Source: an uncultured Flavobacteriales bacterium
Lineage (GTDB): Bacteria > Bacteroidota > Bacteroidia > Flavobacteriales_D > Sanyastnellaceae
Assembly: GCA_938074325.1 (NCBI GenBank)
Contig: CALJFZ010000017.1
Span: forward strand, 62,001 to 126,000
Length of the DNA stretch: 64,000 nucleotides
Direction: 5' to 3'
The position numbers and the translations under genes were made by a program. Positions 1 through 64,000 of the stretch are shown here, piece by piece. Every line of letters starts with the position of its first letter. Position 1 is the stretch's first letter. The notes under the pieces are model-generated. The model did not search any database, was not told the origin of the DNA, and saw only the letters and a list, made by a program, of their open reading frames with translations.

Positions 1-459
1 ATCATCCATGCAGCTGCTGATGAATTGGGCATTGAGAATTGCTTTACCATTCTGGAGGGTGCGGACCACGTGGCTCACGTCGCTGATGCCGATGCGTATT
101 ACGAGACGTTGGGAACCATTTCTGGAGCGCTGTCAAGCATGCTGTGTGAATCGTACGATCCGATGTGCGGCTCTTACGACTACACGGCCGTGGGGGTGGC
201 CGAATGGCTGCAAGCAAGCGATGGACAATGGCGCACCTTCCCGACAGCGGTATCCGCAGGTCAGTCCCTGCAAGTTCAGTGGTTGACGACCCCGAATGCG
301 GTTTGGAATTTTGAGGTGTACGACGCTAGCGGTCGCATGGTTAAGACCGGATCAGGCGAGGGCGAATGGTACGCAATCTCTACCCGTGATTTGGCATCTG
401 GCTTGCACATCTTGCGCATCCCCGGCACCGAGAAGACGTCCCGCTTCTGGATCGATTGA
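1..459 (+). CDS. 3' end of a secreted alpha/beta-hydrolase-like protein with T9SS type A C-terminal sorting domain (5' end outside window)
   Basis: Frame 1 is open from base 1; 'FTILEGADHVAHV' resembles the catalytic-His region of esterases; C-terminus 'WNFEVYDASGRMVKTGSGEGEWYAISTRDLASGLHILRI' is T9SS type A CTD-like. Confidence 0.6.
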   Translation: MIHAAADELGIENCFTILEGADHVAHVADADAYYETLGTISGALSSMLCESYDPMCGSYDYTAVGVAEWLQASDGQWRTFPTAVSAGQSLQVQWLTTPNAVWNFEVYDASGRMVKTGSGEGEWYAISTRDLASGLHILRIPGTEKTSRFWID

Positions 460-3003
460 TCAGCGGAGCTTGATCGCCTGTTGTGTGCGGCTGCCGAAGG
501 TTCCTTCCGTCCGGATCACGTAGCTTCCTGCTGACCATTCCGACGTGTTGATGGTTTGGCTGATCGGTAGCAATCCCATATGCTCGAACACCTGGCGTCC
601 AGCCATGTCAAAGATGACCACGCTATGGGTGCCTTCAGGCCATGCCACGGAAAGGCTTGCGTTAAACGGGTTGGGAAAGACATTCAGTTCAATTGCCCCT
701 GTTTCCGTCACTGCATTCGGTTCAATCACCTCCTCCTCGGGCAAGATGGAATCCAGGGGAAAACTCATCATGCTTCGGGCAAATGTGCCTGCAATCAGTC
801 GATCGGTAATGGTGTCGGCATCGATGTCATAGACAGGGATGGTCGGCAGGTTCCCGACCGGTTCCCAGTTTGCCCCTCGGTTCAACGTCGCAAAGACTCC
901 TGCATCGGTGGCAACGGTCCAGATGCTGTCGTTGAGTGGCATGATTTGATTCACCGGGTGCTCCGGTAAATCCCCTTGGATGGATTGCCAATCGCCACCA
1001 ATTGCCGCACGGAAGACGAAGGGCGTGTACACCGCATTGCGGTATCCGCTGACGGTACAAAACATGGAGTCGGGATGGTATGGGTCGAATTCAATGTCGG
1101 TGATGAATTGACCAGGTAGCCCAGTCTCCATTGGGTTCCAGGTGGCTCCGTGGTCCTGCGTAATCCATACCCGCCCATCGGTCGTACCCGCGGCTACAAT
1201 GTCTTCACTGAAATGCGATCCTGCCAATGCGCTGACGCAGCGATAGGACAGCCCGGGGTTTTCCGCGTAGGTCAAATCCTCACTTACGGGTTGCCACACA
1301 CTGACCGGGGCATTTTGCATGCGGTAAACACGTTGAGAACCGGTCCACATTTCGTCGGGGTTGGACGGATGATAAATCAACGGTGCATCCCACCACACCC
1401 GATCATCCTCATCAATGCCCGTGGTGAAGTCGTTCCACAAAGGCTCCTCATCTGCTCCCGTTAGGCTGAATCGCCAGTTGCCCCATTGGTAGCCTGCATA
1501 GCGCAAAGCGGGATCAGTGGGGTGAAAAATGGCGGTAAATCCGTCCCCGCCTAGATCGCGGGTCCAGCCGTTCAGGTCTTCGTAGTTGCCTGTGGTGGTG
1601 CCGTTGTCTTGTGCGCCGCCGGTATATGCGCCGGGGTTGTGTGGATTCCATGTAGCGCGGTAAAATTGGGTAACGGGGATGTCCTCGATGTCTTCCCACG
1701 TTTGGCCGTGGTCTTCGGTCTTGTACAATCCTCCGTCCGTGGCCAAAATGCACGTTTGTGACCCCATCCATTGCAGATCGTGTTTATCCGCATGCACCTC
1801 GTACGTCCACCACTCTGGACCCATCAGATTCCACGTGTTACCGCCATTGAGGGAGTTCCAAAGGTTGACACCTAAAATCGTGATGTCGTCGGGATCAAAA
1901 GGATTGATGCGCACCTTGGAGAAATACCAGCCGAAGCCTCCGAGGGCGTTTTCGGGCATGTTTTCTTCAGGGATGACGGCTCCCCAGTTTTCCCCTCCAT
2001 CGGTGGATCGGTAGAGGTTGTCCAATTGGCTGTCTTGTCCGACTACCAGTGCGTAAAGCCCTTGAGAGGAGAGCGCCAAGCCGATCCGTCCACGGCTTCC
2101 TTCTCCCCAAGGGTTGGGCAGTGCTTGCCAATTGAGGCCGGCGTCGTTTGATTTCCAGATTCGGCAGTGCGGGCCCCACACGTCGCTACCCGTTGAATTG
2201 CGCGTTCGCTGCCACGCTGCCGCGTACACCGCTTCGGTATCGGGGTCGTAGAGCAAATCCGTTACGCCTGCAGAGTCATCCGGAAGAAGTACTTGTGACC
2301 AACTGATACCGGCATCTTCACTGCGGAATAATCCCCGGTAATCGTTGGGCTGGGCGGGATTGCCCATCGCCCCAGCGAACAGGACAGGGGCACCGTCCTC
2401 GCCCCCGGGCACAAACAACAACTTGCTGATGATGCCCATGGAGTCGAGCCCCATGTTTTCCCAATTTTCGCCGCCGTCTAAGCTGCGGTAAACTCCATTT
2501 CCAATGCGCGGAAAGCTGCTGATTTGCGGGTCACCAGTCGCCAGGAAGATGCGGTCGGGATTGCCGGGGTAGAAAGCGAGGTCCCCCATCGAAAGGGCCG
2601 GGAAGTCTTCGGTCAACGGCATCCAGTCCCCATTGACGCCCTTCCACAAGCCGCCCGCACTGCTTCCAGCATACAAAGTCGAGGGGTCTTCAGGGTGTTG
2701 GCGAATGAAATTGAACCGTCCGCCGATGTTGGTCGGACCTTCCAGACGCCAATCGCCCTCGATGATCCGTGAAGAGGCTGTGCTGTTGAAATTGTTCTTC
2801 CACCGTTCCACATCATCGAGTACGTGGTCGGTGTGCCAGGCATCCCAATTGGGCTCAGGGTAGGACCATTTCCACGCTTCTGCCTCGAAAGGCTTGAGTT
2901 TTTTGAATGGGTCTGCGGCCGACTCGATGTGTTGATTGCTCCAAGCGAGGTAGGCAAATGCCCCTGCCACGCAGAGGCAAATAGGAACGAAGTATTTCAT
3001 CAT
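460..3003 (-). CDS. Secreted BNR/sortilin-like beta-propeller protein with T9SS type A sorting domain
   Basis: 847 aa; signal-like N-terminus; repeated 'SxDGGENW' / 'SEDAGISW' / 'TEDHGQTWE' BNR motifs; C-terminus 'ELNVFPNPFNASLSVAWPEG...VVIFDMAGRQVFE...SAGSYVIRTEG' is a T9SS type A CTD. Confidence 0.88.
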   Translation of the reverse strand: MMKYFVPICLCVAGAFAYLAWSNQHIESAADPFKKLKPFEAEAWKWSYPEPNWDAWHTDHVLDDVERWKNNFNSTASSRIIEGDWRLEGPTNIGGRFNFIRQHPEDPSTLYAGSSAGGLWKGVNGDWMPLTEDFPALSMGDLAFYPGNPDRIFLATGDPQISSFPRIGNGVYRSLDGGENWENMGLDSMGIISKLLFVPGGEDGAPVLFAGAMGNPAQPNDYRGLFRSEDAGISWSQVLLPDDSAGVTDLLYDPDTEAVYAAAWQRTRNSTGSDVWGPHCRIWKSNDAGLNWQALPNPWGEGSRGRIGLALSSQGLYALVVGQDSQLDNLYRSTDGGENWGAVIPEENMPENALGGFGWYFSKVRINPFDPDDITILGVNLWNSLNGGNTWNLMGPEWWTYEVHADKHDLQWMGSQTCILATDGGLYKTEDHGQTWEDIEDIPVTQFYRATWNPHNPGAYTGGAQDNGTTTGNYEDLNGWTRDLGGDGFTAIFHPTDPALRYAGYQWGNWRFSLTGADEEPLWNDFTTGIDEDDRVWWDAPLIYHPSNPDEMWTGSQRVYRMQNAPVSVWQPVSEDLTYAENPGLSYRCVSALAGSHFSEDIVAAGTTDGRVWITQDHGATWNPMETGLPGQFITDIEFDPYHPDSMFCTVSGYRNAVYTPFVFRAAIGGDWQSIQGDLPEHPVNQIMPLNDSIWTVATDAGVFATLNRGANWEPVGNLPTIPVYDIDADTITDRLIAGTFARSMMSFPLDSILPEEEVIEPNAVTETGAIELNVFPNPFNASLSVAWPEGTHSVVIFDMAGRQVFEHMGLLPISQTINTSEWSAGSYVIRTEGTFGSRTQQAIKLR

Positions 3004-6000
3004 CGAATCAACAGAATGTGGCCTTGTAAAGTTTTGATGTGGTAGGCATCGTCGCGCAGGACCGCTTCGTAGTGGTAAATGCCATCGGGTGCGAAATAGT
3101 CACCTCCTTGCACTTCGCCGACCCAGTATTCCTCTGGGTCTTCGGAAGAAAAGACCAAAGCGCCCCAGCGGTCGTAGATTTTGATTTCGTATCGCGTCAC
3201 CGCTCCGCTGGTGAACATTCTCCAGGCATCGTTGTGGCCGTCATTGTCTGGGGTGAACGCATTGGGGCCAAAGGCATTCAGCCCTTCGTTGAGGTCGACC
3301 AGTAAGCAGGTAAGGGAAGCACATCCAACAGGGTCCACCGCTTCAAGGCAAACCTGGAAGGATTCGGTCCCGATCTCGGGAATGGAGATGCTTTGCGCTG
3401 CTCCCTGCGCAGCAATGGCATCTCCGACGGTCCAATTGTAGGTGTTTGCTGCCACAGAATCAGATGCGTAAAGCTCGAGGATGGGGTGGAAGATGGCAGG
3501 TTGAGCCGGCGCCATCCCGAAAGCAGAACTCGGGGGCTCAGACAAGCACAACAACGTCGCGGCTGTAAACAAATTGGTGCAACCGGCATTGTCCAGTACC
3601 GTGTGTGTCATCTCATAGCAGCCAGGGGTTTCGATGACAAAGATGTTGTCTTCGCACCCCATGGAGGCCCCAACGCCATTTTGGTCATAGGTCCACTGGC
3701 AGTCCACAATGCTGGGGTTTTCAGGCGCCTCGCAGGCAATTACTGCAGGTGCACATCCCGCAATGGGGGTGAAGTCAAATTCAGCAACAGGGAGTGCCAA
3801 GACTTCGACGGCTAGGTCGGTTGTAGTCCCACACGAGCCGGGAATGGTATACGTGACTGTGTGAATGCCTATACCTGCTGTGCCGGGAGAGAACTCTCCT
3901 GACTCCGAGAGGCAATTCCCGCAACTCGCGGTCCATAGCCCCCCGGCCTCGTCCGCCGTTGCCGAGGCGTCGTCGTGATTTTCACAAAACTCTGGGGTTA
4001 GAGCAAATGCACTGCTTGTGTTGGCGGTGACATTGAAATTGGCAGTACCCGAGGAAGGACAAACACCGTCGATGGAATAGGTCAATGTCCACGTACCCAC
4101 GCCGGAAGATTGAGTGTCGAAAACACCTGCGGACGTGCAGCAGTCGCTACAATTAGCAGACCATACGCCACTCGGCGTGTCCGCCGTCAACACGACTTCC
4201 CCTGTGCCTTCACAAAATTCGACATCATCAATGGAGGCGTTGGGCACGGCCCCGATTTCAATGTCCACGGTTGCTGTTTGGGCGCAAGGACTTTCGGACG
4301 TGTAAACCACGTTCACAACGCCCGGAGAGGCATCGGTGGGATCGATTTGTCCATTTCCGCTGAGACAAGTTGCACAACTGGCGCTCCAAATCCCGGCATA
4401 GATGTCATCAGTACTGATGGTCACGGATGCAGCATCGTTGCACAAGAAATCGGGGACTGTCAATGCAATGGGAGTGGGGGCTACGACGGTCACCTCGACT
4501 TGTGCAGGAACCATAGGGCATCCATTGCTTGTACCGTCAAGGATGTATGTTCCGGCATCCGCGGCTGTCGTTGCCGAAATGAAAAACTCATCGCTTGAAT
4601 CCGTCGTGCCATCTGGCAGGGACCATTCCCACACAACAGCATCTGGCACAGACGCCGGCGTCAATGTCAAGGAGCTTCCTTCACAGACCTCAATAGGGTC
4701 CTCATCCAAAGGGGCCGATACGGTTTCGAACACCACCAAGTCGATGACCGCGGGCTGCGAAACGCAGGAGGCTGACTCCACGGTGAGGGTGTATTCTCCA
4801 GCATCTGCTGGGCCCGCGTTGCTGAAAGTGGCGCTGCTGTCGCTGCTGACCAAATTCCCCAGCGCATCTTCCCAAGTCCAGCTGTCAGCTTCTGTGAGCG
4901 CAGTAAAACTCCAATCGTCCCCTTCGCACAGCGGAGGTATGGCTTCAAAATCTGGAACGGGCGGCTGAGGGACCACGAAGAGCTCAAGGGTGTCGGGGGA
5001 GATTTCGCAATCGCCGGCTGTCCCAGACACGATGTACAAGCCCGCATCTGCTTCTGTAAGCGGACCAATTTCAATGGCTTCGCCTGTGTCAGTAAAACCA
5101 TTGGGACCGATCCAATTGTAAGTGGCTTCGTTGATGGGCGAGGCAAACAATTCGGCCACTTCTCCGGCACACAATTGATTGTCGGACGTGTAGGTGGAGT
5201 GCTGGTAATTCGCAAAGTCGCTGAAGTACCCGTAGCGCGTGCCGGAAGAAGCTCCGCCGTTGATGATGCCCAAGTGAAATTTGGCCGAACTGTTGACCAA
5301 GCGGGAGGCCCCGCCGGTCGGGATGAAGCCGGTCCCGGTGATGTTCGCATACATCCAATCGCCGCCCGTGCCGGGAACAGCCGTAAAGTTCACGGCCCCC
5401 ACATTTGCGGCATTTCCATTGAACGTAAAATCCCCTTCCGAACCAGCCGGTACGATGATTTTCATCCCTATGAAGTCGTTGCTGGAACGCACAAAGGCCA
5501 CCTCATCGGATCCGGTGCACGTGATGGGCGGGAGGATAGCGCCACCCACCTCACATCCAAAGCCGGTAAGGTGCAGTGCGAGCACCGGTGCGCTTGTCTC
5601 ATAAAAGGCAGCTGGATTCGCTAGCGTGTGGGAGTAGGTTTCCCCCGCATCGATGGTCCAAACGTAGGTTCCGTTGATGGAAATGCTCGTGTTGTCCTCC
5701 GTACCGACAATGAATACCTTGTCCGCACCGTTGAGGTTGCCTTTCACGGCAATGTATGTGTCACCTGCAACCGCGACGGGAATGATTTGATCTCCCAATA
5801 GATCCAAGCAATTGCCAGGTGGGTAGGGAGTGCCTTGAATGCTGTCATCGCTAACGGTGATGGCGATGGGTGCAGTGCTCGTTACATAGGTGCCAGATGG
5901 ATGCTGATTGGCGGCGGCATTGGCCGCGCGCAATGCATAGGTCTCGCCTTCATCCAATGTTATGGTGAACGGTGTACCGGCAGGATATCCCCCGAGGTTG

Positions 6001-6539
6001 GTTGTCGGAACGATGGTGATTTCTGTGTTGTCCTCGGTGGCGACGATGTCAAAACCTGCTTTGGATTGGGTATAGCCGTTGGCGAGGTAATTCTGAAATG
6101 GCACATAGAATTCATCGCCCAAAGCAGAGGAGCCCTTGAGCGCAAAAATGTCGGGATTCAAATTGTGGTTGACCTCGTAGTACGCCGTCACCGGGTTGTC
6201 AGAAGTGATGTGGATCCCTTGCAGTAAAACGGTATTGAAGGGCTTGTTTTCAATGTCATCCAACCAAGGGGTCAGGTCCAAGGTTTGAGTGCCGTTGGCT
6301 GGAATGTTCAGGGTTTGGGTCGGGAAGGCGGGGTTCGCGGGTTGCTCCACTGTGACTGTCGCCGCATTGGCCAAGGTCGAGAATCGCAAGAGGATGGGTT
6401 GGTCTCCGTGGTTGGCCCACACTTCCGGGGCGGCGAACCAGAATTCAGTATCCAGCTGGCAAAATGCAGTGGGAAGGGATAATGTCAGCCACGCACTCAG
6501 TGCGACAAGCGTTTGTACGATACGTCGGGTCATGTGCAA
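3000..6539 (-). CDS. Giant secreted IgGFc-binding-like protein with PKD/Ig-like repeats and gliding-motility-associated (T9SS type B) C-terminal domain
   Basis: 1179 aa; signal peptide; N-terminal 'DTEFWFAAPEVWANHGDQPILLRFSTLANAATVTVEQPANPAFPTQ'; C-terminal 'FGPNAFTPDNDGHNDAWRMF...YEIKIYDRWGALVFSS...YFAPDGIYHYEAVLRD' typical of type B CTD. Confidence 0.87.
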   Translation of the reverse strand: MHMTRRIVQTLVALSAWLTLSLPTAFCQLDTEFWFAAPEVWANHGDQPILLRFSTLANAATVTVEQPANPAFPTQTLNIPANGTQTLDLTPWLDDIENKPFNTVLLQGIHITSDNPVTAYYEVNHNLNPDIFALKGSSALGDEFYVPFQNYLANGYTQSKAGFDIVATEDNTEITIVPTTNLGGYPAGTPFTITLDEGETYALRAANAAANQHPSGTYVTSTAPIAITVSDDSIQGTPYPPGNCLDLLGDQIIPVAVAGDTYIAVKGNLNGADKVFIVGTEDNTSISINGTYVWTIDAGETYSHTLANPAAFYETSAPVLALHLTGFGCEVGGAILPPITCTGSDEVAFVRSSNDFIGMKIIVPAGSEGDFTFNGNAANVGAVNFTAVPGTGGDWMYANITGTGFIPTGGASRLVNSSAKFHLGIINGGASSGTRYGYFSDFANYQHSTYTSDNQLCAGEVAELFASPINEATYNWIGPNGFTDTGEAIEIGPLTEADAGLYIVSGTAGDCEISPDTLELFVVPQPPVPDFEAIPPLCEGDDWSFTALTEADSWTWEDALGNLVSSDSSATFSNAGPADAGEYTLTVESASCVSQPAVIDLVVFETVSAPLDEDPIEVCEGSSLTLTPASVPDAVVWEWSLPDGTTDSSDEFFISATTAADAGTYILDGTSNGCPMVPAQVEVTVVAPTPIALTVPDFLCNDAASVTISTDDIYAGIWSASCATCLSGNGQIDPTDASPGVVNVVYTSESPCAQTATVDIEIGAVPNASIDDVEFCEGTGEVVLTADTPSGVWSANCSDCCTSAGVFDTQSSGVGTWTLTYSIDGVCPSSGTANFNVTANTSSAFALTPEFCENHDDASATADEAGGLWTASCGNCLSESGEFSPGTAGIGIHTVTYTIPGSCGTTTDLAVEVLALPVAEFDFTPIAGCAPAVIACEAPENPSIVDCQWTYDQNGVGASMGCEDNIFVIETPGCYEMTHTVLDNAGCTNLFTAATLLCLSEPPSSAFGMAPAQPAIFHPILELYASDSVAANTYNWTVGDAIAAQGAAQSISIPEIGTESFQVCLEAVDPVGCASLTCLLVDLNEGLNAFGPNAFTPDNDGHNDAWRMFTSGAVTRYEIKIYDRWGALVFSSEDPEEYWVGEVQGGDYFAPDGIYHYEAVLRDDAYHIKTLQGHILLIR

Positions 6540-6554
6540 TTCGAAATCGATGCC

Positions 6555-7421
6555 TCAGCGCTTGGTTGTAGCCATTAAAAACCAATGCGATTCGAAGATA
6601 TGGGGAATACTGATGCTACCCAATAACATGAAAAAGGCTCCGTACGTTGCATTGGAAAAAAACATTTCTGGACGCCCCAATCCGACAATTCCCACACCCA
6701 TGAGCACGACCGCTCCAAGGGTGAAAGGCGCCGCCTTCCACCACAGCGCCTTCGATGACCACCCCAGCCGTGTTTGAAGGTGGTGCCAGCCAGAAGCGCT
6801 GTGTTGACCGATGAAGTACAGACCGAAGCTCAACAGCACCGGAATCCATGGCGTCACCGCGATCAAGAGGATGGTCAAAAGCCAATCCCAGTTGCGCAGT
6901 CGAAGGGCTGCAATGGTGCAGGCAATCAGGCCAGCCGTGGATGCAAGTTGAAAGGTGGTTTCCAAATCTGAAACGTTCAGCTGTGCCGATTCTGTTACCC
7001 CCATTTGTTCGATAATGGGCAAGACCTCGTCCAAATGCCAAACCAAGATGGTGCCCAGCGCGATTGCTCCCCAGGTAAAATGACCTCGGGTGATGCCCCA
7101 CAGGGTGAAGTCCGCTTGGCCGAAATGCCATGCACTCAAGCCCAGGAATAATAACAGTCCAGCATGGGGAAACGTATGCCAACCGAGGAGGATCACACCG
7201 ATGCACGCGAGGTAGCCCACGATGTACGATGCATTTCGACCCGGAGAACGCGCTTCGTGGGTCCACACATCCAAGGCGCCGTGTGGAATGCCAATTGCCG
7301 CCAAACCCAACACGAGCAGCCCGCCCAAAGCCTCGTCAGCCCCGGCCGGTCCGAGTGCATTCCAACAGATGTATAGCACAGCCGTTAGGAGCAGCACTAC
7401 CGGTCGCAGATACGCGTTCAT
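6555..7421 (-). CDS. blh: Brp/Blh family beta-carotene 15,15'-dioxygenase (retinal-forming)
   Basis: 288 aa polytopic membrane protein; 'IGIPHGALDVWTHE', 'LSAWHFGQADF', 'YFIGQHSASGWHHL' and 'SISIPHIFESHW' match the His-containing motifs of the Brp/Blh family. Confidence 0.85.
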   Translation of the reverse strand: MNAYLRPVVLLLTAVLYICWNALGPAGADEALGGLLVLGLAAIGIPHGALDVWTHEARSPGRNASYIVGYLACIGVILLGWHTFPHAGLLLFLGLSAWHFGQADFTLWGITRGHFTWGAIALGTILVWHLDEVLPIIEQMGVTESAQLNVSDLETTFQLASTAGLIACTIAALRLRNWDWLLTILLIAVTPWIPVLLSFGLYFIGQHSASGWHHLQTRLGWSSKALWWKAAPFTLGAVVLMGVGIVGLGRPEMFFSNATYGAFFMLLGSISIPHIFESHWFLMATTKR

Positions 7422-10400
7422 CGAACCAAAGTTAGGCTGCCCACCAATTGAATCGGGCCGGGCTCTGTGTAGGTGGCGGTGCCATGTTCATCCGTCACGG
7501 TCAGGTCTCCACTCACCCGATTGATCAGTACCTCGTAGTAATAGGTGCCTTCTGAGGCTTCCTCCAGATTGGGCTCCCAACCAGCGGCATTTCCAAAATC
7601 GCTGGATGTGTAAACCGTTTGGCCCCAGCGGTTGTAGATGCGGCACGTACTGGATGGGAAATAGGTCAGATCTGGCAAGGCAAAACGCTCGTTTTGAGCG
7701 TCTTGATTCGGCGAGATGATGTTGGGGACAATCAACTCGCACAGTACGGTTTCCACTTCGAAACTTCCAGTGGCCGTGAGGTTGCAAGGTGCTCCGGTGT
7801 TGAGGTAAGCGGTGTACAATCCGTCTTCCATGGCCACCATGGCAGGTCCACTGCCGAAGTCAATGGTGTTTTCTTCCTCGTCGGTAAATGTCCAATTCAC
7901 ATTGTACAGGGGGTCCCACTCTGGTAAGTCCAAAGCAGGCGTGTGGTCCGGGCAGTGGTCGATTTGGATGGTCGAAAAGTCCTGTGCCTGTACTTCCGGT
8001 AGTGGAACAACGGTCAAGGTGCCTGAAGCAATAGGCGAAGGACAATTGGATTCGAGCACATAGGCCTCGTACATGCCGTTCGCTCCGAGCGGTACGTCGA
8101 TGAATGACCAGGTTGTCCCTTCGTGATTGCCCCAGAATGGGTGGAACCAGAGAATGGTGCCGTTTCCAGCGGTCGTGCCGGATAGACTCCAATCCGAGCC
8201 TTCGCAGATTTCGTCAAAACCAGTCAGCACCGGAGGGGCTGGAGTGGGGTAGACCTCGAGGTACACAGAGTCTGGATTCATCGGGCACGTCCCGACAGCG
8301 CCGTTTACGGTGTACCATCCGCTTTCGTCGGGCTGGGCATTGAACAGCGAAACGCTTTGGTCAGTCGCACTCATGTTCTCCGGTCCCGTCCAGTTCCAAT
8401 TCGTTCCGTCCGGACCTGCGCCGAAGATTTCCCATGCGTCTCCTTGACATATTTGATCGCTGTCGATGGGATCACCATTGGCATCGATCACCTCTAAATC
8501 TTGAGGCGGGACCAAGTCAAATACAAATGCGACCGGATCTGCAGCACAGCCATTGAATGCCACCGATACAGTGTACGCTTGAGCATCCTCCCAATTGGCA
8601 CTGTCAATCTGCCAAGGATTGCCGAACCCCAGCGTATCACCGGAGGCGTTCATCCAGATAATGTCTGCTCCGCCGTCCGATGTGAAATCCGCGGTAAAGG
8701 TTGCTTCATTGCCCAAGCAGACAGCGGGTGCATTCACCCCGTTCACAATCGGGTTAGGGACGACCTCCATCCACACAGAGTCCGGCACCAAGGGGCAATC
8801 AGATGCTTGGCCGGAAACGGTATACCAGCCTGAATCGTCCGGTTGCGCATTGGTAACTTGCATACCCGATTGGTTGCTTGCCTGCGTGCCGTCGGGACCT
8901 GACCAAGCATAAGATGCCCCGGCGATGGCCCCTGCTTCGAGCGTGAATGCTTCGCCTTGGCACAGACTCTCGTTCGTTGCTGAGATGCTCAGTGCCTGTT
9001 CCGGCGTGACCGCAACGTCCCACAAGGCGGGTTGCGACAAGCAACCGTGGTCGTTGATGACCAATGTGTAGGTGCCTTCGTGTTCCATAGTGGCAGAGGA
9101 CTCCAGGATGGATTCTTGGCTGGGATAGAAGCCGTCTGGGCCGGACCATTGGTACTGAACCGTTTCTAGGGTGTCTGTCCACAACATCAATGGTGCCCCC
9201 TCGCATACCACGGAGTCTCCTGAGATGGTCGGTGTTTCTGGGAAGGGATACACCAACAAATTCAGGGTGTCGTTTTCAATGGGGCAAGAACCAACAAAGC
9301 CACTGACGATGTACTCGCCGGCATCTGCCATATTGACCTGGCCGAACGGATAGGGATTGCCCTGGGCGGTGAAACCGTTGGGCCCGGTCCAATCGTACGT
9401 CGCACCGAGCAGCAAATTGGACTCCAAATTGAGCTCGTCTCCATCGCACAGCGTATTATCATCGACTTGGACCACGTAAGCCTGCGCAGCGTAGTTGCTG
9501 AAATACCCGTAGCGCGTGCCGGAGGAGGCGCCTCCGTTGATGATGCCCAAATGGAACACCGACGTGGAGTTGTAGAGCCGCGAAGCCGCGAGTTGGGGAA
9601 CGAAACCTGAGCCTGTGATGTTCGCGTATTTCCATGCGCCATCCGTGCCGGGGACGTCGCTGAATTGGCTGGCGACGATCTGGTCGGGGTCTCCATTGAA
9701 TTCAAAATCATCTTCGCCTCCATCGGGCACGAGGATTTTGAGGCCCATGAATTCGTTGGTAGAACGGATGAAAGCCACTTCTTGTGATCCCGTGCAGACG
9801 ATGGGAGGGAGCAGCGCTCCGCCCACCTCGCAACCAAACCCGGTGAGGTGTAGAGCGTAAACCGGTGCGCTTGCTTCATAATAGGCGGCGGTTGCGTAGA
9901 GGGTATGGGAGTATATGGAAGTTAGGTTTGTCAAGGTGGTCACCACATTTCCATTGACTGAAATGGTGGTGTTCGGCTCGGTCGGAATGAAGAAGACCTT
10001 GTCGGGGCCGTTCAGGTTGCCCTTGATGGCAATGTATTCTGTGCCCACGATGTCTGCTGGGACGATTTGGTCTCCAAACAAATCGGCACATCCGCCGTAG
10101 GGAGTGCCATTCAATGAATCATCGCTGATGGTGATGGCAATGGGTTTGTCGGAATTGACAACCGTGCCGAAGGGGTGCTGGCTCGCCGCCGTGGAAGTTG
10201 CCCGCCCGCTCCAGGTCTCACCGGCATCCAACGTAATGGTGAAGGTAACGTTCTGTGCGTGGCCCACGATGGGTTTCCGCGGGGTGATTTCAATGGTTGT
10301 GTTGTCCTCGGTTGCAACAATATCAAAGCCCGACGGACTCTGTGTGTACCCGTTGTTGAGGTAATTCTGCAGGGGGATGAAGAAGTTGGTTCCCAGGGCG

Positions 10401-10819
10401 TTGCCTCCTTTCAAGGCGTAAATATCTGGATTCAGATTATTGGAAGGATTCACCTCGTAATAGGCTTGGATCAGCGTCGTTGACGTGATGCGTATGCCCT
10501 TATTCAAGACGGTGTTTGGGGGCTTGTTTTCAACCTGGTACAGCCAAGGTGCCAAATTCAACGAGGAGACACTGTTGGCAGGCACGCTGATGGTCTGGGT
10601 GGGAAAACCGGCGTTGGCGGGCTGTTCGACCGTTACAATCGCGGATTGGTCAAACGTTGCGAAACGCAGCAGGGTAGGGCTGTCCCCGTGATTGGCCCAT
10701 ACCTCGGGAGCTACAAACCAAAACTCCGTATCCACTTGCGCATGAGCAGGCGTGGCGAGTCCTATCCACAGGCCGAGGACGACCAGTCCTACCAAACGGA
10801 TTGTGCGTGTAGAATTCAA
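7418..10819 (-). CDS. Giant secreted IgGFc-binding-like protein with Ig-like/PKD repeats and T9SS type B C-terminal domain (paralogue of 3000-6539)
   Basis: 1133 aa; N-terminal ~480 aa clearly homologous to the 3000-6539 product ('VDTEFWFVAPEVWANHGDSPTLLRFATF...VTVEQPANAGFPTQTISVPANS'); C-terminal 'IISPNQDAQNERFALPDLTYFPSSTCRIYNRWGQTVYTSS...EGTYYYEVLIN'. Confidence 0.87.
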   Translation of the reverse strand: MNSTRTIRLVGLVVLGLWIGLATPAHAQVDTEFWFVAPEVWANHGDSPTLLRFATFDQSAIVTVEQPANAGFPTQTISVPANSVSSLNLAPWLYQVENKPPNTVLNKGIRITSTTLIQAYYEVNPSNNLNPDIYALKGGNALGTNFFIPLQNYLNNGYTQSPSGFDIVATEDNTTIEITPRKPIVGHAQNVTFTITLDAGETWSGRATSTAASQHPFGTVVNSDKPIAITISDDSLNGTPYGGCADLFGDQIVPADIVGTEYIAIKGNLNGPDKVFFIPTEPNTTISVNGNVVTTLTNLTSIYSHTLYATAAYYEASAPVYALHLTGFGCEVGGALLPPIVCTGSQEVAFIRSTNEFMGLKILVPDGGEDDFEFNGDPDQIVASQFSDVPGTDGAWKYANITGSGFVPQLAASRLYNSTSVFHLGIINGGASSGTRYGYFSNYAAQAYVVQVDDNTLCDGDELNLESNLLLGATYDWTGPNGFTAQGNPYPFGQVNMADAGEYIVSGFVGSCPIENDTLNLLVYPFPETPTISGDSVVCEGAPLMLWTDTLETVQYQWSGPDGFYPSQESILESSATMEHEGTYTLVINDHGCLSQPALWDVAVTPEQALSISATNESLCQGEAFTLEAGAIAGASYAWSGPDGTQASNQSGMQVTNAQPDDSGWYTVSGQASDCPLVPDSVWMEVVPNPIVNGVNAPAVCLGNEATFTADFTSDGGADIIWMNASGDTLGFGNPWQIDSANWEDAQAYTVSVAFNGCAADPVAFVFDLVPPQDLEVIDANGDPIDSDQICQGDAWEIFGAGPDGTNWNWTGPENMSATDQSVSLFNAQPDESGWYTVNGAVGTCPMNPDSVYLEVYPTPAPPVLTGFDEICEGSDWSLSGTTAGNGTILWFHPFWGNHEGTTWSFIDVPLGANGMYEAYVLESNCPSPIASGTLTVVPLPEVQAQDFSTIQIDHCPDHTPALDLPEWDPLYNVNWTFTDEEENTIDFGSGPAMVAMEDGLYTAYLNTGAPCNLTATGSFEVETVLCELIVPNIISPNQDAQNERFALPDLTYFPSSTCRIYNRWGQTVYTSSDFGNAAGWEPNLEEASEGTYYYEVLINRVSGDLTVTDEHGTATYTEPGPIQLVGSLTLVR

Positions 10820-10926
10820 TGGAGTGACTTTGGTGAGGACAAGGTAATTATTTCATTGACTTTTTGCGGGTTACGAATGCAACGAAAACGACGGTGTTCC
10901 CGTAGACCTGTACAAAAAGACCCGCC

Positions 10927-11319
10927 ATGGCGTACATCTGGAACCCCAATGCTCTTCCCCAATTTGATCAAAAAGCGCTCGTTTTACGCATTCCTGCTTC
11001 GGGCTTGTTTGCTCGAATAAGTGGGCCCATTGTGGAGTTGTTGAGCCAATTGCCGTTCGCAGATGTTGACGCAGCAGCAGCTGCTTGGCAAGAGCGCTGC
11101 AACCGTGGAGATAACGCAGCTCAGAGCGCAAGCATTGTTTGGCATGAACTGATTGATGCCGGCGCCATCCGTGAGGTGGAATTTGAGATGCCATTGAATG
11201 AAAGCAATGTACACGAATGGGTAACCCTCGCTCGTGGAGAAGTGCATTCGCGGATCCATCGGTTCATGGAAGCACAAGATTTCCTCGCAGACGATGATGT
11301 TCTGCACGTAGGTGCCTGA
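10927..11319 (+). CDS. Hypothetical protein, 130 aa
   Basis: Intact ORF in an otherwise unassigned region between annotated genes; no family recognised. Confidence 0.55.
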   Translation: MAYIWNPNALPQFDQKALVLRIPASGLFARISGPIVELLSQLPFADVDAAAAAWQERCNRGDNAAQSASIVWHELIDAGAIREVEFEMPLNESNVHEWVTLARGEVHSRIHRFMEAQDFLADDDVLHVGA

Positions 11320-11360
11320 CCGCGTTTTGTGTCGGTATCTTCGCGGAATACCCTGCACGG

Positions 11361-11774
11361 ATGCGACACCCTTTATCCTCCCTTTTTTCCTGCGCCCTTG
11401 TGACGGTGGCGTTGGCCTTGATTTCTTGTGAGGGGAACACCCGGCTCGAATGGAACCTTCAGAACAACGCTTCGTCCGATGTTTACGTGGTTCACAAAGC
11501 CTGGGATTATAGCTCAATACCGCCCGACACTCTTTTCGTGCCTGCGGGTGAGACGCTGCAGCTCGGCATCAACGACGTTCTTGGCGGAAATGCGACACCG
11601 TGGGCGCCTGTGAGTTTCATCGACACGCTTTTCATCACGACAGCATCGGGTGCTTTGTGTACCAAAGATTGGACAGAGACCGATGAGTGGGGAATCGTAA
11701 GCCAAGAGGAGCGCAGGATTCCCTCCAACTGGTCACACATCTATTTCTTCCGGGTTGAAGACAGCGACTTTTAA
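11361..11774 (+). CDS. Putative lipoprotein, 137 aa
   Basis: N-terminal hydrophobic stretch ending in lipobox-like 'LALISC'; ORF ends in a 4-bp convergent overlap with the AMP nucleosidase gene. Confidence 0.55.
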   Translation: MRHPLSSLFSCALVTVALALISCEGNTRLEWNLQNNASSDVYVVHKAWDYSSIPPDTLFVPAGETLQLGINDVLGGNATPWAPVSFIDTLFITTASGALCTKDWTETDEWGIVSQEERRIPSNWSHIYFFRVEDSDF

Positions 11775-12544
11775 CGCCATTTCAAGTGGCGGATGGACCG
11801 CCCCTCTGTCTGTATTTCTTTGAGTGAGTCGATGCCAATGCGGATGTGTTCATCTACATAATTCGCGGTCACTTTAGCGTCGCTGGCATCGGTCTTTACA
11901 CCGGACGGCGTCATGGGTTCGTCGCTGACCAGCAACAGCGCCCCCACCGATAAGCGGTTCGCAAACCCGACGGAAAACAAGGTGGCGGTTTCCATGTCAA
12001 TGGCCTGCGCCCGGGTACTACGGAGGTAGGCCTTGAAGGCATCATCGTGTTCCCACACCCTTCGGTTGGTTGTGTACACGGATCCGGTGTAGTAGTCGCG
12101 GTTGTAGTCTCGAACTGTCGAGGAAATGGCTCGCTGCAACGCAAAGCTGGGCAGTGCGGGGACTTCCGGAGGAAAATAATCGTTGGAAGTTCCTTCTCCT
12201 CGGATGCCCGCGAGGGGGAGGATGAGGTCTCCGATGCGATTCTTTTCTTTCAACGCGCCGCATTTGCCCAAGAAGAGGACCGCACGGGGGGCAATGGCGG
12301 ACAGCAAGTCCATGACCGTGGCCGCATTCGCACTGCCCATCCCAAAGTTGATCAGGGTGATGTCTCCAGCCGTGGCGCATGGCATGGCCTTGTCCCTCCC
12401 CACAATTTCGCAGGAATTCCATTCGGCAAACTTCTCCAGGTAGTTGCTGAAGTTGGTGAGTAAGATGTGGCTCCCAAACGCATCGAGTTGCATGCCGGTG
12501 TACCGAGGAAGCCAATTGTTGACGATGTCTTGTTTTGTGCGCAT
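11771..12544 (-). CDS. amn: AMP nucleosidase
   Basis: 'NFGMGSANAATVMDLLSAIAPRAVLFLGKCGALKEKNRIGDLILPLAGIRGEGTSNDYFPPEVPALPSF' and 'AIDMETATLFSVGFAN' are AMP nucleosidase/PNP-fold motifs; start placed at the internal ATG (MRTKQDIVNNW). Confidence 0.9.
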   Translation of the reverse strand: MRTKQDIVNNWLPRYTGMQLDAFGSHILLTNFSNYLEKFAEWNSCEIVGRDKAMPCATAGDITLINFGMGSANAATVMDLLSAIAPRAVLFLGKCGALKEKNRIGDLILPLAGIRGEGTSNDYFPPEVPALPSFALQRAISSTVRDYNRDYYTGSVYTTNRRVWEHDDAFKAYLRSTRAQAIDMETATLFSVGFANRLSVGALLLVSDEPMTPSGVKTDASDAKVTANYVDEHIRIGIDSLKEIQTEGRSIRHLKWR

Positions 12545-12594
12545 GTTGGCAATGTAACGCACGGAGGACCAATTTAATTTCTTTACTTGGTGCC

Positions 12595-13071
12595 ATGATT
12601 CGAAGGATTGAACACACCTTTTGCCTTGAAGAGTGGAAAGCGCAGGACCTAAGCGCAGAAGACCAAGCGTTGTTGCAGGCTGCATACGAAGCGTGTGAAT
12701 CGGCCTATTCGCCGTACTCCAAATTCAATGTAGGCTCGGCCGTCCAACTCGAGGACGGTACCCTCATCAAAGGGAGCAACCAGGAAAATGCGGCCTATCC
12801 CAGTGGATTGTGCGCAGAACGCGTTGCTTTCTTTACGGCGGGTGCCCAGCATGCTGGTACGCGCATCATCGCCGCCGCGGTCGTTACCAACAGCTCCATG
12901 CCCGTGGAAGATTTTTCGCCTTGCGGCGGCTGCCGTCAAGTCATGCTCGAATCGGAGGAAAGGCAGAACGAAAACATTCGGTTCTTGATGCAGACGGGTG
13001 GGGAATCACATGTCCTCGTCTCGGACAGCGTGGCCCAATTTCTTCCGCTTTCGTTCAAACTACCGCACTGA
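12595..13071 (+). CDS. cdd: Cytidine deaminase
   Basis: 'AYSPYSKFNVGSAVQLEDG', 'NAAYPSGLCAERVAFF' and 'SPCGGCRQVM' are the CDA zinc/active-site motifs; start placed at MIRRIEHTF. Confidence 0.93.
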   Translation: MIRRIEHTFCLEEWKAQDLSAEDQALLQAAYEACESAYSPYSKFNVGSAVQLEDGTLIKGSNQENAAYPSGLCAERVAFFTAGAQHAGTRIIAAAVVTNSSMPVEDFSPCGGCRQVMLESEERQNENIRFLMQTGGESHVLVSDSVAQFLPLSFKLPH

Positions 13072-13108
13072 GTGCAACATTGAGGTGCATCTGGCCGTAA
13101 ACCGCAAC

Positions 13109-14359
13109 ATGCGGACGGCCCAATACTGTGCATTCGGAATATTCACGTGGTTCCTCATAACCTCTGTGCAGCATGTTCACGCCCAATCGGTAGAGGGCCT
13201 GCACCGCATCCAATTCGAATCCGCTGGCGGGCTCACTTGGAACCCCGATCAAAGCCTGCATCCCTTGGTGAGCGGGCATACGCGGTCCTCGGTTTCCGGA
13301 TGGGGAACCCAAGATTGGGGCGCCAACACCATGACCTGGCAAGCCAAGTCCGAAGTCCTCGGATTCGCTGGCACGGACTTCGAATCCCGAAAGACATCCC
13401 ACTTGACTTGGTCCTTGGAGCGGGCTTTGAATGAGAATGTTTCGACCGGTTTACGTGCAGGCGGATTCAGTGGGGACGTACTGGAACGGAACCTCCGGAA
13501 TGCCGAGGAATGGAGCCTGTTCGATGCGACCCAATGGAATGCCCGGTGGTGGTTGACCTTGAATAACGGGCTGCGACACGGACAACTATATGCGCACCGT
13601 GAAGAGTGGAACTACCGCACCTTGGGCGGGCTTGATCGCCGAGAATTTGCCTTTGGGTCGAGCTTAAATCTTCCCATTCTCACACGCGTTCGCGGCAAGC
13701 GAGGGCTGCTGAAGGTGAACCAACAGCGGACCCACCACCTCGCCAATCTTGTTGTTTGCTTTGAACATCGGGAAACGCAATTTGATGGATGGGCGCTGGG
13801 TGAAGGGCCGGTGGCAGGAGGAGATTGGTTGCGATCGGACGCCGTTTCTGCGTTCAACGGCACCTTGGAAGGGTTGAGTCTGTGGACAGAGACAAAGGGG
13901 GAATTACGGTTGGAACTCGAGGAAATAAGCGGGATTGGTGGTGGATTGAGCAGCGGTTGGGTTTATCGGCAAGATGAGGTGCGCAGAGCTTACGATGCAT
14001 GGACGTTCCGTTCCGCTGGTTGGATCTCCGGGGCATCCGCCCAATGGGCAGGTCGACTCATGTGGCAACGCGATGCGGTAACCCATCCGGAATTAACCGT
14101 GGTGAATGAATCCGGCTGGGAGGCATATCGCTATGCAAACTCGGAGGTTCAATTCCGACTCGAGCGCGGAGTGAAAAATGGATGGGGCGTGTTCACGGAG
14201 GGTCAAGCCCAATTCTGGAGATCCAACGCGACCGACCAGGGATGGTACCAGCGAGGCGATTGGAATGCATGGAGCCTCCGCGTAGGATGGATTTGGCAGC
14301 GTTCCAATGAAGCCCGGTGGGTACAACACCATGCTCCTGTTCGCCGAATGGCACCTTGA
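13109..14359 (+). CDS. Exported hypothetical protein, possible outer-membrane beta-barrel
   Basis: Signal-like N-terminus '[26 protein letters not shown]'; Trp/aromatic-rich alternating segments in the body; no family recognised. Confidence 0.55.
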
Positions 14360-14397
14360 ATGCCGAGATTCCTCGGATGCATTGTAGATTCGCTTCC

Positions 14398-15660
14398 ATG
14401 ACAGTGATGATGAGTCTCGTGGGCATGGTTGTGTTGGTGGGCATTGCATTTGCCGCCTCCCACAACCGCAAAGCCATCAAGTTGAGAACGGTTTTGGGCG
14501 CTTTCGGAATTCAGTTGTTCTTCGGGGCGTTCGTCCTGTATTTCCCATTTGGAAAATCAGTATTGGTGGCTATTTCCGAAGGGGTCCAGCGCGTGATCGA
14601 TTACGGAAACGACGGCATCACCTTCATCTTTGGAGGCTTGAATTCGGACCAAATGTTCGAAGTGTTTGGGGGTTCAGGATTTGTGTTCGCCATCCGCGTG
14701 CTGCCGGTCATCATTTTCTTTTCCTCGTTGATTGCCGTGTTGTACCACATCGGAATCATGCAATGGGTGATCAATGTTTTGGGAGGGGGATTGCGAAAAG
14801 CCTTGGGGACATCCCGTGCTGAATCCCTGTCCGCCACGGCCAACATTTTCGTAGGCCAAACGGAGGCCCCGCTGGTCGTCCGTCCGTTCATCAAAAGCAT
14901 GACGTCCTCTGAACTCTTTGCGGTCATGGTGGGCGGATTGGCTTCGGTTGCGGGTTCGGTGCTGGCGGGCTACGCTTCCTTGGGGGTGCCGTTGGAATAC
15001 CTGATTGCGGCCTCTTTCATGGCAGCTCCGGGTGGGTTGCTTTTTGCGAAGTTGATTTATCCCGAAACGGAAGCACCGCGAGAAGCCTTGAGCAAGGAGG
15101 AGATGGACGAAGAATTGGACGGGCAGTCGGTCAATGTGATCGATGCGGCTGCTAATGGTGCAGCTTCCGGCTTGAAGCTCGCCATGAATGTTGGAGCAAT
15201 GCTTTTGGCATTTGTGGGGTTGATCGCGCTTGTCAATGGCCTGTTCAGCGGTGTCGGTGGTTGGTTTGATTTTCCGGAGCTCACCTTGGAGTTGATTTTG
15301 GGGTATGTCTTTGCCCCATTGGCGTTTTTGATTGGTGTGCCTTGGAGCGAAGCAATCGTGGCCGGGTCGTTCATCGGTCAGAAATTGATTGTGAACGAAT
15401 TTGTGGCCTACCTGAATTTTGCTCCCTACCTCGCTGAAGGCGCCGAGGTGGTTCTTTCAGAGAAAACCAAGGCCATCGTTTCCTTCGCTCTGTGTGGTTT
15501 TGCCAACCTTTCATCCATCGCCATTTTGTTGGGCGGTTTGGGGTCATTGGCGCCGTCGCGCCGGCAGGACATCGCGCGTTTTGGCCTGAAGGCAGTGCTT
15601 GCAGCCACCCTGTCCAATTTGATGTCGGCCACCATCGCCGGTCTCTTTTTATCCTTGTAA
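14398..15660 (+). CDS. Concentrative nucleoside transporter (NupC/CNT family)
   Basis: '[18 protein letters not shown]', '[20 protein letters not shown]', '[20 protein letters not shown]', '[24 protein letters not shown]' are CNT hallmarks. Confidence 0.93.
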
Positions 15661-15668
15661 CGAACGTT

Positions 15669-17006
15669 TTGGAGACCATCCTCATTCCCGAAATCATTCG
15701 GAAAAAACGCGACGGACACGCGTTGTCGTCAGCGGAGATTCAGCGCTTTGTGGAGGGCGTAACCTCCGAAGAAGTTACCGATGCGCAAATCGCAGCGTTC
15801 TCGATGGCCTGCATATTCCAAGACGTGAGTTTTCAGGAGCGCACGGATCTGACATTGGCCATGCGCGACTCCGGAAGGGTGTTGCGGTGGGATGCTCAGT
15901 TACTCGGTGGTCCGGTGTTAGATAAGCATTCTACAGGGGGCGTAGGGGATACAGTGTCCTTTGTTTTGGCACCCATTCTCGCAGCATGCGGCGGATTCGT
16001 TCCCATGATTGCCGGCAGGGGACTCGCGCACACGGGCGGAACCATTGATAAACTTGAGGCTATACCCGGTTACAATACCGCCCCGTCCGAGGACCGTTTT
16101 CGAGCCGCAGTCCGCGATTGTGGATTCGCGATCGCGGGACAGACGGCCGATTTCGCCCCTGCTGATCGGCGCATGTATGCTACCCGTGACGTGACGGCGA
16201 CCGTCGAGCAATACGGGCTCATCACGGCCAGCATTCTCTCCAAAAAGCTCGCGGCAGGCTTGGGCTCATTGGTCATGGACATTAAGGTCGGGAACGGCGC
16301 GTTCATGACGGACCTGCATGTCGCTCGTGAGTTGTCGGATTCCTTGTGCACCGTTGGCACACAGGCCGGTATGCCGACAGAGGCCCTGTTGACGGATATG
16401 AGTCAGCCTTTGGCCAATTCTGCAGGCAACGGATTGGAGGTGCTGGAGGCCATGGCGATCCTGCGCGGCGAAATTTCAACGGGAAGGCTTTACGAAGTAA
16501 CCAAGGCCCTTGCCATTCGAAACGGGCGCCAAGCCGGTTTGTTCCAAACCGATCAAGAGGGTGCCAAAGCCGTTGATCGCGCCCTCGCATCCGGAACGGC
16601 CGGTGAGCATTTTAACCGCTCCATTGCGGCCATGGGCGGTCCCATGGACCTGCTCAGCAATCCCCATCACATTCACGTTGCACCCATCGTGAAGCCCGTC
16701 TATGCTGAAGAGGCGGATTGGGGCAAGTACGCCGCGGAGGTACAAACCCGGCAGTTGGGGTTAGCGGTGGTGGATCTCGGTGGAGGCCGCACGCGTGCAG
16801 GTCAGGACATCGATCATGCTGTGGGGTGCGTAGACTGGATGCGACTGGGTGCTAAGGCAAACAGGGAAACGCCGCTTGCAGTCGTACATGCGCGTACAGA
16901 AGCGGATTTTGCGCGCGCAGCTGCGCGGATTCGAGGCGCCTTCCGCTTCACTGAAGAAACCGAAGAAACCGCCGGTCCCGTTGTCATCGAGCACCTGACA
17001 GCGTAA
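15669..17006 (+). CDS. deoA: Thymidine / pyrimidine-nucleoside phosphorylase
   Basis: 'PEIIRKKRDGHALSSAEIQRFVEGV', 'DKHSTGGVGDTVSFVLAPILAACGGFVPMIAGRGLAHTGGTIDKLEAIPGY', 'VMDIKVGNGAFM'; start uncertain (TTG at 15669 proposed, since no in-frame ATG fits). Confidence 0.9.
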   Translation: METILIPEIIRKKRDGHALSSAEIQRFVEGVTSEEVTDAQIAAFSMACIFQDVSFQERTDLTLAMRDSGRVLRWDAQLLGGPVLDKHSTGGVGDTVSFVLAPILAACGGFVPMIAGRGLAHTGGTIDKLEAIPGYNTAPSEDRFRAAVRDCGFAIAGQTADFAPADRRMYATRDVTATVEQYGLITASILSKKLAAGLGSLVMDIKVGNGAFMTDLHVARELSDSLCTVGTQAGMPTEALLTDMSQPLANSAGNGLEVLEAMAILRGEISTGRLYEVTKALAIRNGRQAGLFQTDQEGAKAVDRALASGTAGEHFNRSIAAMGGPMDLLSNPHHIHVAPIVKPVYAEEADWGKYAAEVQTRQLGLAVVDLGGGRTRAGQDIDHAVGCVDWMRLGAKANRETPLAVVHARTEADFARAAARIRGAFRFTEETEETAGPVVIEHLTA

Positions 17007-17015
17007 GTTTACACC

Positions 17016-17795
17016 ATGGTTAAAGTCAAGGTGTTTGACTCTTCAGCAGCGCGGGCTTCGAAGCGTCAAGTGATGGAGGCTCCGGCAACCGATGCAGGTG
17101 CTTTTTACGAGGTGGTGGATTCGCGCAGGAGTGTGCGGATTTATGCAGATGAACCCGTTCCAGAAGATGTGGTGAGGAGGGCCATGGATGCGGCATTGAA
17201 AGCACCCAATTCCTCCAACCTGCAAGTGTGGGAGATCCACTGGGTACGATCAGCAGAAAAGAAGGCCAAACTCGCAACTTACTGCCTTGGACAGCCCGCG
17301 GCCACGACCGCCCAAGAGTTGTTTGTTTTCGTAGCTAGGCCGGACCTGTGGCGCAGGAACAACGACCGCATGATTGCGCATCTGCGTTCCAACCCGAAGA
17401 CACCAGAAAAGGCATTCCAGTACTTTGAGAAGATAACCAAGCTCGTTTACAACCAAGGTCCCTTCGGAATTTTCCGTCCGTTCAAGTGGATTTGGTTTAC
17501 GGTGCGCGGCTGGGGACAGCCGACACCTCGGGAGCCTATCAGTTTGGCCCACATGGACGTTTGGGCCCACAAAACCACAGCCTTGGCCTGCCAAACCTTC
17601 ATGCTCGCTGCGCGGGCCGAAGGCTTTGATTCGTGCCCTATGGAAGGCTTGGACTCCAAGCGTGTGAAGCGGCTTTTGGGCTTGCCACGGAGGGCGGGAG
17701 TGACCATGGCCATTTCCATGGGCAAACGTGCTGAGGGGGGCATTTACAACGAACGCTTCCGATTTGATCAGAAGGACTTCATCCACGAACATTGA
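17016..17795 (+). CDS. Nitroreductase family protein
   Basis: 'FYEVVDSRRSVRIYADEPVPEDVVRRAMDAALKAPNSSNLQVWEIHWV' nitroreductase N-terminal motif. Confidence 0.85.
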   Translation: MVKVKVFDSSAARASKRQVMEAPATDAGAFYEVVDSRRSVRIYADEPVPEDVVRRAMDAALKAPNSSNLQVWEIHWVRSAEKKAKLATYCLGQPAATTAQELFVFVARPDLWRRNNDRMIAHLRSNPKTPEKAFQYFEKITKLVYNQGPFGIFRPFKWIWFTVRGWGQPTPREPISLAHMDVWAHKTTALACQTFMLAARAEGFDSCPMEGLDSKRVKRLLGLPRRAGVTMAISMGKRAEGGIYNERFRFDQKDFIHEH

Positions 17796-17801
17796 TGCGC
17801 C

Positions 17802-18584
17802 ATGGATTGGTTGGTTAGCTTGATCATGTTGGTGGCCCTCGAGGCCGTTCTGGGCATCGATAACCTGTTGTATATCGCAATCGAATCAGGTCGAGTTGAC
17901 CCGTTGCAAAAGGTTCGTGTACAGCGAATTGGCATCGCTGGAGCTGTGGTAATGCGCGTTGTTTTGCTCCTTGTCCTGGTGCAACTCATTCAGTGGTTCC
18001 AAAAGCCCTTTGTTGCGTTGAATTGGGAAGGAGTGGTAACGGCGGAAATCAACGGGCACAGCCTCATTGCCATGGCCGGCGGTGGATTCATTGTTTACAC
18101 AGCGGTCAAAGAGGTCTGGCACATGTTGGCCGGTGACTTGAACAGCCATGCCCAAAAAGGCGCGTCGAAGTCCGTGCGTTCAGCAGTAATGGCCATCGTC
18201 TTGATGAACGTTGTGTTTTCATTCGATAGCGTGCTCACGGCGATTGCATTGACCGACAACATGGCCGTCATGGTGACCAGCATTTTGTTGAGCGGTGTGG
18301 TGATGTTGCTCTTGGCGAATCGGGTAGCCGCCTTCCTGCAAAAAAACCGAGCGTATGAAGTGCTCGGTCTTTTCATTCTATTGTTGGTGGGGGTCATGTT
18401 GCTATCCGAAGGCGGGCACTTGGCGCATTTGACCCTCTTCGGTGGCGAAGTGCATGCGCTCAACAAAACGACCTTCTACTTCGCCGTGAGCGTCTTGATT
18501 GCAGTGGATTTGGTCCAATCTCGGTACCAGAAGCGATTGGAGCGCACAGCCGTGAAGCATCAAGAAGCCTCGTCGTCCGAATAA
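17802..18584 (+). CDS. TerC family integral membrane protein
   Basis: 'ALEAVLGIDNLLYIAIESGRV' and 'NVVFSFDSVLTAIALTDNMAVM' are TerC motifs. Confidence 0.9.
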   Translation: MDWLVSLIMLVALEAVLGIDNLLYIAIESGRVDPLQKVRVQRIGIAGAVVMRVVLLLVLVQLIQWFQKPFVALNWEGVVTAEINGHSLIAMAGGGFIVYTAVKEVWHMLAGDLNSHAQKGASKSVRSAVMAIVLMNVVFSFDSVLTAIALTDNMAVMVTSILLSGVVMLLLANRVAAFLQKNRAYEVLGLFILLLVGVMLLSEGGHLAHLTLFGGEVHALNKTTFYFAVSVLIAVDLVQSRYQKRLERTAVKHQEASSSE

Positions 18585-20239
18585 CCAGCGTTGTGGATGT
18601 TCGTGACCGCTCGACCCGAGGGGTCGACTACATTTTTCAAGCTTTCATTCCACTCAAGGGCCTTCTCGGTTGAGCACGCCACGGACTTGCCTCCCGGCAC
18701 AGAGTTCGCTGCGGCGGATGAAGGGAAGTGCTTCTCAAAAATGGTCCGGTAGAAGTAGCCTTCTTTCGTAGCGGGCGGATTGATGGGGAAGCGAACGCTT
18801 GCACGTTCCATCTCCTCATCGCTGACCAACCGTTCGGCGTGGTCACGCAAGCCGTCGATCCAACCGTAGCCAACGCCGTCAGAAAACTGCTCCTTCTGCC
18901 GCCACAGCACTTCATCAGGGATGAGACCTTCAAACGACTCGCGGATGATGTGCTTTTCAATGCGCCCTTCACCGCCCATCTTGACTTCGGGGTCGAGGTT
19001 CATGGCGTAGTTGACGAAAGGCTTGTGTAAGAAGGGTACGCGCGTTTCAATTCCCCATGCCATCATGGATTTGTTGGCACGCGAGCAATCGTATTTGTTC
19101 AAGGCCAGCACCTTCCTAACGGATTCCTCGTGGAATTCTTTGGCATCCGGTGCCATGTGGAAATACAAATAGCCGCCGAACAGTTCATCGGCTCCCTCGC
19201 CGCTCAGAACCATCTTGATGCCCATGGCCTTGATTTGGCGGGCCATGAGGTACATGGGGGTGGAGGCACGAATCGTCGTAACGTCATAGGTTTCGATGTG
19301 TTTGATCACGTCATCGAGAGCATCCAATCCCTCTTGAATGGTGAATACCAGCGGGTGGTGAATCGTCCCAATGTGATCCGCCACTTTTTGGGCGGCAGCA
19401 ACATCGGGGCTGCCTTCCAGTCCAATGCTGAAGCTGTGCACCTGCGGCCACCAGGCTTCTGTGTTGTCTTCGTCATCGACGCGCTGCTTCGAAAAGTTTT
19501 TGGCCACGGCGGCAATGACGGAAGAATCCAGTCCGCCGCTGATGAGCAATCCGTAGGGGACATCGCCCATCAAGTGGGACTTAACGGACTGCTCCAGCGC
19601 TGCCCGCAATTCTTCTTTTCGGTAAGCGCGTTTGGGGGCTGTTTCCCAGTCCATCCAATCTTCCGTGTAGTAACGCTGAGGGGCAGAATCCCCAGAACCC
19701 CAAATGTGGCCCGGGGGAAATTCACTCACGTCTTCGCAAAGCGGTTCCAATCCTTTCATCTCCGAAGCCACCATCAGTTCGCCTTCCGCGGTGTGGCCGT
19801 AGTACAAGGGGATGATGCCTATTGGGTCGCGCCCGATGAGCCACTTGTCTTGCTGAACGTCGTACAAGACGAAGGCAAACATGCCTTCCAAATGATGTGC
19901 AAGTGCTGCTCCGTGTTCCCGGTACAAAGCCAAAATCACTTCGCAATCGCTGCCCGTTTGGTAGGGGTATGCACTTGTTTCAGCGCGCAGCTTCTTGTGG
20001 TTATAAATCTCTCCGTTCACGGCCAGAGCGGTTCCGGTCTCTTTGTCGATGAGGGGTTGGGCACCGCTGCTCACGTCCACAATCGCCAGCCGCTCGTGCG
20101 CGAGAATGGCACGCTCGTGTTGAAACACGCCGGACCAGTCCGGACCTCGATGGCGCTGGCGTTTGGAAATGGACAGTGCTGCTGCACGCAAGTCGTCAGC
20201 AGATGATTGGGCACTTAAAATCGCGGTAATCGAACACAT
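18560..20239 (-). CDS. asnB: Asparagine synthase (glutamine-hydrolysing)
   Basis: Starts MCSI (Cys2 nucleophile); 'RHRGPDWSGVF', 'ISGGLDSSVIAAVA', 'VLSGEGADELFGGYLYFH'; start moved to internal MCSITAI. Confidence 0.95.
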   Translation of the reverse strand: MCSITAILSAQSSADDLRAAALSISKRQRHRGPDWSGVFQHERAILAHERLAIVDVSSGAQPLIDKETGTALAVNGEIYNHKKLRAETSAYPYQTGSDCEVILALYREHGAALAHHLEGMFAFVLYDVQQDKWLIGRDPIGIIPLYYGHTAEGELMVASEMKGLEPLCEDVSEFPPGHIWGSGDSAPQRYYTEDWMDWETAPKRAYRKEELRAALEQSVKSHLMGDVPYGLLISGGLDSSVIAAVAKNFSKQRVDDEDNTEAWWPQVHSFSIGLEGSPDVAAAQKVADHIGTIHHPLVFTIQEGLDALDDVIKHIETYDVTTIRASTPMYLMARQIKAMGIKMVLSGEGADELFGGYLYFHMAPDAKEFHEESVRKVLALNKYDCSRANKSMMAWGIETRVPFLHKPFVNYAMNLDPEVKMGGEGRIEKHIIRESFEGLIPDEVLWRQKEQFSDGVGYGWIDGLRDHAERLVSDEEMERASVRFPINPPATKEGYFYRTIFEKHFPSSAAANSVPGGKSVACSTEKALEWNESLKNVVDPSGRAVTNIHNAGYSDDEAS

Positions 20240-20355
20240 GATGATCAAAAATCTTTGCAGGGCTTACGGCAGGTGCCGCGCAGATGTTGCGATTCGGTCC
20301 ATTAAAAACATCAAGTCTTCCCCTACCTTTGATTCAACCTAGAAATGACGAAACC

Positions 20356-23214
20356 ATGAATTGGAGTTTACGCAACGCTTTGCCCGCTGTGGCATTGCTT
20401 TTCACCCTGCCTGTAAAGGGGCAGATTGCCGCGGATGAAACGCCGTTTATTGACCACGAGGTGTTGGTGATGTTGGACACGGACGTCGAGGCGGAAAAGG
20501 TCTTGGCTGCGCTTGAATCGCTGGCCACATTTGAGGTCATAGGAATTCCTTCGCCTTCCACGAACATCTACCATTTGTATGTGCCCGGAGATGATTGGGC
20601 TCAAGCCTTGGGCAAATTTGAGAGCAACCCTCACGTCCGAGCGGTTCAGTTAAACCACTTGGTCACGGAGCGGGAAACAGTCCCGAATGACCCGAATTTC
20701 GGTCAGCAATGGCACCACGTGGAATCCGGTGATCACGACATCGACTCCGACTTGGCCTGGGACGTCACGACCGGGGGGGTAGCAGGCAACGGTGCACGCA
20801 TCGTTGTAGCAGTCCTCGAAGGAGGTGGTTCCAACTACAACCATACGGACCTCATTGACAACCACTGGACCAACCCGGGGGAGATTCCGGGCAACGGCAT
20901 CGACGATGACAACAACGGGTATGTCGACGACTACAACGGCTGGAATCCCGGCAACAATTCGGACAACATCGCCGGTGGCGGTCACGGCACGTCTGTGAGT
21001 GGAATGATTGGCGCAACTGGAAACAACGGGTCCGGAGGAGCCGGTGTGAACTGGGACGTGGACATCATGCAAATCGATATGGCCAATGGCCTCTCGGAGT
21101 CGAACGTCATCGCCGCCTACGAATACCCCAAGACCATGCGTGACATCTTCAACGCCACCGACGGCGCGGAAGGTGCCTTCGTGGTAGCGACCAACGCTTC
21201 GTGGGGAATCGATCAAGCCAACCCTGCAAACTATCCGTTGTGGTGCGCGTATTATGACGAGCTCGGGGCATCCGGTATTTTGAACTGCGGTGCCACCACG
21301 AATTCTCCCCTCAACGTTGATGCAGTTGGCGACATGCCCACCGCCTGCAGCTCGGAGTACATGGTGTCCGTCACCGCAACGAACGACAACGACGTTCGCA
21401 CATTCAGTGGTTACGGCGCCACGACCATTGACCTCGGCGCTCCTGGAGAGCAAGTCTACTTGCCAAGCGGGTCGAGCAACTACGGTAACACGAGTGGAAC
21501 GTCGTTCGCAAGTCCTTGTGTGGCGGGTGCCATTGCACTGGTGTACAGTGTACCGTGTCCAGATTTGGCCGCGTTGTCTCTCGCAAACCCTCAAGGCGCC
21601 GCGGATTTGGTGCTCGGTTACATTTACGACGGGGTAGACGTGGTGCCTAACTTGATCGGAGAGACCGTTACGGGTGGTCGATTGAATGTGGCGAATTCCG
21701 TGAATTTGGCCATGGCCGGATGCGGACCGGTAGAATGTGCCATCGAATCGTTTACCGCAACAGCGGAATGCGTTTACGACATGGGAGCGGACACGGTGTT
21801 GACCATCGCAACCCTAGACGCCTCCTTCGACAGCTTCTTGTGCGCGGCAGACATCATCTGCTACAAGGATTCGGCTGCTGCTGAGTGGATGTGCGAATTG
21901 ACAGAAAACAGCGGAGAGGAGCTGAGCAATGCCTCGTCGGCTATCCTGGCGGGTTTGATGCCAAATACCACGTACGAAGTGTACTTCGCTTTGGATACAT
22001 TGGTCAGCGATACCATCAGCTTCACGACACCGGATTGTGGTGTGTTGATTCCGGGCTGTACGGATCCTGAAGCATTGAACTACGATGAATCTGCGACCAT
22101 CGATAACGGCGGTTGTGACTACCCTTGTACGGATGTTGTCTTTACCGTGACCACCGATTGCTGGCCCGAAGAAGTGGGATGGACCATTGTGAGCGAAGCC
22201 GGTGAAACATTGGCAGAATTGGCCCCAGGAACATACGAGGAGGAAGAGGCCGAAGAGACGTGGTCGGCTTGCCTTGTAAACGGATGCCACACGTTGACTA
22301 TTACCGATGCGTACGGTGACGGCATGTTTGGAAGCCAATGGGGATCATGCGACGTGGACGGCAATTACGTCTTTGAAACCGCAGAAGGCGCAGTCATTGT
22401 CCAGATGGATGAACCGGACTACGGCGATGCGATTACTCATGAATTTTGTTTGCCCGTTGTACCGGGCTGCACGGATGCCGGTGCCTGCAACTACAATGAA
22501 GAAGCCAATGCCGATGATGGGAGCTGTTTCAGTGTAGGAGATGCGTGCGATGACGGCGATGAAGAGACCGTATTCGATGCATATACGGCCGACTGTGAAT
22601 GTGCCGGTGTGCCCGCCGTTCTTGGATGTTTGGACGAAGCGGCGTGCAATTTCGACGCAGGTGCCAACGTCGATGACGGCTCATGCTACTACGTTGCCCA
22701 GGGCACGATTGCAGGGGCTCAAACAGCGACTGACATGACCGTCGAAACGTACACGTACGATGGAGATGCCGCGCACACGTATGACTGGTCTGCGACAGGA
22801 GGGACCATTCAAGGCACAGCTTCAGGCGTCGGTGTTCTCTCGGTGGATGTCGCTTGGGAAACCACAGGAGGCGGATCTGTAAGCGTTGTGGAGACGGACA
22901 CCACAGGATGTTCAGGAGAAGTCACCCTACAGATTGATTTGTTGGTCAACTCCATCACTGAATTGGAATTGGCTGGTATCGAAGTATATCCAAACCCCGC
23001 TAATGAGACGATCAATGTGCGCATGGCTTCTCAAGCTAGCCCGTGGGCGATTGTGGAGTTGGTGGACGCATACGGTCGCGTTGCTGCTTCTTGGCAAGTC
23101 GTGGACGCGCAGATGGAGCTCAACGCCGGTGCATTTGCGAATGGATTGTACACCCTGCGTTTCCTGAACGCAGCGGGTGAGGCGTGTTCAACGCCGATGC
23201 TGATTCAGCACTGA
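20356..23214 (+). CDS. T9SS-secreted S8 (subtilisin-like) peptidase carrying GCTDxxACNY repeats and type A CTD
   Basis: 'HGTSVSGMIGATGNN' and 'SGTSFASPCVAGAIALVYS' are S8 His and Ser motifs; repeats 'GCTDPEALNYDESATIDNGGC', 'GCTDAGACNYNEEANADDGSC', 'GCLDEAACNFDAGANVDDGSC'; C-terminus 'IEVYPNPANETINVRM...VELVDAYGRVAAS...FANGLYTLRF'. Confidence 0.9.
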   Translation: MNWSLRNALPAVALLFTLPVKGQIAADETPFIDHEVLVMLDTDVEAEKVLAALESLATFEVIGIPSPSTNIYHLYVPGDDWAQALGKFESNPHVRAVQLNHLVTERETVPNDPNFGQQWHHVESGDHDIDSDLAWDVTTGGVAGNGARIVVAVLEGGGSNYNHTDLIDNHWTNPGEIPGNGIDDDNNGYVDDYNGWNPGNNSDNIAGGGHGTSVSGMIGATGNNGSGGAGVNWDVDIMQIDMANGLSESNVIAAYEYPKTMRDIFNATDGAEGAFVVATNASWGIDQANPANYPLWCAYYDELGASGILNCGATTNSPLNVDAVGDMPTACSSEYMVSVTATNDNDVRTFSGYGATTIDLGAPGEQVYLPSGSSNYGNTSGTSFASPCVAGAIALVYSVPCPDLAALSLANPQGAADLVLGYIYDGVDVVPNLIGETVTGGRLNVANSVNLAMAGCGPVECAIESFTATAECVYDMGADTVLTIATLDASFDSFLCAADIICYKDSAAAEWMCELTENSGEELSNASSAILAGLMPNTTYEVYFALDTLVSDTISFTTPDCGVLIPGCTDPEALNYDESATIDNGGCDYPCTDVVFTVTTDCWPEEVGWTIVSEAGETLAELAPGTYEEEEAEETWSACLVNGCHTLTITDAYGDGMFGSQWGSCDVDGNYVFETAEGAVIVQMDEPDYGDAITHEFCLPVVPGCTDAGACNYNEEANADDGSCFSVGDACDDGDEETVFDAYTADCECAGVPAVLGCLDEAACNFDAGANVDDGSCYYVAQGTIAGAQTATDMTVETYTYDGDAAHTYDWSATGGTIQGTASGVGVLSVDVAWETTGGGSVSVVETDTTGCSGEVTLQIDLLVNSITELELAGIEVYPNPANETINVRMASQASPWAIVELVDAYGRVAASWQVVDAQMELNAGAFANGLYTLRFLNAAGEACSTPMLIQH

Positions 23215-23227
23215 TGCTGGAGGCCGC

Positions 23228-24094
23228 TTATTGGGCGGCGCCAATCTCAAACCAAAAAGAACCTCCGTGGCGCTCGACGCCATGGAGGTTTTTGTTATCC
23301 CACAAAGGAGCGAGCTTGGCTTGAAGGTCGGCTTGCTGAGCGACCCAAAATGCAGGGAAAATGGGACGGTAACGAATTGGATTACTCGCCAACATGGCCG
23401 CCAAGACGTATTGTTCTGAATACCCGCGGTCGCACATGTCTTGGGGGTAATCCCAAGGCAAGTACACGTCGTGCACTTGGACAATGACGCCTTCCTTCAG
23501 CCGAGGTAACCATTCCAGAAAGAATACGGTGGCATCCGAGTTCGGTAAAACCCGGTGGCTGTTGTCGATGAACAAGATGTCACCGGCTTCCAGCTCTTCC
23601 GCCCATTCGGTTCCCACTGCCTCAAAAGGCCGGCGCACAATGCGCTGAGAAACCTGGTCGATGTCCGCACGGGGGTAAGGATCAATGCTGATCACTTCAG
23701 TATCGATGCTGTGTTGACTCTTCGCAGCTGCAACGAGCAGCGTAGAATTCCCAGATCCCACCTCCAAGTACTTCTTGGGCTTCCGCTCCGCGATGAACAT
23801 GTACAAAGCTGCGATGTCCAATCCCGGGAGGAACTGGTTATTCCAAGCGGGAAGCAGTGGATTGGGTTCGTCTACGCGTTTTCGGATGGCATGAAGTTGA
23901 GCGGTGTATTTCAAGATGCGCTCTACTTCGTGTGCAATAACATCCTTGCGTTGCTCCAACAGATTGTGAATCTCCACCAGCCCATTGCCGCTCTCAGGTG
24001 CTGACCGCGGAGATAGGTTCACGTGGTAATCGAGGTGCAAGGTTTGCCATCGCTTGGAGGCAAATCGGTACAAGGACTTTAAGCCGCGAATCAT
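23228..24094 (-). CDS. Class I SAM-dependent methyltransferase-like protein
   Basis: 'KYLEVGSGNSTLLVAAAKS...VISIDPYPRADIDQV' and 'DILFIDNSHRVLPNSDATVFFLEWLPRLKEGVIVQVHDVYLPWDYP'. Confidence 0.75.
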   Translation of the reverse strand: MIRGLKSLYRFASKRWQTLHLDYHVNLSPRSAPESGNGLVEIHNLLEQRKDVIAHEVERILKYTAQLHAIRKRVDEPNPLLPAWNNQFLPGLDIAALYMFIAERKPKKYLEVGSGNSTLLVAAAKSQHSIDTEVISIDPYPRADIDQVSQRIVRRPFEAVGTEWAEELEAGDILFIDNSHRVLPNSDATVFFLEWLPRLKEGVIVQVHDVYLPWDYPQDMCDRGYSEQYVLAAMLASNPIRYRPIFPAFWVAQQADLQAKLAPLWDNKNLHGVERHGGSFWFEIGAAQ

Positions 24095-24852
24095 GTGGAC
24101 TCTTTTTCAATTTGTGCATCCCATTCGGCGCGGAGGCGCAAGACCTCTTTCTCGGTCCAGTCGCGGGTTTTGGTCAGCATCTCGCCTCCATCGGGAAGGC
24201 AGGTAGTCGGGCCATAAGATACTTTTACGTCGATGTGACGGGCGCCAAAATGCTTCCAGGCGTGCGGAATGAACTGAGCTTGACCGACCCATGCGATGTT
24301 CGGGTCCTTGTATTCAATGGCAATGGGCGTAATTGGAAAACCTCCTTCCGCGCTGATGTAGAACATGGAAGGTCGGTATTCCAGGAGTTCTGGACCGAGG
24401 TATGTGGTGCCCTCTGGAAAAATGACAATGCTGTATCCATTTTCCAATCGATTTTTGACGGACTCGCGGGTTTGTTTCCGGCTTTCCTTGCTGCTCCGGT
24501 CGACCCAAATGGTTCCCAATAACGAAGCACCCCAACCGATAATCGGCCAAGACTTGCTTTCAACACGGCCTACGAATACCACCGGATTCTTTGCAGGAAT
24601 CATCACGGCATCGACGTAACTCCTGTGGTTGCCCATCAGGATAGAAGGTTCTTCCGGTAATTCGCCTTCGACGAAGACGCGGATGCCCATAAGGCGGTAA
24701 ACATCCCGGAAGAACCGAAGCATGATGCGGTGAATTCGATTCCGATCCTTTCCGAAAAGCACTTGTGAAATGCCAAGCGCCAACGTGTACCCCAAGCTCA
24801 AAAACAGAAAGCCTGGAATCCGGTAACTTGAGCGTAGAAATCGCGCTATCAT
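24091..24852 (-). CDS. plsC: 1-acyl-sn-glycerol-3-phosphate acyltransferase
   Basis: 'ILMGNHRSYVDAVMI' (NHxxxxD) and 'VIFPEGTTYLGPE' acyltransferase motifs. Confidence 0.85.
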   Translation of the reverse strand: MIARFLRSSYRIPGFLFLSLGYTLALGISQVLFGKDRNRIHRIMLRFFRDVYRLMGIRVFVEGELPEEPSILMGNHRSYVDAVMIPAKNPVVFVGRVESKSWPIIGWGASLLGTIWVDRSSKESRKQTRESVKNRLENGYSIVIFPEGTTYLGPELLEYRPSMFYISAEGGFPITPIAIEYKDPNIAWVGQAQFIPHAWKHFGARHIDVKVSYGPTTCLPDGGEMLTKTRDWTEKEVLRLRAEWDAQIEKEST

Positions 24853-25520
24853 GCGTGCGAAGATAGGCGCAACTGAGCTATAAAATCGGAACGGTGGACG
24901 AACGGAATTTTGGTGAATTTTTTGCTGGGTGGCGCCTGAACCCGAACGCGTTTTCCGGCTACGATCGGATGCTCAAAGTCCAATTCGTAGGCGCACAAAA
25001 ACAACCCCTTTCCGCGGTATATGCCCCCCGCATGTGGATAAGTGTCGTCCCCCACAATTCCATGGCCGACTCCGTGGAGGTGGCGCCGGAGTTGGTGGGT
25101 TCGCCCGGTCAGGGGGCGGAGCAGCGCGAGGCTCACAGCGCCGCCTCCAGCAATGGTACCTTGTGCGAGGCATTGAGCCGTCGTCACGGCTTGCTTCCCT
25201 TCCAATGGCCATTCCAAGAGCAGGCTCGGCGGCAGGGCTCCATGCACCAATGCCAAGTACGCTTTGTGCACCCTCCGCTCGGCAAATAGCTGGCCCATCG
25301 CACGCGTAGCCGCTACGTTTTTACCGAATACGACCCACCCTGAAGTTGGGAAGTCCAGGCGGTGGCATGCAGCGATTTCTGAGCGGTTTTGCGCTTGTAC
25401 GTGCTTGCTCACCTTCCGAAGAAAGGTGTTCCCGTCGTTTCCCGATGTCAACAGGCCATGGGGCTTCCAGGCCACCGCAATGTGTTCGTCTTCGAACCCA
25501 ATGTGCAAAGGGGGCTGCAA
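24849..25520 (-). CDS. RluA-family pseudouridine synthase
   Basis: 'ACHRLDFPTSGWVVFGKN' (HRLDxxTSG) and 'LRPLTGRTHQLRRHLHGVGHGIVGDDTY'. Confidence 0.88.
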   Translation of the reverse strand: MQPPLHIGFEDEHIAVAWKPHGLLTSGNDGNTFLRKVSKHVQAQNRSEIAACHRLDFPTSGWVVFGKNVAATRAMGQLFAERRVHKAYLALVHGALPPSLLLEWPLEGKQAVTTAQCLAQGTIAGGGAVSLALLRPLTGRTHQLRRHLHGVGHGIVGDDTYPHAGGIYRGKGLFLCAYELDFEHPIVAGKRVRVQAPPSKKFTKIPFVHRSDFIAQLRLSSHA

Positions 25521-25527
25521 TGCTCTG

Positions 25528-27690
25528 TTACTCTTGAGGCAGTGGAACGTTCATTTCATGGAACATAAAAGCCCATTTGTCCGCCTGCTCGTCCAGAATT
25601 TTCGAAGTGGGTTTTCCCGCTCCGTGTCCTGCATTCTTTTCGATGCGAATGAGCGCTGGTGCCGCTCCAGATTGGCAAGCCTGAAGTCGAGCAGCGAATT
25701 TGAAGCTGTGCGCCGGTACCACACGGTCGTCGTGGTCGGCAGTCGTGACCATGGTTGCAGGGTATGCCGTCCCAGGTTGGAGGTTGTGGTAGGGGCTGTA
25801 CCCTGCTAGGTTTTCAAAATCAGCTTTGGAACTGTCCGCACAACCGTATTCCGGAATCCATCCCCACCCGATGGTGAAGCGATGGTAGCGCAACATGTCC
25901 ATGACGCCAACTGCTGGGAAGGCAACGCCCGCTAAATCCGGTCGCTGGGTCATCGTGGCGCCCACGAGGAGACCTCCGTTGGACCCTCCTGCAATGGCCA
26001 ATCGGCTGGACTGCGTATACCCTTCATTGATCAGGTATTCGCCCGCAGCGATGAAGTCGTCAAATACGTTCTGCTTCTTGAGCAACATGCCGGCTTCGTG
26101 CCACTCTTCGCCGAATTCCCCGCCTCCGCGCAGGTTGGGCATGGCATATACGCCTCCATTTTCGAGCAACAAAAGCAACGAGGAGCTGAAGCTAGGGGTC
26201 AGACTGATGTTAAATCCGCCGTAGGCATAGAGGTAGGTGGGACGGTTTCCGTCCAATTCCAAGCCTTTTTTGTGTACGATGAACATGGGCACTTGCGTGC
26301 CATCTTTGGATGTGAACCAAACTTGCTTGGACTCGAAGTCTCCAGGTGTGAAATCCACTTCCGGCGCTGCAAACAGCGTGCTCTCGCCCGTTTCCATGTC
26401 GTAGCGGTAAATCGACGTGGGGTAGGTAAAAGAAGTGAAGGCGTAGAAAGTCTCTTTTGCATCCACCTTGCCTCCAAATCCGCCGACGGACCCTGCATCG
26501 TTGGGAAGTGCAATTGGGCGAGGATTGGAGCCGTCCATGTCCATTCGGATGACAGCGTTGCACGCATTTTTGAGGTAGGTTGCAAACAACTGTCCTCCAG
26601 TGCTGCGGACACCCTCCAGGAGGTGTTCCGAGGCGGGGATGACGTCGATCCAGTCAGCCGTATTGTCTGCAGCGATTCCAGCAAGGCGGTAGGTGGGAGC
26701 GTCCTGATCGGTTACCACCAAAAAGCGGCCGTTGTGGTGATCCACGACAGAGCTGCGGGTATTAAATCCAGGAATCAACGATTGCCAAGTGGCATTGGGA
26801 TTGTTCAGGTCCAAAAAGTCCAAGCTGTTGCCATCTGTCCCCGTAGACGAATTCAGGATGAGGTAGCGCTTGTCTTCCGTTGCGTAGGCGAAATGGTAGC
26901 GATTGGGCTCGTTGTCGTTTCGGTAAACCAGTCGGTCGGCAGATTGGTCGGTTCCTACTTTGTGGTAGTAGACACTGTGGTAGGTGTTCTCGGCGCTCAA
27001 TTCGCTTCCTTCCGGTGCCGGGTACCTGCTGTAGTAGAAGCCGTTTCCGACCCAACTCGTCCCTGAGAACTTGACCCACTTGAGGACATCGCCTTGGGGT
27101 TGCCCGGTAGCGAGATCGTAGATGTGGATCTCCTGCCAATCGGAGCCAGCGGCGTTCTGAATGACCGCGATGTAACGGTCGTCGTCGCTTGCGCTGCCGA
27201 GCGAAGCGGTCACTGTTCCGTCTTCACTCAAGGCGTTGGGGTCGAGGAACAATTGATCCTCTCCGTTCAGCTCATTGCGCACATACCAGACGCTTTGGTT
27301 TTGCAAACCGTCGTTTTTTGATAGGAAGTAGCGGTCGCCAATCTTCCTTGGCATGCCAATCTTTTCGTAGTTGAACAGGGCTTCGAACCGCTCCCTGAGT
27401 GGCTTTCGCCATTCCAATCCCTTCAAGTAGCCTTGCGTGAACGCGATTTGTTCGTCCACCCAAGCCACGGTCTCATCGGAGCGGTCGTCTTCCAACCAAC
27501 GATAGGGGTCAGCGACTTCAATATCCCACAAGGTATCGGTGGTTGCTTCCGTTCGCGTGTCGGGATAGGTCAATGCGGATTGCATGGAGGTTGGGGGAGT
27601 TTGGCAAGAGGTAAAGAACAAAAAACCGCTCCAAATGAGCAACAAAGAAAGGGGGCTATGGAAAGAGCGGGAGGCGGGTTGGTGAATCAT
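25528..27690 (-). CDS. Prolyl oligopeptidase family serine peptidase (lipoprotein)
   Basis: '[21 protein letters not shown]' propeller N-terminus; '[22 protein letters not shown]' catalytic Ser; '[16 protein letters not shown]' Asp and '[10 protein letters not shown]' His; lipobox-like 'LFFTSC'. Confidence 0.93.
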
Positions 27691-27726
27691 TTGTCAACGA
27701 TTAATTTGCCCAAAAATACCGGAAAG

Positions 27727-28530
27727 ATGCGCAACGATAGTGACGAAATTGACTTTCAGATTTTTGGCGACGACATGCAGACCGTCGAGGTTGAATTGGA
27801 CCCAGGTGAAACGGTGGTAGCAGAGGCAGGAGCCATGAACTGGATGGAGGAAGGCATCCGATTTGAGGCACGAATGGGCGATGGCTCGGCGGTTCAATCC
27901 GGATTTTTCGGTTCCTTGCTCGGAGCGGGCAAACGTATCCTGACCGGCGAATCCCTGTTCATGACGCATTTCACCAACAATGGAATGGGCAAGCGGCGGG
28001 TAGCTTTTGCTTCTCCCTATCCCGGAAAAATCATGCCCATTCAGTTGGCAGATTTAGGTGGGGAAGTGATCTGCCAGAAGGATGCCTTTCTCTGTGCCGC
28101 GAGGGGGACGGAAGTATCCATTGCCCTGAATAAGCGATTGGGGTCAGGGTTTTTCGGCGGAGAAGGATTCATTTTGCAAAGGCTACGTGGAGACGGTATG
28201 GCGTTCCTACATGCGGGGGGAACCATAGTTCAGAAGCAGTTGAACAACGAGAGCCTGCGAATTGACACGGGATGCATCGTGGCCTATGCGGGGAACATTG
28301 ATTATTCCATCGAAGCTGCAGGAGGCTTAAAGTCGATGTTTTTTGGCGGTGAGGGGCTTTTCCTCGCAACGCTGCAAGGGACCGGCACGGTCTGGCTGCA
28401 GTCGTTGCCGTTCAGTCGATTGGCAAACCGAATCTTAGCCCATGCACCAGCCGCAGGGGGCAACTCGAAGGGAGAGCGCACGCCCTTGGGGCAGTTAGGT
28501 CGAATAATGGACGGTGACTTCCGAATTTGA
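27727..28530 (+). CDS. TIGR00266/AIM24 family protein
   Basis: '[26 protein letters not shown]', '[26 protein letters not shown]', '[23 protein letters not shown]'; start placed at internal ATG (MRNDSDEI). Confidence 0.87.
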
Positions 28531-28532
28531 CT

Positions 28533-28540
28533 TATTTTTG
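28533..28540 (+). promoter_or_regulatory. Candidate Bacteroidota -7 element (TATTTTTG vs TAnnTTTG) upstream of the RRM gene
   Basis: Exact match to the TAnnTTTG -7 consensus about 64 nt before the ATG; no convincing -33 TTTG partner found. Confidence 0.3.
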
Positions 28541-28603
28541 CTTCGCTAACGCGTTAAAATTCTTGGTTACTTAACCACATCACCTTTCACACCGACTTTT
28601 TAG

Positions 28604-29128
28604 ATGAAATTATTCGTCGCCAAATTGAACCGTGATGTTCAAGATGAACATTTGGTAGAAGCCTTTTCTGCCTACGGAGAAGTGGCTTATGCCCGTGTCA
28701 TTACCGATCGAGATACCGGTCAGTCCAAATGCTTTGGGTTTGTCCAAATGAGGGACAAAGCGGCTGGAGAGGCTGCTATTGAAGCCATGAACGGTGCTGA
28801 ACTCATGGGGTTCCGAATGGTGGTCAAAGAGGCGGAGGAGCGACCACGTTCGGGCGCCCCTCGTCAAGGAGCGAGTTCCGGCGCACCCGGTCGACCATCC
28901 GATGGACCGTCGCGTCCACGAGTAGCTCGGTCTGGCGAAAGCGGCGAGTTCAGTCGCCACTCGGATTCTGCAGGTAAGCCTCCTCAGGAATTCCGCAAAA
29001 AGGCCGCTCCAAAAGGGGGCAAGGCCAAAGGTCAACGCGACATCTACGCAGATGGTCCGAAACCCTCAAAGCTCAAGAATTCGAAGCCGAAAAACACGGA
29101 TTGGTTGGACGATATAGACGATTTTTAA
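28604..29128 (+). CDS. RNA recognition motif (RRM) RNA-binding protein
   Basis: 'KLFVAKLNRDVQDEHLVEAFSAYGEVAYARVITDRDTGQSKCFGFVQMRDKAAGEAAIEAMNGAELMG' has RNP1/RNP2; basic disordered C-terminal tail. Confidence 0.93.
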   Translation: MKLFVAKLNRDVQDEHLVEAFSAYGEVAYARVITDRDTGQSKCFGFVQMRDKAAGEAAIEAMNGAELMGFRMVVKEAEERPRSGAPRQGASSGAPGRPSDGPSRPRVARSGESGEFSRHSDSAGKPPQEFRKKAAPKGGKAKGQRDIYADGPKPSKLKNSKPKNTDWLDDIDDF

Positions 29129-29152
29129 GCGTTGAATTCATATGACTTACAC

Positions 29153-29175
29153 GGGGGCGATCGCCCCCTTTTTTT
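29153..29175 (+). terminator. Rho-independent terminator after the RRM gene
   Basis: gggggcga/tcgccccc perfect inverted repeat followed by ttttttt. Confidence 0.85.
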
Positions 29176-29326
29176 GTGCAAATTGTATGACAGAGAGGGG
29201 CGATGCGGCTTGTAAGCGAAGGTTGCTTTGCCGTCGAAAAACATGGTTTAATCGAGATAATTGATAATAACATCGAGAAGTATAGGATAATTCCGTATAT
29301 TTACGATGCCATAAACCATCACGAAC

Positions 29327-32300
29327 ATGAGCCGTATCCTACTGCTTTGCGCCGGAATTCTTTTCTCCGGACTCACTTTTGGTCAGTATTCACTGACAGT
29401 TTCAGAGCATGCCACTGACATCGTGCCAGGTCAAACGACCTACCGCGTGTACATCGACATGGTCAACCCCGCGGACTTCCTGAGTTCCGTTTACGGGAAT
29501 GATGCCGATCCGCTGTCTTTCTCGACTTCGGACGGTTTCTACAATGACCCGCTCGGTGCAACAGTCGCTTCAGGAATCAACCCGGCGTTCATCACGTTCT
29601 TTCCAACGATTGGCGCAGACAGCTGGATTACCATTGGAATCGATAGCCAGAACACCGGCGATGAGGTGGCCATTAGCACCGTTGAAGACGCCGCGCAGCC
29701 TTATGTTGCAGCATTCGGGGCGACTTCCGATTTGAACGGCCAGGACATTTTGCTCGATACCCAAACCGGAGGTGCTTGGTATGTTTTGAACAATACTCCC
29801 AATGGTCTGCCTAATGCAGACCTTCAGGTGTTGGTCATGCAGTTTACCACCACAGGCACCTTCGACGGTCTTTTGAACGTCCAGATTTTTGAGAACGGTG
29901 ATGGCTCCACAGACATCCGTAAGAGCATTGCATTCGACGGGGTAGGTACGTTTTTCGCTGAAGGTGAAGGTGGAGGAGGTACGGATCCCGTTTTGGGATG
30001 CACCGATAGCTCGGCCTGTAACTTCGACGCCGACGCAACCGAAGATGATGGTTCTTGCCTTCAACTGGACGAGTGTGGCATTTGCGGTGGTGATGGCATC
30101 GCAGATGGAGCGTGCGATTGTGATGGAAACGTATTGGATGAATGTGGTGTTTGCGGAGGAAATGGAATTGCAGATGGCGCGTGTGATTGCGACGGAAATG
30201 GTCCCGACGCAGGATACGATTGCGATGGCAACTGCTTGAATGACGCCGATGGCGATGGCACGTGCGATGAATTTGAAGTCGCGGGTTGTACTGACAGCGC
30301 GGCTTGTAACTACAACTCAGATGCTACCGATGACGATGGCTCTTGCCTTGCACTCGACGAATGCGGTGTATGTGGTGGGGATGGAATTGCTGATGGAGCG
30401 TGCGACTGCGACGGCAACGTCGAGGATGCACTGGGTGTATGCGGTGGTGACTGTACCGCCGATGCAAACGGAAACGGCATTTGTGACAGCGATGAATTGG
30501 CCGGTTGTACGGACAGTGCTGCTTGCAATTACAATGCGGACGCTACGGAGGACGACGGTTCTTGTGACTTCTGTTCTTGCGCAGGTGAGCCTGCCGGGGG
30601 AGAAGCATTGAGCGGCTACACCCTGACCGTTGAAGAACATGCTATGGACATCGTCCCAGGTTTGACGACTTACCGCATCTATGTTGATTTGGTCAACACC
30701 GACGATTTCTTGAGTTCGGTATACGGTAACGACGCGGATGCGCTCAGCATCTCAACAGACGACGGTTTCTACAATGATCCACTGGGAGCCACAGTAGCCT
30801 CTGGTATCAATCCTGCATTTGTTGCGTTCTTCCCAACCATTGGGGCGGACAGTTGGATCACGATCGGGATCGATTCTCAGAACACCGGTAACGAAGTTGC
30901 AATCAGCACCGTTGAAGATCCCAACCAACCTTACGTGGCTGCTTTCGGCGCCACCGACGCTTCGAACGGACAAGACATTTTACTGAACACCCAAACAGGC
31001 GGCGCTTGGTACGTATTGAACAATACTCCAAACGGATTGCCGGATGCAAACGGACGCGTGTTGGTCATGCAATTGACTACGTCGGCTGGGCTCTCTGGCA
31101 CCTTACCCGTTCAAATTTTCGAGAACGGCGATGGCGTGAATGATTTGCGTAAGACGTTTACGTTCGACGGTGTGGGAACATTTACAGCCGAAGGAGAAGG
31201 CGGCGCTGGAACCGGCGGCAACGCTTGCGGTTGCACCGACGAAAACGCCTCAAACTACGATCCGAACGCACAATACGATGACGGCAGCTGTGAGTTGAAC
31301 GTACCTGGATGTACGGATGACACAGCATGCAACTTCAACGAGGATGCCACCGAAGACGATGGCTCTTGCTTGCAACTCGACGAGTGCGGCGTGTGCGGTG
31401 GTGAAGGCATTGCTGAAGGTGCTTGTGATTGCGACGGAAACGGACCAGTGGCTGGCTATGATTGCGATGGCAATTGTTTGGCAGATGCCGATGGAGATGG
31501 GGTTTGCGATGAGTTTGAAGTCGCGGGCTGCACGGATGCGGAGGCATGCAACTACGACGTAAACGCGACCGATGACGACGGCTCTTGCCTTGCATTTGAT
31601 GAATGCGGTATTTGCGGCGGCGACGGCATCGCGGACGGTGCTTGTGATTGCGACGGTAACGGCCCAGCAGCTGGTTATGACTGCGACGGCAACTGCTTGA
31701 ACGATGCGGATGGTGACGGAATCTGTGACGGATTTGAGGTGGCTGGCTGTACAGACAGTGCAGCGTGTAACTACAATGCCAACGCCACAGAAGACGACGG
31801 CTCTTGCCTCCAGTCGGACGAGTGCGGCGTGTGCGGTGGAAACGGTATTGCCGACGGTGCTTGTGATTGCGACGGCAACGGTCCTGCAGCTGGTTATGAT
31901 TGTGACGGCAACTGCTTGAACGATGCGGATGGTGACGGAACCTGTGACGAATTTGAGGTAGCTGGCTGTACGGACAGTGCAGCGTGTAACTACGATGCAA
32001 ACGCCACGGAAGAAGACGGTTCTTGCTTGGAATTGGACGAGTGCGGTGTATGTGGCGGTGACGGCATCGCAGAGGGCACTTGTGATTGTGACGGTAATGG
32101 CCCAGAGGCCGGTTATGATTGCGAAGGCAATTGCTTGGCGGATGGAGACGGCGATGGAATTTGTGATGAATTTGAAGTAGGCGGTTGCGATGATGAAGCT
32201 GCATGCAACTACGACGCGAACGCGACCGATAACGACGGCTCTTGCGATTACTGCTCTTGCGGAGGTGAGTCAACTGGTGGTGCTTCCAGCGGATACACCT

Positions 32301-35300
32301 TGACCGTTGAGGAACATGCTGCAGACATCGTTCCCGGTCTGACTACTTACCGGTTGTACGTGAACTTGGTCAACACCGATGATTTCTTGAGTTCAGTGTA
32401 TGGAAACGATGCCGATCCGTTGAGCATCTCCACCGATGCTGGATTCTACAATGACCCGCTCGGTGCTACAGTCGCATCTGGAATCAACCCGGCCTTCTTG
32501 GGATTCTTCCCAACCATTGGTGCGGACAGCTGGATCACCATCGGCATCGACAGCCAAAACGTGGGTGACGAAGTGGCCATCAGCACAGTTGAAGATTCAG
32601 CTCAACCCTACGTTGCTTCATTTGGTGCAACGGATGCCTCTAACGGCCAGGACATTTTGTTAGATACCCAAACAGGCGGTGCATGGTATGTGTTGAACAA
32701 CACGCCAAACGGATTGCCTGACGCAAACGGACGTGTCTTGATCATGCAGTTGACAACATCTGCGGGTCTCTCAGGTACGCTCCCAGTCCAAATCTTCGAG
32801 AACGGCGACGGTGCAAATGACTTGCGCAAGACCTTCACGTTTGACGGTGTTGGAACCTTCAATGCGGTAGGAGAGAGCGGAGGAAGCACTGGCGGCAACG
32901 CATGTGGATGTACAGATGAAAGCGCCACGAACTACGATCCAACGGCCTCTTACGACGATGGTAGCTGTGAATACGTAGTACCAGGATGTACGGACGAAAC
33001 GGCGTGTAACTACAACGCCGATGCCAACGAAGATGACGGTTCATGCTTGCAAGAAGACGAGTGCGGCGTTTGCGGCGGTGACGGTATTGCCGAAGGCGCA
33101 TGTGACTGCGACGGCAACGGCCCAGAAGCCGGATACGACTGCGACGGCAACTGCTTGAACGACGCGGACGGTGACGGTGTATGCGACGAATTTGAAGTGG
33201 CCGGTTGTACGGACGCTTCTGCCTGTAACTACGATGAAAACGCAACCGACGACGACGGCTCTTGCCTCCAATTGGACGAGTGCGGCGTTTGCGGTGGCCA
33301 AGGAATTGCGGAAGGTGCATGTGATTGTGATGGCACCTTGCCAGAAGCCGGCTACGATTGCGAGGGCAACTGCGTGAACGATGCCGACGGCGACGGTGTG
33401 TGCGACGAATTTGAAGAGTCAGGTTGCACGGATTCGAGTGCCTGCAACTACAACAGCAACGCAACCGAAGACGACGGTTCTTGTACTTACGCTGAGGCAT
33501 CTTATGACTGCGATGGCAACTGCCTGAACGACGCGGATGCAGATGGTGTATGCGATGAATTTGAAGTGGCCGGTTGTGATGACGAAGCTGCGTGCAACTA
33601 CGATGCGAATGCCACAGACAACGACGGCTCATGCGAGTATGCAGACAGCGGCTACGACTGCGCTGGCAACTGCTTGGCTGATGCCGACGGTGACGGCATT
33701 TGCGATCCGTTCGAAGTGGCGGGATGCCAGGACGAAGGTGCGTGCAACTACAACGCTGACGCCACCGATGATGATGGCTCTTGCACGTATGCTGAAAGCG
33801 GCTACGACTGCGACGGCAACTGTTTGGCTGATGCCGACGGCGATGGCGTGTGCGATGAATTTGAGGTAGCCGGCTGTGCCGATGCTTCAGCATGTAACTA
33901 CGACGTAAACGCCACAGACGAAGACGGATCATGCACGTATGCAGACGCTGGCTACGATTGCGATGGCAACTGCTTGGCCGATGCCGATAACGATGGCATC
34001 TGCGATCCGTTTGAAGTGGCAGGCTGCCAAGACGAAAACGCTTGCAACTACGATGCGGAAGCCACGGACAGCGATGACTCTTGTGTTTATGCCGAGACCA
34101 GCTACGATTGCGACGGCAACTGCTTGAACGACGCAGACGGCGACGGAGTGTGCAACGAATTTGAAGTGGCGGGCTGTACAGATGATGCGGCGTGCAACTA
34201 CGATCCAAACGCAACGGAAGAAGACGGTACTTGTGCTGAGTTGGATGAGTGCGGTGTATGCGGTGGTTCAGGCATTCCTGAAGGAGCCTGTGATTGCGAC
34301 GGAACGCAACCAGAATTCGCATACGATTGCGACGGTAACTGCATCAACGACACGGACGGCGATGGCATCTGTGACGAGCTGGAATTCCCAGGATGTACGG
34401 ACGCAGACGCTTCGAACTACGATGCGGAAGCAACGTATGATGACGGTTCTTGCGAGTACGCGGGTTGCTTGGTCTCTTTTGCATGTAACTACGACCCCTC
34501 ATGGGATGTGTTGGACTTCTCAGCGTGTGACTTCACTTCGTGTGTTGGATGTACGGATGAGGCGGCCTGCAACTATGAGGCTGACAACACACAAGACAAC
34601 GGCTCATGTGAATACGCCGAAGCTGGCTATGATTGTGAAGGCAACTGCCTGAACGATGCCGACGGTGACGGTGTGTGCGACGAGTTCGAAGTCTTCGGAT
34701 GTACAGATCCTTCAAATCCTGGTTATGATGTGAATGCAACCGAGGATGACGGAAGCTGCTTGACTGCAGGTTGTACGTTGGAAGAGGCTTGCAACTACGA
34801 CGAGACGGCGGGGTACTTAGACATCGATGCGTGTGAATTCGATTCATGTGCAGGATGTACAGACGCTGCAGCATGCAACTACGATGCTACGGCGACCTTG
34901 GATGATGATTCTTGCGAATACCCAGAATTGGACTTCCTCGACTGCGAAGGCAACTGCTTGAATGATGCTGACGGCGACGGCGTATGCAACGAATTGGAAA
35001 TTGCAGGATGTACGGATCCAAACTCAGACTCCTACATGCCTCAAGCGACCGACGAAGACGGTTCTTGCATCTACCTCGGTTGCACGGCGAGCAGTGCATG
35101 TAACTTCGACCCAACAGCCAACTTCAACGACGGTTCTTGTGACTTCGAATCGTGTGTCGGTTGTGGAGACGAGGCGGCATGTAACTACGATGCCAACGTA
35201 TTGTTCTCGAATGCCGCACTCTGTGATTACCCTGAAGACGGGTACGATTGCGATGGCAACTGCTTGGCGGATGCCGACGGTGATGGCATTTGCGATGAAT

Positions 35301-38300
35301 TTGAAACGGCAGGGTGTACCGATGAAACGGCATGCAATTACAATGAAGATGCAACCGATTCGAATGACTCATGCGACTTTAGCTGCTATGGATGTACGAT
35401 TTCAGCATCGTGCAACTACGATCCTACAGCAACGGTCAACGACGGATCTTGCGACTTTGAAAGCTGTGTTGGATGTACCAACGCTGCCGCGTGTAACTAC
35501 GATCCCACCGCGACCATTTCTGCAAATGGATTGTGCGACTTCCCAGCAAGTCCATTTGAGGATTGCGACGGCAACTGCCTGAACGATGCCGATGGCGATG
35601 GTGTATGCGACGAACAAGAGATCTATGGATGTACAACTCCTGGCGTTGGTTACGATCCGTTCGCTACCGAGGACGATGGTTCATGCCCAGTAGGCGGTTG
35701 CATCATTCCTTCGCCCGTGTTCGCTTGTAACTACGATCCGAATGCTGATTACTTGATTTTCTCCATGTGCATCGATCCTCCTTGCACGGGTGGCATGATG
35801 GCAGGAAGCCCGACCCCAATGGGAATGGTGACTGGTGGATGCATGGATTTCTTCGCTTGTAACTTCGATCCTTCTGCTACAGAGGACGATGGTTCGTGTG
35901 AATACACGTCCTGCTTAGGCTGTACGCTGGAAGATGCGTGCAACTACGATGAGGATGCGGTTTACAATGACGGTTCATGCGAATACGAGAGTTGTGCCAT
36001 CGGAGGATGCGACAACGCCATTGCATGTAACTACAACCCAGAGGCTACCTTCAACGATGGCTCATGTGAGTACACATCGTGCTTGGGCTGTACCGATGAG
36101 GCGGCTGCGAACTACGATCCCGCTGCCACCATCGAGGATAATTCGTGCGAATTCCCAGGGTGCGTATTCCCAGCAGCGTGTAACTACGACTCCGGAGCGA
36201 ACGCCAACGACGGAAGCTGCGAATACACGTCATGTGCAGGTTGCATGGATGCAGCGGCTTGTAACTTCGATTCAACTGCAACCATTTCTGACTTTGCTTC
36301 ATGTGAATTCCCTGAAGCGGGTTACGGATGCGACGGCAACTGCTTGGCTGACGTCGACGGTGATGGTGTATGCGACGAATTCGAAGTCGCAGGATGCACC
36401 GATGCCACTGCCGATAACTACGACGGCAATGCCACCGATGACGATGGTTCTTGTGCTTATCCAGTATTTGGGTGCACCGTTCCAGCGGCTTGTAACTTCA
36501 ATCCAGCTGCAACCGACAACGACGGCTCTTGTGAATTCACAAGTTGTGCAGGTTGCTTGGATGCTGCGGCGTGCAACTTCGACGGCGAAGCAACCACAGG
36601 TGATAACTCACTCTGCGAGTTCCCAGCACCGAACTATGATTGCGACGGCAACTGCCTGAACGATGCAGACGGTGACGGAATCTGCGACGAAGCAGATAGC
36701 TGCAGCGATACCATGGCCTGCAACTACGACGACCCTGCAAATGGTTCTTGCTTGACGCTGGACATTTGCGGTGAGTGCGGCGGTGCTGGCATCGATACAG
36801 ATGGTGACGGCGTATGCGATAGCTTGGAGGTCGATGGTTGTACCGACGAATTGGCCTGCAACTACGATGCAGCGGCTACGGAAGAGGACGGCTCATGTTC
36901 TTTCTGCGGATGCGAGACCACTGCTGCCAACTTTGAAGGCTACGAAGTATTTGTTGAGCCCTTCATGGTTCACACCTCTGGTGAATTGGCTGGTTTGACG
37001 ACCTACCGCTTGTACTTGGAGACGCCAAACCCAACGGATTTGGTGACGTCCTTCACGGGTAACTCCGAGTGGCCATTGGAATTGAATACAACGACCTCGT
37101 TCTACCAGCACCCTGCCGGTGGATGGTCAGCTGAATTCTTGTCAGACGCCGTGGTCGGGTTCTTCCCGGATGTGATTTACGATTCGTACGTGACATTGAA
37201 TTTGGATGCTCCGGCCCAAAGCCCTGCCTTGAACCCAACCGCCCTTCCGGGTAGCTGGACGACAGAATTCGGCGCCGGTGATAACATCATGATCGACGAC
37301 TTTGCCGGAAGCGGATGGTACGTGACTCCGGACGGAGCTAACACTGCCGTGGACGCGAACAACCGCGTATTCTTAGCGCAGTTGACCACAGACGGTATCA
37401 TCTACGGTCAGTTCCGTGTGCAGGTCTTCCCAGAGGGAGACAACATCAACGACGAGCGTGTGGACCTCTCGTTTGTACAGCAATTGTGTAACGGTTGCAC
37501 AGACGAAGCGGCTTGTAATTACAACGCAGGTGCGAACAGCGACGATGGTTCTTGCATTTATGAAGCTTCTGAGTACGTCGATTGCGACGGAGTGTGCTTC
37601 AACGATGAAGACGGCGACGGGGTATGCGACGAAGAAGAAGTTGCAGGATGCACCGATGCCGCTGCGTGTAACTACGACGCCGATGCCACGTACGACGATG
37701 GTTCATGTGAGTTCTTGATTTCAGACTCTTACGATTGCGACGGCAACTGCTTGTTGGATACAGACGGTGACGGCGTGTGCAACCAAGACGAAATCTTGGG
37801 TTGTACAGATGCTGTAGCGTGCAACTACAACAACCAGGCGTCTGAGGAAGATGGTTCTTGCTTCTATGCCGAGTCAGGCTACGATTGCGACGGCAATTGC
37901 TTGAATGACACCGATGGCGATGGCGTATGCGATGAATTTGAAATCGCGGGTTGCACGGATCCTACGGCCTGCAACTACGACGCTGCAAATAGTGAAGAAG
38001 ATGGAAGCTGTGATTTCTGCTCATGTGGTGACCCAGTGACCAACTACACCATGACAGTAGAAGAGCACGCTGTGGACGGCATTGCGGGTACGACTACCTA
38101 CCGTTTCTACATCGACATGGAAAACCCAACGGACTTCCTGAGCGCCATGTACGGTACGAGTGTCGATCCGATGGTACTGTCGACGGAAAACGGTTTCTAC
38201 AACGACGATTTCGGAGCTGTTTCTGCAGACGGAATTCAGCCGGCATTCTTCGCGATCTTCCCATCACTTGAATACGACAGTTGGGTGACCATCGGTATCG

Positions 38301-41110
38301 ACAGCGCGCCTCAAGGTTCTGAGGTCGGTGTACAAACGGTGGAGAGCGGAGAGCAGCCTTGGATTCAGTCCTTCAGCCACAATGCGGACATCGCTGGACA
38401 GGACTTCACGATCAACGATTCTTATGGAGGTGCGTGGTTTGTGACCAACGGATCTGCAAACGGCTTGCCTGATGCAGACAACCAGCGCGTGCTCTTCATG
38501 CAGTTGACCACCAGCGGTGCGATTTCTGGTACCATGAACGCCCAGATCTTCGCAGAAGGCAATGGCGATAATGAGATCTTCAAGACATTCGCATTCGACG
38601 GACCGGGTACTTACTCTGCTCAGGGCGAGTCGGAAGGCGGTGTAGGCAACGCGTGCGGCTGTACAGATGCCAGCGCTGACAACTACGACTTAGGCGCTGA
38701 GTACGATGACGGTGGATGCATCTACTACGGATGTTTGGACGCGGAAGCGTGCAACTACGATGAAGAGGCGAACACCGACGATGAGTCTTGCTACTTCTTA
38801 GTAGAGGGCTATGATTGCGATGGTGTTTGTCTGCAGGACGCCGATGGCGATGGTGTATGTGATCCATTCGAAGTGGTGGGTTGCCAGGACGCAACTGCTT
38901 GCAACTACAATGATGCAGCGACGGATTCAGCTGACTGCACATACCCTGATGGCGTATGCGACACATGTTCTGGTGAGACCGACGGTACAGGAATGGTTGT
39001 GGAAAACGATGCCGATGGCGACGGAATCTGTGACGGGGACGAAGTGGTCGGTTGCCAAGATGAAACCGCGTGCAACTTCTTGCCAACGGCGACAGATGAA
39101 GGCGCCTGTGACTTCTGCTCATGCTTGGGCAACACGTCATCCATTGCAGGCTACAACATCATTACCGAGGTTGTTGCAGAACACACAGAAGGTGAATTGG
39201 CTGGCATGAAGACATACCAAGTGTTCTTGTCAACGCCGGCTGCGGATGATGTATTGACCGCGGTGGTAGGTGATCAAGAATTCGCCTTGAACTTGTCAAG
39301 CACAACTTCATTCTACCAACACCCAGGTGGAGGTGTGACACCGGAAGGATTGAGCGAGGCCATGATTGCTGTGGCGCCTGAATTGGCCTTCGATTCATAC
39401 GTTACCATCGGGTTGAGTGGCCCAGCAACTTCTGCTGACGAAATGAACGCGGGCATCGTCCCAGGACCATGGTCTGCATCATTCGAAGCCGGCGGTCCTG
39501 TGAACGTCAACGATGAATTCGGAGGCGGTTGGTACGTTGTTCCAGACGCTGCAAACGCAGTGGTCGGCGCCGACGGACGCATTTTGGTTGCTCAGTTGAC
39601 TACAGATGGCCAGATCAGCGGTTCTTTCCGAGCTCAGGTATTCCCAGAAGGAAACTTGGATGACGATGACCGTGTGGACTTGACCTTCCTCAGCGCGAAC
39701 TGTGGATGCACGAACCCAGCGGCTCCAAACTTCGATCCGGAAGCGGACTTCGATCCAAACGATGAGTGCATCGATCCAATTGAAGGATGTACTGACGCTG
39801 CAGCGTGTAACTACGATGCAGAGGCCAGCTCAGACAACGGTTCTTGCACATACGCTGAAGCAGGCTACGACTGCGATGGAAACTGCTTGAACGACGCGGA
39901 CGGCGACGGTGTATGCGACGAGTTTGAAGTTGCGGGATGCCAAGATGAAGCGGCTTGTAACTACAACGCTGATGCTACAGACAGCGACGACTCATGCACA
40001 TACGCTGAAGCAGGCTACGACTGCGACGGTAACTGCCTGAACGACGCGGACGGCGACGGTGTATGCGACGAGTTCGAAGTAGCCGGTTGCCAAGACGAAG
40101 CGGCTTGTAACTACGATGCTGACGCTACGGACAGCAACGACTCATGCACATATGCTGAAGCAGGCTACGACTGCGACGGCAACTGCTTGAACGACGCGGA
40201 CGGCGACGGTGTATGCGACGAGTTCGAGATTGCTGGCTGCCAAGACGAGGCTGCTTGTAACTACAACGCCGATGCTACGGACAGCGACGACTCATGCACC
40301 TATGCTGAAGCAGGCTACGACTGCGACGGCAACTGCTTGAACGACGCGGACGGCGACGGTGTATGCGACGAGTTCGAAGTGTTTGGATGTACGCACCCAG
40401 ATGCATGCAACTACGACGCGGACGCGACAGAGGACGACGGTTCGTGTGACTTCGCTGCCATGGGCTACGATTGCGACGGCAACTGCTTGAGCGATGTAGA
40501 CGGCGACGGCGTGTGCGACGAATTCGAAGTTGCTGGATGTACGTACACTTCAGCTGATAACTACGACATGGGTGCGACCGACGACGACGGTTCTTGCCTC
40601 TTCGCAGGTTGCCAAGACGAGGAAGCGTTCAACTTCAACGCCTACGCGAACACGGATGGCGATTGCGCTAACGCTCCGATCGCCGACTTCAATGGTGACG
40701 GTGTGGTGCAGAACCAGGACTTGCTCGACTTCTTGTTGGCCTACGGTCAGACCGGCCCAGTATGGGGTGGTGTTGAATGGGTCCAGGAAGCATGTAACGT
40801 GGTCGCGACTCCACTCGAGGACCTCTACACGCCAGTAGACTACTGCGCGGCTGAGAGCCCAGCGGAGGTATGCGCTGAGATGGGATGTACATACCCATTG
40901 GCTAGCAACTACGACCCAGCAGCTACCGTTGAAAGCGGTGACTGTGTCTGGACGGGATGTACGGATGCGGAAGCGCTGAACTACAACCCAGTAGCCAACT
41001 TGGACGACGATACCTGTACGTACCAGATCTGCCCAGACTTCAATGGCGACGGTCAGGTACAAGCGCAAGACTTGCTTGATTTCTTGCTCGCTTGGGGTAC
41101 CACCTACTAA
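29327..41110 (+). CDS. 3,927-aa secreted Cys/Asp-rich repeat protein with six repeated ~195-aa domains and two terminal dockerin-like motifs
   Basis: Single uninterrupted ORF; signal peptide '[20 protein letters not shown]'; about 60 hand-counted GCTDxxACNYxxxATxDDGSC modules; '[21 protein letters not shown]' and '[25 protein letters not shown]' modules; ends '[24 protein letters not shown]'. Confidence 0.95.
29387..29980 (+). repeat. Repeated domain copy D1 (subfamily A) of the giant protein
   Basis: '[68 protein letters not shown]...' directly after the signal peptide. Confidence 0.85.
30613..31212 (+). repeat. Repeated domain copy D2 (subfamily A)
   Basis: '[102 protein letters not shown]'. 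Confidence 0.88.
32290..32890 (+). repeat. Repeated domain copy D3 (subfamily A)
   Basis: '[77 protein letters not shown]'. Confidence 0.88.
36937..37490 (+). repeat. Repeated domain copy D4 (subfamily B)
   Basis: '[93 protein letters not shown]'. Confidence 0.8.
38040..38640 (+). repeat. Repeated domain copy D5 (subfamily A)
   Basis: '[90 protein letters not shown]'. Confidence 0.85.
39149..39705 (+). repeat. Repeated domain copy D6 (subfamily B)
   Basis: '[93 protein letters not shown]'. Confidence 0.8.
39846..40380 (+). repeat. Near-identical 150-bp tandem DNA repeats (about 3.5 units) within the giant gene
   Basis: 'caggctacgactgcga' recurs at 39861, 40011, 40161 and 40311, spaced exactly 150 bp (50 codons), with very few differences between units. 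Confidence 0.9.
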
Positions 41111-41131
41111 GCCGAACACAAAACGACCAAT

Positions 41132-41170
41132 GCGGGCCGCCTTTCGACAGAAGGGTGGCCCGTTTTGTTT
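41132..41170 (+). terminator. Rho-independent terminator after the giant repeat gene
   Basis: gcgggccgccttt ... aagggtggcccg imperfect hairpin followed by ttttgttt. Confidence 0.7.
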
Positions 41171-41216
41171 GGCGGCCCTTCTCCAGCATCCTACTTTTGT
41201 CGGAAACAGCAGCAGC

Positions 41217-42413
41217 ATGAAAAAAGGGATACAACTCGCGGCGTTCAGCGCCTTGATGATGGTAGGGTTTTGGGCGAAAGCACAGGATTACGTTCACCAG
41301 GTCTTCGTTTTGAATGAAGGGTGGTCAGACTGGCAGACAGGCGAGGTGTTGGTTCCGCCGACCATTGGTGTTTATAATCCCGCGCTGCAGGTGTACGAGG
41401 TCGTCGATACGGTGGAGAGTGCCGGATTCATTTCGGACGCAATCATCGTAGGGGGGGCGCTCTTCATCGCTGCCGATGGTCAGATTCTCAAGTACGACGC
41501 AGATAGTTATGCATTGCTTGCGAGCACGGAAATAGTTGGCGTTCGTCAACTGGCCGAACACAATGGCCTGATTTATGCGACTCGAGGAGAGGTGGATGAA
41601 TCGGGAATGAACCTGCCCTTGGACACTTACCTCCAGTGGTTTCACGCAGACGATTTGACTTGGGCAGGTGAATTGACCACCAGTAACGGTCCTGCTTTTG
41701 CGACCGAAGGGTTGGCTTGGAAAGGAGACAAACTCTACATCGGCATCAACAACGCCTTCGATTGGGGCAACGAGGTGGGCTTCATCGGCGAATGGGATGT
41801 TGTCACTGATGCCTATGTCGAGTATGATTTGGGAGAAGAGGGGAAGAATCCGAATCGCCTATTCGTGGAGGACAATCAAGTTGTGACCGTGAACAACCGG
41901 GACTACGGGTCTTCTTCGCTGAGTGCTTTGAACGCCAACGGTGAGGCGGAGACGCATGTCGTAGCGGATGCCACGGCCGGTTGCTTGGCAGCCGCGGTAC
42001 ACGATGGTGAACTGAAATACCAAATCACCGGTGAAGGAGCTGTGCGTGTTTCAGCGTTGGATAACCTTGCCAATTCTACGGCTTGGATTGAAGAAGCCCC
42101 CGCTTACTATGGGGTGGCCATTGATCCTATCTCTGGCAACTGGTATGGTTCTGTTACGGATTACAGTACGTATGGATTGGTTGAAATCCGCGATCAGGAA
42201 GGTGCCCTGCTCCAAAGCTTCGGTTGCGGCGTGAGTCCCGGGGTTATCTGCATGGACGTGCGCAACGCATCGAATATCGCTGTCTTGCCTCAACCTGCAG
42301 TGCCGTCTTCGCAAACGATTGATATCCTCGGTCGGGCTCTGCCCGGTGTTCGCGGAATGAATGGGATCTACCTCGACGAGCAGGGGCGCAAGCGACTTGA
42401 GTGGGGGTGGTGA
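41217..42413 (+). CDS. Secreted YncE/DUF5074-like beta-propeller protein
   Basis: Signal peptide 'MKKGIQLAAFSALMMVGFWAKAQ'; 'VFVLNEGWSDWQTGEVLVPPTIGVYNPALQVYEVVDTV' and propeller-like repeats; C-terminal 'TIDILGRALPGVRGMNGIYLDEQGRKRLEW' is CTD-like; start placed at internal ATG. Confidence 0.7.
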   Translation: MKKGIQLAAFSALMMVGFWAKAQDYVHQVFVLNEGWSDWQTGEVLVPPTIGVYNPALQVYEVVDTVESAGFISDAIIVGGALFIAADGQILKYDADSYALLASTEIVGVRQLAEHNGLIYATRGEVDESGMNLPLDTYLQWFHADDLTWAGELTTSNGPAFATEGLAWKGDKLYIGINNAFDWGNEVGFIGEWDVVTDAYVEYDLGEEGKNPNRLFVEDNQVVTVNNRDYGSSSLSALNANGEAETHVVADATAGCLAAAVHDGELKYQITGEGAVRVSALDNLANSTAWIEEAPAYYGVAIDPISGNWYGSVTDYSTYGLVEIRDQEGALLQSFGCGVSPGVICMDVRNASNIAVLPQPAVPSSQTIDILGRALPGVRGMNGIYLDEQGRKRLEWGW

Positions 42414-42423
42414 TCCGTTGAGA

Positions 42424-43341
42424 TCACAGCATTCCAGCGAGGTACAAGAGTCCTCCGGCTAGCGTGAGCTTTTGCCAGGCTGATACCGAAGCTATTTGAC
42501 CACGGGTCAACTGAAGGTGGACCGCAGCGTATGGCAAAACGAAAAACAATGGCGAAACCGGCCGGTGCATCCATTGGTACGATGCCCACCAGGCCGCACC
42601 TATGAGTATCCATCCAATCCAATGGAGAACCTGGAGCAAGGACTGGGTGCGTTTCTCTCCCCAGCGCACAGGTAAGGTGTCGTATCCTGCCTCTCCATCG
42701 CCCGAGGCGTCTTGCCAATCCTTTGTGATTTCTCTAAGCACAGTTACGTAGCCCGAGAGGCCTACATAGGCAAGCAACACTCCTCCATGGACAGAACCGA
42801 GCCATTGAAGGGATGCAGCTATCTCGTTAGGGGCATGCAGTAACACGCACCAGAGCGGCAATTGCGCTACGGAGGCAGCAATCACCAAATTACCGCGCAA
42901 GAACCGGCGCTTGAACCAGGGCGAATACCCCCAAAGCAATGTGCCCAACACCGCCATCCACGCCAATGGGACCAACGTGCCGGCAGCCCAACAAACTCCA
43001 CATGTGGCCAAGATGGAAACACCGGTTAAAGCGTAATTGAGGGCCATTGTTTGGCGGCGCGTAATGACGCGTCCCACCAAGGCGCGGTCCGGTCGATTCA
43101 CGCGGTCTTCTGCCACGTCGAAATAGTCATTGATGACGTTAGCTCCGGCGGCCAATGTCGCCATGGCCAAAGTTCCCAATGCGAATACACCCAGTGTTTC
43201 AGGTTGCTCCCAGAGCGGAGACAGCAAGGCCTCTGAGATCAGGTACATGGCCACAACGATCATCAATACGTTCCAAGGACGCGTCAATCGCACACCGGCC
43301 CAGATGGCCGATTCGGTAACCAGCCGGGGAGGTTTAGCCAT
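42424..43341 (-). CDS. UbiA-family prenyltransferase (geranylgeranylglycerol-phosphate geranylgeranyltransferase-like)
   Basis: 'TRPWNVLMIVVAMYLI', 'NVINDYFDVAEDRVNRPDRALVGRVITRRQ' (NDxxDxxxD), 'SGYVTVLREITKDWQDASGDGEAGYDTLPVRWG'. Confidence 0.88.
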   Translation of the reverse strand: MAKPPRLVTESAIWAGVRLTRPWNVLMIVVAMYLISEALLSPLWEQPETLGVFALGTLAMATLAAGANVINDYFDVAEDRVNRPDRALVGRVITRRQTMALNYALTGVSILATCGVCWAAGTLVPLAWMAVLGTLLWGYSPWFKRRFLRGNLVIAASVAQLPLWCVLLHAPNEIAASLQWLGSVHGGVLLAYVGLSGYVTVLREITKDWQDASGDGEAGYDTLPVRWGEKRTQSLLQVLHWIGWILIGAAWWASYQWMHRPVSPLFFVLPYAAVHLQLTRGQIASVSAWQKLTLAGGLLYLAGML

Positions 43342-44335
43342 GGCTTGCGTCTATGAGTTGGCGGTCAATTGCTGCGCCAGCAGTGACTCTTCGGTGCGCC
43401 GCATAATTGAATCCTCCGTGAATGGCGTGTCCGCCTACTTGCCCATCGCGTCCAAGCGCCAAATACCCCACTTGCAAGTCGTCGGTAGGCATGGTTCGCA
43501 TGATGCGTTGAACGGCTTCGTCGCATGCTTCTTGGGGAGTGGCGCCTTGCCGCATCAACTCCACCACGAGGAAAGAACCGACGGTGCGCATCACCGCTTC
43601 GCCGAGCCCTGTAGCAGTTGCTCCGCCTACGGCGCCGTCAACGTACAAGCCCGCGCCGATGATGGGGCTATCGCCCACACGTCCGTGCATTTTGTAGGCC
43701 AATCCACTGGTCGTGCATCCACCGGCCAACCGCCCCTCGTGGTCAAGCGCCAACAAGCCGATGGTGTCGTGGTTTTCAATGTTGATGACGGGTTTGTAAT
43801 CAGAGGTTTTTCGCCAATTTTCCCAGGCCTCTCGGGCCTTTGGGGTCAGCAACTCTGTTTTCGGCATGCCCAACTCACGTGCGTATTGTTCGGCGCCGGC
43901 CCCAGCGAGCATCACGTGGGGGGTGTCCTCCATGACATGACGGGCCAATGAAATCGGATGGGCAACGTCCTGCACAAAACAGACCGAACCGGCGTTTTGC
44001 GTGTGGTCCATGATGCACGCATCGAGGGTCACATGGCCGTCGCGATCGGGCAGCCCTCCGATGCCCACACTCAATCCCTCGGCATCTGCCTCGACGAGTC
44101 GGGCCCCAGCTTCGATCATATCCAATGCCTGCCCCGTAGCATCCAATGCTTCAAAACCGGCGTCGTTCGCCAACATGCCGTGGTTCCAAGTGGAGACCAT
44201 GACGGCTTCGCCTGTTGCGACGGGAAGCGTTGGGATGCGGTTTTCGGACCAAGCGCGGTTCCACCAACTGCCGATGCCCATTGCACCAGCCAGAGCGGTT
44301 GCTTCTTGTAAAAATTTTCTGCGAGAAGATGCCAT
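43334..44335 (-). CDS. N4-(beta-N-acetylglucosaminyl)-L-asparaginase (glycosylasparaginase), Tat-type leader
   Basis: Twin-arginine leader 'SSRRKFLQEATALAGAMGIGS'; 'NHDTIGLLALDHEGRLAGGCTTSGLAYKMHGRVGDSPIIGAGLYVDGAVGGATATGLGE' Ntn-hydrolase motif. Confidence 0.93.
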   Translation of the reverse strand: MASSRRKFLQEATALAGAMGIGSWWNRAWSENRIPTLPVATGEAVMVSTWNHGMLANDAGFEALDATGQALDMIEAGARLVEADAEGLSVGIGGLPDRDGHVTLDACIMDHTQNAGSVCFVQDVAHPISLARHVMEDTPHVMLAGAGAEQYARELGMPKTELLTPKAREAWENWRKTSDYKPVINIENHDTIGLLALDHEGRLAGGCTTSGLAYKMHGRVGDSPIIGAGLYVDGAVGGATATGLGEAVMRTVGSFLVVELMRQGATPQEACDEAVQRIMRTMPTDDLQVGYLALGRDGQVGGHAIHGGFNYAAHRRVTAGAAIDRQLIDASHG

Positions 44336-44339
44336 GCAC

Positions 44340-46652
44340 CTAAGGTCGCAAAATTTTGCTTAGAAGACTTGGGCGATTTTTGGGAGTCCAGCGCAGCAAT
44401 TTGAGCACGAGCCAAGGGAGCACGAACAAGTCGGATACCACGGCGAGGAGTAAGGTCACGGAAATCAAGACGCCGATGTAAAAGGTTCCTAGGAAACTGC
44501 TCAAACTCAGGGTCATGAAACCGCCACAGAGGATGATGCTGGTGATGATGATGGCTTTGCCAGCACTTAGAAAGCTGGATTCCACAGCTTCTTGAAGCGA
44601 CCTTCCTTTGGCCAATTCTATGCGGAGTTTGCTGATGAAGTGGATCGTGTCGTCTACCGCAATGCCAAATGCAATGGTGAAGATGATGCTCGTAGAAAGC
44701 TTGAGGTCGATGTCCGACCAACCCATGATGCCTGCGATCATGAGCAGCGGGAGCATGTTCGGTATCAAGGAGATGACGACCATGGGCAGGTTGCGGAACA
44801 TCAGTCCCGAAATCAACGCGACAATCAAGAACGCAATGCTCAAGCCCAAGACCATGTCGCTGGCCAATGAGCCGACATTGAGGTCGATGAGCCGCGCGGT
44901 TCCTGTGACATGCAAATCCAAGGCGGAATCCGGATGATTTTCTTCAAACCAATTGAAGAAGGCTGCATCTTGAGTTCGGTAGTGCTGAGCACCGAGGTCA
45001 GGGAGTTTCCCAAAAATCCGCAAGGCATTAGTTTCTTGGTTGGCCACGAGTGCGAGCGGGTTACTGTCTTCAGCTCGGGACATGGCACGAACCATGCGGT
45101 CAATGTCGCGTTGACGTTTAGGGACGTTGTGGAAACGGGCCTGGTCGCCGTTGTTGAGTCGGTTGGCCTGTGCGAGGATTCTATCGCTGCTAACGATGGA
45201 GCCTACCCCATAAGCCGTTTCTAGGTAACGGGTGATAGAAGCCATTGTTTGCTGAACCTCGACCGAAAAGGGATCCACATCGTCAGGTACTTGAACGGCC
45301 AGTTCGTAGGGGCGAACGCCTGCGAACTCCCGTTCGAAAAAAGCAAATTCTTGCCGGAACGGATCGTCATCCGCCAGATCCTCCAGCAAGACATTGTCCA
45401 CTTGAATGCGACTCGTTCCCACCGCTGCCAGCGCCGTGAGGCCCACGGTTACCCCCATGATGAGCAAGGGCCGGCGCAACACGGTGGTCAACGTAGAACG
45501 CAGCCACTTGTTCCACAGCACACCGCTTCCTTCGTTGGACACTTGAGGCGCCGGGAACAGCATCATGATGGAGGGCAGAAGGGTAAAGGCCAATAAGTAC
45601 GCAATGCCCACGCCCGCGGCAGCGTACAAGCCGAAATCCCGAATCGGCACAACGGACGATGTAACCAAGGTCATGAAACCAACCGCAGTAGTCAGTGTGG
45701 TCAAAAAGGTGGCCAGACCGACTTCCTTAAAGGCTGCGTTTATGGCATCGAATTGGGGTTTTCCTTGCCTCAATTCTTCGTAATAACGCGAGAGGATGTG
45801 CACGACGTCGCTGATGCCCACGACGAAAATGATGGTGGGCAGGACGATGGTCATCACGTCTATGGATTTGCCCGTCATTTCCATGGTACCCAGGGTCCAT
45901 AGTCCGCTCAGCAGGACCACGAGCAGTGGAATGGTAATGCCCCAAATGCTTTGGAATGCCACCCACAGGAATACAACGAGGATGACCAACCCAATGCTCA
46001 CGAACAGGGCAACCTCGCGCTGCATGACGTCCACGTAGTATTTCTGGGCGACCGCCCGACCGGCAACGTGGGTGGGGTGTTCCCATTTGGACGTGAGGTT
46101 GGTGATGGCCACGGCTAAGCTGTCGCAGCCCTGTTTGGACAAGAGTTGCTTGTGCCGAATCTGGATGGCCAGTGCTGTTCCTTGCGTGGAAATAAACGCT
46201 CCATCCCAGGCGGGATGCCCTGATATCCGCAGGGAATCTGCGGCTAACTTTTCGCTGGCAGCATCGTCTTGCCAACGAAGCAACGGACGTTCTACAACCG
46301 TCAATCCCAGTTTCACAGGTTCATTTAACCGAGTTGGGCTGATGACCTGGTCCACGTAGGGCAGGCCTTCAAGTTCCGACACGTACTCATCGACCGTCGC
46401 TAAAAAGTCGGCATCGTAGATACTCGGGGCATGTTCAATGCCGACGATGAGGAAGTCGTTGTCCGATTCGAATTGCGAACGGAAGCCCAGGTAGAATTCC
46501 GTTTCGGGGTCATTCTGTGGGAAAAAGCTTTCGAAATCGTAGTCAAATCCGATTTGGGCCACGCGCCAACCCATCCATAGGGTTGCAACGCCGATCACGG
46601 CCAGCATCCACTTTGCGCGCGACTTCCAGATCTGAGGGATTTCGTGGGTCAT
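44340..46652 (-). CDS. RND/MMPL-family transporter
   Basis: 770 aa; 'LPTIIFVVGISDVVHILSRYYEELRQG', 'SIIFTIAFGIAVDDTIHFISKLRIEL'; two sets of membrane segments. Confidence 0.9.
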   Translation of the reverse strand: MTHEIPQIWKSRAKWMLAVIGVATLWMGWRVAQIGFDYDFESFFPQNDPETEFYLGFRSQFESDNDFLIVGIEHAPSIYDADFLATVDEYVSELEGLPYVDQVISPTRLNEPVKLGLTVVERPLLRWQDDAASEKLAADSLRISGHPAWDGAFISTQGTALAIQIRHKQLLSKQGCDSLAVAITNLTSKWEHPTHVAGRAVAQKYYVDVMQREVALFVSIGLVILVVFLWVAFQSIWGITIPLLVVLLSGLWTLGTMEMTGKSIDVMTIVLPTIIFVVGISDVVHILSRYYEELRQGKPQFDAINAAFKEVGLATFLTTLTTAVGFMTLVTSSVVPIRDFGLYAAAGVGIAYLLAFTLLPSIMMLFPAPQVSNEGSGVLWNKWLRSTLTTVLRRPLLIMGVTVGLTALAAVGTSRIQVDNVLLEDLADDDPFRQEFAFFEREFAGVRPYELAVQVPDDVDPFSVEVQQTMASITRYLETAYGVGSIVSSDRILAQANRLNNGDQARFHNVPKRQRDIDRMVRAMSRAEDSNPLALVANQETNALRIFGKLPDLGAQHYRTQDAAFFNWFEENHPDSALDLHVTGTARLIDLNVGSLASDMVLGLSIAFLIVALISGLMFRNLPMVVISLIPNMLPLLMIAGIMGWSDIDLKLSTSIIFTIAFGIAVDDTIHFISKLRIELAKGRSLQEAVESSFLSAGKAIIITSIILCGGFMTLSLSSFLGTFYIGVLISVTLLLAVVSDLFVLPWLVLKLLRWTPKNRPSLLSKILRP

Positions 46653-46694
46653 CGTTCTCCTAACAAGTCCTTTCCAATAGGGTTCTAGGTGTAC

Positions 46695-46727
46695 AATAAA
46701 AAACCCCGAACCTATGGGCTCGGGGCT
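46695..46727 (-). terminator. Rho-independent terminator after dnaK
   Basis: On the minus strand agccccga ... tcggggttttttatt: hairpin plus T-run 25 bp past the dnaK stop. Confidence 0.8.
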
Positions 46728-46751
46728 TTCTGATTGCAGTGATTTCAGCGG

Positions 46752-48656
46752 TTACTTGACTTCTTCGAAATCCACATCGGTGACTTCTGGGTCTCCGTTT
46801 TCCGCTTGGGCCCCGCCCGCATCGGCTCCTCCTGCGGCAGCGCCGGCTTCTTGTTGGGCGGCATACATTTCCTGGCTGGCAGCTTGGAACGCGTTGTTGA
46901 GCTTCTCGATTCCGGCCTTGCAACCGTCAACATCTTGCTCACCGTGTGCCTTCTTTAACTCCTCGAGGGCTGCGTCGATGGGGCCGCGGTTGGCTTCGGA
47001 GATTTTGTCGCCGAATTCCTTCAGTTGCTTTTCTGTTTGGAAAACGAGGGCATCCGCCTGGTTGAGGGTTTCAATGCGCTCTTTTGCCGTCTTGTCCGCT
47101 TCAGCGTTCGCCTCCGCTTCTTGCTTCATGCGGTTCACTTCCTCCTCGCTCAAACCGCTCGACGCTTCGATGCGGATGTTTTGCTCCTTGCCGGTGGCCT
47201 TGTCCTTGGCACTCACTTGGATGATGCCGTTGGCGTCGATGTCGAATGTGACTTCGATTTGTGGCACGCCGCGTGGGGCAGGGGGAATGTCAGCCAATTG
47301 GAAGCGACCGATGGTACGGTTGTCATTCGCCATGGATCGTTCACCTTGCAACACGTGGATTTCAACGCTTGGCTGGTTGTCCGATGCCGTGCTAAAGGTT
47401 TCTGATTTCTTAGTAGGGATGGTCGTGTTGGCATCGATCAGCTTGGTCATAACGCCGCCCATGGTCTCAATGCCCAAGGACAAAGGAGTGACGTCCAACA
47501 ACAAGACATCCTTTACATCGCCTGACAATACACCGCCTTGAATCGCAGCACCTACGGCTACTACTTCATCGGGGTTGACACCTTTTGATGGCTCTTTGCC
47601 GAAGTAAGCCTTCACGGCAGCTTGAACGGCGGGGATTCGGGTTGAACCACCCACGAGGATTACTTCATCAATGTCAGACTTATCAAGGTCCGCAGCCTTC
47701 AATGCCGAAGCACAAGGGTTGATGGTTCGCTTGATGAGCTCGTCCGCCAATTGCTCAAACTTCGCCTGAGACAAGCTGCGAACCAAGTGCTTTGGCACAC
47801 CGTCAACAGGCATGATGTAAGGCAAGTTGATCTCGGAGCTAGAAGTGCTTGAGAGTTCGATTTTTGCTTTTTCTGCGGCGTCCTTCAAACGCTGCAGTGC
47901 CATGGGGTCTTTGGACAGGTCCAAACCTCCGTTCTCGTCTTTGAACTCCTGAACCAACCAATCGATGATCACCTGGTCAAAGTCGTCGCCACCCAAGTGG
48001 GTGTCGCCGTCTGTTGAGAGCACTTCGAAAACGCCGTCTCCCAATTCCAAAATGGAAACGTCGTGGGTTCCACCGCCCAAGTCGAAAACGACAATCTTCT
48101 GGTCCGTGGCTTTTTTGTCCATGCCGTAAGCCAATGCAGCTGCAGTGGGCTCGTTGATAATACGCTTGACTTCGAGCCCTGCGATTTCGCCCGCTTCTTT
48201 TGTGGCCTGACGCTGTGCGTCATTGAAGTAGGCAGGTACGGTGATGACCGCACCGGTGACTTCCGTGCCCAAGTAATCCTCGGCCGTCTTCTTCATCTTC
48301 TGAAGGGTCATGGCGCTAATTTCTTGTGGCGTGTACATCCGGTCGTCAATCTTTACTCGGGGTGTGTTGTTGTCTCCCTTTACTACTTCGTACGGGACGC
48401 GACCGATTTCTTGTTGGACTTCATCGAAGGAATTGCCCATAAAGCGCTTGATGCTGAAGATGGTCTTCCGCGGGTTGGTGATGGCCTGGCGCTTTGCCGG
48501 CTCTCCCACCTTGCGCTCACCACCGTCGATGAAGGCGATGATAGAAGGGGTGGTACGCTTTCCTTCTGCATTGGTGATGACGACGGGTTCGTTGCCTTCC
48601 ATAACGGAGACACAGCTGTTGGTCGTTCCCAAATCAATTCCGATGATTTTACTCAT
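46752..48656 (-). CDS. dnaK: Molecular chaperone DnaK (Hsp70)
   Basis: '[39 protein letters not shown]', '[21 protein letters not shown]', '[24 protein letters not shown]'; start moved to MSKIIGID. Confidence 0.98.
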
Positions 48657-48730
48657 AGCTAAATTTTGAATTCTAAGATTTCCAGGGATACAGTCAAGGA
48701 GTGTGCCGTTTGCGATATGCCGCCACAAAC

Positions 48731-48746
48731 CTGACAAGTGTGTCAG
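48731..48746. promoter_or_regulatory. Candidate operator: CTGACA-agtg-TGTCAG palindrome upstream of dnaK
   Basis: Perfect 6-bp inverted repeat with 4-nt spacer, ~75 bp upstream of the dnaK ATG; an additional CTGACA half-site at ~48762. Confidence 0.4.
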
Positions 48747-48802
48747 ATGAACCCTCAAGGACCTGACAAAACGACCTCGATTGGGTACTCGCGTGGCAGG
48801 TT

Positions 48803-49525
48803 TTATTCTGCCGTGGCCACTCCACGCAAATAATCCACAGCGTGGAGCATCCGGCTTCCGTACCAACTGAATGCCTCGCCGTCCACGCACCTTGAAGCGA
48901 TTCCTTTTTCGGCAAATGCTGCACAATGCGAGGCGTTGAAAGGAAAGGGTTCAGACGAAAGCAACATCCGCCGGCATTCCATGTGCGCTTCGTTGTCCGG
49001 TTCCAACGTCGGGTACCGTTCTGTGGAATCCATGCTTGCCGCGTTTTCAATTCCCCACCACTTCATGACGCTGTGAATGTAGGTATCGTGGCCCGCGACC
49101 ATAAGAGGCTTTTGCCAAATGACGTAGTAGGCACGTTCCATCACCGGCCTTGGATGGCCCCAGGCCTTTTCGATTTTGTCGCGCCATGCCTGGCCGGCGG
49201 TTTTGCGGCCTGCTTGCTCAGCGACCGTCTCAAGCCATTCGAAGGCGCCCTGTACATCGCGCACATCCGTGAGAAGGACCTCTGAAAAAGCAGTGCATGC
49301 CTCTACTTGTTCGCGCACGTTCTCTTCCTTGGCGGCAATGACCAAGTCTGGTTGGAGCGATTCAATGCGATCCAAATGCAGGGATTTGGTTCCGCCAATG
49401 CGCGTTATGCCTTCGGGCTGGTGGCCCGCCCGGACGCAGAATTTCGTCCGACCGACCAATTGGTCTTCGAGGCCGAGGTCCACCAGGTACTCTGTCCAAC
49501 TGGGAACGAGGCTTACGATTCGCAT
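48803..49525 (-). CDS. Helical-backbone metal receptor / BtuF-like substrate-binding protein
   Basis: '[29 protein letters not shown]', '[31 protein letters not shown]'; no clear signal peptide. Confidence 0.8.
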
Positions 49526-49611
49526 GCTGCAATTTAGGAAGGCCGGTATTCCGTTCTCAATTGAGCAGGACCCTGTCTTCAGATTAAGAGGGGAACCCCT
49601 AATTTCGCACC

Positions 49612-50640
49612 ATGAAAAATGTGAATTTTGGCGTGATCGGTGCAGGCCACATTGGCAAACGGCACATGGAGATGATTCGCCGAAAGCCCGGCTTTGAGTT
49701 GGTCGCTTTTGCCGATGTCCGTTCCAAGGCGGACTGCGGGGTGGAGGGCGATGTGCCCCACTTCAGCGACCACCAAGCCATGCTCGCAACGCACCCGGAG
49801 TTGGATGTCGTGTGCATTTGCACCCCAAACGGCTTTCACGCGCAGCAAGCGATTGATGCCATTGCTGCAGATTGCCATGTGGTGATTGAAAAACCTATGG
49901 CCTTGACGCGCGCAGACGGGGAAGAGGTGCTGCACGCCGCGCTCGCGAAGGGCAAGCAGGTGTTTTGCGTCATGCAAAATCGCTATTCACCTCCATCGGT
50001 GTGGTTGCGCGATGTGATCCAAAGCGGCACGATGGGCGCCATTCACATGGTTCAAGTTCAATGCTATTGGAACCGAGACGACCGGTACTACGGCAAGATT
50101 CCATGGAAGGGCACACGGGATCTGGACGGCGGAACGCTGTTCACCCAATTCAGCCATTTCATTGACCTCATGTATTGGGTGTTCGGGGACATTCACAGCA
50201 TTCAGAGTCGTTTCGAGGATTTCACCCACCAGCACAACACGGATTTCGAAGATTCCGGCGTAGTGACTTTCGAATTCGTGAAGCACAACGCATTGGGCAT
50301 GTTCAATTTTTCGACTGCTGTGGCCAATCAGAACTTCGAATCCTCTGTAACGGTGATCGGGGAGAATGGGACCATCAAAGTAGGTGGTCAGTACATGAAC
50401 GAAGTGGAAACGTGCGACATCGCGGGCTACACCATGCCGGAACTTCCGCCTTCTAATCCCGCCAATGACTACGGGCACTACAAAGGCTCCGCGGCCAATC
50501 ATGGGTACATTTTCGATAACATCCATGCGGCATTGAGCGGACAAGGAGAGATTACAACCAACGCCTTGGAAGGGCTCAAGGTGGTGGACATCATTGAGCG
50601 CATGTATGCGGCCGGAAAGCGTCCCCTAAAGTCGGAGTGA
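49612..50640 (+). CDS. Gfo/Idh/MocA family oxidoreductase
   Basis: 'FGVIGAGHIGKRHMEMIRRKPGFELVAFADV', 'VCICTPNGFHAQQAIDAIAADCHVVIEKPMALT'. Confidence 0.93.
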   Translation: MKNVNFGVIGAGHIGKRHMEMIRRKPGFELVAFADVRSKADCGVEGDVPHFSDHQAMLATHPELDVVCICTPNGFHAQQAIDAIAADCHVVIEKPMALTRADGEEVLHAALAKGKQVFCVMQNRYSPPSVWLRDVIQSGTMGAIHMVQVQCYWNRDDRYYGKIPWKGTRDLDGGTLFTQFSHFIDLMYWVFGDIHSIQSRFEDFTHQHNTDFEDSGVVTFEFVKHNALGMFNFSTAVANQNFESSVTVIGENGTIKVGGQYMNEVETCDIAGYTMPELPPSNPANDYGHYKGSAANHGYIFDNIHAALSGQGEITTNALEGLKVVDIIERMYAAGKRPLKSE

Positions 50641-50650
50641 TTTTCATTCA

Positions 50651-51796
50651 ATGAAGGTTGCCAATGTCGTTTTGAATGATTTCACCCGGGACAACCGGGT
50701 GCTGAAGGTGAGCACGGCCTTGTTGGAATCCGGGCACGATGTGACCGTGGTCGGCTTGCACCGCAACAACCTCCCGCGGAAAGAACAACACCGAGCCGGC
50801 TTTCAGGTGGAGCGAGTGCGCATTTACATTCCGGGATTTCGGTTTCTCACGCCTTTCAAATGGGCGGAATTGGCGCTCCGCATCGCCATCAAATACCGAA
50901 AATACGATGCATGGCACTGCAACGACGCTGAAGCATTTGCGATGGGGTTGTTGGCCAAATGGATGCGTCCCGGCCTGAAGTTGATTTACGACTGCCATGA
51001 GTTCGAGTCCGAACGCAACGGCAAGCCCGGTTGGTTGAGCCGCGGAGTGCGCAAGATGGAGACCCGCTACATCCGAAAGGCAGAAGAGGTGATTGTGGTC
51101 AGTCCCTCCATCCAAGCCGCATACGAGTCGCGGTACACCGAGCAGGGGATGCAACGAATTTCCCTGGTCCGAAATGTGCCCCACGCCCGGTCGCTGCAAA
51201 CCCAGAGCCATCCACTGCGTAAAAGCCTGGGATTGGGGGAAGAGGCATTCATCGCCATCTACCAAGGGGCGCTGACCATCAACCGCGGCATAGAGACGTT
51301 ATTGGAGATGGCTCCGCGCCTCGAAGGCAGCAATGTTCATCTCGTATTCATGGGGTATGGCATGTTGGAACCAAAAGTGCGCCAAGCGGTCGAGGCATTT
51401 GAGAATGTTCACTTTCAACCGGCTGTGCCCTACGAGGAGGTCTTGGCGTATACCGGGGATGCGGATGTTGGCTTGGTATCGGTCAAACCCACGTGCCTCA
51501 GTTACCTCTATTGCCTTCCCAATAAGCTCTTTGAGTCCATTCAAGCCGGGATTCCCGTGCTTGTAAATGACTTGCCTGACTGCGTCGCCCTCATCGAGGA
51601 ATTTGGGATTGGTTTACGCGTCGAATCGGATACTCCGGAAGGTTGGTACCATGCTTTGTTGGAGGCGGAAAGCAAATCGCCTGCATGGAAGGTGCAGGCG
51701 ATTCAAGGAATTCAGTCGGCTCAGCAAGCGCTCAATTGGGAATTGGAATCCGAGCGGCTCAAAGCCATTTATGAGCGGTTGCAGCCTGAAGGCTGA
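50651..51796 (+). CDS. Glycosyltransferase (GT4-like)
   Basis: 'DFTRDNRVLKVSTALLESGHDVTVVGLHR', 'YDCHEFESE', 'IYQGALTINRGIETLLEMAPRLEGSNVHLVFMGYG', 'LPNKLFESIQAGIPVLVNDLPDCVALIEEFGIGLRVE'. Confidence 0.88.
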   Translation: MKVANVVLNDFTRDNRVLKVSTALLESGHDVTVVGLHRNNLPRKEQHRAGFQVERVRIYIPGFRFLTPFKWAELALRIAIKYRKYDAWHCNDAEAFAMGLLAKWMRPGLKLIYDCHEFESERNGKPGWLSRGVRKMETRYIRKAEEVIVVSPSIQAAYESRYTEQGMQRISLVRNVPHARSLQTQSHPLRKSLGLGEEAFIAIYQGALTINRGIETLLEMAPRLEGSNVHLVFMGYGMLEPKVRQAVEAFENVHFQPAVPYEEVLAYTGDADVGLVSVKPTCLSYLYCLPNKLFESIQAGIPVLVNDLPDCVALIEEFGIGLRVESDTPEGWYHALLEAESKSPAWKVQAIQGIQSAQQALNWELESERLKAIYERLQPEG

Positions 51797-51804
51797 TCAG
51801 TGTT

Positions 51805-52572
51805 TTAGAGGGAGCGGGCCACGGCCTGAACTTGCCGGTCGGTGCCGAACAATTCATTGGTCGCTTCCAGCCACTTGCGTGCGTCCGTGCGGTTGCCTTC
51901 GTCAGCGAGCATTTCAGCGGTGTAGATGACAGCGTACTTGAGCAGGTCCGTCTGGACTTCCTCGAGTCCCTTGCCACCAAATTCAGCCAACAGCTGCTCA
52001 GCAGTTGCCCATGCTTCATTGGCGTCGCGTACGGCCTTGGCCTTCCACAGGACCGCACCGTACATCAACCAGGCTCCGGGATCTTCTTCGTCCAATGTCC
52101 AGAGGTACTTGTAGTAGGATTTGGCCTTGGTGAATTTTTCTTCGTCGACGTAGATTTCTGCTTGATTCATCGTTGCACGGCGCAGATCATTGAAGTAGTC
52201 GACGTATTCATTGATGTACTCGCCTTCTTTGTCCTTCTTGACAAACTTCGATGCGTACTTCAGGGCATCCTTTAGCGCCTTGCTGTACTTCTCCAACAAC
52301 TCCTCGTCGCTTGATTCCGAGATTTTGAAAAAGGCCATGCTCATGAACACATAGGGAACCGGTTCTTTTTTCGTTTCCTCGTCTTCCGTGTACCGGATGG
52401 CTTTGTAGAGCACTTTCTCGTACTTGCCATCGACCATCCACATCAAGAGTTCATCAAAATCTTCTCGAGGAATAAGCGGTGCCTCATCTTCGTCGCCGGA
52501 TCGCTGGCCGAAGGAAACAAATGGTTGGATCAACATTAAACCAACCAAAAGAGTAAATTGTAATGCTTTCAT
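51805..52572 (-). CDS. Exported TPR-like hypothetical protein
   Basis: Signal-like 'MKALQFTLLVGLMLIQPFVSFGQ'; helical repeats such as 'KFTKAKSYYKYLWTLDEEDPGAWLMYGAVLWKAK'. Confidence 0.65.
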   Translation of the reverse strand: MKALQFTLLVGLMLIQPFVSFGQRSGDEDEAPLIPREDFDELLMWMVDGKYEKVLYKAIRYTEDEETKKEPVPYVFMSMAFFKISESSDEELLEKYSKALKDALKYASKFVKKDKEGEYINEYVDYFNDLRRATMNQAEIYVDEEKFTKAKSYYKYLWTLDEEDPGAWLMYGAVLWKAKAVRDANEAWATAEQLLAEFGGKGLEEVQTDLLKYAVIYTAEMLADEGNRTDARKWLEATNELFGTDRQVQAVARSL

Positions 52573-52608
52573 GCAGGTGGTGTTACCAAATTACATGCCG
52601 AAGATACA

Positions 52609-55068
52609 TTGTGGATGTTGCAAGACAAACCTGCTATAGGAGAATGCCCGCTGGAAGCGTGGTTCAGTGAGCGGGATTGGAAGCCGCATGCGTTTCAGGT
52701 CGAGGCTTGGGATGCGTTTGATGAGGGCGAAGAAGTGCTGATTCAAGCGCCCACTGGATCGGGTAAGACGTACGCAGGTCTGGGAGCGGTCCTGCGGGAG
52801 GCCGCGCGGGAGGCTGAACGAGGACGCCACGCCTCGGGTCTGCAGTTGATTTGGATTGCGCCCATCCGCGCACTCACCAAGGAAATCCAATACAGCGCCG
52901 AACGGCTGGTAGCGGGGTTGGACTTGCCATGGGAAGTGGGTGTGAGAACCGGCGACACTTCCAGAAAAGACAAGGCGCGTCACCGGAAGAAGCTGCCCGA
53001 GATCTTGATCACCACCCCGGAATCGCTGCATGTGATGCTCGCGATGAAGGATGTGGCCAAGCGGTTTGGGTCGTTGCGCTTGATGGTGGTGGACGAATGG
53101 CACGATCTGATGGGAACCAAACGCGGCACCCAAGTGGAACTGGCCTCGGCCTGGTTTCGTGAGGTTGCGCCGCACTATCGGTGCTGGGGCATCAGTGCCA
53201 CAGTGGGAAACATTGAAGAGGCACTGCAGGTGCTCATTGGACCCAACCGCCCCGGCCGACTCATTCAATGCGATTGGATCAAGCGCACCGAAGTCCATTC
53301 CTTGATGCCGTCCCAATTCGAACGGCTGCCTTGGGCCGGACACATTGGCGTGAAATTGGCAGAACACGTTGTGGACGTGATTCGCAAGCACAGCAGCACA
53401 CTCATTTTCACCAATACCCGAGCGCAATCTGAGATTTGGTACCATAAGCTATTAGACATGGCACCGGATTTGGCAGGCGTTTTGGCGCTCCACCACAGTT
53501 CCATTGCCAAGGATTTGCGTGACTGGGTGGAGAATGCACTGCACGAAGGCCATTTGAAGGCCGTGGTGTGCACCAGTTCGTTGGATCTGGGCGTGGATTT
53601 TCGACCAGTGGAAGCAATTGTGCAGGTGGGAGGTCCCAAAGGGGTGGCTCGTTTCATGCAGCGCGCGGGACGGTCCGGTCACCAACCAGGAGCAGTGAGC
53701 CGCATCTTTTTCCTCCCAACGCATGGGTTGGAACTAATCGAAGCCAGCGCCTTGCGCGATGCCATGGCTGCTCAGCGCATCGAACCCCGTACACCTGTGC
53801 TTCGGTCTTTTGATGTGCTGATTCAATTCATGTGCACCTTGGCTGTGGGCGATGGATTTGCTCCGGAACGCCTCCGTGAAGCCATTCATTCTACGCATGC
53901 ATTCGAAAGCGTAGACGAAGACGAATGGAAGTGGTGCCTCTCCTTTATTCGGGATGGGGGCAAAGCCCTGTCTGCGTATGGCGATTATCGGCGCGTGGAG
54001 TGGGACGCTTCGGAAAAGCGCTTTGTCTTGCGCGATCGACGTCTGGCCCGCAGGCATCGCATGAGCATTGGAACCATCGTTTCCGACCAGATGATTAAGG
54101 TCCGCTGGACGAAGGGAGGGTTTATCGGGCACGTCGAGGAGTACTTTATTTCGAGCATGGAGCCGGGCGATGCGTTTTGGTTTGCAGGGATGAGTTTGGA
54201 GTTCGTGCGCTTGAAAGAAGGAGCTGTCCACGTTCGAAAGAGCAAAAAGCCCAAAGGGCGCGTGCCGGTTTACCTCGGGGGGCGGCTCTCATTGAGCAGC
54301 GAGTTAGGAGACGCCATACGGGATGAACTTGACGCTTACAGCAAGGGACATGTTCGCTCTCCCGAAATGAGCCGAGTGAGCCCGTTGCTTGAATTACAGC
54401 AAGAAATGAGCTGCTTGCCCAACCGGGAGGAAATCTTAATCGAACAGTTCCAATCGGAGGATGGGCATCACATTTGCGTGTTCCCCTTTGAGGGAAAAGC
54501 CGTACACGAAGCTATTGGCATGTTGATGGCACACCGGTGGTGCTCGGAACGTCCGCTGTCAATGTCCATTGCGAGCAACGATTACGGATTTGAATTGCTT
54601 TCGGACTCGCCGCTCGATTCAACGGAAATTGAAGAGTTGAACCTGCTCCGAACGGACGGCCTCATGGATGACTTGCAGTCCGGAGTGAATGCGGTGGAAA
54701 TGGCTAAACGCCGGTTCCGAGACATCGCCGTGATTTCCGGATTGGCATTCCAAGGTTTCCCCGGTCAACGCCAGGGTGTGCGCCACTTGCAGTCGCATTC
54801 GGGATTGCTGTTTGACGTCTTTCAAGATTTTGATCCGGAAAATCTGTTGTTCCGCCAGGCATACGATGAGCTGTTGGATCAACAAATGGAGTGGACTCGA
54901 TTGCGTAAGGTTTTGGAGCGCATGCGCAAGAAGCGGGTGGTCATAGAGCGCACGGAGCATCCGACACCATTTTCGTTTCCCTTGGTCGTGAACCGATTGC
55001 GCGAGAAAATGAGTTCTGAGCAGCTCGAGGACCGAATTCGCAAAATGCTGATTCGTACGACCCTGTGA
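52609..55068 (+). CDS. Lhr-like DEXH-box helicase (ligase-associated DNA damage response type)
   Basis: 'HAFQVEAWDAFDEGEEVLIQAPTGSGKTYAGLGAV', 'LIWIAPIRALTKEIQ', 'LMVVDEWHDLMGTKRGTQVEL', 'VCTSSLDLGVDFRPVEAIVQVGGPKGVARFMQRAGRSGHQPG'. Confidence 0.9.
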   Translation: MWMLQDKPAIGECPLEAWFSERDWKPHAFQVEAWDAFDEGEEVLIQAPTGSGKTYAGLGAVLREAAREAERGRHASGLQLIWIAPIRALTKEIQYSAERLVAGLDLPWEVGVRTGDTSRKDKARHRKKLPEILITTPESLHVMLAMKDVAKRFGSLRLMVVDEWHDLMGTKRGTQVELASAWFREVAPHYRCWGISATVGNIEEALQVLIGPNRPGRLIQCDWIKRTEVHSLMPSQFERLPWAGHIGVKLAEHVVDVIRKHSSTLIFTNTRAQSEIWYHKLLDMAPDLAGVLALHHSSIAKDLRDWVENALHEGHLKAVVCTSSLDLGVDFRPVEAIVQVGGPKGVARFMQRAGRSGHQPGAVSRIFFLPTHGLELIEASALRDAMAAQRIEPRTPVLRSFDVLIQFMCTLAVGDGFAPERLREAIHSTHAFESVDEDEWKWCLSFIRDGGKALSAYGDYRRVEWDASEKRFVLRDRRLARRHRMSIGTIVSDQMIKVRWTKGGFIGHVEEYFISSMEPGDAFWFAGMSLEFVRLKEGAVHVRKSKKPKGRVPVYLGGRLSLSSELGDAIRDELDAYSKGHVRSPEMSRVSPLLELQQEMSCLPNREEILIEQFQSEDGHHICVFPFEGKAVHEAIGMLMAHRWCSERPLSMSIASNDYGFELLSDSPLDSTEIEELNLLRTDGLMDDLQSGVNAVEMAKRRFRDIAVISGLAFQGFPGQRQGVRHLQSHSGLLFDVFQDFDPENLLFRQAYDELLDQQMEWTRLRKVLERMRKKRVVIERTEHPTPFSFPLVVNRLREKMSSEQLEDRIRKMLIRTTL

Positions 55069-55087
55069 ATGCCGTAAATTCGTCACC

Positions 55088-57412
55088 ATGCAAGAATTGA
55101 AACGCCACCTGGGTGTGGTGCTGTTGATGCTCATGCCTGCCATTCTGTACGGGCAGGCAACCGTGAAGGGATTCCTCCGCAGCAAGGACTCCGGCGAGCC
55201 CGTGATGTTTGCGAGCGTCTCCTTGGAGGGCACAAGCTTTGGTGTCATGTCGGATATTGAAGGCTTCTACAGCCTTAGTCGGGTGCCGGCCGGCACGTAC
55301 ACGTTGGTGATTTCCAGCATGGAATACGAAGGCGTCACCGAAGGCGTGGAGCTTGTGGACGGTAAAATCACCACCCGCAACTTCTTGCTCGAACAGCAAG
55401 TCATCCAACTGGAAGGCGCTGAAGTCAATGCTGATCGGGAGGAGCAAACCACCAAGGTGAACATGTCTGTGGAGACGATCCGTCCGAGTGACTTGAAGAA
55501 GATCCCCAGTTTTGGTGGTCAGCCCGACTTGGTGCAGGCATTGCAGGTCCTGCCGGGATTCATCAGCACCGGCGACCAAGGCGGTCAGCTTTATATCCGC
55601 GGTGGGTCGCCCATCCAGAACAAGGTGTTACTGGACGGTATGATCATTTACAATGCGTTTCACAGCATCGGGTTGTTCAGTGTTTTCGATTCCGATGTAA
55701 TCGCCAATGCCGATGTCTACACAGGAGGCTTTGGGGCCAAATTCGGCGGACGAATTTCCTCGGTGATGGATATCAAAACCCGAGATGGGAACAAAATGAA
55801 AACCCAGGGAAGGATCGGCGCAAGTCCCTTTGGTGCGAAGTTGACTCTCGAAGGTCCGCTCAAGAAGTTGTCCGACTCGGGTGCAGGTATTTCATACATC
55901 TTGTCCTTGAAGCACAGCTACCTGGAGCAGACGTCCAAGGTCCTCTACGACTACGTCAACAATGACGGTGAAGGCCTGCCATTCAATTTTACAGATGCTT
56001 ACGGAAAGGTGTCATTTGGCAGTGGCAATGGATCCAAGCTGAGTTTGTTTGGCTTCAACTTCAACGACCGCGTCAATTACCAAGCCTTGTCTGACTTGCG
56101 CTGGAAGAATTACGGTGGCGGAGGAAACTTTACGGTGGTGCCCAGTGGTTCGGCTATCCTCATGAACGGGCACTTCGCTGCGAGCGATTACGAAATCCGC
56201 CTGCAAGAGGAGGGGCTGGAAGACCGGTACAGTGCGGTCAATGGGTTCAACTTCGGGTTGGATTTTAAGTATGTCTTGGGCGAGAATGCCGTCGAGTACG
56301 GGCTTGAGGTAGTAGGAATGCAGACGGACTTCCAGACGTTCAACTCCATCGGTGTCCAAGTGGGACAAGTGGAAAACACCACGGAGTTTGCAGGCTACGT
56401 AGACTACAGAATCAACCGCGGGGATTGGATCATCAATCCGAGCATGCGGATGCAGTATTACAGCTCACTGGCTCGATTCCGTCCGGAACCACGAGTGGGG
56501 GTGAAGTACAAAGCCAGCGAGCGCTTGCGCTTGAAGTTTGCTGCCGGACTGTACTCGCAAAACGTCATCAGTTCCAATTCGGACAGAGACGTCGTCAACC
56601 TGTTCTATGGATTTCTGTCCGGTCCCGAAAACCTCCAACGCAATCTGCTGACCCCAACGGGCGACGTCCAAGAAGTAATTCACTCCCTACAAACAGCGGA
56701 GCATGTGATCTCAGGATTTGAATTTGATTTGACTGAGCGGCTCAATTTGAATGTAGAAGGCTACTTCAAAAACTTCAGCCAGCTCACAAACGCCAACCGC
56801 AACAAGCTCTTTGAAGACAACGCACAGAACTCAGACGTTCCGGAGGTGCTTCGTAAGGACTTCATCGTTGAAACGGGCGTAGCGTACGGTGCTGATATCG
56901 TGTTGAAGTACGAAGAGCGCTCAAGTTATGTTTGGTTGGTGTATGGATATGGCAATGTGGACCGTTGGGATGGATTCCGCTGGTACGATCCTGTGTTTGA
57001 TCGTCGCCACAACGTGAATTTGGTCGTTTCACAGGGCATTGGTCGCAACGATGCATGGGAAGTAAGCGGCCGCTGGAACCTGGGCTCTGGATTGCCTTTC
57101 ACGCAGACGCAAGGGTTCTATCAACCACCAAGCGTCATCGACGGCATTTCATCCGACTACGTAGTCGCTAACAGCAATGAGCTCGGCATCCAGTTCGCTG
57201 CATTGAACCAGGGTCGTCTCCCTGCGTATCACCGCTTGGATTTGAGCATCCGCCGTGAGTGGAAATTCGAAAACGACCAGACATTGGAGTTTTCTGCAGG
57301 CGCCACCAATGTGTACAGCCGGGATAACGTTTTCTACATCAACCGCATCACGGGTGACCGCGTGAATCAATTGCCATTCCTGCCGTCTGTAAGTGCGGAT
57401 TGGCGCTTCTAA
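55088..57412 (+). CDS. TonB-dependent receptor with N-terminal carboxypeptidase-regulatory-like domain
   Basis: 'ATVKGFLRSKDSGEPVMFASVSLEGTSFGVMSDIEGFYSLSRVPAGTYTLVIS', plug 'QALQVLPGFISTGDQGGQLYIRGGSPIQNKVLLDGMIIYNAFH', barrel ending 'SADWRF'. Confidence 0.92.
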   Translation: MQELKRHLGVVLLMLMPAILYGQATVKGFLRSKDSGEPVMFASVSLEGTSFGVMSDIEGFYSLSRVPAGTYTLVISSMEYEGVTEGVELVDGKITTRNFLLEQQVIQLEGAEVNADREEQTTKVNMSVETIRPSDLKKIPSFGGQPDLVQALQVLPGFISTGDQGGQLYIRGGSPIQNKVLLDGMIIYNAFHSIGLFSVFDSDVIANADVYTGGFGAKFGGRISSVMDIKTRDGNKMKTQGRIGASPFGAKLTLEGPLKKLSDSGAGISYILSLKHSYLEQTSKVLYDYVNNDGEGLPFNFTDAYGKVSFGSGNGSKLSLFGFNFNDRVNYQALSDLRWKNYGGGGNFTVVPSGSAILMNGHFAASDYEIRLQEEGLEDRYSAVNGFNFGLDFKYVLGENAVEYGLEVVGMQTDFQTFNSIGVQVGQVENTTEFAGYVDYRINRGDWIINPSMRMQYYSSLARFRPEPRVGVKYKASERLRLKFAAGLYSQNVISSNSDRDVVNLFYGFLSGPENLQRNLLTPTGDVQEVIHSLQTAEHVISGFEFDLTERLNLNVEGYFKNFSQLTNANRNKLFEDNAQNSDVPEVLRKDFIVETGVAYGADIVLKYEERSSYVWLVYGYGNVDRWDGFRWYDPVFDRRHNVNLVVSQGIGRNDAWEVSGRWNLGSGLPFTQTQGFYQPPSVIDGISSDYVVANSNELGIQFAALNQGRLPAYHRLDLSIRREWKFENDQTLEFSAGATNVYSRDNVFYINRITGDRVNQLPFLPSVSADWRF

Positions 57413-57421
57413 TTCACAGTT

Positions 57422-59083
57422 TTACGGTTTGCTCAGCAGGGCAGAGGCGTGCGCCATGGCGGCTTCCGTCACCACTGATCCGCTCAGCATGCCAGCCAAT
57501 TCTTGCACCCGAGCATCTGTGCCCAACGGTGTGACCTCGGTTCGGGTCGCTGCGTCGACTGAACGCTTCGACACCTTGAGGTGATGATCTGCCGATGCAG
57601 CTACCTGCGGCAGGTGGGTGACGGAAATGACTTGCTGTTGCTGAGCCATTTGGTGCATGAGCTCCGCCATTTCCTCTGCCACCTTTCCGCTTACTCCTGT
57701 GTCAATTTCATCGAGCACAATGGTGGGAATGGAGGTGGAACCCTGACCGGTGGCTTTGAAGGCCAACATGAGGCGGCTTTTTTCACCGCCGGAGGCCACC
57801 TTTTGAAGTGGCAGTGCCGGGTGTCCGGGATTGGCGGAGAATACAATGGTGACTTCCTCGATGCCCATTGCGTCGGGTTCCGTCATTTCATTCCAGGTAA
57901 AGTCCAGACATGCATCGGGCATGCTGAGCCTCTGCAGTTTTTCCATGATGCCCGATGCGAGACCTGCGGCAATGGTTTGGCGGCTCTGCATCAATCGGCG
58001 GCCGACTTCAAATACCTCAGTTCTACGCTGTACCAAGGCTTGTTGTGCCGCTGCATATGCTTGATCCACGTCTGCAGCTTCTGACAGCTGTTCCGCTAGG
58101 CTGATTTGCAGGCGCTTCAATTCGTCGACGTTGGCAGCGTGGTGCTTGTGCAGAATGCGTTGCAAGTCGTTGTGCAGCGCATTCAGGTAATCTAGCCGGT
58201 TCGGATTGGCGTCCGATTCTTCGGCGAGCACGGTCAACTCCTGAATGAGGTCATCCACTTCAATGCGCACGCTCGTGAGGCGTTGTGCCAACTCCAGAAA
58301 GCGATTGCCAATGCCCCCGAGCGTGTCCAATTGCTTCCCAGCGACCTGAACTCGGTCCACCGCGCCTGTTCCTTCGTCGTTGTCGGACAATGCGGCCAAC
58401 GCTTGGGTCAAGGCCTCCCGGATGGCTTCCCCATTTTCCAAAACGTCCCGCTCTTCCATCAGTGCATTCCAATCCTGGTCTTCCAGGTTCAACTGATTCA
58501 GTTCATCGAGCTGGTATTGGATGTAGTCCAGATCGGTTTGGGGTTGTGAGCGCTTTAGTTCCAATTCAGCCAATCGGCGCTGAGCTTCTTTGAAGGCGGC
58601 GTACACATCAGTGTAGGCTTGAATGGTGGGAGCGTGATCGGCGTTGGAGTCAATCCAGGCCAATTGGAATTCCCGCTGCAGCAATAGCTTGGCGCTGTCT
58701 TGACCATGTAAATCCACCAGTCGGTTGCCCAGTGCTTGCAGGTCTTGCAGCTTGACGGGTGTGTCATTGACGAAAATCCGGCCGCGGCCCTGGCGAGAAA
58801 ATTCGCGTCGGATGATGAGGTCGTCCCAGGCATCCAGCCGGTTGGCCTCCAACCATGATTGAATGGCCGGTGTGGTGGAGAAAACGCCTTCCACGGTGCA
58901 GCGGTCCGCGCCGGTCCGAATGCTGCTGGTATCGGCTCGGTCACCGATCAAAAGCCCCAACGCGCCAAGGACAATGGACTTGCCCGAGCCGGTCTCGCCT
59001 GTCATGGCCGTCATGCCGGTAGACCAAGGCAAATCCAACGCATCGATCAATGCGTAATTGCGAATATTGAGCGATTTCAGCAT
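57422..59083 (-). CDS. recN: DNA repair protein RecN
   Basis: 'MLKSLNIRNYALIDALDLPWSTGMTAMTGETGSGKSIVLGALGLLIGDRAD', 'VASGGEKSRLMLAFKA', 'TIVLDEIDTGVSGKVAEEMAELM'; start moved to internal MLKSLN. Confidence 0.96.
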   Translation of the reverse strand: MLKSLNIRNYALIDALDLPWSTGMTAMTGETGSGKSIVLGALGLLIGDRADTSSIRTGADRCTVEGVFSTTPAIQSWLEANRLDAWDDLIIRREFSRQGRGRIFVNDTPVKLQDLQALGNRLVDLHGQDSAKLLLQREFQLAWIDSNADHAPTIQAYTDVYAAFKEAQRRLAELELKRSQPQTDLDYIQYQLDELNQLNLEDQDWNALMEERDVLENGEAIREALTQALAALSDNDEGTGAVDRVQVAGKQLDTLGGIGNRFLELAQRLTSVRIEVDDLIQELTVLAEESDANPNRLDYLNALHNDLQRILHKHHAANVDELKRLQISLAEQLSEAADVDQAYAAAQQALVQRRTEVFEVGRRLMQSRQTIAAGLASGIMEKLQRLSMPDACLDFTWNEMTEPDAMGIEEVTIVFSANPGHPALPLQKVASGGEKSRLMLAFKATGQGSTSIPTIVLDEIDTGVSGKVAEEMAELMHQMAQQQQVISVTHLPQVAASADHHLKVSKRSVDAATRTEVTPLGTDARVQELAGMLSGSVVTEAAMAHASALLSKP

Positions 59084-59090
59084 GTTGGTT

Positions 59091-60005
59091 TCAGCCCAAG
59101 ATGCTGTCGTACTTAGAGATGTTCCCCGGGTCCATTTGCTTAAGCACCGGGAGTAAGCGCGTCTTTTCTGCATCCGGGGCAGGTCCAAAGACTTTCAGAA
59201 TCTCATCGGATTTCGAAAGGAAAAACAACTGCAAGTTGTACGATGAGGGCCGAATGCGGTGCGTCTGACGCATTTCAATCAAAGCGTCTGCCATGGCCAA
59301 TCGACCGGCTTCGACGTCGTCGAACAATTGATCCAATCCCATGCGGTGATAATAGTACAGGCAGTTGCGCACGGGACGGAAAGTTTGTGAGAGCATGTTC
59401 TCAACCAACCAGTATCGGTTTTGATTGCCTTGGCTGGCCTTCCAGCCCGTAGGACCAGAATTCTGTGCGTTGGCCACGATGGTTTGCGCCTTCAAGTAAT
59501 GGGCCGTCCCGCCTTCCAATGCCATGCTATCGTAATCCATCCCTAGGATCATGTACGCATAGTAGGCCAAAATGGAGGAGAGGTTGTCGCGGTATTGGTC
59601 AATGCTGAATTGAATATTGCTGCTGCCGTCCCATGAAATTTCAAAATCCCCATCGTTGACCAGCAACATGGCCGAATTGTAGTCGCTGTTATATACAGGG
59701 CGGGAGCTCTGTACTTGAATGTTTCCTCGAAACGAGGTTGGGCTTGGAGCTTCAGAAATGGTGATCTGCATCGTGCATTCGATGCGCTCCTCGAACTGGA
59801 ACTCGTCATTGGTCCAGCGACGGCCGTTCATGAATTCTTGAATGTTCTCCTCCAACGACTCAAATATGGACGCCTCGACATTGGCAATTTGAGGGGCGAT
59901 GACTTGCACACGGCAGTTCAATTCTTGCGCTTGAAGCGGGGTGTTCCACAGAAGCGCTGTGCCTGCAATCAGGCCAATGAAGCGGAGCCGGAGCGATGAA
60001 GTCAT
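59091..60005 (-). CDS. porD: DUF4835 family / type IX secretion protein PorD-like
   Basis: 'QELNCRVQVIAPQIANVEASIFESLEENIQEFMNGRRWTNDEFQFEERIECTMQITI' and 'SILAYYAYMILGMDYDSMALEGG' plus conserved position between recN and coaBC. Confidence 0.85.
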   Translation of the reverse strand: MTSSLRLRFIGLIAGTALLWNTPLQAQELNCRVQVIAPQIANVEASIFESLEENIQEFMNGRRWTNDEFQFEERIECTMQITISEAPSPTSFRGNIQVQSSRPVYNSDYNSAMLLVNDGDFEISWDGSSNIQFSIDQYRDNLSSILAYYAYMILGMDYDSMALEGGTAHYLKAQTIVANAQNSGPTGWKASQGNQNRYWLVENMLSQTFRPVRNCLYYYHRMGLDQLFDDVEAGRLAMADALIEMRQTHRIRPSSYNLQLFFLSKSDEILKVFGPAPDAEKTRLLPVLKQMDPGNISKYDSILG

Positions 60006-61207
60006 GAAAGAATTCTTTTCAGAAGGGTGGTCACGATGTCCTCGGCCACCTTGGCTTTGGACTTCAATTCAAATTTATGGGAATCCCCGTTCTTTTCGAA
60101 GATGGTGATGCGGTTGGTATCGGTGCCAAATCCGGCACCTTCATCTGCGGTCGTATTCAGCACGATGAAATCAGCCTGCTTGCGCTCCAACTTGGACTTG
60201 GCACTGGCCTCGCCGTTGTCCGTTTCCAGCGCAAATCCTACCACGGTTTGTGTTGGTGTTTTGTTCTTGCCCCAAGCGGCAAGAATGTCCAGCGTGGGTT
60301 CGAGTGCAATAGCGGCGGGCAACTCTCCCTTATGCAATTTGCGATCGGAAGGGGTCGTGGGGCGGGCATCAGCCACGGCTGCTGCAGCGACAGCAACATC
60401 GCAGCCTTCAAACCTCGCCATAGCGGCATCGTACATGTCTTGGGCAGTTTCCACCTTCACGAATTCGTGAACGCCAGCAGGCGGATTTAATTGCACCGGA
60501 CCGGAAATGAGCAACACGTCAGCACCTAGCTGGATAAAGGCCTCGGCCAATGCGTAACCCATTTTGCCGGAACTCCGATTACCGATAAACCGAACGGCGT
60601 CAATCGGTTCATGCGTGGGACCAGCCGTGATCAAGACGCGTCTGCCAGACAAGGGTGCCGCATCACGAAACCACTTTTCCATCCAATCTGCGATGTGCTC
60701 CGGTTCAGCCATGCGGCCTTTTCCATCTAGCCCTGACGCTAGCGGTCCTGATTCGGGTTCAATGATCCCGACCCCTCTTTGGGCCAGCGTGCTCAAATTT
60801 TCTTGCGTTGCTGGATGGGTGAACATGTCCAAATCCATCGCTGGAGCTACAATGACGGGACATCGGCTGCTCAAATGCACAGCCAAAAGAAAGCTGTCGC
60901 CTGAGCCTTGGACCATGCTGCTCAGGGTTTGAGCTGTGGCCGGGGCGATCAAGAAGGCGTCGGCCCACAAGCCAAGGTCAACGTGGTTGGTCCAGGTTCC
61001 TTGGTCCTTGTTTTCCGTAAAATCGCTGTAAACCCTGTGACCGGTAAGGGTGGCCAAGGTGAGGGGCGTAATGAAGTCGATGGCCGCTTGCGACATGACC
61101 ACACGTACCTCTGCTCCGCGGCGTTGCAGTTCGCGAGCGAGCAAAGCAGATTTGTAGGCAGCTATGCTGCCTGTAATTCCTAGAAGAATGCGTTTGTTTT
61201 CCAACAT
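60002..61207 (-). CDS. coaBC: Bifunctional phosphopantothenoylcysteine decarboxylase / phosphopantothenate-cysteine ligase
   Basis: 'LLGITGSIAAYKSALLARELQRRGAEVRVVMSQAAIDFI', 'VLITAGPTHEPIDAVRFIGNRSSGKMGYALAEA', 'FALETDNGEASAKSKLERKQADFIVLN'. Confidence 0.97.
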   Translation of the reverse strand: MLENKRILLGITGSIAAYKSALLARELQRRGAEVRVVMSQAAIDFITPLTLATLTGHRVYSDFTENKDQGTWTNHVDLGLWADAFLIAPATAQTLSSMVQGSGDSFLLAVHLSSRCPVIVAPAMDLDMFTHPATQENLSTLAQRGVGIIEPESGPLASGLDGKGRMAEPEHIADWMEKWFRDAAPLSGRRVLITAGPTHEPIDAVRFIGNRSSGKMGYALAEAFIQLGADVLLISGPVQLNPPAGVHEFVKVETAQDMYDAAMARFEGCDVAVAAAAVADARPTTPSDRKLHKGELPAAIALEPTLDILAAWGKNKTPTQTVVGFALETDNGEASAKSKLERKQADFIVLNTTADEGAGFGTDTNRITIFEKNGDSHKFELKSKAKVAEDIVTTLLKRILS

Positions 61208-61234
61208 GGCGGGAAAGGAACTCCGCCTGCTGGC

Positions 61235-61597
61235 TTAGGCTTCGGCGTCCGCTGCGTCCTCTGAATCATCGCCTTCAACGGGATCGTTGATGCCGATCAG
61301 ATCCTGACCGAGCTCCGCAATCGCGATGCTGTGCGGCTTGGGAAGGCGCTCGTAGAATCGAGAAATCTCGATTTGCTCACGGTTTTCGAATACTTCCTCG
61401 AGTGAATCGGTAGGCGTGATGAACTCTTCGAGTTTCGCATTCAGCTCCTGCTTCATTTCCACCGCGAGTTGGTTGCTGCGGCTGCTCAAAACGACGATGG
61501 TCTCGAACAAGTTGCCAGTTCCTTGCGTCTCCAACGCGTGATTGTCGCGTGTTTCGGTGGACTTGTCCGCCTTGATGGATTTGAAATTCGTGCTCAT
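61235..61597 (-). CDS. rpoZ: DNA-directed RNA polymerase subunit omega (RpoZ-like)
   Basis: 'TGNLFETIVVLSSRSNQLAVEMKQELNAKLEEF' omega-like; conserved gene order with coaBC and bamD. Confidence 0.82.
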   Translation of the reverse strand: MSTNFKSIKADKSTETRDNHALETQGTGNLFETIVVLSSRSNQLAVEMKQELNAKLEEFITPTDSLEEVFENREQIEISRFYERLPKPHSIAIAELGQDLIGINDPVEGDDSEDAADAEA

Positions 61598-62445
61598 TCA
61601 GTAGGAAGATTTGCCGCAAGATTGTCAATGGCTGTTACGCATCGGTCGTGGACGTTTTGCGCTTGTTCCATGTATTGACTTTCCGGATAGCGGGCCACAA
61701 AGGTAAGGAAAGCTTCGATGGTATCGTTAAATCGTTCCAATTTCCTTCGTTCCGTGCTCAATTCAGCATACTGGAAGTAGCTATCAACGATGAGCCATTG
61801 CATCTGCTCCCGGAAGGGCGTATCGGGGTATTCCTTCAAGGCGTTTTTGAAGGCGATCACTGCGCTTTTGTAGTTCTCCGTATGGTAGTAAGTGTAAGCG
61901 GACTCAAATGATTTCACTTCCAATTTGTTGCGAAGCTCATTGACCATGACTTGACTGGAGTCCCGGAAGGCACTAGCGGGGTAACGGTCCATGAACAATT
62001 GGAATTCCTCGATGGCTTGATCGGTTTCGAGTTGGTCCAAACTCGGTTTGGGGCTGAGCAGATAGCTGCACACTGCACTTTCGAATTGGGCTTCCTCAGC
62101 GCGCGGATCATTGGGGAATGTCTTGGCGAACATTTTAAAGTAGTACCGGGCCAGATAATAATCTCCTACGCACCGATGGGCCTTCGCGTAGTTGTACTGC
62201 GCTTCTACAGAACGTTCTGTACCCCGCGTGAGGCTGACCACTTCTTCCAAAATGGGCAAGGCCCCGAAGCATTTATTGGAATCCAAAAAACCTAGAGCAC
62301 GCTCGTATTTATAGTCGAGGTCCGTGCTCTTCATGATTTTGTTGTATTCGCTGCAACCGGTTCCGAAGGTCAACGCCAAAGCGAGAGCGCCCAATGCCAC
62401 ATAGGCGAAGGGTGTGGAGTGAGATGTCGTGGGATTTTGCTCCAT
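61594..62445 (-). CDS. bamD: Outer membrane assembly lipoprotein BamD
   Basis: Lipobox 'LALTFGTGCSEYNKIMKSTDLDYKYERALGFLDSNKCFGALPILEEVVSLTRGTERSVEAQYNYAKAH'; 'YYLARYYFKMFAKTFPNDPRAEEAQF'; start uncertain (internal M). Confidence 0.92.
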   Translation of the reverse strand: MEQNPTTSHSTPFAYVALGALALALTFGTGCSEYNKIMKSTDLDYKYERALGFLDSNKCFGALPILEEVVSLTRGTERSVEAQYNYAKAHRCVGDYYLARYYFKMFAKTFPNDPRAEEAQFESAVCSYLLSPKPSLDQLETDQAIEEFQLFMDRYPASAFRDSSQVMVNELRNKLEVKSFESAYTYYHTENYKSAVIAFKNALKEYPDTPFREQMQWLIVDSYFQYAELSTERRKLERFNDTIEAFLTFVARYPESQYMEQAQNVHDRCVTAIDNLAANLPTE

Positions 62446-62567
62446 GCGGCTACGAAGGTAATTCGCCACACCTTTTATGTGAGCAGCGTGAACGCAATTT
62501 TGAAAACTTAACCATCCAGCTATTCATGTTCACCTGTGGATACAAAACGCAGAATGTGAGGTTTAAA

Positions 62568-63866
62568 ATGCGGGTTAACTGCGAATCCAATAGTAAGTTT
62601 GCGCCTTTAAACCCTTGTACATTGGATATTTTTGATCGCATTCGCAACGACCGTGGCCCTCTGGGACAACACGCACGAGAGAGTCACGGATACTTCACAT
62701 TCCCTAAGCTAGAGGGAGAGATTTCCAACCGCATGACCTTCCGCGGTAAAGAGGTCTTGGTCTGGTCGGTGAACAATTACCTCGGCTTGGCTAACCACCC
62801 TGACATCCGAAAGGCAGATGCTGACGCTGCGGCTGATTGGGGCATGGGCTATCCCATGGGAGCGCGTATGATGTCCGGTCAAACAGCGCAGCACGAATTG
62901 CTCGAGTCGCAGTTGGCCGACTTCATGCAAAAAGAAGACGCCTTCCTGCTTAACTACGGCTACCAGGGATGTCAGTCGGCGATTGAGGCTTTGGTAAGCC
63001 GTCACGACGTCATCGTATACGATTCTGAATCGCATGCTTGCATGGTGGACGGTGTTCGCTTGCACCAAGGGAAGCGATTTGTATTCCAACACAACGACAT
63101 GGAGTCCTTCGTCAAGCAGCTCGACCGTGCGAAAGCACTCTGTGAGCAGACTGGAGGCGGCATCTTGGTCGTTACAGAAGGGGTCTTCGGCATGGCTGGA
63201 GACCAAGGGAAATTGAAGGAGATCTGCGAGTACAAAGCTGAATACGGATTCCGTTTGTTCGTAGACGATGCCCACGGCTTTGGCACCGTTGGTGAAAACG
63301 GTCGCGGTGCAGGTGATGCGCAAGGCGTACAGGAACACATCGACGTATACTTCGGCACGTTCGCAAAGTCAATGGCCACTGTCGGTGCCTTCGTAGCGGG
63401 TGACGAAGACGTCATTGACTTCTTGCGTTACAACATGCGTTCACAAACCTTCGCTAAGTCGTTGCCCATGCCCATCGTAATCGGTGCACAAAAGCGATTG
63501 GAAATGCTCCGCACGCAACCGCAGCACAAAGAGAATTTGTGGAAGGTGGCCAATGCCTTGCAATCGGGATTGCGAGAGGCGGGCTTTGATTTGGGTGTTA
63601 CCAATTCATGTGTTACCCCTGTTTTCTTGAAAGGAGGCTTGGGCGAGGCGACAAATTTGACCCTGGACTTGCGTGAGAACTATGGCATCTTCTGTTCGAT
63701 TGTTGTCTACCCTGTGGTCCCGAAGGATACCATCATGCTGCGCTTGATTCCAACAGCGGTTCACACCCTGGAGGATGTTCAGTACACCATTGAGACCTTC
63801 TCCACAGTGAAGGATAAATTGTTCGCAGGCGACTACAAGAGCGAGAAGATTGCATCTTGGGCATAA
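62568..63866 (+). CDS. Alpha-oxoamine synthase family PLP enzyme, serine palmitoyltransferase-like
   Basis: 'VWSVNNYLGLANHPDIRKADADAAADWGMGYPMGARMMSGQTAQHELLESQLADFMQKEDAFLLNYGYQGCQSAIEALV', 'FVDDAHGFGTVGENGRG', 'FGTFAKSMATVGAFVAG' (PLP Lys). Confidence 0.85.
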   Translation: MRVNCESNSKFAPLNPCTLDIFDRIRNDRGPLGQHARESHGYFTFPKLEGEISNRMTFRGKEVLVWSVNNYLGLANHPDIRKADADAAADWGMGYPMGARMMSGQTAQHELLESQLADFMQKEDAFLLNYGYQGCQSAIEALVSRHDVIVYDSESHACMVDGVRLHQGKRFVFQHNDMESFVKQLDRAKALCEQTGGGILVVTEGVFGMAGDQGKLKEICEYKAEYGFRLFVDDAHGFGTVGENGRGAGDAQGVQEHIDVYFGTFAKSMATVGAFVAGDEDVIDFLRYNMRSQTFAKSLPMPIVIGAQKRLEMLRTQPQHKENLWKVANALQSGLREAGFDLGVTNSCVTPVFLKGGLGEATNLTLDLRENYGIFCSIVVYPVVPKDTIMLRLIPTAVHTLEDVQYTIETFSTVKDKLFAGDYKSEKIASWA

Positions 63867-63875
63867 GCCCCCGCC

Positions 63876-64000
63876 ATGCGCGTTTTCATTGAGTTATCTT
63901 ACGATGGGGCTCCTTTCCACGGTTGGCAAAGGCAGCCCCATTGTCTTTCTGTCCAACAAGTATTAGAAGAGAAGCTGGCCTTGTTTGTTGGCCAACCCAT
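63876..64000 (+). CDS. truA: tRNA pseudouridine synthase A, 5' fragment (runs off window)
   Basis: 'MRVFIELSYDGAPFHGWQRQPHCLSVQQVLEEKLALFVGQP' is the TruA N-terminus; open to the window end. Confidence 0.88.
   Translation, partial: MRVFIELSYDGAPFHGWQRQPHCLSVQQVLEEKLALFVGQP

Follow-up and report, generated by a model that had tools for sequence, protein, structure and literature searches.

The window, by which we mean the whole 64,000-nucleotide stretch of DNA that was analysed, contains one tight minus-strand run of four genes, whose open reading frames give the transcription order A, blh, C, D (Table 1). The start of blh overlaps the stop of A, and the stop of C overlaps the start of D at positions 3000-3003; the reading frames, strands and both overlaps (7418-7421 and 3000-3003) agree with the original prediction. 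The 15-bp distance between blh and C that it also gave holds if gene C starts at the listed TTG (6539). An in-frame ATG (6533) precedes the signal peptide, and this start, which would widen the gap to 21 bp, is at least as likely. The listed start of gene A is a TTG as well.

Table 1. Genes and junctions of the blh gene run (positions in the window)
Feature	Position	Strand	Description
Gene A	7418..10819	minus	Secreted surface protein, 1133 aa; PF17517, Ig-like and CHU_C type IX C-terminal signal
A/blh overlap	7418..7421	minus	ATGA: stop of A (TGA) and start of blh (ATG)
blh (Blh1 type)	6555..7421	minus	Brp/Blh β-carotene 15,15'-dioxygenase (predicted), 288 aa, multi-helix membrane protein
blh-C gap	6534..6554	minus	21 bp to ATG at 6533; 15 bp to TTG at 6539
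Gene C	3000..6539	minus	Paralog of A, 1179 aa; PF17517, Ig-like and T9SS type B C-terminal domain
Gene D	460..3003	minus	BNR/sortilin-type β-propeller protein, 847 aa; T9SS type A sorting domain

Family profiles place sorting domains of the type IX secretion system (T9SS) at the C-termini of the three neighbours of Blh (CHU_C in A and C, Por_Secre_tail in D), by which A, C and D are predicted to be type IX-secreted proteins. PF17517, found in both A and C, is the IgGFc_binding family. The TIGR04131 score lies above the cut-off for C and below it for A. That A and C may be adhesins, as they had been labelled, is suggested by their domains. No terminator-like site was found in the blh-C gap, a scan of the run for promoters and terminators gave matches no more numerous than in shuffled sequence, and a simple pattern search detected no Bacteroidota-type promoter upstream of A. 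From the overlaps, the gaps and the conservation described below, we infer a single A-blh-C-D transcript.

The blh product is most likely a working dioxygenase

Blh enzymes cleave β-carotene to form retinal, the chromophore of rhodopsins. The product of blh in the window matched PF15461 with 106.9 bits (cut-off 28) and TIGR03753 with 118.5 bits (cut-off 95.25). Its 288 amino acids carry the BCD domain only, without an N-terminal PF05834 cyclase domain. The structure model is all-helical (13 helices, mean pLDDT 93.1), as in a polytopic membrane protein, and no related solved structure was found by sequence or fold search. Four histidines, H47, H99, H207 and H274, are invariant in 41/41 aligned Blh sequences. 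In Blh of strain 66A03, activity depends critically on His21, His78, His188 and His192 (PMC9227343). Three of these residues matched in the Blh of the window when they were mapped by spacing only, without the 66A03 sequence; the position of His192, mapped in the same way, is a Gly here and is His in none of 72 aligned relatives.

The dN/dS ratio of blh in six pairs was 0.10-0.18, which places the gene clearly under purifying selection; these values are mostly above those of the neighbouring genes, and the Blh protein changes faster than the products of the crt genes. A recent foreign origin was rejected on composition, as GC and GC3 of blh equal those of its neighbours. Judged from sequence, blh is most likely a working gene for a retinal-forming dioxygenase.

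The A-blh-C arrangement is conserved in the genus

Next to the source genome we considered the other members of its genus, 22 genomes in all, of which 11 are of high quality. A-blh-C was complete in 12 of the 22 species. The edge of a 13th case is seen in G007, where the last 30 codons of blh stand before C at the start of a contig (L154); the assemblies of G008 and G018 break at the A-C site, and G017 gave no match to it. Wherever the flanks were assembled, the setting was constant, with NucPhos/cdd/NupC/deoA beyond A and D beyond C. The same gene order in 12 species with complete junctions is more than chance, and the agreement of these 12 separate species assemblies rules out an assembly artefact or chimera. 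Synteny in relatives, which the original prediction had proposed to examine, thus contradicts the possibility that the arrangement is unique to one assembly, and the original observation holds more strongly than it was first put.

The ATGA overlap between A and blh was kept in all 12 complete junctions, whereas at the C/D junction the genus shows anything from overlapping genes to a spacing of about 20 bases. As the identity of Blh1 falls to about 44% among the blh-bearing species, the arrangement with its intact overlap has outlived a deep divergence. Overlaps of the ATGA type permit translational re-initiation, and the coupling of blh to its upstream gene that had been predicted is supported by this conservation; re-initiation at the junction is the putative mechanism.

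In many members of the genus an acetyl-CoA synthetase-like gene (acs) lies upstream of A (L077:12967-14892, with equivalents in L075, L082, L083, L089, L092, L095 and L100). The acs-A junction is a 4-base overlap in several relatives, indicating that overlaps of this kind are usual among these genes. The acs gene is missing from this place in G000 (the source genome), G006, G009, G010, G016 and G021.

The site between A and C holds blh, a transporter gene or nothing

The blh-bearing species group together in a concatenated tree and in the trees of A and C, and six species (G005, G012, G014, G015, G019 and G020), which form the sister clade, stand apart from them in these trees. A and C are reciprocally monophyletic, so that their duplication took place before the genus divided. 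Two sister-clade species, G005 and G014, have an empty gap of about 90-120 bp between A and C, and the gap is filled by a SulP transporter gene (PF00916 with a STAS domain) in G012, G015, G019 and G020. The gap between A and C is thus a real insertion point, and the proposed insertion between tandem duplicates is well supported, with the junction holding blh, SulP or nothing depending on the species. Since G005 nests among the SulP carriers, with modest support, a loss of SulP in this species is likely. The SulP/STAS gene at the spot of blh can be seen at L090:10361-12091 and also in L091, L092 and L093.

Five of the six sister-clade species (not G014) carry a distant blh elsewhere in the genome, about 25% identical, and a single clade for all Blh proteins of the genus was strongly rejected (p-AU 6e-7). 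Wherever its locus is intact, this second type of blh stands alone and converges on another T9SS gene; the link of blh to surface proteins is therefore not general. In G015 the gene (L009 / L072) contains two in-frame stops, one TAG and one TAA, and is either decayed or affected by an assembly error. Neither blh nor rhodopsin was detected in G014. Its gene A (L096 8065-8184) ends in CGATGATGTGA, in which a two-codon frame comes after the ATGA; this may be what remains of a blh since lost, or it may have arisen by chance.

Rhodopsin and carotenoid genes lie elsewhere

The absence of rhodopsin and carotenoid genes around blh, as originally noted, holds for the window. It does not extend further: there is a rhodopsin in the source genome and a carotenoid cluster in the genus. 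In the assembly of G000 (59 contigs, 88% complete), exactly one blh was detected, on contig C17, and one rhodopsin, on contig C21, situated between maf and selD and not adjoining blh. At the proton-pump positions this rhodopsin carries D-T-E, and its residue 105 (green proteorhodopsin numbering) is Met. In every genus member in which both neighbours could be read, rhodopsin is flanked by maf and selD, and blh is not adjacent to it. It was not found in two blh-bearing genomes, G006 (95% complete) and G001 (73%). In the rhodopsin-bearing genomes of the blh-bearing clade, the blh of the A-C site is the only one found. Identity to the G000 rhodopsin reaches 98-99% in several other species but, unexpectedly, is about 79-80% in G010 (L105) and G013 (L108), whose rhodopsins also lie at maf/selD; this suggests allele replacement at one site.

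The search for crtB and crtY, proposed together with that for rhodopsin, had a different outcome in the source genome: neither PF00494 (phytoene synthase) nor PF05834 (CrtY) was found in G000. In the genus, crtB is present in 18 of 22 members, including 11/11 high-quality genomes, and belongs to a cluster of crtI-, crtB-, idi-, crtD-, cruF-, crtZ- and crtYcd-like genes, named from a reading of their sequences. Contig C12 of G000 starts inside an exonuclease gene (cut at base 3) that borders the crt cluster in G010, so that the cluster of G000 most likely falls in an assembly gap. With crtB in all high-quality relatives and the contig break at the cluster border, we rejected a missing pathway compensated by scavenged β-carotene.

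Probable origin from a lycopene cyclase-Blh fusion

The other genera of the family usually have blh next to rhodopsin. Outside the genus, the family genomes that were searched contained no PF15461 match in the neighbourhood of one to PF17517; the two occur on a common contig only in G069, at a distance of about 200 kb. Relatives for the Blh tree were sought among 84,980 GTDB species genomes. All 33 non-genus relatives of the window's Blh that were found and placed in the tree are frames of 646-683 aa, and 12/12 fusion-sized proteins scanned (non-genus and family) have a PF05834 lycopene cyclase before the Blh domain. Many of the fusions lie directly behind rhodopsin.

In a mixture-model tree the Blh1 group joins the G045 fusion at 100/100 and is nested inside the fusions, and the first residue of Blh1 coincides with the point at which, in the fusions, the tail of the cyclase gives way to the first helix of Blh. 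Taken together, the nesting and the start at a domain boundary make fission of a fusion the simplest reading, and the Blh of the window is probably the Blh half of a CrtY-Blh fusion that was split off. Forcing the fusions into one clade apart from Blh1 cost 42.8 log units and was only weakly rejected (p-AU 0.027). The tree contains long branches and its root is uncertain, which leaves some room for a non-fused ancestor.

Fusions of PF05834 and PF15461, about 650-680 aa long, are widespread in Bacteroidota (L119-L151 and L219-L223), for example L119:1824-3839 and L125:6741-8756, and they often directly follow rhodopsin. We found no description of CrtY-Blh fusions in Bacteroidota in the literature searched, which covered few subscription journals.

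Discussion

We consider it likely that blh was captured by an operon of type IX-secreted surface proteins and serves rhodopsin as its retinal-forming enzyme. The locus is thus best read as a retinal-forming enzyme of the usual kind whose gene occupies a new and conserved position in the genome. In the ancestor of one clade, the Blh half of a probable lycopene cyclase-Blh fusion would have been placed between A and C, already old paralogs by then, its start codon falling on the stop of A, so that ribosomes ending A could restart on blh. Blh would then make retinal from β-carotene supplied by the separate crt cluster with its CrtYcd-type cyclase, and this retinal would load the proton-pumping rhodopsin encoded elsewhere (maf-rhodopsin-selD). 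Three observations count against parts of this reading: no rhodopsin was found in G006 and G001, the residue mapped to His192 is not a His, and 4-base overlaps occur at the acs-A junction too. In this group of uncultured marine Flavobacteriales the gene for retinal synthesis has parted from that of the light-driven pump and, in at least 12 species, lies with an overlapping start among genes for secreted surface proteins, which makes it probable that a component of the phototrophic apparatus is produced jointly with proteins of the cell surface.

Enzyme and operon each belong to a known type. Nothing in the literature searched described this location, how strictly it is conserved or the probable passage from fusion to split gene. 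In marine Flavobacteriia, rhodopsin and blh are 'often adjacently coded' (PMC5932025). As in that pair, rhodopsin and a retinal-forming Blh family member occur here in one genome, but the blh of the window lies away from rhodopsin and overlaps a T9SS cargo gene. The closest relative of its product is the Blh domain of the CrtY-Blh fusions (GTDB, L119-L151; genera g3, g7, g12 and g14 of the family), from which it differs in having no cyclase domain, the genus having a CrtYcd-type cyclase instead. A quadrifunctional carotenoid-enzyme fusion with a C-terminal Blh domain is known from Thecamonas trahens (PMC10016063). It resembles the CrtY-Blh fusions in joining Blh to carotenoid enzymes, and differs in being eukaryotic, in its CrtYcd-type cyclase and in combining four enzymes in one protein. 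By their domains, A and C are ordinary members of the PF17517/CHU_C type IX-secreted proteins of Bacteroidota, but here they form a tandem pair that encloses the gene of an inner-membrane enzyme.

Whereas blh is generally sought beside rhodopsin, in this genus the rhodopsin gene, the carotenoid genes and blh each have a separate location, and surveys inferring retinal synthesis from rhodopsin neighbourhoods would miss such genomes. A phototrophy kit can therefore be split, placed in an unrelated operon and kept there over a deep divergence. In addition, one site between paralogs offers a series of states (empty, SulP, blh), and a fusion of two enzymes seems to have come apart again.

Within capture by the operon, the chances seem to us evenly balanced that blh is a neutral passenger, which happened to enter an expressed operon that tolerated it, has stayed there, and is co-expressed without function. 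To the accompanying idea, that the ATGA was kept since blh has no other start or promoter, we give the same even weight. Both agree with a sister clade whose A-C gap holds an unrelated SulP gene or nothing and whose different blh stands alone, and with rhodopsin and crt genes outside the operon; the retention of the arrangement and of all 12 overlaps while Blh1 diverged to about 44% identity argues against a mere passenger.

Functional co-regulation, in which the supply of retinal is tied to type IX cargo and proton motive force is the common factor, is plausible, though we consider it unlikely. Its rationale is that the proton motive force drives both type IX export and gliding and would be raised in the light by a retinal-loaded rhodopsin. 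The conserved coupling and the D-T-E proton-pump type of the rhodopsin are in line with it, as are type IX motors, which are proton-driven (PMC8986121). However, the enzyme is needed in small amounts, and we favour the passenger over co-regulation because in the sister clade the gap took an unrelated SulP gene and blh lies outside any surface-protein operon. Similarly doubtful is the fuller claim that the rhodopsin kit was dismantled and retinal synthesis, by an enzyme from a split fusion, was wired, through the kept overlap of start and stop, into an operon of cargo for the proton-driven T9SS; if true, light-driven proton pumping would be enabled together with type IX cargo.

We regard it as very improbable that Blh has another substrate or role, for example the cleavage of another carotenoid, and does not serve rhodopsin: its faster change relative to the crt products and the two blh-bearing genomes in which rhodopsin was not detected (G006 and G001) point that way, but it is the sole Blh found in the rhodopsin-bearing genomes of its clade, all the invariant residues are kept and many of its fusion relatives adjoin rhodopsin.
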